From: Megamonas hypermegale
GTDB taxonomy: Bacteria > Bacillota > Negativicutes > Selenomonadales > Selenomonadaceae
NCBI RefSeq assembly: GCF_900187035.1
Contig: NZ_LT906446.1
Coordinates: forward strand, 1,240,001-1,304,000
Length of the DNA: 64,000 nt
Direction: 5' to 3'
The notes beneath the pieces were generated by a model. It made no database searches, was not told where the DNA came from, and saw nothing but the letters and a program-made list of their open reading frames with translations. How positions within the stretch are numbered: position 1 is the first letter of the stretch; every line of letters starts with the position of its first letter. Of the stretch, positions 1-64,000 are shown piece by piece. The position numbers and the translations under genes are program-made.

Positions 1-222
1 CACAACCCAAGCGCAAAGCGCATTAGCTCTAAAGCCAGCTTCTACATGGCGAAGAACTGCGCCCATCTTGCGAATTTTGCCTTCTTGTTTATAAACGCGC
101 AAGCGATTTAACAATTCTTCTTCTGAAATATTGAGTTTTTTGGCAAATTCCTTATACGGTTCTTTCACTAAAGGAAATTCATCTTGCATAATTCTGATAA
201 TCTGTTTATCCAATAAATCCAT
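1..222 (-). CDS. ahbB: Siroheme decarboxylase subunit AhbB (C-terminus outside window)
   Basis: Partial gene: 74 codons are visible and the frame is open to the left edge. The N-terminus is a winged-helix Lrp/AsnC-like domain, often mislabelled as a transcription regulator. The motif RHVEAGFRANAL fits the AhbB/NirG-type siroheme decarboxylases, which with AhbA convert siroheme to 12,18-didecarboxysiroheme on the siroheme route to haem (or haem d1). The start is ATG at 222 with GGAG six bases upstream. It lies 18 bases behind ahbA, so the two are co-transcribed. Annotation as an Lrp-type regulator is the alternative, but pairing with ahbA favours the enzyme. Confidence 0.78.
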   Translation of the reverse strand, partial: MDLLDKQIIRIMQDEFPLVKEPYKEFAKKLNISEEELLNRLRVYKQEGKIRKMGAVLRHVEAGFRANALCAWVV

Positions 223-240
223 ATTTTGCTCCGCTTCTAA

Positions 241-693
241 TTATTTTAATTTAAACTGTACATTAATCTTATATTTTTTATTTGATACGAGGTTCATCAA
301 TTTTTCTACGCCCTCTTGTGCTTTTATTTCATTTAAAATCTGAGTGCGCTTTTCTTCACTATGAGTCAAAAGCGTAAACCAGAGATTGTATTCTCCTTCA
401 CGCTGATAATTATGCGTAGCACCTGGATATTTATTGATAAACTGTGCTACTTTTTCCATATAACCATCTTTTACTTTAAGGGCAACGAGCGTTCCTTTAT
501 ATTCCAATTTTCCAGAATCAAAGAAGGGTCCGATGCGTCTTATATAACCATGTTCTTTTAAATAGCGCAATCTTTCAATTACATTGTCTTCTGTAGTGCC
601 GAGTATATTGGCAAGTTCTAAAAAAGGACGCTGTGCAATCGGCAAATTGCGTTGAATTAAATTCAATAGTGATTTATCAAAATTTGTAAGCAT
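241..693 (-). CDS. ahbA: Siroheme decarboxylase subunit AhbA
   Basis: 150 aa, the usual size for AhbA/NirD-like proteins. Residues 1-55 form an Lrp/AsnC-type winged helix; residues 65-145 form the RAM-like ferredoxin fold. The family signature THNYQREGEYNLWFT sits at residues 93-107, and GPFFDSGKLEYKGT at 55-68 matches AhbA rather than AhbB. Together with the downstream ahbB it should decarboxylate the two acetate side chains of siroheme. No AhbC/AhbD radical SAM genes are visible here; they may lie beyond the left edge. About 115 bases of AT-rich DNA separate it from pflA. Confidence 0.8.
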   Translation of the reverse strand: MLTNFDKSLLNLIQRNLPIAQRPFLELANILGTTEDNVIERLRYLKEHGYIRRIGPFFDSGKLEYKGTLVALKVKDGYMEKVAQFINKYPGATHNYQREGEYNLWFTLLTHSEEKRTQILNEIKAQEGVEKLMNLVSNKKYKINVQFKLK

Positions 694-810
694 AATATAA
701 TCCTCATTTATAAAAATATCTGATTTTTATTGTAGCAAATTATCAATTATACAGTCAAGCAAATATGAATGAGCTTCACTTTTTATTAGAAGCGATATTG
801 TATTCAGCTA

Positions 811-1545
811 TCAAATAGCGTCTAATATTTTTTTAGCATTTTCAATACGCTGTGTCGTTGGTGGTTCAATGTCTTTCAGTTCATATGGTATATTTAAATT
901 TTCCCATTTAAACACGCCTAATGTATGATATGGCAATACCTCTACGCGCTCTACAGTTTTTAATGTATCTATAAAAGCGCGCAACTGTTTTAAATACTCA
1001 TCATCATCGGTGATTTGTGGCACTAATACATGGCGTATCCATATTTTTTTGCCATTCTCAGATAAACATTTTGCCATGTCGAGAATGTTTTCATTCGTTC
1101 TACCAGTTAAATTACGGTGTTTTTCATCATCGATATGCTTTATATCGAGCAGAAAAACATCAGTGACTTTCATCAATTCTTCAAATTTAGCATAAAAACT
1201 GCCCTGTCTTGTAAAAGGGCTACCTGAAGTATCAAGGCAGGTACTTATGCCTTTTTCTTTAGCCAATTTAAATAATTCCAATACAAAATCTATCTGCAAT
1301 AAAGCTTCGCCACCGCTCACCGTTATGCCGCCATTATTCTTCCAATATGCCTTATAGCGAACTGCTTTTTGCAACACTTCTTGCGCTGATAAAAGCTGAC
1401 CACCTTCAAATTTCCAAGTATCTGGATTGTGGCAATATTTACAGCGCATATTACAGCCCTGCAAAAACACTATATAGCGAATGCCTGGGCCATCAGCCGA
1501 GCCGAAACTTTCAACAGAGTGTATTCTTCCCATTATTTTTTCCAT
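811..1545 (-). CDS. pflA: Pyruvate formate-lyase activating enzyme (radical SAM)
   Basis: 244 aa. The radical SAM motif CNMRCKYC places the 4Fe-4S cysteines at residues 31, 35 and 38; NGGITVSGGEALLQ is the GGE SAM-binding motif. The enzyme uses SAM and a reduced cluster to abstract hydrogen from the PFL glycine (Gly725 of the adjacent pflB), creating the catalytic glycyl radical under anoxia. AAGGAGA lies just upstream of ATG 1545. It is downstream of pflB on the same strand, separated by a hairpin that may lower its expression relative to pflB. The extra N-terminal MEKI could be absent if the Met at residue 5 is used. Confidence 0.93.
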   Translation of the reverse strand: MEKIMGRIHSVESFGSADGPGIRYIVFLQGCNMRCKYCHNPDTWKFEGGQLLSAQEVLQKAVRYKAYWKNNGGITVSGGEALLQIDFVLELFKLAKEKGISTCLDTSGSPFTRQGSFYAKFEELMKVTDVFLLDIKHIDDEKHRNLTGRTNENILDMAKCLSENGKKIWIRHVLVPQITDDDEYLKQLRAFIDTLKTVERVEVLPYHTLGVFKWENLNIPYELKDIEPPTTQRIENAKKILDAI

Positions 1546-1563
1546 GAAATTCTCTCCTTAAAA

Positions 1564-1590
1564 TAAAAAGGAGCTGTTACGCTCCTTTTA
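1564..1590 (-). terminator. Hairpin terminator/attenuator between pflB and pflA
   Basis: AAAGGAGC (1567-1574) and GCTCCTTT (1581-1588) form an 8-bp stem with a 6-base loop. In the minus-strand transcript it is followed by TTTTTATTT, the form of an intrinsic terminator. It lies between pflB (upstream) and pflA, so it probably lets only part of the transcription through to pflA. Confidence 0.7.
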
Positions 1591-1608
1591 TAATTTCAAT
1601 ATTAGATA

Positions 1609-3861
1609 TTAAAGATGTTCGTGGCAAGTTCTTGCTATTACATCTAATTGTTGTTCTCTTGTCAAATCGATGAATTTAACAGCATAACCAGATACGCGAA
1701 TAGTGAAGTTTGCATATTCTTCTTTTTCTGGGTGTTCCATAGCATCAATCAATTTTTCTTTGCCGAATACATTGACATTCAAATGATGTGCACCTTGGTC
1801 AAAATATCCGTCCATTACTTGAACTAAGTTTTTAACTCGTTCATCTTCATTATTGCCTAATGCACCAGGATTTATTGTCTGCGTATTGGAAATACCATCT
1901 AATGCCCATTCATACGGCAATTTTGTAAGGGAGTTGAGTGAAGCGAGCAAACCATTTTGTTCTGCGCCGTAGCTTGGATTTGCGCCTGGGGATAATGGCA
2001 CACCAGCAGGGCGACCATCTGGCATAGCTCCAGTTACTTTACCGTATACGACATTTGAAGTGATTGTCAAAATAGAAGTTGTCGGTTCAGAATTGCGATA
2101 CGTATGATGTTTTTTCAATTTAGTCATGAATGTTTTCAAGAGCCAAACTGCAATTTCATCTGCGCGGTCATCATCGTTACCATAGCGAGGGAAATCGCCT
2201 TCGATTTCAAAATCTTTGCTGATGCCATTTTCATCGCGAATGACTTTGACTTTAGCGTATTTAATAGCGGAAAGGGAGTCAACAACGTGTGAGAAACCTG
2301 CAATACCAGTTGCAAAAGTTCTCTTTAAATCAGTATCCATCAATGCGAGCTGTGAAGCTTCATAGAAATATTTATCGTGCATGTACTGAATTAAATTCAA
2401 TGTGTTGACATATATACCAACGAGCCAATCCATCATTTCATCATATTTAGCAATTACTTCATCATAATCTAAGTATTCGGAAGTAATCGGTCTATATGCT
2501 GGGCCAACTTGCTGTCCTGTTCTTTCATCTACACCGCCATTGATAGCGTAGAGCAAGCATTTTGCAAGGTTAGCACGTGCTCCGAAGAACTGCATTTCTT
2601 TACCAGTTTGAGTTGCGGATACGCAGCAGCAAATAGCGTAATCATCGCCCCAGATAGGTTTCATTACATCATCATTTTCGTACTGAACGGAGCTTGTTTT
2701 TATGGAAATTCTAGCTGCATAATCTTTGAATGGTTCAGGCAATCTTGAAGAATAAAGAACTGTCAAATTTGGTTCTGGAGAAGGTCCCATATTTTCAAGT
2801 GTGTGCAAGAAACGGAAATCTGTCTTAGTTACGAAAGAACGACCGTCTACGCCAGTGCCTGCAACGTCCAAAGTAGCCCATACTGGGTCGCCTGAGAATA
2901 ATTCATTATATGAAGGAATGCGCGCAAATTTTACCATGCGCAATTTCATTGTGAAATGGTCAACTAATTCTTGCGCTTGCAATTCTGTCAAAACGCCATT
3001 TTTTAAATCTCTTTCAAAGTAAATATCCAAGAATGTGCTGACACGACCGATGGACATTGCTGCACCATTTTGAGTTTTAATCGCTGCTAAATAACCAAAA
3101 TAAAGCCACTGAATTGCTTCTTTAGCATTTTTTGCTGGTTGAGAGATATCATAGCCATAGCTCTGTGCCATTTCTTTCATCTGTTTTAAGCATTTGATTT
3201 GTTCAGCGATTTCTTCACGCAAGCGAATTACATCATCAGTCATAGTGCCATCACCGCAATGCATTTTATCATTTAATTTTTCTTCAATTAAGAAATCAAT
3301 ACCGTACAATGCTACACGGCGATAATCGCCAACAATTCGACCACGACCATAAGTGTCTGGCAAACCTGTCAAAATTTTATTATGGCGAACTTTCATCATT
3401 TCTGGAGTGTATGCATCAAATACAGCTGTGTTGTGTGTCTTGCGATATTTTGTAAATATTTCTTTAAGTTTTGGATTTACTTTATAGCCGTATGTTTCAC
3501 ATGCCTGCACAGCCATTTTTATACCACCATTTGGTAAAAATGCGCGTTTTAATGGTTTATCTGTCTGTAAACCTACTACTTGTTCTAAATCTTTTAAGCT
3601 TTCATCAATATAGCCAGCTTCATATGCAGTGATATCGGAAGCGATTTCTGTTTCCATATCCAAAACGCCGTTTTTCTTTCTTTCTTCCTTCTGCAATCCC
3701 TGTAATACAGACCATAATTTATCTGTTGCTGGTGTAGAACCTGCTAAAAAACTTTCATCGCCATCATATGGAGTGTAATTGTCCTGAATAAATTGACGAA
3801 CATTTATTTCTTCTTTCCAAAGACGACCACTAAAACCTTCCCATTCTTTCTTTTCTACCAT
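1609..3861 (-). CDS. pflB: Formate C-acetyltransferase (pyruvate formate-lyase)
   Basis: 750 aa, full length for PFL. It converts pyruvate plus CoA to acetyl-CoA and formate by a glycyl-radical mechanism. The catalytic cysteine pair is Cys412-Cys413 within [12 protein letters not shown] (three consecutive cysteines, one more than in the E. coli enzyme). The glycyl radical site is Gly725 in RVSGYAVKF near the C-terminus. GAGAGG precedes ATG 3861 after a T-rich spacer. It is followed by a hairpin and then its activase gene. A long AT-rich upstream region carries the promoter. PFL allows acetyl-CoA formation without NADH, which fits the propionate-forming redox balance seen elsewhere in the window. 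Confidence 0.96.
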
Positions 3862-3940
3862 TGAAAAAAATCCTCTCTTTATAAATATTTATGTCATCAT
3901 AACTATTATATATAAATAAAGTACTTTATCATTTAAAATA

Positions 3941-3969
3941 ATTATAATACAGAATTTATTCATAGTAAA
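3941..3969 (-). promoter_or_regulatory. Candidate sigma-A promoter of pflB
   Basis: On the minus strand TTTACT (3969-3964) and a perfect TATAAT (3946-3941) are separated by 17 bases, about 80 bases upstream of the pflB start. The -35 element matches consensus only partly, and the surrounding DNA is so AT-rich that chance matches are likely. Confidence 0.4.
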
Positions 3970-4223
3970 TATAAAAATTTATTTAATTAAAAATATTATT
4001 CATCTTTATAAAAGAATAACATTATATACTAAATTATATATAATATCCTATATATTCTATAAAAAAAATAATATTATGGCAATACTATTTATTGAATTAC
4101 CATAACATTTCTGATAAACTATTCTAAATTTCTATCTGATGTTAAACTGTTTACTTCTATTATCTTCTCACTAGTTAAATCTATTTTTTATTTATAAATC
4201 TTATCAAATATTTTGCTCTATAA

Positions 4224-4258
4224 AAAAAGTGCCCTTAACATTTGTTAAAGGCACTTTT
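4224..4258 (-). terminator. Intrinsic terminator of the tig-engB gene run
   Basis: AAAAGTGCC ... GGCACTTTT forms a strong stem, extended by TTAAC/GTTAA, followed in the minus-strand transcript by a T7 run. It starts a few bases after the engB stop codon. Confidence 0.85.
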
Positions 4259-4264
4259 CATTTA

Positions 4265-4897
4265 TCAATCGTTTAACATTTGATTGATTACTTCTAAAAG
4301 TTCACTTCTACCTGCATTCTTCACAGAAGAATACGGCAAAATATCTATTTCTTTTACACCGAGCGTTTTTCTTATTTGAGCGATTTGTTTATTTACTGCA
4401 CCGCGGCTGATTTTATCTGCTTTTGTAGCGATGATGAGTACTGGAACATTGTTTTTGACAAGCCAGTTGAACATTTCTATATCTGATTTCATCGGTGCAT
4501 GACGAATATCTATAAGCTGACAAACAAATTGTAATTGTTTTGAGCCTAAAAAATATTCTTCGATAAATTTTGCCCATTGCTTGCGATTAGCCTGTGCTGT
4601 CTTAGCATAGCCATAGCCTGGCAAATCGACGAGATGGAATAATTTATCTTCACCTGTCTCAATCATTCTAGCTGTGAGCTCAAAAAAGTTAATCGTCTGT
4701 GTTTTACCTGGTTGTCCGCTGACACGTGCCAGATTATGCACACGTGTCAAGGAATTAATCAAAGAGGATTTACCTACATTGGAGCGACCAATAAAGGCGA
4801 TTTCCTTCAATTTTTCTTCAGGATATTGCGATTTTTTTACAGCAGACGCTACGTATCTCGCTCTTATTATATTTATTTTATCTTGTGTTTGCATCAT
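4265..4897 (-). CDS. engB: Ribosome biogenesis GTPase EngB/YsxC
   Basis: 210 aa GTPase of the TrmE-Era-EngA-YihA-Septin family that helps assemble the 50S subunit. The G1 loop GRSNVGKSS is at residues 37-45, G3 DLPG at 91-94 and G4 TKAD at 158-161; GKTQTINFF, the G2/switch region typical of YsxC, is at 64-72. The ATG at 4897 immediately follows the lon stop codon with no gap, so translation is probably coupled. lon-ysxC adjacency is conserved in many Firmicutes. A second Met directly follows the first. Confidence 0.95.
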   Translation of the reverse strand: MMQTQDKINIIRARYVASAVKKSQYPEEKLKEIAFIGRSNVGKSSLINSLTRVHNLARVSGQPGKTQTINFFELTARMIETGEDKLFHLVDLPGYGYAKTAQANRKQWAKFIEEYFLGSKQLQFVCQLIDIRHAPMKSDIEMFNWLVKNNVPVLIIATKADKISRGAVNKQIAQIRKTLGVKEIDILPYSSVKNAGRSELLEVINQMLND

Positions 4898-7210
4898 TTA
4901 ATCCACCAATGCGATTTTTAAAACTTCATCCATATTTTTTACAGGAATAAAGGTCATTTTATCTCTTACTTCTTTAGAAATATCATCGATATCGCGTTCA
5001 TTTTCTTTTGGCATAATTACAGTATAGATGCCTTCGCGATATGCCGCCAAAGATTTTTCTTTAAGTCCGCCAATTGGAAGAACTCTACCACGCAAAGTGA
5101 TTTCACCAGTCATAGCAATATCAGCTCTTACTTTCTTACCTGTGAGTGCAGATACGATAGTTGTAGCCATAGTGATACCAGCAGATGGGCCATCTTTTGG
5201 TACTGCTCCTTCTGGAAAATGAATGTGTATATCGTCTTCTTCATAGAATTTTTCTGGCAAATTAAGTTCTTGGCTTCTGCTTCTAATATAAGTGATAGCT
5301 GCTCTTGCAGACTCTTTCATTACATCACCAAGTTGACCTGTTAAGATTATATTGCCCTTGCCTTTTAATACTGCTACTTCTACTGGCAAGATAACACCGC
5401 CAACTTCAGTCCAAGCAAGACCTGTACATAATCCGACTTGCGGTTCTTTTTCAGCTTTCGTATCTGTGAATTTAGCTTTGCCAAGAAAATCTGTTAAGTT
5501 CTTTTTCGTAACGCGAACAGATTTTTTCTTTTCATTTACTAATTTATACGCAGCTTTACGACAAACTTTTGAAAGCTGTCTTTCTAATTCACGTACGCCA
5601 GCTTCACGTGTGTATTTTTCAATAATCTGTTTGATGACTTCATCAGTTATATTAACTTGTGAAGCTTTAAGACCATTTGCTCTTTTTACTTTAGAAACTA
5701 AATGTTCTTTTGCTATATGCAATTTTTCCACTTCTGTATAGCTAGGAAGCATAATGATTTCCATACGGTCGCGCAATGGTCGTGGAATGTTCCCAAGGTC
5801 GTTTGCTGTGATAATCCACATTACTTTAGATAAATCAAATGGCAAACCGATATAATGGTCAGAAAATGTATTATTTTGTTCTGGGTCTAATACTTCCAAG
5901 AGCGCAGATACTGGGTCGCCTCTATAATCAGAAGCCATTTTATCTACTTCATCGAGTAAAAATAATGGGTCTTTTGTGCCGGCATTTTTAATGCCTTCAA
6001 TAATGCGCCCTGGCATTGCACCTACATAAGTACGACGATGACCGCGGATTTCAGCTTCATCACGCACACCACCTAAAGAAGCACGCACAAATTTGCGTTT
6101 TAATGCTTTAGCAATAGATGTAGCAATAGAAGTTTTACCAACACCAGGTGGCCCTACAAGACAGATTATTGGTGCTTTGATATCTGGCGATAATGTTTTT
6201 ATCGATAAGTATTCAATAATACGTTCTTTGACTTTTTCGAGACCATAATGATATTCATCTAAAATTTTTCTAGCTTCTTTTACACCTATTATTTCACTAT
6301 TTTCTATTTCCCATGGTAAATCAAGTAGCCATTCAATATAATTTTGTGATACTCCCATTTCTGGTGAAGATGGATTTGTGCGCTCTAAACGTTTCAATTC
6401 TTTTTCAAGTGCTTCAACAACGTCATCTGGATAAGAATTTTCTTCCATGCGAGTGCGATATTCTTCTATAGCTTGAGTTATCTCATCATCTTCGCCTAAT
6501 TCTTTATTAATGGCTTTTATCTGTTCACGCAGATAATATTCCTTTTGAGTTTTTGTCATTTGCTTATTTACGCTCATGACAATCTTATTTTCCAGCTCCA
6601 TAATTTCTATTTCTTGCTGGAGCAGTTTATATAAAGCTTCTAATCTTTCCTTAACTGGTACGATTTCTAGGATTTTTTGTTTATCTTCAAATTTACAGTT
6701 TAAATGATTAGTAACTACATTGCATAAAACATGACCATCATCCATAGCTACATTCACGGCTATCATGACTTCTGGTGGTATTTTATGACTTAGTTTAACC
6801 CAATCTTCAAATTTAGATATACAAGCTCTTATAAGTGCTTGTACTTCTTTTCCTTCTGTTTTATCATCTTCGATTTCTTCAACATCTACTTCAATAAATA
6901 GACCATCATCACGATAATCAAGAATTCTAGCTCTATATAAACCTTCAATTTGAGCACGCATGATGCCATTGTTTAACTTTGCTACATGTTGAACTTGACA
7001 TACTGTACCAATTTCATATACATCATCTATTTTCGGGTCTTCTGTTTCAATATCCTTCTGCGCGCAAAGCATGATAAGTCTATCATGTCCTAAACTTTCT
7101 TCCATCGCTGCTATTGATTTGTCGCGACCGATATCAATATGCGCGCCGTTGTTAGGAAATAATACCATTCCTCGCAGCGGTAAAAAACTAAGTGTACTTT
7201 TCTTCCCCAC
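4898..7210 (-). CDS. lon: ATP-dependent Lon protease (La), GTG start
   Basis: 770 aa from a GTG at 7210, chosen because GGGAGG lies nine to ten bases upstream; the reading frame could be extended to a TTG at 7228, but that codon overlaps this ribosome binding site. N-terminal substrate-binding LON domain (about 1-200), coiled region (200-250), AAA+ module with Walker [10 protein letters not shown] at 353-361, and the C-terminal Ser-Lys protease with Ser676 in PKDGPSAG and Lys719 in GGLKEK. Cytoplasmic hexamer degrading misfolded and regulatory proteins. It is fourth in the run tig-clpP-clpX-lon-engB, about 120 bases after clpX. Confidence 0.95.
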
Positions 7211-7332
7211 GCAAAAAATTCCTCCCAATGAGTTTAAAGTATTTATAGAAAAAAGAGCTGCTGCTACCTGATTTACTTTGCAACAACTCTTTACTCTTGT
7301 CGTATTAATAGACCTGTTACCCTACTGATATA

Positions 7333-8571
7333 TTAAGCTTTTTTATCAGCATAAGTTATTACAGGAGCTTTTTTCTTCTTAATTGTATCTTTTGTAATTT
7401 CGCACGAAACAGCACCTTTTTCAGAAGGCACTTCAAACATTACATCGCGCATAATTCTTTCCAAAATAGCTCTAAGTCCTCTAGCGCCCGTTTTACGTTC
7501 GAGAGCTTCTTTTGCAATTAAATGCAGAGCTTCATCATCGAAATGGAGTTTAACTCCATCCATTTCCAAAAGTTTTACGTATTGTTTTACTAATGCATTT
7601 TTAGGCTTAACCAAAATATCCACTAAAGCCTGTTCATCTAAAGATTCCAAAGTAACAACTACAGGAACACGTCCTATAAATTCTGGTATAAAACCACTTT
7701 TTAATAAATCTTCTGGTAAAACATGCTTCAATAAATCGCCTGTATTTTGTTTTACTTTACTTTTTACATCAGCACCAAAGCCAATATTTTTATGTCCAAG
7801 GCGCGCATCGATTATCTTTTCAATGCCATCAAACGCACCACCGCAGATAAATAAAATATTAGTTGTATCAATTTGAATTAATTCTTGATGCGGATGTTTT
7901 CTACCACCTTGAGGTGGTACACTGGCTATTGTTCCTTCCAGTATTTTCAAAAGTGCCTGTTGCACACCTTCACCAGAAACATCTCTCGTTATTGATGGAT
8001 TTTCTGATTTTCTGGCAATTTTATCAATTTCATCAATATAGATGATACCCTTTTGGGCTTTTTCAATATCATAATCCGTAGCCTGTATCAATTTCAGCAA
8101 AATATTTTCGACATCTTCGCCGACATATCCTGCCTCCGTGAGTGATGTTGCATCGGCTATAGCAAAAGGAACATTCAATATTTTCGCCAAAGTTTGAGCA
8201 AGTAATGTCTTACCACTACCAGTTGGCCCGAGCATTAAAATATTTGACTTTTGTAGCTCAACATCATCTTGTCGTGGCGCTCTATTTATTCGTTTATAGT
8301 GATTATAAACGGCAACTGATAAAGATTTTTTTGCATCATTCTGTCCAATTACATATTGATTTAATACATCATAAATCTCTTTAGGTTTTGGCAAATCTCT
8401 CAATTCGATTTGTTCGCCATCATTCATCTCTTCTTCGACAATTTCATTACAAAGCCGTACACATTCATCACAAATATAAACACCAGGACCTGCTACGAGT
8501 TTACGCACTTGGTCTTGAGTTTTACCACAGAATGAACATTTCATTTGTCCTTTGTCTTCACCGAATTTCAA
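7333..8571 (-). CDS. clpX: ClpX, ATP-binding subunit of ClpXP (housekeeping copy), TTG start
   Basis: 412 aa from TTG 8571, which has AGAGGTG eight bases upstream and gives the usual ClpX N-terminus ([17 protein letters not shown]); an ATG eight codons earlier sits inside the ribosome binding site. The zinc-binding domain has Cys12, Cys15, Cys34 and Cys37. AAA+ features: Walker A GPTGSGKT at 115-122, pore loop GYVG at 148-151, Walker [10 protein letters not shown], an RKH loop, the ClpP-docking IGF loop and a GARGLR sensor 2. It unfolds substrates for ClpP, encoded just upstream. A divergent second ClpX is at 39930-41255. Confidence 0.95.
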
Positions 8572-8611
8572 CCTATATTCACCTCTTTTATACAAAACCC
8601 TTAAACCATTT

Positions 8612-8662
8612 GTGAAAAGTGGCGATTATTAACTGTAATACAATCATTTCGCCACTTTACAC
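8612..8662 (-). other. Inverted repeat between clpP and clpX
   Basis: GTGAAAAGTGGCGA (8612-8625) pairs with TCGCCACTTTACAC (8649-8662) with one mismatch across a 23-base loop. It lies in the clpP-clpX gap of the minus-strand transcript. The U-run behind it is short, so this may be an attenuator, an mRNA-stability element or a weak terminator rather than a full stop. Confidence 0.5.
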
Positions 8663-8673
8663 TTTAAGCATAT

Positions 8674-9270
8674 TTATTTACTTTTTTTACCCGTACGAAC
8701 GATAACTTCATCAATCAAACCATATTCTTTAGCTTCAATAGCTGACATGAAATTATCTCTTTCTGTGTCAGCCATGAGTTGTTCTACAGATTGACCTGTA
8801 TGTTGTTTTAAGATATCAGTCAAAATTTCACGAATACGTAAAATTTCACGTGCCTGAATTTGAATATCTGTAGATTGTCCCTGTGCGCCACCGAGTGGTT
8901 GATGAATCATTATGCGTGAATATGGTAGTGCATATCTTTTGCCTTTTGCACCTGCTGCCAATAATACAGAACCCATGCTAGCAGCTTGTCCAATACAAAT
9001 TGTAGATACATCTGGCTTAATATACTGCATAGTATCATAAATAGCTAATCCAGCAGTAACTACACCACCTGGACTGTTAATATAAAGGTGAATATCTTTA
9101 TCCGGGTCTTCAGACTCTAAAAAGAGAAGCTGTGCTATTACCACATTAGCTACATTATCGTCAATAGGGCCGCCCAAAAAAATGATACGGTCTTTTAATA
9201 GACGCGAATATATATCGTAGGCACGTTCGCCTCGTCCCGATTGTTCAACTACCATTGGTACATAGTTCAT
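8674..9270 (-). CDS. clpP: ClpP serine protease
   Basis: 198 aa, normal for ClpP. The catalytic triad is Ser98 (GQAASMGS), His123 (MIHQPLGG) and Asp172 (DTERDNF). Fourteen subunits form the degradation chamber that works with ClpX (encoded next) and possibly with the ClpX paralogue at 39930-41255. GGGGTG lies eight bases before ATG 9270. The gene is 43 bases behind tig. The short N-terminal stretch before the axial loop fits the usual propeptide. Confidence 0.96.
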
Positions 9271-9313
9271 GTGTTATTCACCCCGACTAAAATATATTCT
9301 TTTAATTTACTTA

Positions 9314-10606
9314 TTAAGCTTCTACAGCGCTATCGATTACGAAGCTAGCAGCTTTTTTATGAAGTACAGTTGCTACTAAATTACCGATGCTACCGTTCTT
9401 TTTAATGATTTTGCTTACTTCTTGTGGAGTTGTGCCATAAGTTGCAGCGAGAAGAGCAATTTCAGCGTTGATATCAGCATTTTCAACTTTGATATCTTCT
9501 GCTTTTGCAACAGCATCAAGCATGAGGTCAGTTTTAACTGCAATAGAAGCACTTTCTTTATACTGTTCACGGAGTTTATCCATGTCCATGTTAGTGTATT
9601 TGAGGTAAGCATCTAAGTTCATGCCTTGGTTTTCAAGGTTTACAGCAAGTTCATTAATCATGTTGCTTACACGGTTTTCAATCATAACTTCTGGAATATC
9701 TACAGTGATATTATCAGTAGCTTGTTTTAAGATTTCGTTACGACGTTTTGTATCAGCTTCACGTTCCATGCGTTTTTCAGTGTTTTCGCGAAGTTTAGCT
9801 TTCATATCTTCGATGTTTTCATAAGAAGTGGATTCTTTTACGAATTCATCAGTGAGCTCTGGAAGCTGTTTATGTTTAATGCTGTTAACTTTGCAATGGA
9901 ATACAGCAGCTTTACCAGCTAAATCTTTAGCATGATATTCTTCTGGGAATGTTACATTAACATCTTTTTCTTCGCCAACTTTGAGGCCGATGAGTTGGTC
10001 TTCAAAGTTATCAATGAAGGAATGGGAACCGATTTGAAGTGGATAATCTTTGCCTTCGCCGCCTGGGAATGCTACGCCATCAACTTCACCTTTGAAATCT
10101 AAAGTGATGAAGTCATCGTTTGCTACTGTAGCGCCTTCTTCAGCGTCAATCATTTTTGCATGATGATTTAAAATGTTGTTTACTTGTTCATCAATTTGTT
10201 CATCTGTAACAACTACTGCATCTTTAGCAACTTTTAATCCTTTGTATTCACCAAGAGTAACTTCTGGCATAGGAGTGATTGTAGCTTTGAATACTACATC
10301 TTTGCCTTCTTCTAAAGTTACGATATCCACCTGTGGACGGTCTACTGGGTCAAGATTTTCTTGTTTTAAAGCTGCATCGAAAGCTTTCTGTGCAACGCGG
10401 TCAAAAGCTTCATCCATGATAGCTTCTTTGCCAATATGCATTTCTAAAACGCGGCGTGGTGCATGACCTTTTCTGAAGCCAGGAATATTTACACGGTTTG
10501 CAAGGGATTTGCAAGCAGCTTTAATACCTTTATCGAGTTCTTCAGCTGGAACTTCAATTGTAAGTACCACCTTATGATTTTCAATCTTTTCTGTAGTAAC
10601 GTTCAT
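9314..10606 (-). CDS. tig: Trigger factor, ribosome-associated chaperone
   Basis: 430 aa. The N-terminal ribosome-binding domain carries the signature GFRKGHAPRRV at 43-53; a FKBP-type peptidyl-prolyl isomerase domain spans about 150-240; the C-terminal helical chaperone arms fill the rest. It binds ribosomal protein uL23 at the exit tunnel and shields nascent chains. AGGAGG precedes ATG 10606. It is first in the tig-clpP-clpX-lon-engB run, a conserved Firmicute order linking folding of new chains to their disposal. Confidence 0.96.
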   Translation of the reverse strand: MNVTTEKIENHKVVLTIEVPAEELDKGIKAACKSLANRVNIPGFRKGHAPRRVLEMHIGKEAIMDEAFDRVAQKAFDAALKQENLDPVDRPQVDIVTLEEGKDVVFKATITPMPEVTLGEYKGLKVAKDAVVVTDEQIDEQVNNILNHHAKMIDAEEGATVANDDFITLDFKGEVDGVAFPGGEGKDYPLQIGSHSFIDNFEDQLIGLKVGEEKDVNVTFPEEYHAKDLAGKAAVFHCKVNSIKHKQLPELTDEFVKESTSYENIEDMKAKLRENTEKRMEREADTKRRNEILKQATDNITVDIPEVMIENRVSNMINELAVNLENQGMNLDAYLKYTNMDMDKLREQYKESASIAVKTDLMLDAVAKAEDIKVENADINAEIALLAATYGTTPQEVSKIIKKNGSIGNLVATVLHKKAASFVIDSAVEA

Positions 10607-10847
10607 TGTGAAAAAAAACCTCCTGTTGTTTGACGATTAAACAATTTATTCTTATTGTATAAGTTACTGTCATATGTGAAATACTCTTGCCTTCTTTAAT
10701 ATAAAAGCAAAAGTTATTTATTTTAATAGAACTTATGACTTACTGTATTATATGTAAGATAACTCTATTTTTAGATAAAATATCACAGTACACCTACTAT
10801 ACTAAATGAATGATATCACAATACTTTAATAAAGACAAGCTTTTATA

Positions 10848-10876
10848 CAAAAATACCCCAGTCATAACGACTGGGG
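10848..10876 (-). terminator. Terminator of the single tRNA-Gly gene
   Basis: CCCCAGTC (10856-10863) and GACTGGGG (10869-10876) with a 5-base loop; the minus-strand transcript continues with TATTTTTGTAT. Confidence 0.85.
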
Positions 10877-10888
10877 ACTAATTTCATA

Positions 10889-10963
10889 TGGAGCGGAAAA
10901 CGAGGCTCGAACTCGCGACCCCCACCTTGGCAAGGTGGTGCTCTACCACTGAGCTATTTCCGC
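10889..10963 (-). tRNA. tRNA-Gly(GCC), copy 1
   Basis: 75 bases including an encoded CCA. Acceptor GCGGAAA/TTTCCGC, D arm AGCTCAGTGGTAGAGC, anticodon loop TTGCCAA (anticodon GCC), T arm with GTTCGAGCC. Identical to the two copies at 12400-12474 and 12481-12555. It has its own promoter and terminator. Confidence 0.96.
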
Positions 10964-10984
10964 ACTGTTTTAGCGACATGTATC

Positions 10985-11013
10985 ATTATAAAGCATAAAA
11001 AACAAAAAGTCAA
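10985..11013 (-). promoter_or_regulatory. Promoter of tRNA-Gly copy 1
   Basis: TTGACT (11013-11008), a 17-base spacer and TATAAT (10990-10985) on the minus strand, about 22 bases before the tRNA 5' end. It begins immediately after the stop codon of the upstream transporter gene. Confidence 0.85.
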
Positions 11014-11018
11014 CACCT

Positions 11019-12323
11019 TTAATTTATAAATTCAAACCAAATAATACTGATTATGGATAATACCACGGTAAGTGGAAAACCTATTTTTAAATATTGACGT
11101 GATGTTATCTTTATACCTTGTTTTTTAGCTATTTCAAGGACAATCAAATTTGCAATAGAACCAAAAACTGTTAAATTACCAGCTATTGTAGACAATAATG
11201 CTAAAGCTTGCCATAAAATTTGTTCATCTACTGGAATGTAATATCTTAAAAGTAATACAGCTGGTACATTGCTTACTATATTAGATAATACTATTGCCAT
11301 TACAGAAAACAGTGGTATTTCCTTCATATATTCTGGAGGTAAAAAGCTATTTATCAATTCTAATAGACCACTTTTTTCTACACCAGCAATGATTATGAAT
11401 AAGCCAATGAACATAATCAATAAGTTAAAATCTATATCTTCATAAACGCGTTCTGGTTTTATGCGCGCATTAATCAACAAAAATGCCGCACCGAAACTTG
11501 CTGTTAAAGATAAATCAAAACCTACTAAATAAAAAATGATAACTAATGCTAAAACTATTAATGTTTTACTCAATAAATACGTATGAATAATTCTATTATC
11601 ATTGCTTTCAAAATTGAAATTTACATTCAAATCTTTACCGTATATAAATGATATTGCCAAATAAAGCAAAATTAAACCCAATAACGATATCGGTGCTGCT
11701 GATAAAAAATATTCTCCAGCTGGAACTTTAGATAAGCTACCTATCAATACATTTTGCGGATTACCGATAAAAGTACACGCACTGCCAATATTAGAAGCCA
11801 TCGCTACAGCCAATAAATACGGTACTGGATTTACTTTTACTTTTAAACAAATCATTATAACTACAGGTGTAAACAACAAACATACAATATCATTAATTAC
11901 TATAGAAGATAAAATACCTGACATAAAAGTAACGGCTAGTAATAAAGCTTTTCCTGAATGAATATGCGTGAAGACCAATCTGCCTATATATGTAAAAAAG
12001 CCAGCTAATTTCAGATTGCTTACAACAACCATTAATGAGAATAATACGACAATCGTCTTTGCATCAATAGCTCCAACAGCATCATCAATGGTCAATATGC
12101 CAAAAGCTGTCATCAATGAAGCTCCGATAATAGACATACCTGCTCTATCAACTCTAAATACAGGACTTTTTCCGAGTGTAAATACAACTAAAGTAGCCAG
12201 CAATATAAGTCCTGCCACTAATTCTTGAGCATCGTGTACATTACTAAAACCGCCAATTGTAAATACAACTAATACTAACAATAAAATAAATCCCGCGATG
12301 AACTCTTGCATAAATGGTTTCAT
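11019..12323 (-). CDS. ArsB/NhaD-type (SLC13-like) anion or ion transporter
   Basis: 434 aa from ATG 12323, which follows AGCAGGTGAT; an upstream in-frame start at 12398 would lie inside the tRNA terminator and is rejected. About 11-12 hydrophobic segments. GNPQNVLIGSLSKV (central) and SNIVSNVPAVLLL (near the C-terminus) are the paired re-entrant-loop motifs of the ion transporter superfamily (ArsB, NhaD, CitT, DASS). The transported ion cannot be told from sequence; arsenite, sodium or a dicarboxylate are possible, and no ars operon genes are adjacent. It sits alone between identical tRNA-Gly genes, an arrangement open to duplication or loss by recombination. Confidence 0.75.
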   Translation of the reverse strand: MKPFMQEFIAGFILLLVLVVFTIGGFSNVHDAQELVAGLILLATLVVFTLGKSPVFRVDRAGMSIIGASLMTAFGILTIDDAVGAIDAKTIVVLFSLMVVVSNLKLAGFFTYIGRLVFTHIHSGKALLLAVTFMSGILSSIVINDIVCLLFTPVVIMICLKVKVNPVPYLLAVAMASNIGSACTFIGNPQNVLIGSLSKVPAGEYFLSAAPISLLGLILLYLAISFIYGKDLNVNFNFESNDNRIIHTYLLSKTLIVLALVIIFYLVGFDLSLTASFGAAFLLINARIKPERVYEDIDFNLLIMFIGLFIIIAGVEKSGLLELINSFLPPEYMKEIPLFSVMAIVLSNIVSNVPAVLLLRYYIPVDEQILWQALALLSTIAGNLTVFGSIANLIVLEIAKKQGIKITSRQYLKIGFPLTVVLSIISIIWFEFIN

Positions 12324-12362
12324 TTTATCACCTGCTAAATATTCATTTTTATATATTATAAC

Positions 12363-12387
12363 AAAAAAACCCAGTATTTCTACTGGG
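12363..12387 (-). terminator. Terminator of the paired tRNA-Gly genes
   Basis: CCCAGTA (12370-12376), loop TTTC, TACTGGG (12381-12387); the minus-strand transcript then runs into TTTTTTTG. Confidence 0.88.
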
Positions 12388-12399
12388 ATGTTGAGCAAA

Positions 12400-12474
12400 T
12401 GGAGCGGAAAACGAGGCTCGAACTCGCGACCCCCACCTTGGCAAGGTGGTGCTCTACCACTGAGCTATTTCCGC
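12400..12474 (-). tRNA. tRNA-Gly(GCC), copy 2
   Basis: Sequence identical to copy 1, including the encoded CCA; anticodon GCC. It lies six bases behind copy 3 on the same transcript. Confidence 0.96.
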
Positions 12475-12480
12475 GTTATA

Positions 12481-12555
12481 TGGAGCGGAAAACGAGGCTC
12501 GAACTCGCGACCCCCACCTTGGCAAGGTGGTGCTCTACCACTGAGCTATTTCCGC
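12481..12555 (-). tRNA. tRNA-Gly(GCC), copy 3
   Basis: Identical to copies 1 and 2; anticodon GCC, encoded CCA. First gene of the two-tRNA transcript started by the promoter at 12582-12611. Confidence 0.96.
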
Positions 12556-12581
12556 ATTTGTTGCTATCAGCAACGTTGATT

Positions 12582-12611
12582 ATTATATCTTATATCAAAC
12601 TTATTTGTCAA
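12582..12611 (-). promoter_or_regulatory. Promoter of the paired tRNA-Gly genes
   Basis: TTGACA (12611-12606), 18-base spacer, TATAAT (12587-12582) on the minus strand. The flank AAGTGTTGACA also appears at the rRNA promoters. Confidence 0.85.
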
Positions 12612-12690
12612 CACTTATTTATAAATTTTTTGTAAAAATTTTTCTAAACAGATAAAATCCTTTGGAAAAATGGTATTTGCCATTTAGAAG

Positions 12691-12699
12691 TGATATAAT
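12691..12699 (+). promoter_or_regulatory. Extended -10 promoter candidate for the CNNM/CBS gene
   Basis: TGATATAAT is a perfect extended -10 element about 33 bases before the TTG start of the next gene. No good -35 hexamer is visible. Confidence 0.45.
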
Positions 12700-12731
12700 A
12701 AACATAAAATTTTTAAAGGAAGTGGTTTTTC

Positions 12732-14042
12732 TTGGATAGTCCCGAGACAAATATTTTTATCATTTTAACCTTTTTATTAATTATCTTAAATGCTTTTTTT
12801 ATTTTTGCAGAAATAGCTGTTGCCAATTCTCATAAAAACCAAATAGAAAAATTAATTGATGATGGCTACAAAAAAGCGACAAAAGCACTAAAAATTATTG
12901 ATGACCCTAATCCCTATTTTATTACTGTGCAAGTAGGCAATGTTTGTTCCAATATTTTAATTGGTTTATTTACAGGTATTGCCATTGCACCATTTCTTAC
13001 AAATAGACTTATAAATATCACAGGTTCACAAATTGCTGCTTATGTTCAACCAGCTACATTAATATTAAGCACATTTTTCATCATTTTAATATGTCTTGTA
13101 CTCAGCACAACTTTGCCACGTAAAATTGCTATCAATAATCCTGAACTTTGTCTACTTAAAATTCTTAGCTTTTTAAAATTCTGGCAAAAAATCCTTTCAC
13201 CGCTTATCGCTATTTTTACTGCTATTGCTAATACAATTTTACTCGTCTTTGGTATCAACCCACAAAAAAATGATAATGTCACTGAAGATGAAGTAAAAGA
13301 CTTAATCGAGCGCGGTACAGAAGAAGGTACTTTTGAAAAAGCTGAACAGGATATCGTAGACCGCATCTTCCATATGAGCGACCAAACAGCCTACGATTTA
13401 ATGACACCGCGTACACAAATGCTTTGGCTTGACTTAGAAGACGATTTAGAAACCAACTTAAAAATAATTAAGGAAAATAATATCAATGTATTCTTAGTCG
13501 GCAAAGATGATTTAGATGATTTCGTCGGTATTTTATACGCTAAAGATATTTTAAATACATTGTTAGATAACAAAAAACCTGATTTAGAAGCTCTTATACG
13601 TAAACCAATGTTTGTACCACGAGCTATGGAAACATTCCGCTTGATGGAAAAATTCCGCGAAAGCGATGTTAATGAAGCTGTCGTACTCGATGAATACGGT
13701 GGTGTTATCGGCTTTGTCAGCATTTTCGATATCATCAATGAAGTTTTAGGTGATATTGCAGGCAAACCTGTACAAAACACACCACAACTTATTCAACGTG
13801 ATGAAAATTCATGGTACATTGATGGATTATATGATATTGATGATTTCAAAGAAAAATTTGATATTGAAATCTTACCACATGAAGATAGTGGTCATTTTAA
13901 AACAATGGGTGGCTTTATTACTTCATATTTTGGCTACATTCCAAAAGTCGCTGAAGTTCGCATTTGGGACAAATATCGTTTTGAAATCATCAGCATGGAC
14001 AAAGCTCGTGTCGATAGAATTTTAATGACACAGATAAAATAA
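12732..14042 (+). CDS. HlyC/CorC-family membrane protein (CNNM + CBS pair + CorC_HlyC)
   Basis: 436 aa starting at TTG 12732, placed six bases after AAAGGAAGTGG. Residues about 10-190 form a CNNM transmembrane domain with four hydrophobic segments; a CBS pair follows (about 205-330, beginning near MTPRTQM and including DEYGGVIGFVS); the C-terminus is a CorC_HlyC domain. Bacterial relatives act in Mg2+/Co2+ efflux or homeostasis; older annotations call them haemolysins, which is not supported by anything here. Transcribed alone on the plus strand and closed by a bidirectional terminator. Confidence 0.88.
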   Translation: MDSPETNIFIILTFLLIILNAFFIFAEIAVANSHKNQIEKLIDDGYKKATKALKIIDDPNPYFITVQVGNVCSNILIGLFTGIAIAPFLTNRLINITGSQIAAYVQPATLILSTFFIILICLVLSTTLPRKIAINNPELCLLKILSFLKFWQKILSPLIAIFTAIANTILLVFGINPQKNDNVTEDEVKDLIERGTEEGTFEKAEQDIVDRIFHMSDQTAYDLMTPRTQMLWLDLEDDLETNLKIIKENNINVFLVGKDDLDDFVGILYAKDILNTLLDNKKPDLEALIRKPMFVPRAMETFRLMEKFRESDVNEAVVLDEYGGVIGFVSIFDIINEVLGDIAGKPVQNTPQLIQRDENSWYIDGLYDIDDFKEKFDIEILPHEDSGHFKTMGGFITSYFGYIPKVAEVRIWDKYRFEIISMDKARVDRILMTQIK

Positions 14043-14052
14043 CTACTAATAC

Positions 14053-14089
14053 AAAAAGAGATAGGACATAAAAATCCTATCTCTTTTTT
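14053..14089 (+). terminator. Bidirectional terminator between convergent genes
   Basis: AAAAAGAGATAGGA (14053-14066) pairs with TCCTATCTCTTTTT (14075-14088) across an 8-base loop. A/T runs on both sides let it serve the CNNM gene (+) and the amylosucrase-like gene (-). Confidence 0.88.
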
Positions 14090-14103
14090 CTTTTATTAAA
14101 ACT

Positions 14104-16056
14104 TTATTTTTTTTCACGCCATAACCATAATACACCATACGGTGGCATTTTTATACCAGCAGCTTTAAAGTCCTTTGTATCTGTCAATAAATCTGTATAT
14201 AAACCATCTGTTTCATTAATCCAAGCCATTTGTTCGTATTCACTAAAATTATATATACCGATGAATTTTTCATTTTCATTTTCGCGAACAATTGCCAAAG
14301 TAGATTTTTCCCAAGTTGGTAAAGTATACATATTAGCATCTGATTTAAATACATCGTACTTACTGCGAATTTTTTCCATTTTGCTCAAGTTCTGATATAC
14401 CTTAGCTTGAATAGCATTTTTAATTTTACGTCTACCAGCTTTTCGCCAATTAAATGCTCCGCGATGTACATAACGAGAATCAGCACGTTTATCTGCATCT
14501 TTATCTTCTTTATAACTGTAATCGTTGTATTGAACAACTTCATCACCACTGTAGATAACAGGAATACCAGATTGAGAAAGCATAAATGCATGTAAAGTCA
14601 AATCAAGTTGAATTGCTCTTTCAATGCCATCTTTATCTTTTTGTTTGTCATAATATTCAATACCGCAAAGTGAAGCTGTAGTACCACAAAGACGTGCATC
14701 ACCCAAGCGTTCATCATCATTATAAAGTTCACCAATACTGAATGAACCTGGTATTTTACCTGTGAAGAAATCATTCAAATAACGTTTATGAGCCACTTCA
14801 TCTATACCAAAATTGCGCAAGAAACCATAATCAAGTCCCCAACCTATATCATCATGACAACGCAAATAATTTTGGAAGATATACTGTTTTGGTAAAGTAG
14901 ATAAGATGTCCATTTGATGTTTTAAAAGTGCAGTATCTCTAGTTGCTACAGTATTCCATGTTGTTGCCATAGTTGTTACATTATATAACATATGACATTC
15001 TGGTTTTTCCTGTGTGCCAAAGTATGGAACAACTTTATCTGGAGCCATTACAACTTCACCCAAAAGTAATACAGCAGGACAAACAATTTCAGAAATCATG
15101 CGCATCATACGTACTATAGTGTGAACTTGTGGTAAATTACGGCAATTTGTACCGAGTTGTTTCCAAATATATGGTACAGCATCAAGGCGAATTATATCTA
15201 TACCTTGATTTGTTAAAAATAACATATTATATACCATTTCATTGAATACGATTGGATTACGATAATCTAAATCCCACTGATATGGATAAAATGTTGTCAT
15301 AACAAATTTATTTATATCGTTTAAATAAGTAAAGTTGCCAGGTGCTGTTGTTGGAAATACGTCAGGACAATCTCTTTCAAATAATTCAGGCATAGAATAA
15401 TCATCAAAGAAAAAGTATCTATCTTGGTATTCTTTTTCACCCTTGCGAGCACGAATAGCCCATTCATGTTCATCTGATGTATGGTTCATAACGAAATCTA
15501 GGCAAATACTGATGTCTTTTTCATGACATTTTTCTGCTAATGCTCTTAAATCTTCCATTGTGCCTAATTCTTTTTGTACACTGCGAAAATCTGCTACAGC
15601 ATAACCACCATCACTTTTTCCTTTAGGTGAGGATAATAATGGCATAAGATGAAGATAATTTATATTACTTTCTTCAATGTATGGCAATCTCTTTTCAAAT
15701 TTCTTCAATGTACCAGAAAAGCAATTTACATACATCATCATACCCATTAATTTATTGCCTTTATACCAATTTGGATTTTGTTCTCTTTGTACATCTAATT
15801 TTTTCAAATACTGTGGACGATTATTATAATATTCTCTTATTTGTTTTAATAAATCGTCAAAATGTGCAAGTGGATTTTCATCATCTTGATATAATTCGCA
15901 ATAAAGCCATTTTAATTCATCATAATGTTTGTTTAGACGTTCATTAAAAGCTTTATCATCACAAATTGTGTTTTCATTAGCTTTTTTCTTAGCCTTTTTA
16001 TCGACTAGTTTTTTGGCCTTTTTTACTTTATTTTCCTTTTCTTCTGATTTAGCCAT
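14104..16056 (-). CDS. GH13 enzyme, amylosucrase-like
   Basis: 650 aa, close to the usual length of amylosucrase (EC 2.4.1.4), which builds alpha-1,4-glucan from sucrose. After a Lys-rich tail (1-35) comes the helical N-domain of amylosucrases, then the (beta/alpha)8 barrel: nucleophile Asp292 (IIRLDAV), acid/base Glu334 (LLGEVVM), third acid Asp402 (RCHDDIGW), and conserved DFVMNHTSDEH near 187-197. A C-terminal beta domain ends with YGVLWLW. It could alternatively be a sucrose hydrolase or related GH13_4 enzyme; sequence alone cannot separate these. It stands alone with AT-rich DNA upstream (16057-16242), so sucrose uptake genes are not linked. Confidence 0.82.
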   Translation of the reverse strand: MAKSEEKENKVKKAKKLVDKKAKKKANENTICDDKAFNERLNKHYDELKWLYCELYQDDENPLAHFDDLLKQIREYYNNRPQYLKKLDVQREQNPNWYKGNKLMGMMMYVNCFSGTLKKFEKRLPYIEESNINYLHLMPLLSSPKGKSDGGYAVADFRSVQKELGTMEDLRALAEKCHEKDISICLDFVMNHTSDEHEWAIRARKGEKEYQDRYFFFDDYSMPELFERDCPDVFPTTAPGNFTYLNDINKFVMTTFYPYQWDLDYRNPIVFNEMVYNMLFLTNQGIDIIRLDAVPYIWKQLGTNCRNLPQVHTIVRMMRMISEIVCPAVLLLGEVVMAPDKVVPYFGTQEKPECHMLYNVTTMATTWNTVATRDTALLKHQMDILSTLPKQYIFQNYLRCHDDIGWGLDYGFLRNFGIDEVAHKRYLNDFFTGKIPGSFSIGELYNDDERLGDARLCGTTASLCGIEYYDKQKDKDGIERAIQLDLTLHAFMLSQSGIPVIYSGDEVVQYNDYSYKEDKDADKRADSRYVHRGAFNWRKAGRRKIKNAIQAKVYQNLSKMEKIRSKYDVFKSDANMYTLPTWEKSTLAIVRENENEKFIGIYNFSEYEQMAWINETDGLYTDLLTDTKDFKAAGIKMPPYGVLWLWREKK

Positions 16057-16242
16057 TATTATCCCTCCAAATTATCAGCTATGTATAAAATTAATCATAT
16101 ACTACGCTAATTAATTTTTAAATCAATATATAATACCTTAGATTAATTACAACTTAAAATAATCAATCTAAACATTTTAACACAACAATATATTATATTG
16201 CGTAAAATTAATTATATTATACTACATTTACCATAAATAGAA

Positions 16243-16276
16243 AAATAGACAGAAACATGTACGTTTCTGTCTATTT
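16243..16276 (-). terminator. Terminator of the metNIQ operon
   Basis: AAATAGACAGAAAC (16243-16256) and GTTTCTGTCTATTT (16263-16276) form a 14-bp stem with loop ATGTAC, just downstream of metQ on the minus strand and followed there by TTCTATTT. Confidence 0.85.
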
Positions 16277-16291
16277 CTTTTCTAATTTAAA

Positions 16292-17125
16292 TTAAAATGC
16301 TGGAACTACAGCACCTTTATATTTTTCTTCGATAAATTTCTTTACAGTATCAGATCTTAAAGCTTTCATTAAAGCTTGAATTTCTGGTCTGTTTTCATCG
16401 CCTTCACGTACAGCTACGATATTAACGTATGGAGAAGTGCTATCTTCAATCATTAAAGCATCTTTTTCTGGTACAAATCCAGCTTGCATAGCATAATTTG
16501 TATTGATAACAGCTGCATCTACATCATCAAGTACACGTGGAAGCTGAGCTGCATCAACTTCTTGGAATTGAATGTTTTTAGGATTTTCTACAATGCTTTG
16601 AACAGTAGCTTTAATATCGTTATTGTCTTTTAATGTGATAACACCAGCTTTAGCGAGTAATAAAAGTGCACGACCGCCATTTGTTGGGTCATTTGGAATA
16701 GCTATAGTAGCATTTTCTGGTAATTCGTCAACAGCTTTAACTTTATGAGAATAAATACCCATTGGTTCGATATGAACACCGCCAGCACTAGTTAATTTTA
16801 CGCTGTGTTCTGCAACAAATTCATCTAAATATGGTTTATGCTGAAAGAAATTAGCATCCAATTCACCATCATTTAATGTTAAGTTTGGCTGAACATAATC
16901 ATTGAATTCCACAATCTGTAAATCAATGTTTTCTTTTGCAAGTTCTGGTTTAATCTGTTCCAAAATTTCAGCATGAGGAACAGCAGTTGCACCTACTTTT
17001 AATACAACTTTTTCACCGGAGGAACTTGAACTGCTCTTATCGCTAGAAGCATTGTCAGAACCGCAACCAGCGAGAGCACCTACTGCAAACATTGCAGCAG
17101 CAAGAATGGTTAAAATCTTCTTCAT
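16292..17125 (-). CDS. metQ: Methionine-binding lipoprotein MetQ (NlpA family)
   Basis: 277 aa. Lipoprotein signal peptide with lipobox ALAGC, lipidated Cys21, followed by a Ser-rich linker. The body matches the NlpA family: VGATAVPHAEILEQIKP at the start, ANFFQHKPYLDEF in the middle. It delivers D/L-methionine to the MetNI transporter. It is the last gene of the minus-strand operon metN-metI-metQ, 27 bases after metI and followed by a strong terminator. Confidence 0.94.
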   Translation of the reverse strand: MKKILTILAAAMFAVGALAGCGSDNASSDKSSSSSSGEKVVLKVGATAVPHAEILEQIKPELAKENIDLQIVEFNDYVQPNLTLNDGELDANFFQHKPYLDEFVAEHSVKLTSAGGVHIEPMGIYSHKVKAVDELPENATIAIPNDPTNGGRALLLLAKAGVITLKDNNDIKATVQSIVENPKNIQFQEVDAAQLPRVLDDVDAAVINTNYAMQAGFVPEKDALMIEDSTSPYVNIVAVREGDENRPEIQALMKALRSDTVKKFIEEKYKGAVVPAF

Positions 17126-17152
17126 TAATAAATCCTCTCCTTATAAAAATAT

Positions 17153-17806
17153 TTATTTTTTGTTTAGCTTTTTAGCCAACAAATTACCCAGCAATTGTAT
17201 TACTTGTACTAATATAATAAGTACAATAACCGTAGCCAGCATCACTTCAGGATTAAAACGCTGATAACCATAGCGGATAGCTAAATCACCAAGACCACCG
17301 CCACCAACAGCACCAGCCATTGCTGATTCACCGATTAAAACTATAACTACTGTTGTGAGCTGTGATACAATACTTGGCATTGCTTCTGGCAAAAGCACTC
17401 TGCGAATAATTTGATATGGCGTAGCTCCCATAGATAAAGCCGCTTCAACTAAGCCATATGGAACTTCTCTAAGTGATGTTTCTACCAATCTACCAATAAG
17501 CGGAATGGAAGCTATTATAAGCGGAACAATAGCTGCTGTTGTACCAATAGAAGAACCTACAACTAAACGTGTAAATGGAATAATTGCTACCATTAAAATA
17601 ATAAATGGAATGGAACGTACACAGTTTACAATAGCAGATAAAGTTTTATTTGCTATACCTAATTCTAATACTTGGTCTTTACCTGTTGCTAAAAGTAATA
17701 CACCAAGTGGAATACCAATAGCAGAAGCAATAATCATAGAAACTCCTACCATATATATAGTTTCACCTAATGCCTTAGGCAGTAACAGTAGAGCGTCGCT
17801 GAACAT
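17153..17806 (-). CDS. metI: Methionine ABC transporter permease MetI
   Basis: 217 aa with five hydrophobic helices of the BPD_transp_1 fold and the EAA-loop sequence ALSMGATPYQIIRRVLLPEAMPS (split here as positions of about 133-155), which contacts MetN. ATG 17806 has GGAGGTG seven bases upstream and overlaps the end of metN by 32 bases, suggesting coupled translation. Forms the membrane channel of the importer with MetN and MetQ. Confidence 0.93.
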   Translation of the reverse strand: MFSDALLLLPKALGETIYMVGVSMIIASAIGIPLGVLLLATGKDQVLELGIANKTLSAIVNCVRSIPFIILMVAIIPFTRLVVGSSIGTTAAIVPLIIASIPLIGRLVETSLREVPYGLVEAALSMGATPYQIIRRVLLPEAMPSIVSQLTTVVIVLIGESAMAGAVGGGGLGDLAIRYGYQRFNPEVMLATVIVLIILVQVIQLLGNLLAKKLNKK

Positions 17807-18836
17807 ATCCTATCACCTCCACTTTTAAATCCTGTGCCATAAGCGTACTAATAGCCTCTTTTATACCTGCTTCATCGCCATCAAGACCAATAATCATACG
17901 ACCGTATGGTACCATTTGAATTTGTGATAAATCACCAAATAATATACTTATATCTAAATTTGGATATTTTCGTGCTAAATTTGCTATAACTGGATTATCA
18001 GCCGACTCTCCAATAAACGTAAGTCTAAGTAACATCGTAGCATCTTTAATATATGTTTTACTGATTTCTCCTTGACGATATGCTGCTGGAAGTTCATTAC
18101 TACTCAATACACTGATGAATTCTTTAGTAATTTTTTCTTTTGGATTAGTAAATACATCTAATACTGTTCCATTTTCAGCAATAATACCGCGGTCAAGTAC
18201 AGCTACTTTATCACAAAGTTCTTTAATTACTTGCATTTCATGTGTGATTACTACAACTGTGAGCTGAAGCTTTTGATTAATATCTTTTATCAACTTTAAA
18301 ATAGCTTTTGTCGTTTGTGGGTCAAGTGCACTCGTTGCTTCATCACAAAGTAATATCTTTGTATCATTAGCAAGTGCTCTAGCAATACCTACACGTTGTT
18401 TTTGACCACCAGAAAGCTGAGAAGGATATTGATGTGCTTTATTTTCAAGACCAACTAAACTTAGTAATGGTTCTACTTTTTCTCTGATTTCTTCTTTTGA
18501 CTTTCCTGCCAATTTTAATGGAAATGCAATGTTATCATATACATTTGATGTTGACAATAAATTAAAGTGTTGGAAAATCATGCCGATATCTTTACGCGCT
18601 TGACGAAGTTCACTATCACTCATTTTAGTCAAATCTTTACCATCAACGATTACTTCCCCAGATGATGGTCTTTCTAGCATATTTATGCAACGAATTAAAG
18701 TTGATTTACCCGCACCGCTTAGCCCAATAATTCCATATATTTCACCGCGTTTTATACTCAAATTAATATCTTTTAAAGCGTGAACAGGGCCGTTCGGTGT
18801 ATCATATGTCTTTACTATGTTCTTTAGTTCTATCAT
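17775..18836 (-). CDS. metN: Methionine ABC transporter ATPase MetN
   Basis: 353 aa from ATG 18836, nine bases after GGGGTG; an earlier ATG four codons upstream lies too near that site. ABC ATPase with Walker A GLSGAGKST, signature LSGGQKQR and Walker B ILLCDEATSALD; the C-terminal NIL (ACT-like) domain after residue about 265 binds methionine and gives feedback inhibition in this family. First gene of metNIQ. Its 5' leader is too short and unstructured for a SAM riboswitch. Confidence 0.94.
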   Translation of the reverse strand: MIELKNIVKTYDTPNGPVHALKDINLSIKRGEIYGIIGLSGAGKSTLIRCINMLERPSSGEVIVDGKDLTKMSDSELRQARKDIGMIFQHFNLLSTSNVYDNIAFPLKLAGKSKEEIREKVEPLLSLVGLENKAHQYPSQLSGGQKQRVGIARALANDTKILLCDEATSALDPQTTKAILKLIKDINQKLQLTVVVITHEMQVIKELCDKVAVLDRGIIAENGTVLDVFTNPKEKITKEFISVLSSNELPAAYRQGEISKTYIKDATMLLRLTFIGESADNPVIANLARKYPNLDISILFGDLSQIQMVPYGRMIIGLDGDEAGIKEAISTLMAQDLKVEVIGYVQRRSTVTA

Positions 18837-18877
18837 ATAAACATACACCCCGTTGTTTTTTTATATTATTACCAATG

Positions 18878-18906
18878 ACAGTATCATAAATCTTATTTGT
18901 TGTCAA
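18878..18906 (-). promoter_or_regulatory. Promoter of metNIQ
   Basis: TTGACA (18906-18901), 17-base spacer, TACTGT (18883-18878) on the minus strand, about 42 bases upstream of the metN start. Confidence 0.7.
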
Positions 18907-18946
18907 ATAACAAATATTACCTATTTAGTATAAATTATACCTATCC

Positions 18947-18975
18947 TTGACATAAATTATAATAAACCGTACAAT
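18947..18975 (+). promoter_or_regulatory. Promoter of the YgbA_NO-family gene
   Basis: TTGACA (18947-18952), exactly 17 bases, TACAAT (18970-18975), about 39 bases before the start codon. Divergent from the metNIQ promoter. Confidence 0.8.
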
Positions 18976-19013
18976 TAAATGAGAACTTATTATTATGATT
19001 AGGAGAGACTATT

Positions 19014-19436
19014 ATGGGAATTTTTTCAAAAATTTTGCCAAAACGCAAACCCGTTGAAATAAAAAACAACGTACCAAAAGAAAAAGAAGAAATCCGTAAA
19101 ACATTCGGCGTATACTGTCATAGTCATCACGGCACTTCAGGAACAAAACTTTGTCCAAAATGTACAGCACTACTCAGCACTGTAATGGTAAAAATTGCTC
19201 GTTGTCCATACGGTATTACAAAACCAATTTGCGAACGCTGCGACCGTCCATGTTTTGGCGCAAAACAAACTAAAGAATTTCGCGATATCATGAAAAGTAC
19301 ACAAAAACGCATGTTTTTACATCACCCAATGCTTGCTTTTAAGCATAAAATGAAAAGCTGGGGCGTAGATTATGCTAAACGCGAACAAGAGAAAAAACAA
19401 GCTGCTAAAGCTAAAGCTCGTTCCAAAAATAAATAA
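19014..19436 (+). CDS. YgbA_NO-family protein (nitrosative-stress associated)
   Basis: 140 aa, start ATG 19014 with AGGAGAG upstream. It resembles E. coli YgbA (Pfam 'nitrous oxide-stimulated promoter'): YCHSHHGTSGTKLCPKCTALL, RCPYGITKPICERC, and LHHPMLAFKHKM near the C-terminus. The Cys/His pairs (CPKC, CERCDRPC) suggest metal or cluster binding. Basic ends, especially a Lys/Ala-rich tail, point to nucleic acid contact but this is unproven. E. coli ygbA is an NO-responsive NsrR target of unclear function. It converges on a flavin reductase-rubredoxin fusion, the type of protein that feeds NO reductases in some anaerobes. Confidence 0.78.
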   Translation: MGIFSKILPKRKPVEIKNNVPKEKEEIRKTFGVYCHSHHGTSGTKLCPKCTALLSTVMVKIARCPYGITKPICERCDRPCFGAKQTKEFRDIMKSTQKRMFLHHPMLAFKHKMKSWGVDYAKREQEKKQAAKAKARSKNK

Positions 19437-19449
19437 TTAAATGATTAAA

Positions 19450-19481
19450 ATGAAAAGCTGACCAACAGGTCAGCTTTTTTA
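19450..19481 (+). terminator. Bidirectional terminator between YgbA_NO gene and rubredoxin fusion
   Basis: AAAAGCTGACC (19453-19463), loop AACA, GGTCAGCTTTT (19468-19478), with T/A runs on both sides. Confidence 0.9.
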
Positions 19482-19504
19482 GTTTTATATTAAAACCTTA
19501 TATT

Positions 19505-20146
19505 TCACTGCTTTTTAAACATAGATTTTGGTTGTTTACAAATAGGGCAAACAAAATCATCAGGTTCTTTCGTTAAATCGCCTTCATAAATATATCCGCA
19601 AACTTGGCAAACCCATGTTTCTTTATTCGTAATCTTTTCTGGTGCTTGATACGTAGGTGCATTCTTCGGTGCTTTACCCTTTATTACTTCATGATAATAT
19701 TTATAAGTCATCGGATTATAATTAGATGTTACCTTAGCATCTTGCACACGAGCTAAAATCACAAAATGCGTTTCCATTTCTGTCATTGTGAGCACTTGAG
19801 CTGTTATTTGCGCACAACTATTTTCATTTACCACTGGAAGACCATCCATATATTCCCAAGCGAAAATATCACCATCAAATTTATCTGTATCTTTTCCTGA
19901 TGAAAAACCTAATTTTGCTATTACATTTTGCGTAGTTTGCTCTGATAAAATTGATACAGAAAATCTGCCTGTGCGCTTTATACATTCATAAGTATAATTG
20001 TTCTTATTCATGCTAACAGCAATCACTGGATTATCACTAGTGATTTGAATTACCGTATTAACTATACAACCTGTAGGTCTTTTTCCGTCCATTGTTCCTA
20101 TAGCATACATTCCATAACTCAATTTCCATAATGCTGACATTTCCAT
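19505..20146 (-). CDS. Flavin reductase-rubredoxin fusion (high molecular weight rubredoxin)
   Basis: 213 aa from ATG 20146, nine bases after AGGAG; another ATG three codons earlier abuts the Shine-Dalgarno. The first about 160 residues form an FMN-binding flavin reductase-like split barrel (MSALWKLSYGMYAIGT ... GCIVNTVIQIT). The last about 45 form a rubredoxin with CQVC and CPIC iron ligands. This is the architecture of Moorella Hrb, which passes NADH electrons to FprA-type flavodiiron NO/O2 reductases. No flavodiiron gene is adjacent, so the partner must be elsewhere. Single gene sharing a terminator with the NO-linked gene opposite. Confidence 0.88.
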   Translation of the reverse strand: MEMSALWKLSYGMYAIGTMDGKRPTGCIVNTVIQITSDNPVIAVSMNKNNYTYECIKRTGRFSVSILSEQTTQNVIAKLGFSSGKDTDKFDGDIFAWEYMDGLPVVNENSCAQITAQVLTMTEMETHFVILARVQDAKVTSNYNPMTYKYYHEVIKGKAPKNAPTYQAPEKITNKETWVCQVCGYIYEGDLTKEPDDFVCPICKQPKSMFKKQ

Positions 20147-20305
20147 AACTTCCATCTCCTTTAACCGCTATTTATAAATATTTATTATTAATTAATATCT
20201 TATGTAAATTTTAATATAAGCAGTTTCAAAAAGCAAGATTTATTTACAACAAATAAAAAAAATATTAGAATATATCTATTATTTTTATATTATTAGGAGG
20301 TTGTT

Positions 20306-21181
20306 ATGTCTTCACAATTAAAAGGAACATTGTTAATAATTACAGGCACAGTATTATGGGGCGCTTCTGGCGTATTATCTCAACATCTATTTGTTGATAA
20401 AATGATTTCTGCTGAATGGCTCGTTACTATCCGTTTAATTTTATCTGGTATCATTTTATTATGTGTCGATGCAATACTTCACCATGGAGATATTTTTTCC
20501 ATTTGGCAAACAAAAGATAAAATTCCATTGATTTGTTTTGGTATCTTAGGCATGCTAGGCGTTCAATACACTTACTTTGAGACCATTGTACATAGTAATG
20601 CTGCCACTTCTACAATCCTACAATATTTAATGCCAATATTCATTGTTCTTTATTTACTTATAACAACACATCGCATTCCGCGCAAAATCGAATTATTTTC
20701 TATTTTTCTCGCTATGCTCGGAACATTTTTACTCGTGACAAAAGGACAACTTAATACATTAGCAATTTCACCAGCTGCTCTAGCTTGGGGACTTACTTGT
20801 GCTGTTTTTGCTGCATTTTATACACTTCAACCGCGCCAAATCATTAAACGATGGCGTTCTACACTCGTCATTGGTTGGGGTATGTTAATCGGTGGCGTTG
20901 TAATGTGTTTTTATCAACCATTTTGGGAATTCACAGGTATTTTCGATTTAGATACTGCAATTTCTTTTTCTGCCATAATCATTTTCGGCACAGCAATTGC
21001 CTTTTGTGCTTATCTTGAAAGCACGAAATATCTTTCACCGACAAAAATAAGCGTCTTTGCTTCACTTGAACCATTTTCATCAATAATCTTATCCATAATA
21101 TTTTTAAACATCAACTTTGGTTTCATTGAATTAATCGGTGCTTTCATAATCATATTTGCTGTAACTATCTTGAACATATAA
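20306..21181 (+). CDS. EamA/DMT-superfamily transporter
   Basis: 291 aa with about ten hydrophobic helices in two EamA repeats (about 5-135 and 150-290). ITGTVLWGASGVLSQHLF at the start is the typical EamA opening. AGGAGG lies seven bases before ATG 20306. Members export amino acids or other metabolites; the substrate cannot be assigned. Transcribed alone, followed by a hairpin shared with the convergent binding-protein gene. Confidence 0.88.
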   Translation: MSSQLKGTLLIITGTVLWGASGVLSQHLFVDKMISAEWLVTIRLILSGIILLCVDAILHHGDIFSIWQTKDKIPLICFGILGMLGVQYTYFETIVHSNAATSTILQYLMPIFIVLYLLITTHRIPRKIELFSIFLAMLGTFLLVTKGQLNTLAISPAALAWGLTCAVFAAFYTLQPRQIIKRWRSTLVIGWGMLIGGVVMCFYQPFWEFTGIFDLDTAISFSAIIIFGTAIAFCAYLESTKYLSPTKISVFASLEPFSSIILSIIFLNINFGFIELIGAFIIIFAVTILNI

Positions 21182-21220
21182 AAAAACCTCTAAGAACTAT
21201 TTTAGCTCTTAGAGGTTTTT
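21182..21220 (+). terminator. Bidirectional terminator
   Basis: AAAAACCTCTAAGA (21182-21195) and TCTTAGAGGTTTTT (21207-21220) form a perfect 14-bp stem between the convergent transporter and binding-protein genes. Confidence 0.92.
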
Positions 21221-21234
21221 CTATTTACTATTTA

Positions 21235-22038
21235 TCATTCGTTTGTAATATCTTTACCGAACCATTTTTCAGAAATCTTAGCGATTGTTCCATCTGCTTT
21301 CATTTCATTCATAACTTTTTGTACTTCATCGCGAAGTGCTGTATTATCTTTAGCAAAAGCGATACCAAAATCAGTTGGTTCACCTACAACGATAGTTGTT
21401 TCTTTAAATGCATTTGGATGTTTTTGCATATAGTAAGTACCTACGAGTTCATCAGTTACTACAGCATCAATACGACCATTTTCCAAATCCATGAAGGAAT
21501 CTATATAATCACCATATTTTTTAACTTCAGCGAACTGAGATGCATATTCTTGGTTATTATCAAGGAAAGTTTCTGCTGTGCTACCACTCTGAGTACCGAT
21601 TACTTTACCTTTCAAATCTTCAATAGAGTTAACTTCTACATCAACTGGAACAAATACAACCTGACGGTTTTTCATATATGGGTCACTGAATAACATATTT
21701 TGTTTACGTTCTTCTGTGATATCAAGACCATTCCATAAAACATCTACACGGCCACTTTGTAATTCAGCTTCTTTACTGGACCAATCAATGCCTTTAAATT
21801 CTACAGAACGATTTAAACGTTTTGCAGCTTCTTTAGCTAAATCTACATCAAAACCAACAATTTCATTATTTTCATCTTTAAAGCCCATTGGTGGATAACT
21901 ATCATCTAAACCAATTACGATTGGTTTGCTGTTGTCTGCTTCACTTCCAGAAGAACTTTGTTCATTCTGACTACCACAGCCTGCAATCATCATTACACCG
22001 AATACCATTGCTAAGCATAATACCAATAATTTTTTCAT
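21235..22038 (-). CDS. Polar amino-acid ABC substrate-binding lipoprotein (SBP_bac_3), orphan
   Basis: 267 aa. Lipoprotein signal peptide with IAGC, lipidated Cys21, then a Ser-rich linker. The mature part opens PIVIGLDDSYPPMGFKDENN and contains GFDVDLAKEAAKRL, the family-3 pattern shared by glutamine, cystine and arginine binders. It should capture a polar amino acid outside the membrane. GGGAGG precedes ATG 22038. No permease or ATPase is adjacent, so it must use a transporter encoded elsewhere or act as a sensor component. Confidence 0.88.
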   Translation of the reverse strand: MKKLLVLCLAMVFGVMMIAGCGSQNEQSSSGSEADNSKPIVIGLDDSYPPMGFKDENNEIVGFDVDLAKEAAKRLNRSVEFKGIDWSSKEAELQSGRVDVLWNGLDITEERKQNMLFSDPYMKNRQVVFVPVDVEVNSIEDLKGKVIGTQSGSTAETFLDNNQEYASQFAEVKKYGDYIDSFMDLENGRIDAVVTDELVGTYYMQKHPNAFKETTIVVGEPTDFGIAFAKDNTALRDEVQKVMNEMKADGTIAKISEKWFGKDITNE

Positions 22039-22260
22039 ATAAATAATGCCTCCCTATGTAATAAAACTGCTTCTTTATTTATTATTTTAATTAGTTAAAG
22101 CAATAATAAATTACTACGCTTTCACAATAAAGAAACCTGTTATATTGTAACAGATTTTTTTATAAAATTCCATACTTTTATACATTTTTTTGCAAAAATT
22201 TTGTGTTTATAAAAATAATATGCTAAAATATACGCAGTTTAAGAAATGGAGGCCTTCTTT

Positions 22261-22719
22261 TTGTATAGTGAATACATTATTCTTGGTGTCTTATTACTTT
22301 TAAGCTATATCGGTCATAATATGTCCGTATTTTATGCCGTAGGCATCATATTAATTCTCAAACTTTTTCAATTCAATGCTCTAATGAACTTTGTCGAAAC
22401 CAATGGTTTAAATTATGGCATTATCCTTCTTACTATTGCTATATTACTGCCTTTAGCTAACGGCAAAATAACTGTTTCTATGATGATAGATAGCTTTAAA
22501 TCGCCTATAGGAATTTTAGCACTTCTTGCAGGTGTTTTTGCTGCTGTAGCTGGTGGCTGGGGAATAACATTATTAAAAGATTCACCTTTTATTGTAACTT
22601 CCCTCGTTGTCGGCACTATGGTCGGTGTATTCTTCTTTAAAGGCGTTGCTGTTGGTCCATTGATAGCCGGTGGCATGACGTATTTAGTATTAAGCATAGC
22701 AAAAGTAATTTTTCACTAA
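22261..22719 (+). CDS. DUF441 (YeaL-like) membrane protein, TTG start
   Basis: 152 aa from TTG 22261, chosen because TGGAGG lies eight bases upstream; the in-frame ATG at 22246 contains that Shine-Dalgarno. Four to five hydrophobic helices with GGWGITLL and GVAVGPLIAGGMTYL typical of DUF441. Function unknown; an inner membrane protein. Single gene with a terminator behind it, facing the fluoride channel gene. Confidence 0.85.
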   Translation: MYSEYIILGVLLLLSYIGHNMSVFYAVGIILILKLFQFNALMNFVETNGLNYGIILLTIAILLPLANGKITVSMMIDSFKSPIGILALLAGVFAAVAGGWGITLLKDSPFIVTSLVVGTMVGVFFFKGVAVGPLIAGGMTYLVLSIAKVIFH

Positions 22720-22735
22720 ATGATAAACTAAAAAT

Positions 22736-22763
22736 AAAGGGTGAGGAAAATCCTCACCCTTTT
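22736..22763 (+). terminator. Bidirectional terminator between DUF441 gene and crcB
   Basis: AAAGGGTGAGGA (22736-22747), loop AAA, TCCTCACCCTTT (22751-22762). Confidence 0.92.
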
Positions 22764-22768
22764 ACTAT

Positions 22769-23146
22769 TTATGAATAAATCATTCTAACAAGTATTATGC
22801 CAATCCAAACGGCAATAAGTCCACCAATCGTATTTAAAGCAATATTACCTATAGCCTGCAAAACCAATCCTGTTTTTAATAAAAGCATAGTTTCATTACT
22901 AAAAGAAGAAAATGTCGTAAGTCCACCCAAAAAGCCAACTGTCAATAATAACGATAAATACTGCGATGCTCCTGTAAATCGTTCTGTTAACAGTGTAGAA
23001 ATGATGCCAATTAAAAAGCAACCAACTAAATTTACTGTCAAAGTTCCATAAGGGAAATGACCTAACTTATTTATATAGGTGGTAATTAAATATCGCATAG
23101 CACCACCTACAGAACATCCTAACATCACTACTAATACTTTAGTCAT
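22769..23146 (-). CDS. crcB: Fluoride-specific ion channel FluC/CrcB
   Basis: 125 aa, four transmembrane helices. The conserved Asn39 (TLTVNLVGCF) and the pore motif GGLTTFSSFSNE at 74-85, with its Phe pair and the Thr residues lining the central Na+ site, identify a Fluc channel. A dual-topology dimer exports F-. The gene is preceded by a fluoride riboswitch, which confirms the assignment independently. AGGGAGG lies before ATG 23146. Only one copy is present here, as expected for a homodimeric Fluc. Confidence 0.96.
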   Translation of the reverse strand: MTKVLVVMLGCSVGGAMRYLITTYINKLGHFPYGTLTVNLVGCFLIGIISTLLTERFTGASQYLSLLLTVGFLGGLTTFSSFSNETMLLLKTGLVLQAIGNIALNTIGGLIAVWIGIILVRMIYS

Positions 23147-23181
23147 AAAAACCTCCCTAAATACTCATTTATTTATAAAAT

Positions 23182-23280
23182 AAAAAACTCCTGTTATACA
23201 TATTTAAAATTATAAATATAATATAACAGGAGTCATTACTGTATGATTTACAGATTTATCGGTGAACTCCATCACCATCT
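23182..23280 (-). promoter_or_regulatory. Fluoride riboswitch (crcB motif) with terminator platform
   Basis: Reading the minus strand, GGTGATGGAGTTCACC (23276-23261) followed by GATAAA, a short stem, and AATGACTCC match the crcB-motif aptamer. The 3' strand ACTCCTGTTATA (from about 23234) can instead pair with TATAACAGGAGT (ending near 23187) to make an intrinsic terminator followed by a T6 run. Aptamer and terminator compete for the same bases, so fluoride binding should permit read-through into crcB. The aptamer begins only about 14 bases behind the rRNA operon terminator. Confidence 0.93.
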
Positions 23281-23293
23281 ATTAATTTATGCA

Positions 23294-23321
23294 ACAAAAA
23301 AACTCCTTGAAAACAAGGAGA
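23294..23321 (-). terminator. Terminator of the rRNA-tRNA operon
   Basis: CTCCTTG (23303-23309), loop AAAA, CAAGGAG (23314-23320), followed in the minus-strand transcript by a T7 run. Confidence 0.9.
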
Positions 23322-23332
23322 TTAATCACTAA

Positions 23333-23408
23333 TGGTGGGCGGTAACAGGATCGAACTGCTGACATCTTGCTTGTAAGGCAAGCGCTCTCCCAGCTGAGCT
23401 AACCGCCC
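23333..23408 (-). tRNA. tRNA-Val(UAC)
   Basis: 76 bases with encoded CCA. Acceptor GGGCGGT/ACCGCCC, anticodon stem-loop CTTGC-CTTACAA-GCAAG (anticodon TAC), T loop GTTCGATCC. Last tRNA of the rRNA operon. Confidence 0.95.
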
Positions 23409-23416
23409 AATAAAAA

Positions 23417-23491
23417 TGGTGACGCGTATGGGATTCGAACCCATGAAGCCGCCGTGAAAGGGCGGTGTCTTAACCACTTGACCAACGCGCC
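23417..23491 (-). tRNA. tRNA-Glu(UUC)
   Basis: 75 bases with encoded CCA. Anticodon stem-loop CCGCC-CTTTCAC-GGCGG (anticodon TTC), T loop GTTCGAATC. Confidence 0.95.
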
Positions 23492-23495
23492 ATGA

Positions 23496-23571
23496 TGGTG
23501 GCTCACCCGAGATTCGAACTCGGGACACCCTGATTAAAAGTCAGGTGCTCTGCCAACTGAGCTAGTGAACC
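23496..23571 (-). tRNA. tRNA-Lys(UUU)
   Basis: 76 bases with encoded CCA. Anticodon loop CTTTTAA between CTGA and TCAG (anticodon TTT). Confidence 0.95.
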
Positions 23572-23577
23572 ATTATT

Positions 23578-23652
23578 TGGCTGGGGTAGCTGGATTCGAA
23601 CCAACGCATGTGGGAGTCAAAGTCCCATGCCTTACCGCTTGGCGATACCCCA
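23578..23652 (-). tRNA. tRNA-Gln(UUG)
   Basis: 75 bases with encoded CCA. Acceptor TGGGGTA/TACCCCA; anticodon loop CTTTGAC between GGGA and TCCC (anticodon TTG). First tRNA after 5S rRNA. Confidence 0.95.
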
Positions 23653-23659
23653 ACTATAA

Positions 23660-23774
23660 CCGGCAACTTCCTATCCTCCCAGCACGTTTCCATGCAAGTA
23701 CTTTCGGCCTCTAAATGCTTAACTACTGTGTTCGGTATGGGTACAGGTGGTTCCATTTAGGCATCATCACCGGA
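23660..23774 (-). rRNA. rrf: 5S ribosomal RNA
   Basis: About 115 bases recognised from conserved segments: CCACCTGTACCCATACCGAA near the 5' half, and GGGAGGATAGGAAGTTGCCGG at the 3' end (written here as approximate segments). Ends are estimates within a few bases. It lies between 23S rRNA and tRNA-Gln. Confidence 0.92.
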
Positions 23775-23808
23775 TATTCATTTTTTGAGGTTTGTTCCCT
23801 CAAAACTT

Positions 23809-23819
23809 CACAGAAGAAT
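23809..23819 (-). other. 23S precursor processing stem, 3' arm
   Basis: CACAGAAGAAT (plus-strand reading) is an exact 11-base reverse complement of ATTCTTCTGTG at 26877-26887. The pair brackets the 23S gene and would form the RNase III-type precursor stem. Confidence 0.65.
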
Positions 23820-23839
23820 TTCTTTGCCCTACCAAGCTT

Positions 23840-26751
<2,912 letters not shown>

Positions 26752-26876
26752 ACTTAAGGTCATTTGCTTTTGTCTTCGCTAATGTTTTTTTTAATCCTAA
26801 AATGCTTGGTTCAATCCACTAAACTCTAAGAGAAGCATTTGCTTTTCTTTTCGGTGAATTAATTTTTTGCATTTAT

Positions 26877-26887
26877 ATTCTTCTGTG
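26877..26887 (-). other. 23S precursor processing stem, 5' arm
   Basis: Exact complement of 23809-23819, located in the 16S-23S spacer just after the spacer boxA in the direction of transcription. Confidence 0.65.
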
Positions 26888-26890
26888 CAG

Positions 26891-26903
26891 TTTTCAAAGA
26901 ACA
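26891..26903 (-). promoter_or_regulatory. boxA antitermination site in the 16S-23S spacer
   Basis: TGTTCTTTGAAAA on the minus strand, the NusB/S10-binding boxA consensus that protects long untranslated rRNA transcription from Rho. Confidence 0.8.
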
Positions 26904-26927
26904 ATTGAGAGATATTCTCTCAAAACC

Positions 26928-26948
26928 AAACAATGCTTACGAATGTGC
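26928..26948 (-). other. 16S precursor processing stem, 3' arm
   Basis: AAACAATGC (26928-26936) and CGAATGTGC (26940-26948) are exact complements of GCATTGTTT (28655-28663) and GCACATTCG (28628-28636) in the 16S leader, in nested order. They would close the pre-16S stem. Confidence 0.7.
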
Positions 26949-26982
26949 TCGACTCATACCTTACCTTCCGGTAACGCATGCT

Positions 26983-28545
<1,563 letters not shown>

Positions 28546-28627
28546 ATTATTTTTCGAAGAACCGATTGGCTCTTAATTATCTGTTTTAAAAGAAATTTTA
28601 AAGGTAAATTCATTTTCATGAATTACC

Positions 28628-28663
28628 GCACATTCGTCTGTTAGAAAACATTGTGCATTGTTT
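28628..28663 (-). other. 16S precursor processing stem, 5' arm
   Basis: Carries the two 9-base blocks complementary to 26928-26948, with a larger bulge on this side. Confidence 0.7.
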
Positions 28664-28665
28664 AG

Positions 28666-28678
28666 TTTTCAAAGAACA
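28666..28678 (-). promoter_or_regulatory. boxA antitermination site in the 16S leader
   Basis: TGTTCTTTGAAAA on the minus strand, identical to the spacer boxA at 26891-26903. Confidence 0.82.
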
Positions 28679-28716
28679 TCTTTGTTTTTGCTGACCTCTC
28701 AAAAGTCAGCTTGTTT

Positions 28717-28745
28717 ATTTTATCTCACTTAGAAGAGTTTGTCAA
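28717..28745 (-). promoter_or_regulatory. rRNA operon promoter, gene-proximal
   Basis: TTGACA (28745-28740), 17 bases, TAAAAT (28722-28717). Preceded by AAAAAAAGTGC, an A-tract resembling an UP element. Confidence 0.85.
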
Positions 28746-28818
28746 GCACTTTTTTTAATTTATTTTTCAGTACTTTATTTTCTCTTTTAAGTTTTGCCCT
28801 CTCATCGAGTGCTTAATT

Positions 28819-28847
28819 ATTATATCTGATTTAATTTTTATTGTCAA
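28819..28847 (-). promoter_or_regulatory. rRNA operon promoter, middle
   Basis: Perfect TTGACA (28847-28842), 17 bases, perfect TATAAT (28824-28819), again preceded by AAAAAAAGTGC. Confidence 0.9.
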
Positions 28848-28917
28848 GCACTTTTTTTGCTTTTCTTTTAAAAACTTTTTTCAGATTTTTGCTGTTGCCG
28901 AATTGACAACGAAAAAT

Positions 28918-28946
28918 ATTATATCTAAATCCATCTATCTTGTCAA
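28918..28946 (-). promoter_or_regulatory. rRNA operon promoter, distal
   Basis: Perfect TTGACA (28946-28941), 17 bases, perfect TATAAT (28923-28918), preceded by AAAAAAGTG. It lies about 30 bases from the end of the upstream DUF362 gene. Confidence 0.9.
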
Positions 28947-28978
28947 CACTTTTTTATAAACTTTTTATAAAAATTTTT

Positions 28979-30112
28979 CTATACTTTATAAATGCCCAAT
29001 TTCTTTAATAAAGCAAGTATCCAACCATCTTTTAAATCCACTGCTTGATGCTCACAAAGTTCTTGGCAACAGTAACATCTTATACATTTATGATAATCTA
29101 TAACAGCTCTTCGCTCTTTTATATTTATTGCTTTTGGTGGGCAATGATATTCACATCTTCTACAGCCAATACAATTTTTATTGATGACTGGTTTTGAAGT
29201 CAATTGATTTTGTCCCAATTTTAAAATGAATTTTGGCACATACGTATCTTGCATACTTTCATATGTGTGCGGTCGTTTAAAGGCAAATTTTATATCTTTG
29301 CCACTGCCCACTACTTCAATATCTTTCAAATGCACAGAGCGTTGTTCTTCAATAGCTGCAGCTGCGATTGGCATATTTTCAGCATTAAAGCCCATTTTAT
29401 CTGCCATTACAAGGTCAGCGGCAAATCCATCTTCACTCACTATTACTAACTTAGGATTTACGATATCTCCGCTCATCGGTCCTTGACCTTCCATGCCACT
29501 TATACCATCAATTATATTTAAAGTAGGTTTCACCGTGTAATATAAATCCACCATCACATGCGCAAAATCAGCGTGTTTTTGCATACGCAAATGAAATCTA
29601 GCTTTATTAGTACCCACGATACAGCCGAATAAATTCTTCACGGCTCCTGTTACGCCCATAAATACGTGCGTTTTCATCTTAGCTACAGAAATAATCTTAT
29701 CAAAATCACTTATCGTATCAGCTAATTCAAAATGTTTTACGAATTTTCCTTCTCTACAAGGATATATTTTACTCTTTTCCCAAAAGATAAAAGGCGTTTC
29801 TTCTTCTTGGCAAACTTGCAAAATACCTGTTTTTTCTGCCGTTTTTTTCACATTGCTAACACCTGGTGAATCTGCAACAAATGGCTTTGCTCCTAATTTT
29901 TTTACAGCTTTTATCAAACTGCGCACAACTTCTGGATGCGTTGTCACTGCTTTTTGCGGCAGAGCTGCTGTTAATAAATTCGGTTTTATTAAAACTTTAT
30001 CGCCTTTTTTAATGTATTTTTCCCAACCACCTATAAAATCAACTGCATTATTTATAGCTCTATCTACATTTTCAATTTGATAATTTTCTGCTCTTTCTAC
30101 TGCTACTTTCAT
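28979..30112 (-). CDS. DUF362 protein with C-terminal 2[4Fe-4S] ferredoxin
   Basis: 377 aa. Residues about 30-250 match DUF362 (KGDKVLIKPNLL, TTHPEVVRSLIKAVKKLGAK, KMKTHVFMGVTGAVKNLFG). The C-terminus carries two ferredoxin motifs, CIGCRRCEYHCPPKA and CIRCYCCQELCEHQAV, each ligating a 4Fe-4S cluster. Such proteins are common in anaerobes; a redox or cluster-handling role is likely but the substrate is unknown. No signal peptide. No separate terminator is visible before the rRNA promoters that start about 30 bases downstream. Confidence 0.85.
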   Translation of the reverse strand: MKVAVERAENYQIENVDRAINNAVDFIGGWEKYIKKGDKVLIKPNLLTAALPQKAVTTHPEVVRSLIKAVKKLGAKPFVADSPGVSNVKKTAEKTGILQVCQEEETPFIFWEKSKIYPCREGKFVKHFELADTISDFDKIISVAKMKTHVFMGVTGAVKNLFGCIVGTNKARFHLRMQKHADFAHVMVDLYYTVKPTLNIIDGISGMEGQGPMSGDIVNPKLVIVSEDGFAADLVMADKMGFNAENMPIAAAAIEEQRSVHLKDIEVVGSGKDIKFAFKRPHTYESMQDTYVPKFILKLGQNQLTSKPVINKNCIGCRRCEYHCPPKAINIKERRAVIDYHKCIRCYCCQELCEHQAVDLKDGWILALLKKLGIYKV

Positions 30113-30131
30113 TTTTTCACCAACCTATCTA

Positions 30132-30170
30132 TAAAAAAATGCCAAAACTAAAAAGTCTTGGCATTTATAT
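30132..30170 (-). terminator. Terminator of wecB
   Basis: AAATGCCAA (30137-30145) and TTGGCATTT (30158-30166) form a 9-bp stem with a 12-base loop; the minus-strand transcript then has a T7 run. Confidence 0.85.
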
Positions 30171-30172
30171 TT

Positions 30173-31336
30173 TTATTCACCGACAACAAAACTATCTGGT
30201 TTTTCTTCACTCAATCCATAATGATATAAAATAGCTTTTACAATTCGTTCAGCAGCTTTTCCGTCGCCGTATGGATTGCAAGTATTAGCCATGCGCTGAT
30301 ATTCTTCATGGTCAGTCAATAAATATTTTGTTTCTTCATATACCCTTTCACGTTCTGTACCGATGAGTTTTACTGTACCAGCTTGAACAGCTTCTGGTCT
30401 TTCTGTAGTATCGCGCAAAACGAGTACAGGTTTTCCAAGAGATGGAGCTTCTTCTTGAATTCCGCCTGAATCAGTCAATACAAGATACGCTCTGTGCATT
30501 AAATTAGCAAATGGTTCATAATCGAGCGGGTCAATCAAATGAACTGTTTCAATTCCGCCGAGTTCTTCATTTACCACTTCCCGAACTTTAGGATTTTTAT
30601 GTACCGGGAATACAATTTCTACATCGCTGAATTCTTCAATGATGTCTTTCAATGCTTTATATACATGGCGCATCGGTTCACCTAAATTTTCACGGCGATG
30701 TGTCGTAACAAGTATGATGCGTTTATTTTTGTAGTCGATATTTTCTAATTTTTCGCTGTCAAATTTAAAATCACTATTTACAGTTTTATGCAATGCATCA
30801 ATTACAGTATTGCCTGTTACGAAAATTTTAACAGGGTTAATACCTTCTGATTTCAAATTATTACTTGCTGTTTCTGTTGGTGCAAAATGTAAATCAGCTA
30901 TCGCACCTGTCAATTTACGGTTCATTTCTTCTGGAAATGGCGAATACTTATTGAAAGTACGCAAACCTGCTTCTACATGACCTACAGCAGTTTCATGATA
31001 ATAACTTGCCAAAGCTCCAGCAAATGTTGTTGTAGTATCACCATGTACCAAGACAATATCTGGTTTTTCCTTAGCCAAAACTTTATCTAATCCATTCATT
31101 GCTTTTGTTGTGATATCAAATAAAGTCTGTCCCTGTGCCATGATATTTAAATCGTAATCAGGTTTAATTTTAAATAAATGTAAAACCTGGTCAAGCATAT
31201 CACGATGTTGCGCTGTTACCGTAACTATCGGTGTGATTAAATCTGGATACTTTTCTAGTTCTAGCACTACCGGTGCCATTTTTATTGCTTCCGGTCTTGT
31301 GCCAAAAACTGTCATAACTTTGATTTTTTTCTTCAT
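30173..31336 (-). CDS. wecB: UDP-N-acetylglucosamine 2-epimerase (non-hydrolysing)
   Basis: 387 aa from ATG 31336, eight bases after GAGG; upstream in-frame starts fall inside the wecA terminator. Two Rossmann-like lobes (GT-B fold). Key segments are VFGTRPEAIKMAPV at the N-terminus, HRRENLG in the centre and TDSGGIQEEAPSLGKPVLVLRDTTERPE (about 275-302), which binds UDP. It interconverts UDP-GlcNAc and UDP-ManNAc for cell-surface polymers such as enterobacterial-antigen-like or teichoic-type linkage units. It follows a wecA-like gene; the terminator between them suggests lower or separate expression. Confidence 0.94.
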   Translation of the reverse strand: MKKKIKVMTVFGTRPEAIKMAPVVLELEKYPDLITPIVTVTAQHRDMLDQVLHLFKIKPDYDLNIMAQGQTLFDITTKAMNGLDKVLAKEKPDIVLVHGDTTTTFAGALASYYHETAVGHVEAGLRTFNKYSPFPEEMNRKLTGAIADLHFAPTETASNNLKSEGINPVKIFVTGNTVIDALHKTVNSDFKFDSEKLENIDYKNKRIILVTTHRRENLGEPMRHVYKALKDIIEEFSDVEIVFPVHKNPKVREVVNEELGGIETVHLIDPLDYEPFANLMHRAYLVLTDSGGIQEEAPSLGKPVLVLRDTTERPEAVQAGTVKLIGTERERVYEETKYLLTDHEEYQRMANTCNPYGDGKAAERIVKAILYHYGLSEEKPDSFVVGE

Positions 31337-31360
31337 ATTCATAACCTCGTACATCATAAA

Positions 31361-31387
31361 AAAAGGCAGGTTCATGACCTGCCTTTT
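31361..31387 (-). terminator. Terminator behind the prfA-wecA gene run
   Basis: AAAAGGCAGGT (31361-31371), loop TCATG, ACCTGCCTTTT (31377-31387), with a T7 run following in the minus-strand transcript. It stands between wecA and wecB. Confidence 0.9.
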
Positions 31388-31396
31388 CTTTAATAA

Positions 31397-32422
31397 TTAA
31401 TGTATTGCTTTATTTTTAGTGCTGAAAATGCCTATTTTCTTTGCTCCGAATAGGATTACTCCAGCCACAAATACAACAATCATAACAGCTACACTTGTAC
31501 TTACTTCAGTCAAGGCAATCGCTGCCAATCCCAAAAATGCACTGAAGACATACATTAACAGTACAGCTTGTCTTTGTGAAAAGCCCATAGCCAATAAACG
31601 ATGATGTAAATGACCTTTATCTGGTTTAAAAATAGGTACTCCACCGCGATAACGGCGAACAATAGCAAATGTAGTATCTAAAATTGGTAAACCAAGTGCT
31701 AAAATCGGAACGATAAGCGCAATGGTTGCTGCACTTTTTACAGCACCAATAATAGATATTGCAGCAAACATATATCCTAAAAACATACTGCCCGTATCGC
31801 CCATAAATATTCTTGCTGGGTTGAAATTATAATGCAGAAAACCGAGCGAAGCCCCTGCAAGTGCTGCAGTCAAGAAAACTACTGGCAAATCGCCACTTTG
31901 TAAAGCTACTAATAAAATAGTTATAGTAGCAATCGTTGATACACCAGCTGCAAGCCCATCTAATCCATCGATTAAATTGACTGTGTTTGTGATACCTACT
32001 ACCCAGAATAATGTAACTGGTATAGCTAAATATTCTAAGAAGATGAAATCACCAAATGGGTCAGTAATAAAATCAATTCTAATGTCAAAAGCAACTAAAA
32101 TACATGCCGCTAAAATTTGCCCTAACAATTTTACTTTAGCAGGAAGACTGACAAAATCATCAACGATACCAACTATGACGATAAAAGTACCGCCAAGCAG
32201 TAATCCTATTATTTCATTTGTAAAGTCTACCATTGAACAAACTGCTATCATAAAAGCAAAGTAAATTGCAAGTCCACCAAGGCGCGGAATAGGTTTTTTA
32301 TGCACTTTGCGTGGGTCTGGTTTGTCCATAGCTCCAGTTTTTATTGCAAATTTTATAACGAGCGGTGTTAAAGCATATACAGCTATAAGCGCTGTGATAA
32401 ATGCTAAAAAATAACTAGGCAT
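31397..32422 (-). CDS. wecA: WecA/TagO-like UDP-GlcNAc:undecaprenyl-phosphate GlcNAc-1-phosphate transferase
   Basis: 341 aa with about ten membrane helices of the MraY/WecA family. Motifs: KPIPRLGGLAIY near the start, NLIDGLDGLAAGVS with the catalytic Asp pair, FMGDTGSMFLGY, and HLHHRLL (the family HxHH motif). It loads GlcNAc-1-P on undecaprenyl phosphate, starting O-antigen or other envelope glycan synthesis. The absence of neighbouring mur genes and linkage to wecB argue for WecA rather than MraY. AAGGAG precedes ATG 32422. Last gene of the long prfA run. Confidence 0.9.
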   Translation of the reverse strand: MPSYFLAFITALIAVYALTPLVIKFAIKTGAMDKPDPRKVHKKPIPRLGGLAIYFAFMIAVCSMVDFTNEIIGLLLGGTFIVIVGIVDDFVSLPAKVKLLGQILAACILVAFDIRIDFITDPFGDFIFLEYLAIPVTLFWVVGITNTVNLIDGLDGLAAGVSTIATITILLVALQSGDLPVVFLTAALAGASLGFLHYNFNPARIFMGDTGSMFLGYMFAAISIIGAVKSAATIALIVPILALGLPILDTTFAIVRRYRGGVPIFKPDKGHLHHRLLAMGFSQRQAVLLMYVFSAFLGLAAIALTEVSTSVAVMIVVFVAGVILFGAKKIGIFSTKNKAIH

Positions 32423-32496
32423 TACATTCGCACTCCTTTTCCATTAACACAGATTATAACTCACTATTAATTTGATTGTCAATAAAATACTTTTAG

Positions 32497-32952
32497 TTAT
32501 ACTATATCTTTTGGAGCGCTTTCGACTACAGAACCATCTGTTTCCAAGTACACAACTTTTTCTATCATAGCGTTTCTCAGCATACGTCGACAAAGCAGGC
32601 ACGGTTTGCCAGAAGCCAAGGTACCATCTGCATTATAACCTACTATATAAATTGTAGCACCCTTCATTTTTACTGGGTCAGCTGCAATCACAGCATTTTG
32701 TTCTGCATGAACAGCAACGCAAAGCTCATACCGTTCTCCTTTTGGAACATGATATTTTTCTCGTTCGCAATTTCCTGTATCAATACAATTTGCTTCACCG
32801 CGTGGAGCTCCATTGTATCCAGTTGAAATTATAATATTGTCTTTCACTATGATTGCCCCGTATTTACGACGCAAACAAGTAGAGCGTTTGCCAACTGCTG
32901 TTGCAATATCTAAAAAATACGTTGTCCAATCCGGACGAACCTGTTTTGTCAT
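32497..32952 (-). CDS. Deoxycytidylate deaminase-family protein (ComEB-like)
   Basis: 151 aa zinc-dependent CDA-fold enzyme. Zinc site His82 with catalytic Glu84 (HAEQNA), Cys118 and Cys121 (PCLLC). The extra zinc/structural region GNCEREKYHVPKGERYE matches dCMP deaminases (ComEB). It would convert dCMP to dUMP for dTMP synthesis. 12 bases after upp, in the same run, which fits a pyrimidine-salvage pairing. Competence function in the ComEB name is historical only. Confidence 0.9.
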   Translation of the reverse strand: MTKQVRPDWTTYFLDIATAVGKRSTCLRRKYGAIIVKDNIIISTGYNGAPRGEANCIDTGNCEREKYHVPKGERYELCVAVHAEQNAVIAADPVKMKGATIYIVGYNADGTLASGKPCLLCRRMLRNAMIEKVVYLETDGSVVESAPKDIV

Positions 32953-32964
32953 TATAAAAACCTC

Positions 32965-33600
32965 TTAAATTGTACCAAAAATTCTATCACCTGCATCACC
33001 TATGCCTGGTACGATATAACCATGTTCATTTAAATGGTCATCTACGCAAGCAGTATAAATAGGAACATCAGGATGTTTTTCATTGAATAATTTAATTCCT
33101 TCTGGTGCTGATATCAAACACATGAAAATCAGTGATTTAGCACCGCGTTTTTTCAGCATATCCACTGCTGCTACGGCACTGCCACCAGTTGCTAGCATTG
33201 GGTCTACCACGAGCAATAATCGTTCTGAAATATCTTTTGGCATCTTGTAGAAATATTCTACTGGTTCTAAAGTTTTTTCATCGCGATACATACCGATATG
33301 TCCAATTTTAGCTGCTGGAATTAAATTGATTATGCCATTTACCATACCAAGACCAGCACGAAGTATCGGCACTATTGCAACTTTTTTACCTGCAAGCACT
33401 TTTGCATTGCATTTTGCTATAGGTGTTTCAATTTCAATATCTTTTGTTGGAAAATCACGCGTTACTTCATACGCCATGAGCATGGAAATTTCATCTAATA
33501 ATTGACGAAAATCTTTTGAGCCAGTTTCTTTGCGACGCATAAGAGTAAGCTTATGCTGTATCAATGGATGGTTTATAATATTTACTTTTAAATCTGACAT
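32965..33600 (-). CDS. upp: Uracil phosphoribosyltransferase
   Basis: 211 aa from ATG 33600, which has AAGGAT upstream; a TTG seven codons earlier abuts the glyA stop. Type I phosphoribosyltransferase fold: PRPP loop [17 protein letters not shown], uracil-binding [12 protein letters not shown] near the C-terminus, and the flexible hood. Converts uracil plus PRPP to UMP. The glyA-upp adjacency is common in Firmicutes. Confidence 0.96.
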
Positions 33601-33621
33601 ATTTATCCTTCTCAAATCCAA

Positions 33622-34866
33622 TTAGTATAATGGAAATTTCTTACAAATATCTTGAACTTCTGCTTTTGCTTGTTCAATTACTGCTGCATCATCACGGTTT
33701 TCAATAACTCTAGCGATGATATCAGCAACTTGACGAATATCGTCTTCTTTTAAGCCTCTTGTAGTAAGTGCAGGTGTACCTAAACGGATACCACTTGTTA
33801 CAAATGGGCTGAGTGGTTCAAATGGAATAGTATTTCTGTTAGCAGTAATACCAATATCGTCGAGTAAAAATTGTGCTTCTTTACCTGTAATATTTTTAGA
33901 ACGTAAATCCACAAGCATTAAATGATTATCTGTACCACCAGAAACAATTCTAAAGCCATCTTTTGTGAGTTCTTCTGCAAGTACTGCTGCATTTTTAATA
34001 ACTTGTTTTTGATATGCTTTAAATTCATCACTCAAAGCTTCTTTAAAAGCAACAGCTTTTGCTGCTATAACGTGCATTAAAGGACCACCTTGAATGCCAG
34101 GGAAAATAGCTTTATTAAACTGTTTACCAAATTCTGCATCACGACATAAAATCAAACCACCGCGAGGACCTCTGAGTGTTTTATGTGTAGTAGTTGTTAC
34201 TACATCAGCATATGGTACTGGGCTTGGATGAAGTCCAGCTGCTACAAGACCTGCGATATGTGCCATATCTACCATGAGATATGCACCTACAGATTTTGCA
34301 ATCTGTGCCATGCGTTCAAAATCAATGATACGGGAATATGCACTAGCACCACCGACAATTAATTTTGGTTTATGTTCTTTAGCAAGTCTTTCCATTTCAT
34401 CATAGTCAATACGTTCTGTTTCTTTGTTTACACCATAAGGAACTATTTTAAAGTATTTACCAGAAATGTTAACAGGACTACCATGAGTTAAATGACCGCC
34501 ATCTGTCAAATTCATACCTAAAATAGTATCGCCTGGTTTTAAAAGTGCAAAGTATACAGCTGTATTAGCTTGTGCACCAGAATGTGGTTGAACATTTGCA
34601 TATTCAGCACCAAATAATTTTTTAGCGCGGTCAATAGCTAATTGTTCCACTACATCTACATATTCACATCCGCCATAATAGCGTTTTCCAGGATAGCCTT
34701 CTGCATATTTATTCGTAAGTACGCTACCTTGTGCTTCCATTACAGCTTTGCTAACGATGTTTTCAGATGCAATCATTTCTAATTTATTGCGTTGACGAGA
34801 AAGTTCATTGTCAATTGCTGTTTTTATTTCAGGGTCAACATTTGCTAAGTTTTCTAATAAATTCAT
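33622..34866 (-). CDS. glyA: Serine hydroxymethyltransferase
   Basis: 414 aa PLP enzyme of fold type I. The PLP lysine lies in [25 protein letters not shown] and [13 protein letters not shown] near the N-terminus bind PLP and substrate. It interconverts serine and glycine with tetrahydrofolate, feeding one-carbon units, and connects to the folate uptake gene elsewhere in the window. GGAGG precedes ATG 34866. Part of the prfA-wecA run, 20 bases after rpiB. Confidence 0.97.
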
Positions 34867-34886
34867 GGTAATTCCTCCAAGATATT

Positions 34887-35333
34887 TTATTTCTGTTCTA
34901 GTGCCATAATTTTGTTTACACGACGTTCATGGCGACCGCCTTCAAATTCAGTTGTCATCCAAGTTCTAACAATTTCTTTAGCTATTTCTGGACCAGTTGT
35001 GCGTCCACCCATAGCTAATATATTAGCATTGTTATGTTGACGAGACATCTTAGCTGTGTATGTTTCATGACATAATGCAGCTCTAATGCCTTTTACTTTA
35101 TTGGCTGCAATAGAAATACCAATACCTGTTCCACAAAGAACGATGCCGCGGTCAGCTTCGCCTTTAGCAACTGGTGTGCAAACTTTTTCAGCGATATCAG
35201 GATAATCGACTGATTCTTTACCAAAAGTACCCATATCTTCGACTTCTACATCTGGAAATTCTGCTTTTAGTAAATCTTTGATTTCTTCTTTTAATTCCAC
35301 AGCACCGTGGTCACTGCCAATAACTAACTTCAT
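34887..35333 (-). CDS. rpiB: Ribose-5-phosphate isomerase B
   Basis: 148 aa from ATG 35333, nine bases after GGAGG. RpiB/LacAB fold: [13 protein letters not shown] at the N-terminus and catalytic [13 protein letters not shown], with [12 protein letters not shown] in the second half. Interconverts ribose-5-P and ribulose-5-P (possibly allose-6-P in some homologues). Lies between tsaC and glyA, as in many Firmicutes. Confidence 0.95.
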
Positions 35334-35403
35334 ATTCAAAGGCCTCCTTAATATAAAACATCTATAATTATTTTACCATACTATCAATATAAGGCAACCT
35401 ATA

Positions 35404-36444
35404 TTAATCAATAAAAATACTATTGAAACCACTTGCCTTATGCAATCTATTCATGATAGCGAGACCAATTCCTTTATCTGTTGTACCTTCTGCAAGTATA
35501 ATATCCACATCTTTATCATCAAAAAAGCGCAGACATTCATATATCTCTGAAGCAATTGTCAATAAATCTTCTTGATTTCCGTAAATAGCTGTATTTTCAT
35601 GTTGCAATTTTTCAGCCACTTCAGAGCTTACAACAAGACCGACTTTTTTGCCTTCTCTTTCATAATCAGCTATTTTATTTGCTATAGCATCTGCCATTTT
35701 AGCACTACTGCCTTCAAATAAAATCATATTTGCTTTCGGCGCATAATGCTTATATTTCATTCCTGGAGCTTTTGGCACTACATTTTCGCCAACGATAGCT
35801 CTGTCTATTTTTACAACAGGAAATAATTCTTCTAACATTTCCTTTGTAATAGCACCTGGGCGCAAAATAATCGGCACATCTTCTGTACAATCCACAATAG
35901 TGGACTCTACGCCAAAATGACAAGCACCGCCATCTAAAATCATATCAATGCGGTCATGTAAATCATTATATACAGCTTGCGCTGTTGTAGGACTCGGGCG
36001 ACCAGATATATTAGCACTTGGCGCAGCTATTGGCGTATTTGACAATCTAATCAATTCTCGCGCTATATCATTATCCGGCATGCGCACAGCTACTGTATTA
36101 AGTCCGCCAGTAACAGAACTTGGCACGATATCAGATTTAGGCAAAATAAGCGTTATCGGCCCTGGACAAAATGCTGTCATTATCTTTTTAGCCATTGAAT
36201 TTACATCATTTACTATTTTATGCAACATTTTCTGGTCATTTATATGCAGTATTAACGGATTATCTGATGGTCTGCCCTTTGCTTTATAAATCTTAGAGGC
36301 AGCTTCACTATTTAAACCATCGCCGCCTAAACCGTATACAGTTTCTGTCGGAAATGCCACTAAACCGCCATTTTTTATAAATTCTGCCGCTTTAGTCAAT
36401 GCTTCATCTTTTATCGAATTTATCTTTACTAATTCACATTCCAC
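35404..36444 (-). CDS. tsaC: Threonylcarbamoyl-AMP synthase (Sua5/YwlC)
   Basis: 346 aa, the long Sua5 form: a YrdC/TsaC domain (about 10-205; PTETVYGLGGDG, KGRPSDNPLI, PIAAPSANISG) plus a linker and C-terminal Sua5 domain (about 215-346, starting at APGMKYKHYAPK). It makes threonylcarbamoyl-AMP from threonine, bicarbonate and ATP for tRNA t6A37. Its start overlaps the end of prmC by 16 bases, implying translational coupling. Confidence 0.95.
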   Translation of the reverse strand: MECELVKINSIKDEALTKAAEFIKNGGLVAFPTETVYGLGGDGLNSEAASKIYKAKGRPSDNPLILHINDQKMLHKIVNDVNSMAKKIMTAFCPGPITLILPKSDIVPSSVTGGLNTVAVRMPDNDIARELIRLSNTPIAAPSANISGRPSPTTAQAVYNDLHDRIDMILDGGACHFGVESTIVDCTEDVPIILRPGAITKEMLEELFPVVKIDRAIVGENVVPKAPGMKYKHYAPKANMILFEGSSAKMADAIANKIADYEREGKKVGLVVSSEVAEKLQHENTAIYGNQEDLLTIASEIYECLRFFDDKDVDIILAEGTTDKGIGLAIMNRLHKASGFNSIFID

Positions 36445-37295
36445 GCTAACACCACCCTATCTATTCCAGCATAATCTTTAATAATCTTGATATTCTTCCA
36501 GCCATTATCCATTGCTATCTGTTTTACATCTTCTGATTGATAAATACCGATTTCCAAAGCTATAAAACCATTTTCTTTTATATACGCTTTGCCTTCGCTT
36601 AGTAATCTACGATAATAGCTGAGCCCATCACCGCCATCAGTCAACGCACTGACTGGTTCATATTCTTTTACATCATCTTCTAATGTAGCGATATCCTTTT
36701 GCGGAATATATGGCGGATTAGAAACAATTACATCAAATTTATTATCATTTAACGGCGCAAATAAATCACCTACAAAAAACTCACATCTATCATTTACCTG
36801 TAAATTAACAGCATTTTCTTTGGCAACTTCTATTGCCTTTGATGAAATATCAACTGTCTTTCCTTGAGCTTTAGGCAAATTCACAAGCAAAGACAATATA
36901 ATTGCACCACTACCTGTACCAATATCTACAATTTCTATTTCTTTATCCTTATCCACATTGTTTAAGACATTTTCTACTAAAATTTCTGTATCAGGGCGCG
37001 GAATAAGTGTATCTTTTGTAACTTTAAATGGTAAACCCATAAATTCCCTTTCACCTATGATATAGGCAATCGGTACATGCTGTGCTCTTTTTTTAACATA
37101 TTCTCTGAATTTACTCAGTTCATTTTGCTCCATCGGCTCATCAAAATGCACATATAAATAAATGCGCTCCTGCCTCAAGACATGAGACAGAAGCACTTCG
37201 GCATCAAGACGAGCGGACTGTATGTTTTTACTCTTAAAATAATTAACTGTCCAATTGAGCAAAGAATTTATTGTCCAAACATCTTTTTTTTCCAT
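36429..37295 (-). CDS. prmC: Release factor N5-glutamine methyltransferase
   Basis: 288 aa SAM-dependent methyltransferase. Helical N-domain (1-80), SAM loop VDIGTGSGAIILSLL, catalytic NPPYIP. It methylates the Gln of the GGQ motif in release factors. It starts one base after the prfA stop, so enzyme and substrate are co-expressed. The C-terminus overlaps tsaC. Confidence 0.96.
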   Translation of the reverse strand: MEKKDVWTINSLLNWTVNYFKSKNIQSARLDAEVLLSHVLRQERIYLYVHFDEPMEQNELSKFREYVKKRAQHVPIAYIIGEREFMGLPFKVTKDTLIPRPDTEILVENVLNNVDKDKEIEIVDIGTGSGAIILSLLVNLPKAQGKTVDISSKAIEVAKENAVNLQVNDRCEFFVGDLFAPLNDNKFDVIVSNPPYIPQKDIATLEDDVKEYEPVSALTDGGDGLSYYRRLLSEGKAYIKENGFIALEIGIYQSEDVKQIAMDNGWKNIKIIKDYAGIDRVVLAWNVN

Positions 37296-37296
37296 A

Positions 37297-38364
37297 TTAT
37301 TTTACCTGTTTCAATCTTTCCGTCTGGTCTGCCGTAATCAAAGCGTTTATAATTTCATCGATTTCCCCATTTAATACAAAATCGAGTTTATGAAGTGTAA
37401 GACCTATGCGATGGTCTGTCACGCGTCCTTGTGGAAAATTATACGTACGAATGCGTTCACTTCTATCGCCTGAACCAACTTGATTTTTTCTATCAGCAGC
37501 GATTTCATTATCTTGAGCTTGTTGTGCTTGTTCTTGCACTTTAGCGCGAAGTACACGCATTGCTTTTTCTTTATTTTTGAGCTGAGATTTTTCATCTTGG
37601 CATTGAACTACTATACCAGTCGGTATATGTGTTATACGCACTGCTGTTTCCGTTCTGTTTACATACTGTCCACCAGCACCACTAGCGCAGTACGTATCTA
37701 TACGTAAATCATTCGGTTTAATATCGACTTCTACTTCTTCAACTTCTGGCAATACCGCTACTGTTACAGCTGAAGTATGCACACGACCAGAAGATTCAGT
37801 CTGAGGTACACGCTGTACGCGATGAGTGCCACTTTCATATTTTAATTTACTGTATGCACCGTAACCATTTATACAGAAAGAAATTTCTTTAAATCCACCT
37901 AAACCAGTTGGATTAGAGTCGAGTATTTCAACTTTCCAGCCTTGCATTTCTGCATATCTTGAATACATGCGGAATAAATCGCCAGCAAATAAAGCCGCTT
38001 CTTCACCGCCAACACCGCCACGAATTTCCATTATGACATTTTTGCTATCATTTGGGTCTTTTGGCAATAATAAAATTGGAAATTCATTTTCTAATTCATC
38101 TTTACGAGTTGATAATTCTTTGACTTCTTCTTCCAACATATGGCGCATATCGCTATCAATATCTTCATCAAACATCGCTTTATCTTCATCTATCGTAGCG
38201 CAAAGTTTCTTGTATTCACGAAATTTATCCACAATCTCTGTAAGTGCAGCATGTTCTTGATTATATTTTTGCCATTTTTTCATATCAGCAATAACATCTG
38301 GGTCACTGATTAAAGACTCTAGCTCTAAATATTTATCCTCAACAGCCTGCAATTTATCTATCAC
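37297..38364 (-). CDS. prfA: Peptide chain release factor 1
   Basis: 355 aa. Domain 1 helical hairpin (1-100); the codon-recognition loop [15 protein letters not shown] contains PQT, a variant of the RF1 PxT tripeptide that reads UAA/UAG; the peptidyl-hydrolase motif [15 protein letters not shown] carries the GGQ methylated by PrmC. First gene of the run prfA-prmC-tsaC-rpiB-glyA-upp-comEB-wecA. GGGGAG precedes the ATG. Confidence 0.97.
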
Positions 38365-38390
38365 ATATATCTCCCCTTATCTTTTATTTC

Positions 38391-38427
38391 TATAAAAAAG
38401 GATTGATTTTTTCAAAACCAATCCAAC
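38391..38427 (-). terminator. Terminator of the DUF1385 gene
   Basis: GGATTG ... CAATCC stem with AT pairs extending it; minus-strand transcript continues TTTTTTATAG. It lies between the DUF1385 gene and prfA. Confidence 0.75.
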
Positions 38428-38475
38428 TAAATAATTATATCATATGTTCAACTTTTTTTTAATTAAAACGATAAC

Positions 38476-39408
38476 TTAAATAGTAGCATTTACTTTTAAT
38501 TCACTTGTTACCGTTGTATTCATTTCTGATTTCGTTTCAGTTTCTTTTACGCTTTCCATTTCAATAGCTGCTTCAAGAGATTTTACCGCAACTTCAATCA
38601 TGGAATCATCAGGTTCTCTAGTAGTCAAATACTGCAACCATAAACCTGGAAGTGAAAAGATATGCACGATTTTATTTTTAGAACGACCAGCAAAACGAAT
38701 TATTTCATAGGAAATTCCCGCTACAACTGGCAATAATATCACACGGGATAAAATACGTTCCCAAAGTGAAGGCCAACCAAGAAAAGCAAATACAAAAATA
38801 CTTACAAACATTACTATGAGTAAGAATGATGTACCGCAACGTGGATGAAGTCTAGAAAATTTTTGTACATTTTCAGGAATTAATTCTACGCCAGCTTCAT
38901 AAGCATGAATGGTTTTATGTTCTGCTCCATGGTATTGAAATACTCTTTGTATATCTTTAACTCGCGAAATGGAATATATATATACAAAAAATACAGCCAT
39001 GCGCACAAAGCCTTCCCATAAATTCATGATAACATGGTCATTTGTAGGAATTAAATTAACAGAAGCTGTCGGTATTATGATAAATAACACAACTGCTGCT
39101 AACAATGAAAATGTCATGGTTATTGCTATATCTTTATTAGTAAGCTTATCCGCTTCCTCTTCTCCAGCCATTTGTGCTGAATAAGTGAGAGATTTAAGCC
39201 CCATCACAAGTGATTCACCTAAGGATAAAACGCCACGGAAAAATGGCTTTTTAAAAATAGTATATTTATCAGCTAATGAATTTACAGGTTTTACATCTAC
39301 AGTGATTTTTCCCGAAGGTTCGCGAACTGCTGTCGCCACTTTTTTAGGGCCACGCATCATTACGCCTTCAATAACGGCTTGACCGCCTACCATTAATTTT
39401 TCAGACAT
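38476..39408 (-). CDS. DUF1385 membrane protein (YqhQ-like)
   Basis: 310 aa from ATG 39408, seven bases after AGGTG. The opening LMVGGQAVIEGVMMRGP and the motif QYHGAEHKTIHAYE are diagnostic of DUF1385/YqhQ; HPRCGTSFLL and a C-terminal LTTREPDDSMIEVA also fit. Four hydrophobic stretches span about 95-235. Function unknown; in many Firmicutes it sits between rpmE and prfA as here, suggesting a conserved link to translation or the envelope. Confidence 0.92.
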   Translation of the reverse strand: MSEKLMVGGQAVIEGVMMRGPKKVATAVREPSGKITVDVKPVNSLADKYTIFKKPFFRGVLSLGESLVMGLKSLTYSAQMAGEEEADKLTNKDIAITMTFSLLAAVVLFIIIPTASVNLIPTNDHVIMNLWEGFVRMAVFFVYIYSISRVKDIQRVFQYHGAEHKTIHAYEAGVELIPENVQKFSRLHPRCGTSFLLIVMFVSIFVFAFLGWPSLWERILSRVILLPVVAGISYEIIRFAGRSKNKIVHIFSLPGLWLQYLTTREPDDSMIEVAVKSLEAAIEMESVKETETKSEMNTTVTSELKVNATI

Positions 39409-39466
39409 AAAAAGCACCTGCCTTGTTTATTTCTCTATAATCAAAATCTATTTAAATATAAATGAA

Positions 39467-39486
39467 GCAGAGCATCTCTGCTCTGC
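39467..39486 (-). terminator. Hairpin behind rpmE
   Basis: GCAGAGCA (39467-39474), loop TCTC, TGCTCTGC (39479-39486). Strong stem but only a weak T-rich tail (CTTCATTTAT), so possibly a leaky terminator into the DUF1385 gene. Confidence 0.55.
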
Positions 39487-39500
39487 CATTTATTGGTATA

Positions 39501-39701
39501 TTATTTTTTGCCATAACGTTTGTTGAATTTTTCAATACGGCCACCAGCTGCCATGTCGCGTTGACGACCAGTGAAGAATGGATGACATTTGGAGCAAACG
39601 TCTACACGTAATTCACTTTTTACAGAGCCAGTTTTAAAAGTATTGCCGCAACCACAGATAACTGTAGCTTCTTTATAATCAGGATGGATTCCTTGTTTCA
39701 T
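39501..39701 (-). CDS. rpmE: Ribosomal protein bL31 (zinc-binding type)
   Basis: 66 aa. Four cysteines: CGCG near residue 16 and CSKC near residue 36, the C+ type that binds zinc. [14 protein letters not shown] and HPFFTGRQR are typical L31 sequences. AGGTGC precedes ATG 39701. Large-subunit protein bridging to the small subunit. Confidence 0.97.
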
Positions 39702-39826
39702 TCTATCGCACCTCTTTCTCTGACATTTACTGATTGATTATATCACACAGCCAGCATTCTTGCAAGATATATCAATCTAAAAATCTTTTAATAGCAAAGA
39801 AAAATAGACATTGCAGTCTTTTCTTA

Positions 39827-39855
39827 TTGATAATATTGTAGGAAAAATCTATAAT
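39827..39855 (+). promoter_or_regulatory. Promoter of the ClpX paralogue
   Basis: TTGATA (39827-39832), 17 bases, TATAAT (39850-39855), about 75 bases before the start codon. No CtsR-like heptad repeat was recognised. Confidence 0.7.
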
Positions 39856-39929
39856 ATACATATTGTGCAACAAAAAATTCGATTAATTATCTTGAATTTT
39901 CAACTTTACTATTGAAGGGATAGGATTAG

Positions 39930-41255
39930 ATGAAGAAAAATTCGCAAGAAGTAAAGCATAATTGCAGTTTTTGCAATCGCACTATAACTATACATTCACA
40001 ATACGATATGCCAATTTATGACCCACAGACGGGTTTTGCTATCTGCAAAAATTGTATCAAAGACATTTATAATTTTATTGCTGAACATGATAAACGTGAA
40101 GAAAAAGCTGTAAATCGCAAATTTGCTGAAAGCTTAGATGATATTCTCGCTAAAAATAAACCACACGTTATCAAAGAATATTTAGACCAATACATCATCA
40201 ATCAAGATTATGCCAAAAAAATTCTTTCTGTCGCTGTTTATAACCATTATAAACGCATGAAATACGGCTATACACATGACCCCAAAGACATGAATATCGA
40301 AAAATCAAATGTAATCATGCTCGGTCCATCTGGTTGCGGTAAGACGGCTATGCTCCAGCATTTAGCAAAACTCTTAGACATTCCAATGGCTGTAACAGAT
40401 GCTTCTAGCCTCACTGAAGCTGGCTTTGTCGGCTCTGACGTTGAAGTTGCTGTACGAAATCTCTATTATGCCGCTGATAAAAATATCGAACGCACTGAAC
40501 ACGGCATAATCTATCTTGATGAATTCGATAAAATCGCCCGTAAATCCGGTGCTAATAATTCCATAACAGCTGACCCAGGTCATGAAGGTGTACAGCAAGG
40601 TCTTTTAAAAATGATTGAAGGTGGCGTCGTTGAATTTACAGCACAAGGACAACGCAAACACCCTGAAGCTCCTACAATCAAAGTAAATACGACTAATATC
40701 TTATTCATCGTTGGCGGTGCATTCGTCGGCATTGAAGATATCATTGCTAAACGTTTAAAAACAGACGCTACTTCCATTGGTTTCGGCGCTGAAGTACAAA
40801 ATAAAAACGATAAACCAAAATACAATAGCTTAATTCACAAAGTTCGTCCAGAAGATTTAATCCAATTCGGCATAATTCCAGAAATCATCGGTCGTTTGCC
40901 TGTAATCTGTACATTAGAAGAACTCAGCGAAGACGATTTACTGAAAATCTTAACAGAACCAAAAAATGCTCCAGTAAAACAGTATCAAGAACTTTTATCC
41001 ATGGATAATGTAAAACTAGAATTTGAAAAAGATGCCCTTTATGCTGTTGCACATAAAGCCATTGAACGAAAAACAGGTGCAAGAAGCTTACGCGGTATCT
41101 TAGAAGATGTTATGCTCGATATCATGTATGAAATTCCACAATCAAACGAACCACGTCGCGTCATCATCACTAAAGATTGCATCGAAAATCATACAAAACC
41201 AGAAATTTTACCGCTTGAAACAAGCAAAACAAATAAAACAACTGAAAATAATTAA
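39930..41255 (+). CDS. Divergent ClpX paralogue (AAA+ unfoldase)
   Basis: 441 aa, somewhat longer than the housekeeping ClpX (7333-8571). The zinc finger keeps four Cys (12, 15, 39, 42), but the gap between pairs is 23 residues rather than 18. Walker A GPSGCGKT 132-139, Walker B IIYLDEFD 193-200, RKH loop 242-244, ClpP-docking IGF 283-285, Arg finger 322 and sensor-2 Arg385 are kept, so ATPase and ClpP docking look functional. Differences: the pore loop is GFVGSD (usual GYVGED), and ITRDVSGEG has become ITADPGHEG. The C-terminus is a Lys/Thr/Asn tail. Single gene with its own promoter and terminator and no local clpP; it may serve special substrates or stress. Confidence 0.9.
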   Translation: MKKNSQEVKHNCSFCNRTITIHSQYDMPIYDPQTGFAICKNCIKDIYNFIAEHDKREEKAVNRKFAESLDDILAKNKPHVIKEYLDQYIINQDYAKKILSVAVYNHYKRMKYGYTHDPKDMNIEKSNVIMLGPSGCGKTAMLQHLAKLLDIPMAVTDASSLTEAGFVGSDVEVAVRNLYYAADKNIERTEHGIIYLDEFDKIARKSGANNSITADPGHEGVQQGLLKMIEGGVVEFTAQGQRKHPEAPTIKVNTTNILFIVGGAFVGIEDIIAKRLKTDATSIGFGAEVQNKNDKPKYNSLIHKVRPEDLIQFGIIPEIIGRLPVICTLEELSEDDLLKILTEPKNAPVKQYQELLSMDNVKLEFEKDALYAVAHKAIERKTGARSLRGILEDVMLDIMYEIPQSNEPRRVIITKDCIENHTKPEILPLETSKTNKTTENN

Positions 41256-41265
41256 ATATCTTTGC

Positions 41266-41310
41266 ATAAAAAATGTTGAGGCTAATGAATTCACCTCAAC
41301 ATTTTTATTT
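41266..41310 (+). terminator. Terminator of the ClpX paralogue
   Basis: AAAAATGTTGAGG (41269-41281) and CCTCAACATTTTT (41294-41306), 12-base loop. The same arms recur at 45652-45688. Confidence 0.92.
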
Positions 41311-41318
41311 TATATCGC

Positions 41319-41332
41319 AAAAAGCTGTTACA
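41319..41332 (-). terminator. Left arm of a terminator split by the insertion sequence
   Basis: AAAAAGCTGTTACA. Its complement TGTAACAGCTTTT lies at 42796-42808, on the other side of the IS element. Removing the IS and one CAT copy rebuilds a 13-bp hairpin with an 11-base loop, 12 bases behind the lysA stop codon. Confidence 0.8.
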
Positions 41333-41396
41333 CAAACATTGAACTGCACCCCAAAAGTTGGACAAAAAAAACAACTTTTGGAGGTGCAGTTTTTTT

Positions 41397-41909
41397 ATGA
41401 CTAAATACTCAAATGAATTTAAAGTTAAAGCAATTAAAATGGTTTTAAAAGGAGATTCTATTTATCATGTAGCTAAAATTCTAAACATGCCAAATACAGC
41501 TCCTCTTCGCAGATGGATATTTCATTATGAAAATGGTGGCATTTCACAACTTCTTCATAAAAATCGTAAATATACTCCTATCTTTAAACAAAAAGTTATT
41601 GAATATAAATGGCTACATCATTTATCATTAAATCAAACAGCAGCCAAATTTTCCATTCCTAATACTGGTACAATTTCTACATGGGAAAAATTGTATAGCT
41701 CTTATGGATTTTCTGGCTTAGTTTCTAAGAAACGAGGTAGACCATCTATGAAAAAATCTAAATCTAAAAATAAGGTTAACAAACCTAAAAAAGAACTTTC
41801 TTATGTTGAACAATTGGAACAAGAAAATTATCAATTAAGGATGGAAAATGACTTATTAAAAAAGTGGCATGCCTTAATGAAGCAATGGGAAAAGGAAGGA
41901 AGACACTAG
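41397..41909 (+). CDS. IS3-family transposase OrfA
   Basis: 170 aa from ATG 41397 (GGAGGTG upstream). Two helix-turn-helix units (about 5-55 and 60-115) bind the IS ends; KKRGRPS precedes a Lys-rich linker and a C-terminal leucine-zipper-like coiled coil (YVEQLEQENYQLRMENDLL). At 41858-41864 the in-frame heptamer A AAA AAG allows -1 frameshifting into orfB, which would yield an OrfAB transposase of about 453 aa. OrfA alone normally acts as a regulator. Confidence 0.93.
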   Translation: MTKYSNEFKVKAIKMVLKGDSIYHVAKILNMPNTAPLRRWIFHYENGGISQLLHKNRKYTPIFKQKVIEYKWLHHLSLNQTAAKFSIPNTGTISTWEKLYSSYGFSGLVSKKRGRPSMKKSKSKNKVNKPKKELSYVEQLEQENYQLRMENDLLKKWHALMKQWEKEGRH

Positions 41910-42757
41910 TTTTAGTAATTGCTAAATTAAGGAAAAAATATACTCTAAAAACCCTATTAAACTATACAAAATTAGCTAAAAGCACATATTATGATGCATT
42001 AAAAAAATTATCAAAAGAAGACAAATATAAAGGATTAAAAACATTAATTCATAATATTTGTAATAAAAATCATGGAAGATATGGATATAGAAGAGTAACT
42101 TTGCAGCTGCATAAACAAGGAATAAAAGTCAATCATAAAGTAGTTATGAGATTGATGAAAGAAGAAAATTTAACATGCAAGATAAGAGCAAAGAAATATA
42201 AATCGTATAGAGGGCAAGAAGGGAAAATAGCTAAAAATATATTAAATAGAAATTTCAAAGCATCAAAACCAAACGAAAAATGGGCAACAGATGTAACAGA
42301 ATTTGCATTATGTAATGAAAAAATATATTTATCACCAATAATAGATTTATATAACGGAGAAATAATAAGTTATAAAATATCGAAAAGACCAATACTAAAG
42401 CAAGTATTAGATATGGTAGAAGATGCAACAAGAAAGATAAAAGAAACAAAAGGAATAATTCTACATTCAGACCAAGGATGGCAGTATCAGAATAGAAGAT
42501 ATCAGGAGTTATTAAAAGAAAAAGGCATTATTCAAAGCATGAGCCGAAAAGGAAATTGCTTAGATAATGCCGTAATAGAAAATTTCTTTGGTTTGCTAAA
42601 AAGCGAATTGTTCTATTTAAAAAAATTTAAATCCGTTGAAGATTTTATAAAAGAGTTAAAATCTTATATAAAATATTATAATACAAAACGGATAAAGATA
42701 AAACTAAAAGGACTTAGTCCCGTAGAATACAGAACTAAGTCTCAATTAGTAGCTTAA
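41864..42757 (+). CDS. IS3-family transposase OrfB (DDE integrase)
   Basis: 297 codons in the -1 frame relative to orfA, beginning at GTG 41864 right after the slippery site; probably translated mainly as the OrfAB fusion. An N-terminal HTH_21 region (KNHGRYGYRRVTLQL) precedes the rve integrase core: first Asp in KWATDVTEF, second in ILHSDQGWQYQ, Glu in NAVIENFFGLLKSE. NTKRIKIKLKGLSPVEYR closes the domain. No stop or frameshift inside. Confidence 0.94.
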   Translation: MACLNEAMGKGRKTLVLVIAKLRKKYTLKTLLNYTKLAKSTYYDALKKLSKEDKYKGLKTLIHNICNKNHGRYGYRRVTLQLHKQGIKVNHKVVMRLMKEENLTCKIRAKKYKSYRGQEGKIAKNILNRNFKASKPNEKWATDVTEFALCNEKIYLSPIIDLYNGEIISYKISKRPILKQVLDMVEDATRKIKETKGIILHSDQGWQYQNRRYQELLKEKGIIQSMSRKGNCLDNAVIENFFGLLKSELFYLKKFKSVEDFIKELKSYIKYYNTKRIKIKLKGLSPVEYRTKSQLVA

Positions 42758-42795
42758 TTAATATGTCCAATATTTTGGGTGCATATCACATTTCA

Positions 42796-42808
42796 TGTAA
42801 CAGCTTTT
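42796..42808 (-). terminator. Right arm of the terminator split by the insertion sequence
   Basis: TGTAACAGCTTTT, complementary to 41320-41332. It stands 12 bases from the lysA stop codon but is now separated from its partner by 1.46 kb. Confidence 0.8.
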
Positions 42809-42820
42809 ATCTTTTTTATC

Positions 42821-44083
42821 TTATTTTTTCAATACAGAACCATCATAATATAATGTAGCAAAATAATCTTCAATAGTTTCTGCACGGCGAATGAGTTCTA
42901 CTGTACCATCTTCACGCAATAAGAGTTCTGCACTGCGCAATTTACCATTGTAATTGAAGCCCATTGCATGACCATGAGCACCAGTATCAAAAATTACGAT
43001 GCGGTCACCGATATCAATTTTTGGCATTTTGCGGTCAATAGCAAATTTATCGTTATTTTCGCAAAGAGAACCAGTAATATCATATACATGGTCACATGGT
43101 GCATTTTCTTTGCCCATGATTATCATATGATGATAAGAACCATACATTGCAGGGCGCATTAAATTTGCCATGCAAGCATCAAGTCCGATGTAATCTTTAT
43201 AAGTTTTCTTTTCATGCAATACAGTTGATACTAAATAGCCGTAAGGACCTGTAATAGCACGACCAGATTCATAAGCTATAGCTGTATTAGTAAGTCCTGC
43301 TGGTACGAGGATTTCATCATACAATTTATGTACACCTTCGCCAAGCGCTTCTAAATCAACAGCTGTATCTTCTGGACGATAAGGAATACCGATACCGCCA
43401 CCTAAATTGATGAATTCAAATTTAATGCCAAGTTGTTTAGAAATTTCTGCTGCTAAAGTAAATACAATGCGCGCATTTAAAAGTAAACCTTCTAAACGTG
43501 TTTCATTGGAAATTACCATAGTGTGTAAACCGAAGCGTTTAACGCCTTTTTCCATAGCAATTTTATAAGCTTCGAACATCTGTTCTTTAGTAAGACCATA
43601 TTTAGCTTCTTCTGGTTTACCGATGATATCATTACCTTCAATCAAATTACCTGGATTATATCTAAAGGACATAACTTTTGGTAAACCTGCATTTTTTTCT
43701 AAATATTCGATATGGCTGATATCATCAAGATTGATGATTGCACCGAGTTCAATAGCTTTTTGGAATTCGTCTGCTGGTGTATCATTTGATGTGAGCATTA
43801 TTTTTTCACCATGAATACCAGAAGCATCAGCGAGTACGAGTTCTGGAAGAGAAGAGCAATCTGCTCCAGCGCCTTCTTCACTTACAATTTGTAAAATACG
43901 AGGGTTTGGTAATGCTTTTACTGCAAAATATTCTCTAAATTCAGGAGCCCAATCGAATGCTTTTTTAAAGCGACGTAAATTAGCTCTGATTGCTTTTTCA
44001 TCATAAATATGGAAAGGTGTTGGATATTTTTCAATAATTTTTTCTAATTGTTCTTGAGATATGGGAAAAACTTTTTCTGCCAT
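42821..44083 (-). CDS. lysA: Diaminopimelate decarboxylase
   Basis: 420 aa fold-type III PLP decarboxylase. Lys56 in YFAVKALPNPRI binds PLP; INLGGGIGIPYRPED is the phosphate-binding glycine loop; YESGRAITGPYG and ITGSLCENNDKFAIDR supply active-site Arg, Cys and Glu. It makes L-lysine from meso-diaminopimelate. The GSLCENNDKF form belongs to a LysA subgroup common in Clostridia and Bacteroidetes. A lysine/ornithine decarboxylase is a less likely alternative. AGGAGG precedes ATG 44083; own promoter; its terminator is interrupted by an IS. Confidence 0.9.
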   Translation of the reverse strand: MAEKVFPISQEQLEKIIEKYPTPFHIYDEKAIRANLRRFKKAFDWAPEFREYFAVKALPNPRILQIVSEEGAGADCSSLPELVLADASGIHGEKIMLTSNDTPADEFQKAIELGAIINLDDISHIEYLEKNAGLPKVMSFRYNPGNLIEGNDIIGKPEEAKYGLTKEQMFEAYKIAMEKGVKRFGLHTMVISNETRLEGLLLNARIVFTLAAEISKQLGIKFEFINLGGGIGIPYRPEDTAVDLEALGEGVHKLYDEILVPAGLTNTAIAYESGRAITGPYGYLVSTVLHEKKTYKDYIGLDACMANLMRPAMYGSYHHMIIMGKENAPCDHVYDITGSLCENNDKFAIDRKMPKIDIGDRIVIFDTGAHGHAMGFNYNGKLRSAELLLREDGTVELIRRAETIEDYFATLYYDGSVLKK

Positions 44084-44162
44084 TCACAAAAACCTCCTAT
44101 TTGCAAAATCAATAATAAATAAATAAAATAAAAACTGTACAAGTTGACAGTACAATGAGTAG

Positions 44163-44192
44163 ATTATACCACTTATTGAGAAGCAATGTCAA
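44163..44192 (-). promoter_or_regulatory. Promoter of lysA
   Basis: TTGACA (44192-44187), 18 bases, TATAAT (44168-44163). The 5' leader is then only about 70 bases, too short for a lysine riboswitch. Confidence 0.8.
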
Positions 44193-44373
44193 TTCATGAT
44201 TGTCTATAAAATACACAAATACAGGCAAAAATGTCACTTCACAAAAAATATACATGTATACATAGCGTATATATATAAAAAATTTTTACATTTTGTAGTA
44301 TAATTTAATAGTCTGCTATTCTGGCATTATACATTTCTTTGAATGTGTCTTTTATATTAGGAGGAATTTTATT

Positions 44374-45624
44374 ATGATTAATAGTATGGCTGCAACTCAT
44401 AGCCAAGGCAAAGTTTTAAAAGATGTTATTTTTGGAGCTAGCGCTGCTGCAAATGCTGCCGCTCAAAAATACGGCGCAGATAAAGTAACAAATGGTACAA
44501 TTGGTGCTATCATGGACGACGAAGGAAAACTCCTTTGTATTCCTACAGTAGAAAAAGTTTTACGTAGTCTTCCAATGAATGAAATCGCTGCATATGCTCC
44601 AATTGCTGGTCTTCCTGCTTATCTTGAAGCTGTAAAAAATCTCACATTTGCCGACAATAAACCCGATGGTTATTTAGAAGCCGTTGCAACTGCCGGTGGT
44701 ACTGGTGCTATACACAACACTATCTGGAATTACTCCGAAATCGGCGACAGTGTTTTGACTTCTGATTGGTATTGGGGCACTTACAATGTCTTATGCAATG
44801 AAGCAGGACGTAAACTCGAAACATATGAATTATTTGATGAAAATATGAATTACAATATCGACAGCTTCACAGATAAAGTAAATTCTTTACTAGCTGACCA
44901 AGATTCACTTCTCATCATCATCAATACTCCAGCACATAACCCAACAGGCTACAGCTTATCTGAAGAAGATTGGGATAAAGTTCTCGATGTATGCAAAGAA
45001 CACGTTAAAGGTGGAGATAAAAAAATCACTTTACTCGTTGATATCGCTTATATCGATTATGCTGGTGAAAAAAATGAATCCCGCAAATTCATGCGCAAAT
45101 TCGCTAACTTACCAGACAATATCTTCACTATTTTCGCTTTCAGTATGTCTAAAGGTTATACTTTATACGGTCAGCGTACTGGTGCTATGGTTGGCTTATC
45201 TTCCAATAAAGAAATCGCTACTGAATTCTTGAATGTCTGCAAATACACAAGCCGTGCAACTTGGTCAAATATCAACCGCGGCGCTATGGCAACACTTGCA
45301 ACTATTGATAGTGACAAAACATTACTCGCTCAATTTGAAGCAGAACGCGATGCTATTTACCAGACAATTAAAGAACGCGGTGCTATCTTCATGAATGAAG
45401 CTGCACAATGCGGACTTAAAGCTCTTCCTTACAAAGCTGGTTTCTTCCTCTCTATTCCATCTACTGACCCAGCTGCTGTATGTGAAAAATTACATGATGA
45501 TTTAATCTTTGCTGTACCATTAAAACGCGGCGTAAGAATTGCTGTATGCTCTATCTCTGCTGAAAAAATGCACGGCATAGCTCAAAAAACATTAAATGCT
45601 TTAAACTTCGTTGAAGGAAAATAA
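44374..45624 (+). CDS. Class I/II PLP-dependent aminotransferase (aspartate/aromatic type)
   Basis: 416 aa. PLP-binding residues are in place: Lys260 (SMSKGYTLYGQRTG), Asn189 (PAHNPTG), Asp223 (LLVDIAYIDYA). Overall sequence resembles the TyrB/AspC-like group in which aromatic amino acids or aspartate are donors, but specificity cannot be read. GGAGG lies before ATG 44374. Divergent from lysA across about 290 bases, so a shared role in amino-acid synthesis is possible. Followed by a hairpin shared with the lytic transglycosylase gene. Confidence 0.88.
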   Translation: MINSMAATHSQGKVLKDVIFGASAAANAAAQKYGADKVTNGTIGAIMDDEGKLLCIPTVEKVLRSLPMNEIAAYAPIAGLPAYLEAVKNLTFADNKPDGYLEAVATAGGTGAIHNTIWNYSEIGDSVLTSDWYWGTYNVLCNEAGRKLETYELFDENMNYNIDSFTDKVNSLLADQDSLLIIINTPAHNPTGYSLSEEDWDKVLDVCKEHVKGGDKKITLLVDIAYIDYAGEKNESRKFMRKFANLPDNIFTIFAFSMSKGYTLYGQRTGAMVGLSSNKEIATEFLNVCKYTSRATWSNINRGAMATLATIDSDKTLLAQFEAERDAIYQTIKERGAIFMNEAAQCGLKALPYKAGFFLSIPSTDPAAVCEKLHDDLIFAVPLKRGVRIAVCSISAEKMHGIAQKTLNALNFVEGK

Positions 45625-45651
45625 TATCGAAAATAAAATTTGATATAAAAT

Positions 45652-45688
45652 AAAAATGTTGAGGTTTTCATTACCTCAACATTTTTTT
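45652..45688 (+). terminator. Bidirectional terminator
   Basis: AAAAATGTTGAGGT (45652-45665) and ACCTCAACATTTTT (45673-45686). It closes the aminotransferase gene (+) and overlaps the stop codon of the transglycosylase gene (-). Confidence 0.9.
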
Positions 45689-46244
45689 ATTTGTATAACT
45701 TTTTATATTCTTGTTCATTCTTCAAAACACGTTCCACGTATTCGCGCGTTTCTGGATACGGTATTTGTTTATAATCGCTAAAGTTTTTATTCCAGCCATA
45801 TTTTTCCATCCATTCGCGGACATTGCCCCGACCGGCATTATATGCCGCCAACATCAAAACCTTATTTCCATAAAATTCATCATTCAATGAAGACAAATAC
45901 CATACTCCATATTTTATATTTTTTTCTGGATTGTACATTTCACTTATCGAAAAATTATCATCTTCAATCTGCTTTGCAATCCACGTCGCTGTTTCCGGCA
46001 TAATCTGCATGACACCGAGTGCTCCATGAACAGATTTAGCATCAGGCTCAAATTTACTTTCTGCCAAAGCTACACCAGCAACTAAATATTCATCTATTTC
46101 ATATCTATTAGCATAAAATTCTACAATCTGTTTATATGGATATGGATAAATATATTTCCGCTGAAAATCTTCGTTATGCCAAACACCATAACCAATACCT
46201 ATTAATATCACTATACATATACACAAATTTCTTAAAAAACTCAT
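45687..46244 (-). CDS. Soluble lytic murein transglycosylase-like protein (SLT domain)
   Basis: 185 aa. An N-terminal membrane anchor or signal (about 5-22), then a GH23 SLT domain: catalytic Glu62 in ALAESKFEPDA, GALGVMQIMPETA, and AAYNAGRGNVREW. It cleaves peptidoglycan glycan strands to anhydromuropeptides in the periplasm. Last gene of the operon starting with the L,D-transpeptidase. Weak ribosome binding site (AGAGTTAAG). Confidence 0.9.
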   Translation of the reverse strand: MSFLRNLCICIVILIGIGYGVWHNEDFQRKYIYPYPYKQIVEFYANRYEIDEYLVAGVALAESKFEPDAKSVHGALGVMQIMPETATWIAKQIEDDNFSISEMYNPEKNIKYGVWYLSSLNDEFYGNKVLMLAAYNAGRGNVREWMEKYGWNKNFSDYKQIPYPETREYVERVLKNEQEYKKLYK

Positions 46245-46312
46245 CTTAACTCTTTGTCCTATCCCCGATTAACAGTTAGCTTTCTGCTTAATCAAATATG
46301 ACTATATATCCT

Positions 46313-46912
46313 TTAAAAATTTAAATTTCGTTCCTCGCAAATACGTGCTACTTTTTGTAAAGTTATCTCTGGTGCAGCGCTACTATCAATCACCACATCA
46401 GCTCGCTTAGCCTTTTCTTCTACAGACATTTGAGCATTAATCCTGTTTTCTGCTTCTTGCTGCGTCAATTTATCTCTATCTTGAATACGCTTTATCTGAA
46501 GCTGTCTATCAACTTTTACAACCCATACTTCATCGGCAAATTTATCCCAACCTGCTTCATACAATAACGGTATATCGAGTACAACTACTTTAACATCATT
46601 TTGCTTGCAGATTTCAAATTGCTCTAAAATGGCATCTTTTATAAGAGGGTGCATCGTCTTATTCATCCAGTTTTTTTCCACTTCATCAGAAAAAACAATC
46701 TGTCCAATAAGACGACGGTTTAAACTGTTATCTGCATTTAAGATTTTCGTGCCAAAATGATTTACATATGCTTGCCAAATAGCTTTATGTGGCTCGGATA
46801 ATTCCCATGAAATTTTATCACCATCAATGATGATTGCACCTTTCTGCTTTAAATAGGCGCTCACTGTGCTTTTTCCACAGGCAATTCCGCCTGTTAAACC
46901 AATAATTTTCAT
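46313..46912 (-). CDS. coaE: Dephospho-CoA kinase
   Basis: 199 aa P-loop kinase: GLTGGIACGKST at 5-16. DIPLLYEAGWDKFADEVWVV and the lid RIQDRDKLTQQEAENRI are family hallmarks. It phosphorylates the 3' hydroxyl of dephospho-CoA, the last step of CoA synthesis. The ATG is 13 bases after mutM with GGAGGG upstream; polA-mutM-coaE order is classic. Confidence 0.96.
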   Translation of the reverse strand: MKIIGLTGGIACGKSTVSAYLKQKGAIIIDGDKISWELSEPHKAIWQAYVNHFGTKILNADNSLNRRLIGQIVFSDEVEKNWMNKTMHPLIKDAILEQFEICKQNDVKVVVLDIPLLYEAGWDKFADEVWVVKVDRQLQIKRIQDRDKLTQQEAENRINAQMSVEEKAKRADVVIDSSAAPEITLQKVARICEERNLNF

Positions 46913-46925
46913 CTTCTTCCCTCCT

Positions 46926-47759
46926 TTAACTATCTAATCGCTGACAAGATGGACAATAATATGTACCTCTGCCACCTACTGTCGTTTTTTCAATCACCGT
47001 TTGACATAATCTGCACGGCTGTCCTTTGCGATTATAAACGTATAAATGTTCTTGATGTGAGCCTTTTCCGCCTAAGCCGTTGCGATAATCGCGAAAAGTC
47101 GTACCACCATCTTCAATGCCCGCACTTATGACTTTATTTATTGCCTCGTGCAGTCTTTTTATTTCCATATCATTTAATGAAGTCGCTATCCTTAGCGGAT
47201 TTATCTTACTTAAAAATAAAGCTTCATCTACATAAATATTGCCAAGCCCTGCAATATTTTTTTGATTTAACAAAAATGATTTTATCTTGCTCTTACTGCC
47301 CTTTAAAATATTTTGCAAATATTCTATAGTAAATTCTTTAGACAAAGGCTCTGCACCTAAAGTATATAAACCCTTAATGCGCGATAATTCATCTGTATTA
47401 ACAACTTCTAATGTGCCTAATCTTCTAACATCAGCATATACTAATTTATTTCCATCTTCCAAATAAAATACTACACAGCTGTATTTATCAATCGGTTGAT
47501 TTTGCAACGTATATAATAATTTACCTGTCATACGCAAATGGATAACGGACAATATTCCGTTATCCATTTTTAAAATAATGTATTTGCCACGCCTATCTAT
47601 CGCCTTAATACTATTACCGATTAGAAGCTCTTTATACTTTTTTATCTCTGGATATTTAATCACATCACCTTTTATGATTTCAATATCCACAATCTTTTGA
47701 TTTACTATATACTTTCTAATTCCTCTAACAATATTTTCTACTTCTGGCATTTCTGGCAT
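46926..47759 (-). CDS. mutM: Formamidopyrimidine-DNA glycosylase
   Basis: 277 aa. MPEMPEVENIVRGI gives the catalytic Pro2 and Glu3; Lys57-region RRGKYIIL, H2TH domain, and a C-terminal zinc finger with CRLC and CPSC, preceded by TTFRDYRNGLGGKG. Removes 8-oxoguanine and FapyG and nicks the strand by beta,delta-elimination. 12 bases after polA, consistent with coupled repair. Confidence 0.96.
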   Translation of the reverse strand: MPEMPEVENIVRGIRKYIVNQKIVDIEIIKGDVIKYPEIKKYKELLIGNSIKAIDRRGKYIILKMDNGILSVIHLRMTGKLLYTLQNQPIDKYSCVVFYLEDGNKLVYADVRRLGTLEVVNTDELSRIKGLYTLGAEPLSKEFTIEYLQNILKGSKSKIKSFLLNQKNIAGLGNIYVDEALFLSKINPLRIATSLNDMEIKRLHEAINKVISAGIEDGGTTFRDYRNGLGGKGSHQEHLYVYNRKGQPCRLCQTVIEKTTVGGRGTYYCPSCQRLDS

Positions 47760-47771
47760 ATAATCACCCTA

Positions 47772-50390
47772 TTATTTAGCTTCAGCCCAATTTTTTCCAT
47801 AATTTATATCAATTGTAAGTGGCACTTTTAATTTTGCTGTATTTTGCATAGCTTCACGCAAAATCTCTGAAACTTGCTCAATCTCTTTATCCACAACTTC
47901 CAAAACTAGTTCATCGTGTACTTGAAGCAAAATTCTGCTTTTAAGCCCAGCTTTTTTTATCGCATCACTTGCTCTATTCATGGCGATTTTTATAATATCT
48001 GCCGCCGTTCCCTGAATAGGCGTATTCATTGCCATGCGTTCCGCCAAAGAACGTTGCGTAAAGTTACGGCTCTTTATCGCAGGCAAATAGCGACGACGAC
48101 CGAATAAAGTCGTTACATAACCTTTTTCATGCGCTTGTTGCACGATTTTTTCCATGAATTGTTTTACGCCACTACATTCTCTTAAATAATTATCGATATA
48201 TTCGCCAGCTTCTTTTGGTGAAATATGCAGATTTTTAGCAAGACCAAATGGACTTATGCCATATATTATGCCGAAATTGACAGCTTTAGCACGGCTTCGC
48301 ATTTGCGGTGTAACCTCATCAATTGGCACATTAAATACTTGTGCCGCTGTGGCTTGGTGAATGTCTTGATTATTGCGAAATGCTTCAAGAAAATGCTTAT
48401 CTTCTGACATATGTGCCATAATTCTAAGTTCAATCTGTGAATAATCGGCTGACAAAATTTGGTCATAACCTTCGCCCGGTTCAAATAAACTGCGAATTTT
48501 CTTGCCTTCTGCTGTGCGCACTGGTATATTTTGCAAATTAGGTTCTGAACTGCTGAGTCTGCCTGTTTCTGTTACCGTTTGATTAAAAGTAGTATGAATG
48601 CGTTTTGTAGTTGGATTTATTAATGCCTTCAATCCATCAAGATATGTCGTCTTCAATTTATTTAATAAACGATAATCCAATATCTTAGAAATTATCGGAT
48701 GAGCATAAATCAGATTTTCCAATACTTCCGCATTTGTCGAATAACCAGTCTTTGTCTTCTTCAATGCTGGTAAACCCAATTTCACGAATAAAATTTCACC
48801 CAATTGCTTTGGTGAATTAATATTGAACATCTCACCTGCTAATCCATAAATATCCTGTTCTAATAGATTGAGTTCGCTGTTCATCTGTGCATTCATTTCA
48901 TCAAGTTTTGCTTCATTGATGTAAATGCCTACCATTTCCATATCTGATAACATTTTTGCTAATGGAAATTCAATATCTTGATACAATTTATCCATCTGCA
49001 TATCTTTGAGTTTTTCTTGCAAAGTCTTGCAGATTTCATCTAAATGCTGTATATCGTAAGCGATTTTTTCTTCATCTTTTAATTGTTCATAATCAGTTGT
49101 TTCTTCAACTTCCGCAATTTGGCGGATTACATTCATCTCATAACTGCGCTTAGCAGGTTCTAAAAGATATGCCATCAAAAGTACATCATTGATTTTACCC
49201 GCTAAATTCAATCCTGCATGGTAAAATGATTTCACATCATAAACATTTTTTATGATATTTTCATCAGCTAAAATATCATTTACTAATGCAAAATCATCTT
49301 TTAAAATGCCAATCTTATCAGAAACACAAATCGCCATCAATTTTATATTTACATCAGGTACTTTACCTTCTGTCTGCATCAATATGGAACATTTTCCCTG
49401 CACTTTAATATCATTTTTAAATTCATCTATATTATCTATATTTAAAATCTGATACTGTGGCATTTCATTTGCTGAAAAATCCAAAGTCAATTCTTCCTCA
49501 GAATCTGATTTAAACTCATCAGCAAAGATTTTTTTCATACGATTTAAGACTGTTTTTAACTCATATTTATCGCAAAAAGCTTGCAATTTTAAGATATCCG
49601 GTGCAATTTTATATTCATCAGGTACAAAATTTACATCTACATCACAAAAAATTGTAGCCAATTTATATGATAAGCGTGCTAAATCCTTATTTTCTTCTAG
49701 CTTTTCTTTTAATTTTTTGCCTGAAACTTCATCGATATTATCGAGTAAATTTTCTAAATCTCCAAGCTGTGTCAATAATTTTAAAGCTGTCTTTTCACCA
49801 ATTCCTGGCACACCTGGGATATTATCAGAACTATCCCCCATCAAAGCTTTTATATCAATCAATTTCTTCGGTTCAAGCCCTGCATACTTTTCTTTAAACG
49901 CTTCTTCATCAAAGATTTGCATATCCATAATACCGCGACGCGTGAGCATTACTTTTACTTGTGGCTCAATGAGTTGCAATGCGTCTTTATCGCCTGTAAC
50001 GATTAAGACTTCATACCCTTCACTCGCTGATTTTTTAGCTAAAGTTCCAATTATATCATCAGCTTCATAATTATCTTTTTCAATAAAAGCAATACCTAAA
50101 GCTGCCAAAAATTCCTGCAATAGCGGTATCTGTGATTTTAATTCATCTGGAGTTTTAGCTCTTTGTCCCTTATACGCTTCATACATATCTGTGCGAAACG
50201 TTTTGCGACTTTTATCAAAGGCTACAGCTATGAGTTCCGGTTTATAATCAGTCAAGATTTTTCCAAGCATATTAGAAAAACCCATGATTGCATTCGTATA
50301 AATGCCTTCAGAAGATGTCAGCAGTGGCAGAGCAAAAAATGCTCTGTACATTAAACTGCTACCATCAATAATAATAAATCTTCGCTCCAC
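47772..50390 (-). CDS. polA: DNA polymerase I, proofreading site apparently lost
   Basis: 872 aa from GTG 50390 (GGAGG six bases upstream). 5'-nuclease domain about 1-290 (DGSSLMYRAFFALP, VTGDKDALQL, DNIPGVPGIGEKTA). The 310-475 region has the 3'-5' exonuclease fold, but the motif I DxE acidic pair is absent (ILMQTEGKVPDVN stands there), so proofreading is probably inactive, as in Bacillus and Thermus PolA. Polymerase domain about 480-872 with DYSQIELR, RAKAVNFGIIYG and VHDELVLEV. Second gene of the operon headed by the L,D-transpeptidase gene, 12 bases away. Confidence 0.95.
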   Translation of the reverse strand: MERRFIIIDGSSLMYRAFFALPLLTSSEGIYTNAIMGFSNMLGKILTDYKPELIAVAFDKSRKTFRTDMYEAYKGQRAKTPDELKSQIPLLQEFLAALGIAFIEKDNYEADDIIGTLAKKSASEGYEVLIVTGDKDALQLIEPQVKVMLTRRGIMDMQIFDEEAFKEKYAGLEPKKLIDIKALMGDSSDNIPGVPGIGEKTALKLLTQLGDLENLLDNIDEVSGKKLKEKLEENKDLARLSYKLATIFCDVDVNFVPDEYKIAPDILKLQAFCDKYELKTVLNRMKKIFADEFKSDSEEELTLDFSANEMPQYQILNIDNIDEFKNDIKVQGKCSILMQTEGKVPDVNIKLMAICVSDKIGILKDDFALVNDILADENIIKNVYDVKSFYHAGLNLAGKINDVLLMAYLLEPAKRSYEMNVIRQIAEVEETTDYEQLKDEEKIAYDIQHLDEICKTLQEKLKDMQMDKLYQDIEFPLAKMLSDMEMVGIYINEAKLDEMNAQMNSELNLLEQDIYGLAGEMFNINSPKQLGEILFVKLGLPALKKTKTGYSTNAEVLENLIYAHPIISKILDYRLLNKLKTTYLDGLKALINPTTKRIHTTFNQTVTETGRLSSSEPNLQNIPVRTAEGKKIRSLFEPGEGYDQILSADYSQIELRIMAHMSEDKHFLEAFRNNQDIHQATAAQVFNVPIDEVTPQMRSRAKAVNFGIIYGISPFGLAKNLHISPKEAGEYIDNYLRECSGVKQFMEKIVQQAHEKGYVTTLFGRRRYLPAIKSRNFTQRSLAERMAMNTPIQGTAADIIKIAMNRASDAIKKAGLKSRILLQVHDELVLEVVDKEIEQVSEILREAMQNTAKLKVPLTIDINYGKNWAEAK

Positions 50391-50402
50391 AACAAGCCTC
50401 CT

Positions 50403-51611
50403 TTATTTTACTGTTACTAATTCCATTTTATCTGTTTCGTTGTTATCCACTACAGATTTTTCAAAGTCAATTGTTTTTTGTTCTGGTTTTATTTTTGTAT
50501 CCACAGATTTATATAATTCTTTTTCTGCATTTAAACTATTTTCACGTTTAGGTACATTTACATTATTTTGTTTAACAGTATCCTGTTTTACTGTAGTATC
50601 TTGTTTGTCTTTTTCATCAGCAACTTCATTAATTTCAACTGGTTGTACAGCATTGGCAGTTATTGGTGTTAATGTTGCTACAGTATAATTTTTATTTAAA
50701 GTAAAGTTAACATCAAAAATATTGCTTATATCAGTTAAGCGAATGTATGGTTTCTTGCTAAATAATGATACAGCTGCACTGCCTTTTGTTGTAGTTGCAT
50801 TATTATTTTCAACTTTTACAGCAGTATTCAATGTCTTTGCTAAATTTTCTACAGGTACATAAGTTAAATTTTGATAATTAACAGCTTTGAAATCTAATTT
50901 TTTGCCATTGTACATGAGATTTACTGGAGCTGCTACAAAATTTGGCAAACCATTTGAAGCTTCAATGGATTTTGCAACATAATCATCACTTACAAAATCA
51001 GCAATACCATAACCAGCTAAACCTTGTTTAACAAAATCAACTGTGAGATTTTGCATATTATATCCATCTGGATAAATATAATAAGCTACTCTGCCATCTT
51101 GTGTTTTATCGATGACTAAACGATTGTACATAATCTGTACTTCTGTACCAACATCTACTTTATCGAATAATTTTTCAACATCGGCTTCTACCATGCGCAC
51201 ACAACCATTAGAAACGTAATGACCTACGGAACTTGGTTTATTAGTACCATGAATACCATAGTTACCACCTATGCCAAGCCAACGATAGCCAAGCGGATTA
51301 TCAGGGCCAGATGAAATTGCAACACTTGTATCACCTGGGTCAACCCAAGTAGGATTTTCAATTTTTTCAACGATTTTATAAAAACCAGCTGGTGTTTTAG
51401 TCTCTATTCTACCTACACCAACAGGATACATCGCTACACAATTATTATCTTCATAAAGGCGCAACGAACGCGCTGGAATATTAATCAATATCCAACGTTT
51501 AACCGTATTAACAGGAGCACTATTAGAAGTGTTTGTGTTTTCTGCTGCAAATACTACAGCTTGTGCCATTAAGATACATAAAAATACAAATAAAGCCATA
51601 ATTTTTTTCAT
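50403..51611 (-). CDS. Secreted L,D-transpeptidase (YkuD) with copper-amine-oxidase-like domain
   Basis: 402 aa from ATG 51611. Sec signal peptide (1-22, cut near FAA). YkuD catalytic domain about 37-170 with His121 (GIHGTN) and nucleophile Cys137 (HYVSNGCVRM). Residues about 215-310 resemble a Cu_amine_oxidN1-type stalk (APVNLMYNGKKLDFKAVNY, TYVPVENLAKTL), often found in Firmicute wall proteins. The last about 85 residues are Lys/Asp/Val-rich and probably disordered. It makes 3-3 peptidoglycan cross-links or anchors proteins. First gene of the polA operon. Confidence 0.9.
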   Translation of the reverse strand: MKKIMALFVFLCILMAQAVVFAAENTNTSNSAPVNTVKRWILINIPARSLRLYEDNNCVAMYPVGVGRIETKTPAGFYKIVEKIENPTWVDPGDTSVAISSGPDNPLGYRWLGIGGNYGIHGTNKPSSVGHYVSNGCVRMVEADVEKLFDKVDVGTEVQIMYNRLVIDKTQDGRVAYYIYPDGYNMQNLTVDFVKQGLAGYGIADFVSDDYVAKSIEASNGLPNFVAAPVNLMYNGKKLDFKAVNYQNLTYVPVENLAKTLNTAVKVENNNATTTKGSAAVSLFSKKPYIRLTDISNIFDVNFTLNKNYTVATLTPITANAVQPVEINEVADEKDKQDTTVKQDTVKQNNVNVPKRENSLNAEKELYKSVDTKIKPEQKTIDFEKSVVDNNETDKMELVTVK

Positions 51612-51695
51612 AAAAACCACTTTTCCTTCTACAAAATATTTCTCGTTATCTTATAATAACACATCGTATACTTTTTACAATACCAAAACCATTAC

Positions 51696-51724
51696 TGGAC
51701 AAGATAAAATCACAGGATTATAAT
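51696..51724 (+). promoter_or_regulatory. Promoter of folT
   Basis: TGGACA (51696-51701), 17 bases, TATAAT (51719-51724); transcription would begin just before the riboswitch. Confidence 0.75.
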
Positions 51725-51741
51725 AAATATTATTGCTTTTA

Positions 51742-51840
51742 AGCAGAGTAAATATCTGTGCGTTAAGTGTCAGACAGACGGGGAGTTGCTGTCTGAACGA
51801 AAAGATTTTCTTGCGGTACAGATATTGCATCCCGCTGCTA
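51742..51840 (+). promoter_or_regulatory. Tetrahydrofolate (THF-I) riboswitch
   Basis: GCAGAGTAAATATCTGTGCG, then GTTAAGTGT, paired CAGACAG/CTGTCTG arms, ACGAA, and the closing TACAGATATTGCATCCCGCTGC match the THF-I consensus (AGAGTA...GCGTTAAGTGT...GGGA...TTGC...GAACGAA...GCATCCCGCT). Outer helix GCAG/CTGC and inner ATATCTGT/ACAGATAT pair. It lies about 50 bases before the folT start, so translational or mixed control is likely. Confidence 0.93.
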
Positions 51841-51893
51841 CATACAGGAAAGATTTCCTACTATGTGGCAACGCCAATTTAGGAGGTATCTTT

Positions 51894-52385
51894 ATGTATA
51901 TTGTATCTAGTGGTATATTCATTGCAATAACTATTCTATTCACTTATGTTTTTGCTATCCAAACCCCATTTGTCCGCATTGATTTTGCTTTTATTCCAAT
52001 AGCTATCTACGCTTCTATGTGGGGAGCAAAAAAAACTATAATAATGGCTGTATTGGCTGATATTATCGGCAGTAATCTATTCATGCCAGGACTTTATTTT
52101 CCTGGTTTTACTCTAAGTGCAGCTGTATCAGCATTTATTTATGGTAAATTCCTCTATAAACAGGAAATAACCTTAAAAAAATTATTCATAATGAATGGTT
52201 GCATACTTTTATTTGTCGATTGTATTTTAAACAATATCTGGTTAACATTGATGTACCATGATGCTGCTGTAGCATTTTTCTCTTTACGCTTAATAAAAGC
52301 AGCACTTCTCACATCTGTAAAAGCCGTTGTTTTATACAATTTGTTTAAACCACTAAAAGTTTTTATTTTAAAATACAGTAAATAA
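51894..52385 (+). CDS. folT: Folate ECF transporter S component FolT
   Basis: 163 aa from ATG 51894 (AGGAGG at 51881-51886); an open frame upstream runs through the riboswitch and is not coding. Five to six membrane helices with VRIDFAFIPIAIYASMWGAKK, the conserved start of FolT S components that bind folate. It needs the shared EcfA/A'/T module, not encoded here. The THF riboswitch upstream confirms folate as ligand. Followed after 29 bases by a 30-codon ORF. Confidence 0.92.
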   Translation: MYIVSSGIFIAITILFTYVFAIQTPFVRIDFAFIPIAIYASMWGAKKTIIMAVLADIIGSNLFMPGLYFPGFTLSAAVSAFIYGKFLYKQEITLKKLFIMNGCILLFVDCILNNIWLTLMYHDAAVAFFSLRLIKAALLTSVKAVVLYNLFKPLKVFILKYSK

Positions 52386-52414
52386 TATCTATATTTCATA
52401 AAGGAAGATTTATT

Positions 52415-52507
52415 ATGGATTTTGGTGATTTATTTTTAATTTTTCTCCTGATTGTTGTCTTTATTTACACTTTCTGGGATGATGTTTTCACCGACACGCA
52501 ATTTTAA
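52415..52507 (+). CDS. 30-residue predicted membrane micropeptide downstream of folT
   Basis: ATG 52415 is preceded by AAAGGAAG at a good distance; stop TAA at 52505. The peptide has an acidic start (MDFGD), a single hydrophobic helix (about 6-20, LFLIFLLIVVFIYTFW) and an acidic end (DDVFTDTQF). It ends right at the folT terminator, so it shares the riboswitch-controlled transcript. Not recognised. It could be a small partner of FolT or a chance ORF; the strong ribosome site and clean single-helix layout favour real translation. Confidence 0.55.
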   Translation: MDFGDLFLIFLLIVVFIYTFWDDVFTDTQF

Positions 52508-52549
52508 AAAACGACCTTTGATAGTTATGTGACTATTAAAGGTCGTTTT
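52508..52549 (+). terminator. Bidirectional terminator between folT operon and azlD
   Basis: AAAACGACCTTT (52508-52519) pairs with AAAGGTCGTTTT (52538-52549), with an inner TAGT/ACTA stem; followed by CTTTTTC. Confidence 0.92.
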
Positions 52550-52554
52550 CTTTT

Positions 52555-52884
52555 TCACAAAAAAACATATTGTACAAGTGCCATATAAAAAATTGTTCCG
52601 CCTGCTATAGAAATGAGCATTTGCCTTTTCCATAGATGTAAAATGACGACAAAAACAATAGCTATCAATTCTGGAATACCATGACTACCTGTAAATATAT
52701 TTACATTTTTTAAACAATAGATAATTAAAAGACCAAAAACAGCAGAAGGAAGTAGATTACCGAGATATCGAATGTATTTAGGTGTAAATTTCTCTGTAGG
52801 AAATAAAATAAATGGTATAAAACGCGTCAAAACTGTTCCCAATACTACCATAGCAATAGTTATTATCTGTTCTGAAAAACTCAT
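52555..52884 (-). CDS. azlD: Branched-chain amino acid exporter small subunit AzlD
   Basis: 109 aa, three to four membrane helices, AzlD family ([32 protein letters not shown]). With AzlC it forms an LIV-E type exporter of branched-chain amino acids. Its ATG overlaps a TGA (ATGA, 52884-52881) in the frame that would normally end azlC; see the azlC entry for the frame disturbance. Confidence 0.9.
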
Positions 52885-53593
52885 TTACTAAATGCCCCTT
52901 TTTTAATGAACTACGCAATAAAGTTAATGTGGCTAAGATTATAAGCATAGATGGTATTATAAAATTATCTGCGCCAAAGATACATAGACAGATTACAGAA
53001 ATCAAAATACCCAATATTGATGATATATGATTTTTTTCATGTAACCATTGTTCAAGGAAGATAACAACAAACATTGCTGTCATCACAAATTCCAAACCTT
53101 CTGTATTAAAATGGATTAATGAGCCAAAAATACCGCCAAGCGTTGCACCTACAACCCAATACATATGATTAAATACAGTAACGGCAAACATGAACCAGCC
53201 ACGGTCAATATCTTTAGGAATTCTCGCTGTGTAATTGATAGAAAAACTTTCATCACACATACCAAATATGAGATAAATCTTTTTCCAACCCGTATGACGA
53301 TATTTTTCTAACATAGAAATACCATAAAATAAATGCCTAGCATTAATCATAAGCGTCATCAATAAAGCCTGTACAGGATTAAAAGCACTCAACAACAAGC
53401 TAACAGTGACAAATTCCACAGAACCCGCAAAAATGGTCAAACTCATCAACATAGGGTACCAAAAACTAAATCCTGAGACATTCATATAAATTCCATATGC
53501 CATTCCCAAAAATAAAAAACCAGCTAAGATAGGTACGGTATGCGGAAATGCCGCGATAAAAGCTTTTCGTATTATACTAAATTTATTTTCCAT
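52778..53593 (-). CDS. azlC: Branched-chain amino acid exporter large subunit AzlC, C-terminus out of frame
   Basis: The annotated frame gives 271 aa. Residues 1-233 are a normal AzlC ([52 protein letters not shown]). The last about 38 residues are read through azlD in another frame and look unlike AzlC. At 52898-52904, A AAA AAG followed by GGG is a -1 slippery heptamer in frame; shifting there (or adding one base to the A6 run) ends the protein after AFSK at TGA 52883-52881, giving 237 aa and the usual 4-base ATGA overlap with azlD. Either a one-base deletion, a sequencing error, or programmed frameshifting. Confidence 0.82.
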
Positions 53594-53611
53594 ATTACCT
53601 TCCCTTCTATT

Positions 53612-54379
53612 TTAAATAAAAAATTCATTATTCTTTCTAGTGGAACAAAGTGGTGTTAAATGTTCTTTTAATTTATTTAATATTTCTATCGGTACGTATC
53701 GGCAATTCATCGGACATACTTTTATACAACGCAAGCAAGATATACATTTTGTCGCTTCACATTCAAAAGAAAATTCATCAATTGCATGTGTTGGACAAGC
53801 TACAACACACATTCCACAACTTATACATTTATCTTTATCTAAACGCGGTGCCATTGATGAAGCCATTGCCATTTTATATGGTCTATTTCCGCTAACAGCT
53901 ATATCATCATAAACTTCAGTAGTTATTTTAGCTTTTATCTGCTTGGCAAAACTTTTTAATTCTTTTTTATCTTCCATATCAGGTCTACCTGCTCCAAACT
54001 CTGGCACTATGGAATGCTGAGTTACAACAGCAGCTGCTGCAATCACCTTAAAATTATTTTTTTCAGCTAAATCTTTTAATTCTATTAAAGTATCTTCATA
54101 AGCACGATTGCCAAAAGTAACAACTAATACTGCTAATGCGCCATTACCTGAAATATTTTCAGCAAAACGTTGCGTAAAAGTCTGTGGCACTCTGCCTGCA
54201 TAAGAAGGTACGCCGATTAAAACCAAATCATCTTTTGTAAACTCAGCTTTTAATTCTCTATTTTGATATAATGTCAAATCAACATCTTCTGCTACCATTT
54301 TTAAATCCATAGATAAACAATCTAATACGTCACGTGTGCTATCTGTAGGACTAAAAAATACATTATATAGGTTTTTCAT
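53612..54379 (-). CDS. EFR1-type flavodoxin-ferredoxin fusion
   Basis: 255 aa. The N-terminal about 150 residues are flavodoxin-like (FSPTDSTRDVLDCLS for the FMN phosphate loop, PSYAGRVPQTF, GNRAYEDTLIEL). The C-terminal part has two 4Fe-4S motifs, CISCGMCVVACP and CISCLRCIKVCP. Cytoplasmic electron carrier/oxidoreductase of the EFR1 family, typical for anaerobes; partner unknown. It sits upstream of azlC on the same strand, 18 bases away. Confidence 0.88.
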   Translation of the reverse strand: MKNLYNVFFSPTDSTRDVLDCLSMDLKMVAEDVDLTLYQNRELKAEFTKDDLVLIGVPSYAGRVPQTFTQRFAENISGNGALAVLVVTFGNRAYEDTLIELKDLAEKNNFKVIAAAAVVTQHSIVPEFGAGRPDMEDKKELKSFAKQIKAKITTEVYDDIAVSGNRPYKMAMASSMAPRLDKDKCISCGMCVVACPTHAIDEFSFECEATKCISCLRCIKVCPMNCRYVPIEILNKLKEHLTPLCSTRKNNEFFI

Positions 54380-54403
54380 TTAAAACACTTCCTCATATCA
54401 TAA

Positions 54404-54439
54404 AAAAATCCACCAGCCGAAAACGACTGATGGATTTTT
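54404..54439 (-). terminator. Terminator of the propionate gene run
   Basis: AAAAATCCACCAGCCG (54404-54419) pairs with CGACTGATGGATTTTT (54424-54439), two G-T pairs; T7 run follows in the minus-strand transcript. Confidence 0.88.
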
Positions 54440-54454
54440 CATACAAATTAATAA

Positions 54455-54832
54455 TTAGCCAACAACAACCATTGCTTGACCAGGTTTTACGCTATCTCCA
54501 GCATTAACGGAGAAGGATTTAACTGTACCAGCGCATGGTGCAGCAATTTCATTCTGCATTTTCATAGCTTCGAGAATTAATAAAGTATCGCCAGCGTTAA
54601 CAGCTTGACCAACGGAAGCTACTAATTTAACGATTTTACCAGGCATTGGAGCACTAACTGTAGTATCACCAGCAGCAGCAGGTGCAGCAGCAGCTGGAGC
54701 AGCTTTAGGTGCAGGTGCAGGTGCAGCAGCAGGTGCTGGAGCTGCTTTAGGTGCAGGAGCTGCAGCAGCTTTTACTTCTTCGATTTCAACTTCATAAGCG
54801 TTACCATTTACAGTGATGTTAAATTTTTTCAC
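54455..54832 (-). CDS. mmdC: Biotin carboxyl carrier subunit of methylmalonyl-CoA decarboxylase, GTG start
   Basis: 125 aa from GTG 54832, eight bases after GGAGG; the TTG five codons upstream overlaps that site. N-terminal about 20 residues, then an Ala/Pro-rich linker (about 20-55), then a biotinyl domain with biotin Lys91 in EAMKMQNE. The linker lets biotin swing between the carboxyltransferase (mmdA) and the decarboxylation or acceptor site. It could equally be the 1.3S-like carrier of a transcarboxylase. Last gene of the propionate run. Confidence 0.9.
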
Positions 54833-54895
54833 TTTGTATTCCTCCAAGATATTACTTTTTATTTGGATATTATTGGTTTATTGATGACGGAAAAA

Positions 54896-55042
54896 TTAAG
54901 CGTTGTCGCGTCTGCCCGCCATTGTCCAAGCATCGCTGCGTTTAATACGAACAGCTATGACTTTTTTGCCAATCATCATTTCTACAGCGGCAGAAATAGC
55001 AGCTACTACTTCTTCGCTAATAGGAGCATTGTTATTTGCCAT
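54896..55042 (-). CDS. mmdE: Small MmdE/OadG-like subunit, 48 aa
   Basis: 48 aa, ATG 55042 with GGGGAGAG upstream. ISEEVVAAISAAVEMMIG and SDAWTMAGRRDNA match the C-terminal part of OadG/MmdD-type gamma-delta subunits; in Veillonella the 55-aa epsilon subunit MmdE has the same relation to MmdD. It lies between mmdA and mmdC, as in mmdADECB. No transmembrane helix, so it does not replace the membrane-anchoring MmdD. Probably stabilises the complex or its carrier. Too short for most automatic gene calls. Confidence 0.82.
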   Translation of the reverse strand: MANNNAPISEEVVAAISAAVEMMIGKKVIAVRIKRSDAWTMAGRRDNA

Positions 55043-55062
55043 GTTAATTTACTCTCCCCTTA

Positions 55063-56598
55063 TTATAATGGAACATTGCCGTGTTTTTTAGCCGGACGTG
55101 TTTCACGTTTGCTTGCAAGCATGTTCAAAGCAGTGATAATACGAGGACGTGTTTCTTTTGGATCAATTACCATATCAATGTAACCACGTTCTGCTGCTTT
55201 ATAAGGTGTAGCAAATTCAGCAATATATTCTTCTGTATGAGCTTTTTTAGTTTCTGGGTCATCTTTACGGAAGATGATATTAGCTGCACCAGCAGGACCC
55301 ATAACTGCAATTTCAGCAGTAGGCCAAGCCATAACTTGGTCAGCACCGAGTTCACGAGAGCACATAGCGAGGTAAGAACCGCCGTATGCTTTACGAGTTA
55401 TAACTGTAACTTTTGGTACAGTTGCTTCACAATAAGCGTAAAGCATTTTTGCACCATGGCGAATAATACCGCCATATTCCTGGTCAGTACCAGGCAAGAA
55501 GCCAGGAACGTCAACGAGGTTGACAATAGGAATATTGAATGCGTCACAGAAACGAATAAAGCGAGCAGATTTATCAGATGCATTGATATCGAGGCAGCCT
55601 GCCATTACTGCTGGCTGGTTGGCAATGATACCAACGGAACGTCCGCCGAAATGCGCAAAGCAAGTGATAATATTTGTAGCATAATGCTGATGAACTTCAT
55701 AGAATTCACCATCATCAACGATAGAACGAATAACATCTTTCATGTCATAAGGCATGTTAGAGTTATCTGGAATTACTGTATCGAGGCTATCATCCATACG
55801 AGATGGGTCATCAGCTGTTGGTCTTTCTGGAGCATCATCCATATTATTGCTTGGTAAGAAGCTGAGCAAATAACGAATTTGTTCAATGCAATCTGCTTCA
55901 TTATCAGCAGCAAAATGAGCAACACCAGAAACAGTGTTATGAGTCATAGCACCACCGAGCTGTTCAGCTGTAACTTCTTCTGCAGTAACAGATTTGATAA
56001 CAGCTGGACCAGTGATAAACATCTGGCTAGTGTTTTTAACCATATAAATGAAGTCTGTAAGAGCTGGAGAATATACTGCACCACCAGCGCATGGTCCCAT
56101 GATTACAGAAATCTGTGGAACAACACCAGATGCATCAGTATTTCTCTGGAAAATTCCGCCGTAACCAGAAAGTGCATCAACTGCTTCTTGAATACGAGCC
56201 CCGCCGGAATCATTGATACCAACGCAAGGAGCGCCCATTTTTAAAGACATTTCCTGTACTTTCCAGATTTTTTTAGCGTGCATTTCACCAAGAGAACCAC
56301 CTTCTACAGTGAAATCTTGTGCATATGCATATACTAAACGGCCATCTACAGTACCATAGCCTGTGATAACACCTTCAGCAGGTAAATCTTTCTTTTCCTG
56401 ACCGAAGTTAGTGCAACGATGTTTTACAAACTGATCTAATTCAACGAATGTACCTTCATCAAAAAGTTTTTCAATACGTTCACGAGCAGTCATTTTACCT
56501 TTAGCATGCTGTTTTGCAACACGTTTAGGACCGCCTGCTTGCAAAATGTGTTCCTTTTTGGCATTCATGAGGTCAATTCTTTCTTGAACTGTAGCCAA
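55063..56598 (-). CDS. mmdA: Methylmalonyl-CoA decarboxylase carboxyltransferase subunit, TTG start
   Basis: 511 aa from TTG 56598 (GGAGG seven bases upstream). Acyl-CoA carboxyltransferase family with two crotonase-like halves: GINDSGGARIQEAVDALSGY in the first, and VPGFLPGTDQEYGGIIRHGAK plus KAYGGSYLAMCSRELGAD in the second. It moves the carboxyl group from (S)-methylmalonyl-CoA to biotin on MmdC, giving propionyl-CoA. Closely similar chains serve propionyl-CoA carboxylase and the 12S transcarboxylase subunit; gene context favours succinate-to-propionate conversion. Followed by mmdE and mmdC. Confidence 0.93.
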   Translation of the reverse strand: MATVQERIDLMNAKKEHILQAGGPKRVAKQHAKGKMTARERIEKLFDEGTFVELDQFVKHRCTNFGQEKKDLPAEGVITGYGTVDGRLVYAYAQDFTVEGGSLGEMHAKKIWKVQEMSLKMGAPCVGINDSGGARIQEAVDALSGYGGIFQRNTDASGVVPQISVIMGPCAGGAVYSPALTDFIYMVKNTSQMFITGPAVIKSVTAEEVTAEQLGGAMTHNTVSGVAHFAADNEADCIEQIRYLLSFLPSNNMDDAPERPTADDPSRMDDSLDTVIPDNSNMPYDMKDVIRSIVDDGEFYEVHQHYATNIITCFAHFGGRSVGIIANQPAVMAGCLDINASDKSARFIRFCDAFNIPIVNLVDVPGFLPGTDQEYGGIIRHGAKMLYAYCEATVPKVTVITRKAYGGSYLAMCSRELGADQVMAWPTAEIAVMGPAGAANIIFRKDDPETKKAHTEEYIAEFATPYKAAERGYIDMVIDPKETRPRIITALNMLASKRETRPAKKHGNVPL

Positions 56599-56641
56599 AA
56601 TTATACCTCCTTAATAAAATCTATGCTTAAAATAAGCTAGA

Positions 56642-57064
56642 TTATTTTGTTTCATCTAAACGCTGAGCAAGTTCTAATAAGATACCGCTAGCTTTTGGAT
56701 GAACAAATGCAATACTGGAATTGCCAGCGCCGTAACGAGGTTTTTCATCAATCATACGAACGCCTTTTTCTTTCATTTCAGCGATAGCTTCTTCAATGTT
56801 ATCAACATTTAAAGCAACATGTTGAATACCAGTGCGACCACCATTTTTAGCGATGAATTTAGCGATTGGGCCATCATCAGTAGTGGATTCGAGAAGTTCT
56901 AATTCAACTTCACCACATGGAACGAAGCTTACTTTAACTTTCTGGTCTTCGATAACTTCATCTTCTTTAGTAATTTTAATACCTAAAACTTCTTCATAGA
57001 ATTTTTTTGCTTCTTGAAGATTTGGTACAGCAATACCGATATGGTCAACTCTGTTGATTTTCAT
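56642..57064 (-). CDS. mce: Methylmalonyl-CoA epimerase
   Basis: 140 aa, two beta-alpha-beta3 modules of the VOC fold. Metal ligands come from VDHIGIAVPNL (His), TGIQHVALNV (His) and GILLELAQ (Glu); KVSFVPCGEVELELLE is typical. It interconverts (R)- and (S)-methylmalonyl-CoA, linking the mutase product to the decarboxylase. GGAGGG precedes ATG 57064. It lies between meaB and mmdA in the run. Confidence 0.96.
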   Translation of the reverse strand: MKINRVDHIGIAVPNLQEAKKFYEEVLGIKITKEDEVIEDQKVKVSFVPCGEVELELLESTTDDGPIAKFIAKNGGRTGIQHVALNVDNIEEAIAEMKEKGVRMIDEKPRYGAGNSSIAFVHPKASGILLELAQRLDETK

Positions 57065-57092
57065 TGATAAGACCCTCCTGATAAATAATCTG

Positions 57093-58034
57093 TTATTTTT
57101 TTAACATATTATCCATAATTGTATTAACTACAGTATATGGATCATTTTGGCGAGTTTCAATAGCTTTTACATAAGCATCGATTTCGCCAGTTTTTATGAT
57201 ATGTTCAGTTATATAGGCACCTATAGAAGCATTCAAACGGTCTAAAAGTTCATTTTTAGCACGTTTATGACGTCTAATAGCTAAATTGCCACTTTCAGTC
57301 AAGTATTTTTGATGTTCTTCTATAGTTTCCACTAATTCATCTATACCTTCGCCTCTATTAGCCATAACCTTTTTAATAGGTGGACGCCAATCATGTTTAA
57401 CGCCATCAAGGTCAAGCATCATATTCAGTTCGATATATAATTTATTTGCACCATCAAGATCTGCTTTATTGATGGTAAAAATATCACCGATTTCCAATAT
57501 TCCGGCTTTAATAGCCTGGATATCGTCACCAAGTCCCGGTACTAATACAACCATAGTTGTATCAGCGGCTTTGACAATATCAACTTCAGACTGACCTACA
57601 CCAACAGTTTCTACAATAATAACATCTTTGCCAAAAGCATCCATTGCTTTTATTGCATCAGCTGTTTTATGTGATAAGCCACCTAAGCTGCCTCTTGTCC
57701 CCATGCTGCGGATAAATACACCTTCATCCAAAGTCAAACTGTTCATTCTAATACGGTCACCTAAAATAGCGCCGCCTGTAAATGGACTAGTCGGGTCAAT
57801 AGCGATGATACCAACTGTTTTACCTTGATTACGATAAGCTCTTGCAAGTTTATCAGTAAGAGTGGATTTACCTGCACCTGGTGGGCCAGTAATACCAAGG
57901 ACAAAGGCATGCCCGGTATGTGGATACAGTTTTTTCATGATTTCTACTGCAGAATCTGTTTCATTTTCTATTGCTGTAATTGCACGAGTAAGAGCTAAAC
58001 GATTTCCATTTAACAATTCTTGAGCTATATCCAT
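57093..58034 (-). CDS. meaB: MeaB/ArgK-type G3E GTPase, mutase chaperone
   Basis: 313 aa. P-loop GPPGAGKSTLTDKL near 50-63, GIIAIDPTSPFTGGAILGDRIRM, TVGVGQSEVDIVKAAD, and NKADLDGANKL for the guanine base. It guards methylmalonyl-CoA mutase, gating B12 loading and ejecting damaged cofactor. Older records call it an arginine/ornithine transport ATPase, not supported by context. Follows the B12-binding mutase subunit, with about 185 bases including an inverted repeat between. Confidence 0.95.
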   Translation of the reverse strand: MDIAQELLNGNRLALTRAITAIENETDSAVEIMKKLYPHTGHAFVLGITGPPGAGKSTLTDKLARAYRNQGKTVGIIAIDPTSPFTGGAILGDRIRMNSLTLDEGVFIRSMGTRGSLGGLSHKTADAIKAMDAFGKDVIIVETVGVGQSEVDIVKAADTTMVVLVPGLGDDIQAIKAGILEIGDIFTINKADLDGANKLYIELNMMLDLDGVKHDWRPPIKKVMANRGEGIDELVETIEEHQKYLTESGNLAIRRHKRAKNELLDRLNASIGAYITEHIIKTGEIDAYVKAIETRQNDPYTVVNTIMDNMLKK

Positions 58035-58135
58035 ATAAGCACCACCTTTGATTGATAGCTTCTGTCCCTTTTGACAAAATATGCCGGCACAAAAGCTACA
58101 TATTTTGTTTTTACAAATTTAAGTCTTTACTTAAT

Positions 58136-58186
58136 AAGGCAATTCATCTCACTACTTGCATAACGAGAAAGGATGAATTGCCTTTT
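58136..58186 (-). other. Inverted repeat between mutase B12 subunit and meaB
   Basis: AAGGCAATTCATC (58136-58148) pairs with GATGAATTGCCTT (58172-58184) over a 23-base loop. In the minus-strand transcript the following U-run is poor, so it could be a leaky terminator or stabilising hairpin behind the mutase genes. Confidence 0.55.
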
Positions 58187-58220
58187 AAGTTTTAGATAAA
58201 ATTAACGCGCTAAGCCTTAA

Positions 58221-58610
58221 TTAGTCTTTTTTTACATGTTCTTTGATGTAGTTAACAACATCAGATGTTGGAGTACCAGGAGTGAATACTTCTGCGATAC
58301 CAGCTTCTTTTAATGCTGGGATATCGCCTTCTGGAATAACGCCACCACCGATGATTAATACATCGTTCATGCCTTTTTCTCTAACAAGATTTACAACTTT
58401 AGGGAAAAGGTGTGGATGAGCACCGGAAAGAATGCTCATAGCAACAACATCAACGTCTTCCTGAAGAGCTGCTTCTGCAATCTGTTCAGGAGTCTGACGA
58501 AGACCTGTATAAATTACTTCAAAACCTGCATCGCGAAGTGCACGTGCTACTACTTTTGCTCCACGGTCATGACCATCCAAACCTGGTTTTGCTACTAATA
58601 CTCTAATCAT
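58221..58610 (-). CDS. mcmB: Methylmalonyl-CoA mutase, cobalamin-binding subunit
   Basis: 129 aa from ATG 58610, eight bases after GGAGG. B12-binding Rossmann domain: DGHDRGAK supplies the His that replaces the dimethylbenzimidazole ligand, followed by [13 protein letters not shown] and GGGVIPEGD. In many bacteria this domain is fused to the catalytic chain; here it is a separate protein, as in archaeal and several anaerobic mutases. Directly follows mcmA. Confidence 0.95.
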
Positions 58611-58638
58611 TCTATTTACCTCCAAATATCTTCACTTA

Positions 58639-60291
58639 TTAAAGATTTACATGTGCTTCATATTCGCCGAATACTTTACGCATTACGCCGCAGATTTCAC
58701 CGAGAGTTGCATAAGTTTTAACGGCAGCGAGGATATGAGGCATAAGATTTTCGTTTTCATCTTTGCAAGCAGCTTCCAAATCAGCAAGAGCAGCTTGAAC
58801 AGCAGCGTTATCACGTTTAGCTTTCATAGCTTCAACTTTAGCTTTCTGTTTTTCACCAACGGAAGCATCAACTTTAAGAAGTCCTTCAACTGGTTTTTCT
58901 TCAATCTGGAATTTATTTACGCCGACAATTGTTCTTGCACCAGATTCAACGTCCATCTGCCATTTGTAAGCACTGTCTTGAATTTCTTTCTGGATATAAC
59001 CTTGTTCAATTGCAGCAACAGCACCGCCGATTTCATCAATTTTCTTGATGTAATCCCAAGCTTCAGCTTCAATTTTATTAGTCATAGCTTCTACATAGTA
59101 AGAACCAGCAAGTGGGTCGATAACGTCAGCTAAGCCACTTTCATAAGCAACGATCTGCTGAGTACGAAGAGCGATCATAACGGATTCTTCTGTAGGAAGA
59201 GCAAGTGCTTCATCACGGGAGTTTGTATGGAGAGACTGAGTACCACCCATAACAGCAGCAGCAGTTTGTAAAGCAACACGAATGATGTTGTTGTTAGGCT
59301 GTTGAGCTGTAAGCATAGAACCAGCAGTCTGAGTATGGAAACGAAGTTTCATGGATTTTTCGTTTTTAGCGCCAAATCTTTCTTTCATAACTTTAGCCCA
59401 GATACGACGGGAAGCGCGGAATTTAGCAACTTCTTCAAGTACGTTGTTATGAGCATTCCAGAAGAAGGAAAGACGACCAGCAAATGCATCAACATCAAGA
59501 CCAGCTTTGATAGCTGCTTCAACGTAAGCGATACCATCAGCAATTGTAAATGCAATTTCCTGAGCAGCTGTAGAACCAGCTTCACGAATATGGTAACCAG
59601 AAATGGAGATTGTGTTCCATTTTGGTACATATTTAGAGCAATATTCAAAGATGTTAGTGATAAGACGCATGGATGGACGTGGAGGGAAGATGTATGTTCC
59701 ACGAGCTGCGTATTCTTTAAGGATATCGTTCTGGATAGTACCTTTTAATTGGTCAGCAGATACACCCTGTTTTTCAGCAACAGCAATATACATAGCTAAG
59801 AGTACGGAAGCTGGAGCATTGATTGTCATGGAAGTGGAAACTTTACCGAGGTCGATACCATCAAAAAGAACTTCCATATCTGCTAAGGAGTCGATAGCAA
59901 CACCAACTTTACCAACTTCACCTTCGGAGATTTCATCAGTGGAATCATAACCGATCTGAGTTGGAAGGTCGAATGCGCAGGAAAGTCCAGTAGCACCGGA
60001 TTCAATCAAATAACGATAGCGTTTGTTGGATTCTTCAGCTGTGGAGAAACCAGCATACATACGCATTGTCCAGAAACGGCCACGATACATAGTAGGCTGT
60101 ACACCACGAGTATAAGGATATACACCTGGGAAGCTGATATCATCTGCATAATCAGTGTCAGCAATATCAAGCGGAGTGTATAAACGCTGTTCTGGAAGAT
60201 GTGGACGTTCTGGGAATCTTGCGATTGCTTTTTCTACGCCAGCATTATACTTAGCTAATTCAGCTTGGATTTTTTCTTTTTCATTGCTCAT
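58639..60291 (-). CDS. mcmA: Methylmalonyl-CoA mutase, catalytic subunit
   Basis: 550 aa TIM-barrel chain (ending before the B12 domain). [25 protein letters not shown] near the N-terminus gives the substrate-binding Tyr; [31 protein letters not shown] and [21 protein letters not shown] are family blocks. With McmB and adenosylcobalamin it rearranges succinyl-CoA to (R)-methylmalonyl-CoA. GGAGG precedes ATG 60291. Second in the run after the CoA-transferase. Confidence 0.96.
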
Positions 60292-60318
60292 AATTTAAAT
60301 TTCCTCCCTAAAAAGGTA

Positions 60319-61818
60319 TTATTTCATTGAACCTGTTTCCATGAATTTTTCATGCCAGGACAAAGCTTCTTTAAGAATATGTGGAGTTTGTGCATGTTTA
60401 GTTGCAGCTTCTGCTCTTTCCAAATAATCCATCAGCATTGGTCTATAATCAGGATGAGCACATTTGTTAATAACTTCACGAGCACGTTCACGTGGAGAAA
60501 GACCACGAAGGTCAGCTAAACCTTGTTCAGTAACGATAATATCTACATCATGTTCTGTATGGTCAACATGTGAGCACATAGGAACGATAGAAGAAATAAG
60601 ACCGTTTTTAGCTGTAGATGCTGTGAAGAAGCAAGTGAGGTACGCATTTCTAGCGAAGTCGCCAGAACCACCAATACCGTTCATCATTTTAGTACCTAAA
60701 ACGTGAGTAGAGTTTACATTACCATAAATATCGCATTCAATAGCAGTATTCATAGCAATAACACCAATTCTTCTTACAACTTCTGGGCTGTTGGAAATTT
60801 CCTGTGGACGAAGTAAAAGATGTTTTCTATATTCTTTGATATTTTCATAGAAACGTTTTAATCCGTCTGGAGAAGGAGATAATGCTGTACCAGATGCAAA
60901 ATTCAATTTACCTGCATCGATTAAGTCAAACATACCGTCCTGAATAACTTCTGTATATACAGACAAGTCTTTAAGGTCAGAATCTACGAAACCGCTAATT
61001 ACGGCATTTGCAACGTTACCTACACCAGATTGGAGTGGTAAGAGGTTTTTAGGCATATGACCTTTTTTAACTTCGCTCTGTAAAAGTTCGATAATAAATT
61101 CGGACATTTTGTGGTCATCTTCACTGATTTCACCAAATGGACGAGTTTTATCTGTGATATCACAAGGAACAATACATTTAATTTTTTCTGGAGTGCACGG
61201 TATGTACGGAGTACCGATACGGTCATTAGCCTTAACAATTGGAATTGGAAGACGATGAGGCGGATCAAGTGGTACATAAACGTCATGCATACCTTCGAGT
61301 TCTAATGGCTGAGTAGTATTTACTTCTACGATAACCATATCTGCTTGTTGAACATAAGAAGCAGTATTACCCATAGATGTTGTTGGGATAATATTACCTT
61401 CTTCTGTAATAGCGCAAGCTTCTACGATAGCAACATCCAATTTACCATAAAAACCATAACGAACGAGCTGTGCAGATTCGCTAAGATGTAAATCACTATA
61501 TGCGATTTCGCCAGAATTAATAGCACCTCTTACTGCTTTGTTTGTTTGGTATGGCATACGTTTATCAATGCCATGAACTTTGCATAAAGCTTCATCAAGT
61601 TCTGGTCCTACAGATGCACCAGTAAATAAGTTGATTTTAAATGGGTGCTCTTTCATACGTTCAGCAAGAGCTAAAGGTACTGCTTTAGGATAACCAGATG
61701 GTGTAAAACCACTAGTACCTACATTCATGCCAGGTTTTATTAGTTCAGCTGCTTCCTGAGCACTGACAATTTTCGCATGCAATGATTTATTGCGCACACG
61801 ATCTAAAATGTCAATCAT
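60319..61818 (-). CDS. Acetyl-CoA hydrolase/transferase family: succinate (propionate) CoA-transferase
   Basis: 499 aa, class I CoA-transferase of the Cat1/AarC/ScpC group. N-terminal AEAAELIKPGMNVGTSGFTPSGYPK (as the family start), VIVEVNTTQPLELEGMHDVY, GVGNVANAV, and C-terminal NGIGGSGDFARNAYL. In this setting it likely moves CoA from propionyl-CoA to succinate, closing the cycle that starts with succinyl-CoA; acetyl-CoA:succinate exchange is possible too. First gene of the run, with its own promoter. GGAGGAG precedes ATG 61818. Confidence 0.9.
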   Translation of the reverse strand: MIDILDRVRNKSLHAKIVSAQEAAELIKPGMNVGTSGFTPSGYPKAVPLALAERMKEHPFKINLFTGASVGPELDEALCKVHGIDKRMPYQTNKAVRGAINSGEIAYSDLHLSESAQLVRYGFYGKLDVAIVEACAITEEGNIIPTTSMGNTASYVQQADMVIVEVNTTQPLELEGMHDVYVPLDPPHRLPIPIVKANDRIGTPYIPCTPEKIKCIVPCDITDKTRPFGEISEDDHKMSEFIIELLQSEVKKGHMPKNLLPLQSGVGNVANAVISGFVDSDLKDLSVYTEVIQDGMFDLIDAGKLNFASGTALSPSPDGLKRFYENIKEYRKHLLLRPQEISNSPEVVRRIGVIAMNTAIECDIYGNVNSTHVLGTKMMNGIGGSGDFARNAYLTCFFTASTAKNGLISSIVPMCSHVDHTEHDVDIIVTEQGLADLRGLSPRERAREVINKCAHPDYRPMLMDYLERAEAATKHAQTPHILKEALSWHEKFMETGSMK

Positions 61819-61872
61819 TAAAGATTCTCCTCCTTACGTAAGATTGTATTATTGTATTATTTGTCGTGTTTA

Positions 61873-61901
61873 ATTATACCATTGTACTGCATGATAATCA
61901 A
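61873..61901 (-). promoter_or_regulatory. Promoter of the propionate gene run
   Basis: TTGATT (61901-61896), 17 bases, TATAAT (61878-61873), about 55 bases upstream of the CoA-transferase start. Confidence 0.7.
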
Positions 61902-62075
61902 AGATTATTATACTATTTACAATATAAATTTTTTATTTATAATTATACTTTACATTAATAAATAAAAATTATGAAAAATCAACACATCAATGATAAATAA
62001 ACAATAATGCATATCACTAACAAAAGCATACCACTACCAGTTAAAAGCGTCAAGTTTTCCCATTAAGAAAACCTG

Positions 62076-62702
62076 CTATTTTCCTGTAATATAATACGAC
62101 AATCTACTAAGTCCAACTGATAAATCTTCATTGACTATTTTTACATCATCTGGAACTTTCATTTTTATTGGAGCAAAATTCCAAATGCCTTTTATCTTTG
62201 CTTTAATCAATCTATCAGCTACAGATTGGGCAAATTGAGCAGGAACTGCAATAACACCTATATCAATTTTTAATTTTGCAGCTACTTTTGGTAAATCATC
62301 TATACTTCTTACTCTTACATGATTTACTGTTTTCCCAATAATACTTGGGTCATTATCAAATAATGCTACTAAATTAAAACCAAGTGCAATAAAATTTTGA
62401 TAGTTAGCAAGTGCCACGCCCAAATGACCAATGCCGACTATAGCAATATTCCAATGATTATCAAGCCCTAGAATTTTGCCTACATTAAATTTAAGTTCAT
62501 TGACATAATAGCCAACTCCCTTTTTGCCAAACTGCCCAAATAAAGCTAAATCCTTACGAATTTGCTCTGGTGTTAATTCCAAGCGACGGCCTAACTCTTC
62601 CGACGATATTATATCCATACCATCATCTTGAGCTAGTCTTAAACATCTATAATATAATGGTAATCTATCGATTGTTGCTTTGGAAATAGTTTGTTCTTTC
62701 AA
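62076..62702 (-). CDS. rex: Redox-sensing transcriptional repressor Rex, TTG start
   Basis: 208 aa from TTG 62702 (GGAG nine bases upstream). Winged-helix DNA-binding domain (about 1-75; SSEELGRRLELTPEQIRKDLALFGQFGKKGVGY) and Rossmann NADH domain with VGIGHLGVALANY. Rex binds operators when NAD+ is high and leaves when NADH rises, controlling fermentation genes. It sits just upstream of the propionate run in the direction of transcription, but is separated from it by about 255 bases and a distinct promoter. No convincing palindromic Rex operator was found in the window. Confidence 0.95.
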   Translation of the reverse strand: MKEQTISKATIDRLPLYYRCLRLAQDDGMDIISSEELGRRLELTPEQIRKDLALFGQFGKKGVGYYVNELKFNVGKILGLDNHWNIAIVGIGHLGVALANYQNFIALGFNLVALFDNDPSIIGKTVNHVRVRSIDDLPKVAAKLKIDIGVIAVPAQFAQSVADRLIKAKIKGIWNFAPIKMKVPDDVKIVNEDLSVGLSRLSYYITGK

Positions 62703-62739
62703 CTGTATTCACTCCTCTAAGGCTTGATTTATTTTTATA

Positions 62740-63987
62740 TCACTTATATACTTTTTTACCCAATATCACAGCAACACCTGAAAATAGCCATACTAACATG
62801 GACAACTCTGTGTTAAACATGACATAATCTGTTAATCCATTGAGTGCTAATGCACTCATGCCAAGACCAATACCCAACATAACACCTTTATTTAAAGGCT
62901 CTATATCTGAAATTTGCGTTTTAAATGCTTTATATATTATACCAAAAAAATATACCATATAACTTACGAAACCGAATAAACCGATTTCTGCCATAAAATT
63001 CAAATACATATTATGTGCATGTACAATTTTTATAAAATCACCCTGCATATAATAATCGTAACTAGGGTATACCATAAAATATGCTCCCCAGCCAATGCCT
63101 AAAAGTGGATGGTCTAAAATCATAGCTATTGTACTTTCCCAAAATGCCAAACGCATTTCTGATGAAGTGTCAAGCTTACTAAATACAGAAGTCAATCGTT
63201 CAACGAGTGCTGCATCACTTACAAGCAATATCACAGCTAAAGCAATGAGTGCCACTAAAATCTTTCGATTGTATAATGCACCGTAAACAGCCATTACTAC
63301 AGCAATGCTAAGGCAAGCACCTCTGGCATAAGTTAATGTTAAACAAAAAGCTGTAATACAGAATAAAATACCAATAGCTATTCTTAAATTTCTATTTTTG
63401 ACTACCACAAATATTCCCATGAGCATTCCCAACATGAAATCTAAATAGCCACCTAATAAATTAGGATTTTGCCAAGTAGAAAATACACGCGTTTTCAAAC
63501 CCGGAAATATTGCATTATCCGTCCAAACCATTGCTTCTTCTGACGTTAAACCAATTCCAAAGAAAGCTTGTAAAAATCCATAGACGATTACAATAGCCAA
63601 AGAAAAGCACATCACATATAACAGCGTTTTAACCTGTTCTAATAATGCTACTCTAACTACATGTTTATCAGTATCTGATGAAACTTTTACTTGTTTAACA
63701 TCTTTAATATTTAAACTTTGTACTACTAAATAATATGTAAGTACATATCTTCCCACTAAATTATAGCAGTTATAAAAACTGAACGCTGGGTCGGGCGAAA
63801 CAAATATGGATAAAAATGATATCACTACAAAAATAGCAATAGGAAAATCAAATGGCGTTCTTTCCCATTCAAAAAAACCTTTTACAGATTTATAAATGTA
63901 AACGAGCCAACCTACTACTAATAAAAGACTGGATATTTCATATGAAAATGGCAACATGAATAATAATGCTGCTACGATATAAAACAT
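62740..63987 (-). CDS. O-antigen ligase/polymerase-like membrane protein (Wzy/WaaL family)
   Basis: 415 aa from ATG 63987; TTG at 63990 is also in frame, and the frame stays open to the window edge, so the true start could lie beyond 64000. About 11-12 membrane helices; the large periplasmic loop holds the family signature HPLLGIGWGAYFMVYPSYDYY followed by HAHNMYLNFMAEIGLFG, the Wzy_C core. It polymerises or ligates surface polysaccharide from undecaprenyl carriers; links functionally to wecA/wecB. It precedes rex on the same strand by 37 bases. Confidence 0.85.
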   Translation of the reverse strand: MFYIVAALLFMLPFSYEISSLLLVVGWLVYIYKSVKGFFEWERTPFDFPIAIFVVISFLSIFVSPDPAFSFYNCYNLVGRYVLTYYLVVQSLNIKDVKQVKVSSDTDKHVVRVALLEQVKTLLYVMCFSLAIVIVYGFLQAFFGIGLTSEEAMVWTDNAIFPGLKTRVFSTWQNPNLLGGYLDFMLGMLMGIFVVVKNRNLRIAIGILFCITAFCLTLTYARGACLSIAVVMAVYGALYNRKILVALIALAVILLVSDAALVERLTSVFSKLDTSSEMRLAFWESTIAMILDHPLLGIGWGAYFMVYPSYDYYMQGDFIKIVHAHNMYLNFMAEIGLFGFVSYMVYFFGIIYKAFKTQISDIEPLNKGVMLGIGLGMSALALNGLTDYVMFNTELSMLVWLFSGVAVILGKKVYK

Positions 63988-64000
63988 CAATCGCTTACAA

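Follow-up and report, generated by a model that had tools for sequence, protein, structure and literature searches.

Why would a bacterium that has an ordinary clpX gene and one ClpP also carry a second, stand-alone ClpX? A ClpXP system usually has one ClpX, and the substrate choice of its pore loops has been studied mainly through mutants of E. coli ClpX. The window analyzed here is a stretch of 64,000 nucleotides from Megamonas hypermegale, a member of the Selenomonadaceae, which are bacteria of the gut, rumen and mouth. It contains the canonical clpX (its product is referred to as ClpX1) and a second gene, clpX2. We propose, with a probability of roughly 0.7, that ClpX2 is a second stand-alone unfoldase of the ClpXP type, fixed in the Selenomonadaceae and serving its own substrates on the common ClpP.

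The clpX2 gene and its changed loops

The open reading frame of clpX2 starts with ATG, has no internal stop and encodes 441 residues (Table 1). Its product is 50% identical over 392 residues to the canonical ClpX of the window, and the stand-alone ClpX-like gene reported in a preliminary description of this DNA is real and intact. The protein exceeds the cut-offs of two NCBIfam equivalogs, with 525.8 bits for NF003745 (cut-off 359) and 496.5 bits for TIGR00382 (cut-off 370.75). The AlphaFold model is of moderate quality (pLDDT 71, global TM about 0.4 to ClpX entries) and served to confirm the ClpX fold alone, not the geometry of the loops.

Table 1. Features of clpX2, its flanking regions and the canonical clpX (positions in the window; residue numbers of E. 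coli ClpX in the loops)
Feature	Position	Strand	Basis
Sigma-70-like promoter, TTGATA-N17-TATAAT	39827..39855	+	11/12 consensus match
clpX2, divergent ClpX paralogue of 441 aa	39930..41255	+	ORF, NCBIfam clpX equivalog, family orthologues
Zinc domain, N-terminal, C12xxC15-X23-C39xxC42, 5 residues wider than canonical	39963..40055	+	alignment
Walker A, GPSGCGKT	40323..40346	+	GP-G-GKT invariant; S134 and C136 fixed in ClpX2
Pore-1 loop, GFVGSD, F at E. coli Y153	40422..40439	+	F in 55/56 ClpX2, Y in 26/26 ClpX1
Walker B, IIYLDEFDK	40506..40532	+	alignment
Pore-2 loop, SITADPGHEG; T199 kept, R200A/V202P/S203G/G204H; one-residue insertion (G207) before	40560..40589	+	fixed in 56/56 ClpX2, different in 26/26 ClpX1
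RKH motif, kept; flanks changed, FTAQGQRKHPEAP replaces a 13-residue canonical stretch	40653..40661	+	alignment
IGF loop (ClpP docking), kept	40776..40784	+	alignment
Arginine-finger position R322 (GRLP)	40893..40895	+	column invariant in alignment
Sensor-2 arginine position R385 (GARSLR)	41082..41084	+	column invariant in alignment
Stem-loop, then T-rich tail; predicted intrinsic terminator	41269..41306	+	z -3.7; also an inverted-repeat pair
Canonical clpX (ClpX1), comparison gene	7333..8595	-	TTG start

The promoter and terminator of its own that had been ascribed to the gene find support in the sequence, in the candidate -35/-10 box and the 3′ stem-loop. An upstream box resembling TTGAAA-N17-GATAAT, read by eye, is common to the clpX2 genes of many genera. 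The stem-loop is missing from the automatic terminator scan, since its loop is probably longer than the scan allows. The 200 bases upstream of clpX2 contain no good match to CtsR, CIRCE or LexA operators, and control by a stress operator was dropped on these grounds. Just downstream of the terminator lies an insertion sequence of the IS3-family type (41320-42808), with two transposase frames, an rve domain and imperfect terminal inverted repeats of about 45 nt. Transposase frames of this type are not called at the corresponding place in another genome of the genus (G007).

The sequences of 56 ClpX2 and 26 ClpX1 proteins were compared column by column, with E. coli numbering assigned through the alignment. 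The two groups have different fixed residues in about 60 columns, and those specific to ClpX2 cluster in pore-1, the helix after pore-1, pore-2, the flanks of RKH and the zinc domain. The positions for ATP binding, hydrolysis and ClpP docking lie outside the differing columns, save for conservative changes in Walker A. Walker A and B, the arginine finger, sensor-2, RKH and IGF are all kept in the alignment, in agreement with the earlier observation of Walker, RKH and IGF motifs in this protein, and the two loops read RKHPEAP and IGFGAEV. R322 and R385 are taken to be the arginine finger and the sensor-2 arginine, respectively, by their roles in E. coli ClpX.

The zinc domain is the adaptor-binding domain of ClpX. 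Five extra residues had been noticed between its cysteine pairs, and the alignment agrees (CX2C-X23-CX2C in ClpX2 compared to X18 in canonical ClpX). The Pfam model zf-C4_ClpX has no match in this ClpX2, yet the four zinc cysteines are invariant; the model was found in 7 of 22 aligned proteins, at most five of them ClpX1.

For pore-1, the GFVGSD reported earlier is present here and its change of Tyr to Phe is fixed in ClpX2 (Table 1); at the following altered position, Ala is more usual (51 of 56 sequences) than Ser. The reported ITADPGHEG is found at pore-2. Canonical R200 and V202 are replaced by Ala and Pro in every one of the 56 ClpX2 sequences, and ClpX2 is thus classed as a divergent ClpX paralogue rather than as canonical ClpX. 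V202 is kept in all ClpX1 sequences (26 of 26), in 19 further cellular ClpX and in 77 of the 79 viral ClpX with a readable motif. As a result, ClpX2 departs from other ClpX at a nearly invariant position, with two ClpX2-like phage proteins as the exceptions.

Judged from these patterns, the pore-2 change (R200A, V202P) looks decisive, rather than the conservative replacement of Tyr by Phe in pore-1. The side chains of Y153, V154, T199, V202, R228 and H230 of E. coli ClpX are reported to be critical for ssrA recognition, and V202A strongly raises KM, with values of 140-240 μM among the T199A, V202A and H230A variants (PMC7652416). V202 makes many of the substrate contacts of pore-2 in ClpXP structures (PMC7112951). 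Because V202A impairs E. coli ClpX, ClpX2 is predicted to be poor at handling ssrA-tagged proteins. Some recognition may remain, as T199, V154, R228 and H230 are kept, and what V202A does in E. coli ClpX might not hold for a proline in a rebuilt loop.

These fixed changes bear on two other explanations of the gene. ClpX2 could be a redundant spare ClpX for dosage or stress, and the Clp copies of Myxococcus can compensate for each other (PMC11423568). However, the altered substrate-contacting loops of ClpX2 have become fixed in all 30 genera, and a spare would retain the V202 that is seen in every other readable ClpX, bar the two phage proteins. This explanation is quite improbable. ClpX2 could also enter mixed hexamers with ClpX1 and tune its activity, as the two proteins share an ATPase core and a cell and are 50% identical. 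No result here favors such hexamers, and the many fixed differences would lower the odds of free mixing; we regard them as very improbable.

Distribution, selection and the protease set

Orthologues of ClpX2 (65-87% identity, some clipped by contig ends) are found in 148 of 151 Selenomonadaceae genomes and in all 30 genera. Among the three genomes that have no match, G089 is 80% complete. The other two (G068 and G101) have runs of 5,000 N at the syntenic place, and their lack of a match is not taken as loss of clpX2. These runs (L440:5002-10001 in G068 and L094:2002-7001 in G101) lie in complete genomes and mimic gene loss, and an 'open frame' of 1903 residues in G101 is an artefact of the N run.

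Outside the family, the matches listed for the sampled Negativicutes and Bacillota genomes include at most one ClpX per genome, canonical-like and with 46-54% identity. No second ClpX was seen among the matches listed, which extend to E values of 1e-112 for the class and 1e-116 for the phylum; a weaker second copy would fall below these values. The pore-2 pattern DPGHEGVQQ occurs in at least 119 stretches over the genomes of 84,980 species. Among the 119 listed, 117 are from Selenomonadaceae or from MAGs labelled Selenomonadales or Veillonellaceae. The remaining two are actinobacterial (Catellatospora and Nocardiopsis) and are chance matches in proteins that are not ClpX.

Of 24 clpX2 loci drawn from different genera, about half place the gene next to rpmE, DUF1385, prfA and prmC in the opposite orientation, where rpmE is identified by a domain match and the other names are presumed from the reading of the open frames. 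The recurrence of this neighborhood suggests that clpX2 had one ancestral genomic place. No neighboring gene or known adaptor at the loci examined hints at a substrate of ClpX2.

Purifying selection on the gene is strong, with dN/dS values of 0.007-0.096 in 12 pairs of ClpX2 and 0.021-0.115 in five pairs of ClpX1, and the reading frame is open in all 56 unmasked ClpX2 sequences used. The preliminary description, which had neither the family-wide spread nor the jumbo-phage relatives of ClpX2, named a recent decaying duplicate with dN/dS near 1 as the case against its reading. With low dN/dS values and a family-wide distribution, clpX2 is not such a duplicate.

The canonical clpX can be read from a TTG at 8595 (Table 1), but the start at 8571 given earlier fits the orthologues better (M-KFG). 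Upstream are genes that we take, from their open frames, to be clpP (8674-9270) and tig (9314-10606), with lon presumably downstream. The genome has one ClpP, an HslU-like protein and two Clp_N proteins (837 and 867 residues), presumably ClpC- and ClpB-like; Clp_N proteins are also found in nearly all genomes of the class that were searched. The tmRNA tag, ANKEYALAA, is of the ordinary type, and the canonical ClpX is available for such tags. With all of these components present, ClpX2 fills no obvious gap in the protease set.

Three simple reasons for a second ClpX were set aside on this basis. A second ClpP as a dedicated partner is not general, as this genome has only one, and an absence of ClpC or ClpA does not account for it, given the Clp_N proteins here and nearly class-wide. 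An unusual tmRNA tag does not drive it either, since odd tags (DEFDYAYAA, DEAEYAYAA) are limited to part of the family and the others, including this genome, have the A..YALAA type. The tmRNAs with these unusual tags, in G016, G042, G010 and G038 (L276, L277, L278 and L279), have low scores (93 bits).

Phage relatives and the origin of ClpX2

The DPGHEGVQQ pattern also matched one viral contig, of 206,782 bases, which encodes a ClpX of 464 residues directly after clpP. A second viral contig, of 224,101 bases, has a ClpX 76% identical to the first, likewise after clpP. The two contigs are IMGVR_UViG_3300023714_000002 and IMGVR_UViG_3300021255_004427 of IMG/VR. Both proteins score 394-396 bits to ClpX2, compared to 292-296 to ClpX1. 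They share with ClpX2 the ADPG[H/Q]EGVQQ of pore-2, the SG insertion, the wide zinc domain and GARSLR. In contrast to ClpX2, they keep the pore-1 Tyr (GYVGSD), their IGF loop is cut to a bare GFG, and clpP is directly upstream; their identity to ClpX2 is 49-50%. The shortened GFG loop may fit a dedicated phage ClpP. The presence of the ClpX2 signature and the shared insertions in two viral contigs with clpX immediately after clpP is, as read from the sequences, new here, and no further viral ClpX among the best 80 loci has the signature.

The surrounding module (L311:1246-9666 and L312:1092-9679) consists of genes for ThyX, a RecA-like ATPase, a 3D-domain protein, ClpP, ClpX, an uncharacterised protein and an SSB-like protein, and a gyrase-B-like gene follows in L312. 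No spacer link of the two contigs to a host was seen among the matches listed, which were only to clpX and to a stretch inside thyX. A ClpX is also encoded by the jumbo phages Lak, Bacillus phage G and Atu_ph07; the phage G gene lies immediately downstream of a ClpP-like one. Unlike ClpX2, these proteins keep RDVSG in pore-2, and they lie apart from ClpX2 in the tree. The clpX match of Prevotella phage Lak-A1 (L337) falls into two pieces across some 2.1 kb and looks interrupted by an insert, whereas the Lak-B copy is continuous.

ClpX2 forms one clade in the tree (support 99/99), with the two phage proteins as its sister (100/99, and 100/100 in a reduced set). The ClpX1 proteins of the Selenomonadaceae are placed within Negativicutes ClpX1, apart from ClpX2. 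A tree in which ClpX2 is held with the ClpX1 of the family is not rejected, with AU p values of 0.59 without the phages and 0.117 with them. The branches joining the ClpX groups are long (2.4-3.0 changes per site), which makes the position of the root unsafe. The kinship of ClpX2 with the two phage proteins is well supported, as their insertions are shared. Duplication within the family with fast change afterwards, acquisition from a phage and uptake by a phage are each compatible with the long joining branches and with the joint clade of ClpX1 and ClpX2 that is not rejected.

By the second of these scenarios, an ancestor of the Selenomonadaceae would have acquired clpX2 from a jumbo phage with clpP-clpX, and the function would be as proposed above. 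The contigs of 207 and 224 kb hold the only other members, among the best 80 viral loci, with the pore-2 motif, the insertion and the wide zinc domain, and their position as sister to all ClpX2 of the family fits this origin. The unsafe rooting argues against it, as do the AU values, with which in-family duplication is compatible; moreover, an early member of the family could just as well be the source from which the phages got the gene. Acquisition from a phage is thus possible, on the doubtful side. We suggest, just as tentatively, that a ClpXP subsystem with a new entrance rule (Pro202, Ala200, blind to ssrA) was exchanged between the family and its giant phages; as a fixed second unfoldase, it would use the host ClpP in the family, and in the phages it would come with a ClpP of its own and an altered docking loop.

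Proposed role and comparison with known ClpX systems

We infer that ClpX2 forms an ATP-driven hexamer, which would dock on the ordinary ClpP of the cell through its kept IGF loops and deliver a distinct set of proteins to it. Substrate choice is probably rebuilt at the entrance of the channel, by Y153F in pore-1, R200A and V202P in pore-2 and the new flanks of the RKH loop, and the adaptor-binding zinc domain appears to be rebuilt as well. From the rebuilt entrance and zinc domain, ClpX2 would be expected to have its own substrates or adaptors and to handle ssrA-tagged proteins poorly. The preliminary description had considered a changed substrate choice with the same ClpP plausible. Its reading is supported in part: the gene is real and selected, the docking loop is kept, there is one ClpP, and the changes are in the substrate-contacting loops and the zinc domain. 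Its emphasis moves to pore-2.

Alternatively, ClpX2 may be an unfoldase or remodelling chaperone that works mostly independently of ClpP. Mitochondrial ClpX acts in this way on ALAS (PMC7077987), and ClpP-independent roles are described for ClpX-family proteins. In addition, clpX2 adjoins clpP in none of the 24 loci. On the other hand, ClpX2 and ClpX1 share the IGF loop (I/M-GFGA), whose conservation would be hard to explain without ClpP docking, and the phage relatives directly follow clpP. A role apart from ClpP is therefore unlikely.

If ClpX2 does have its own substrates on the common ClpP, the standard 'ClpX' annotation in Selenomonadaceae of the gut, rumen and mouth hides two different proteases. 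Cells that combine a normal ClpX and one ClpP with a family-wide natural variant, in which a key ssrA-contact position is fixed as proline, offer a ready test of the residues that determine specificity. Given the phage relatives, unfoldases of this kind may also have a part in contests between phage and host. In the open-access literature, a search for 'Negativicutes' and 'ClpX' found no paper, and one for 'Selenomonas' and 'ClpX' found none on this gene by title.

Canonical ClpX (E. coli and Negativicutes; TIGR00382/NF003745) has the same domain order as ClpX2, as well as Walker A/B, RKH, IGF, the arginine finger, sensor-2 and the four zinc cysteines. In comparison, ClpX2 has Y153F, R200A/V202P/S203G/G204H with an inserted residue, changed RKH flanks, a zinc spacing of 23 rather than 18 and no match to zf-C4_ClpX, and its gene is located outside the tig-clpP-clpX cluster.

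Human mitochondrial ClpX is also a natural ClpX with changed ssrA-contact residues, and it does not degrade ssrA substrates (PMC7652416). Its T199 and H230 positions are both Leu, whereas ClpX2 keeps these two residues and alters V202 and R200.

The extra clpX copies of Myxococcus xanthus would be the closest precedent, in a single species and by likeness of description rather than by alignment with the ClpX2 of Selenomonadaceae. ClpX2 and ClpX3 of M. xanthus are encoded by isolated genes beside an essential clpP1-clpX1 and have their own roles, in the fruiting body and in heat (PMC11423568). They differ from the ClpX2 described here in that M. xanthus ClpX3 has no N domain or RKH, and M. xanthus ClpX2 has Lys for the Arg of RKH (PMC11423568).
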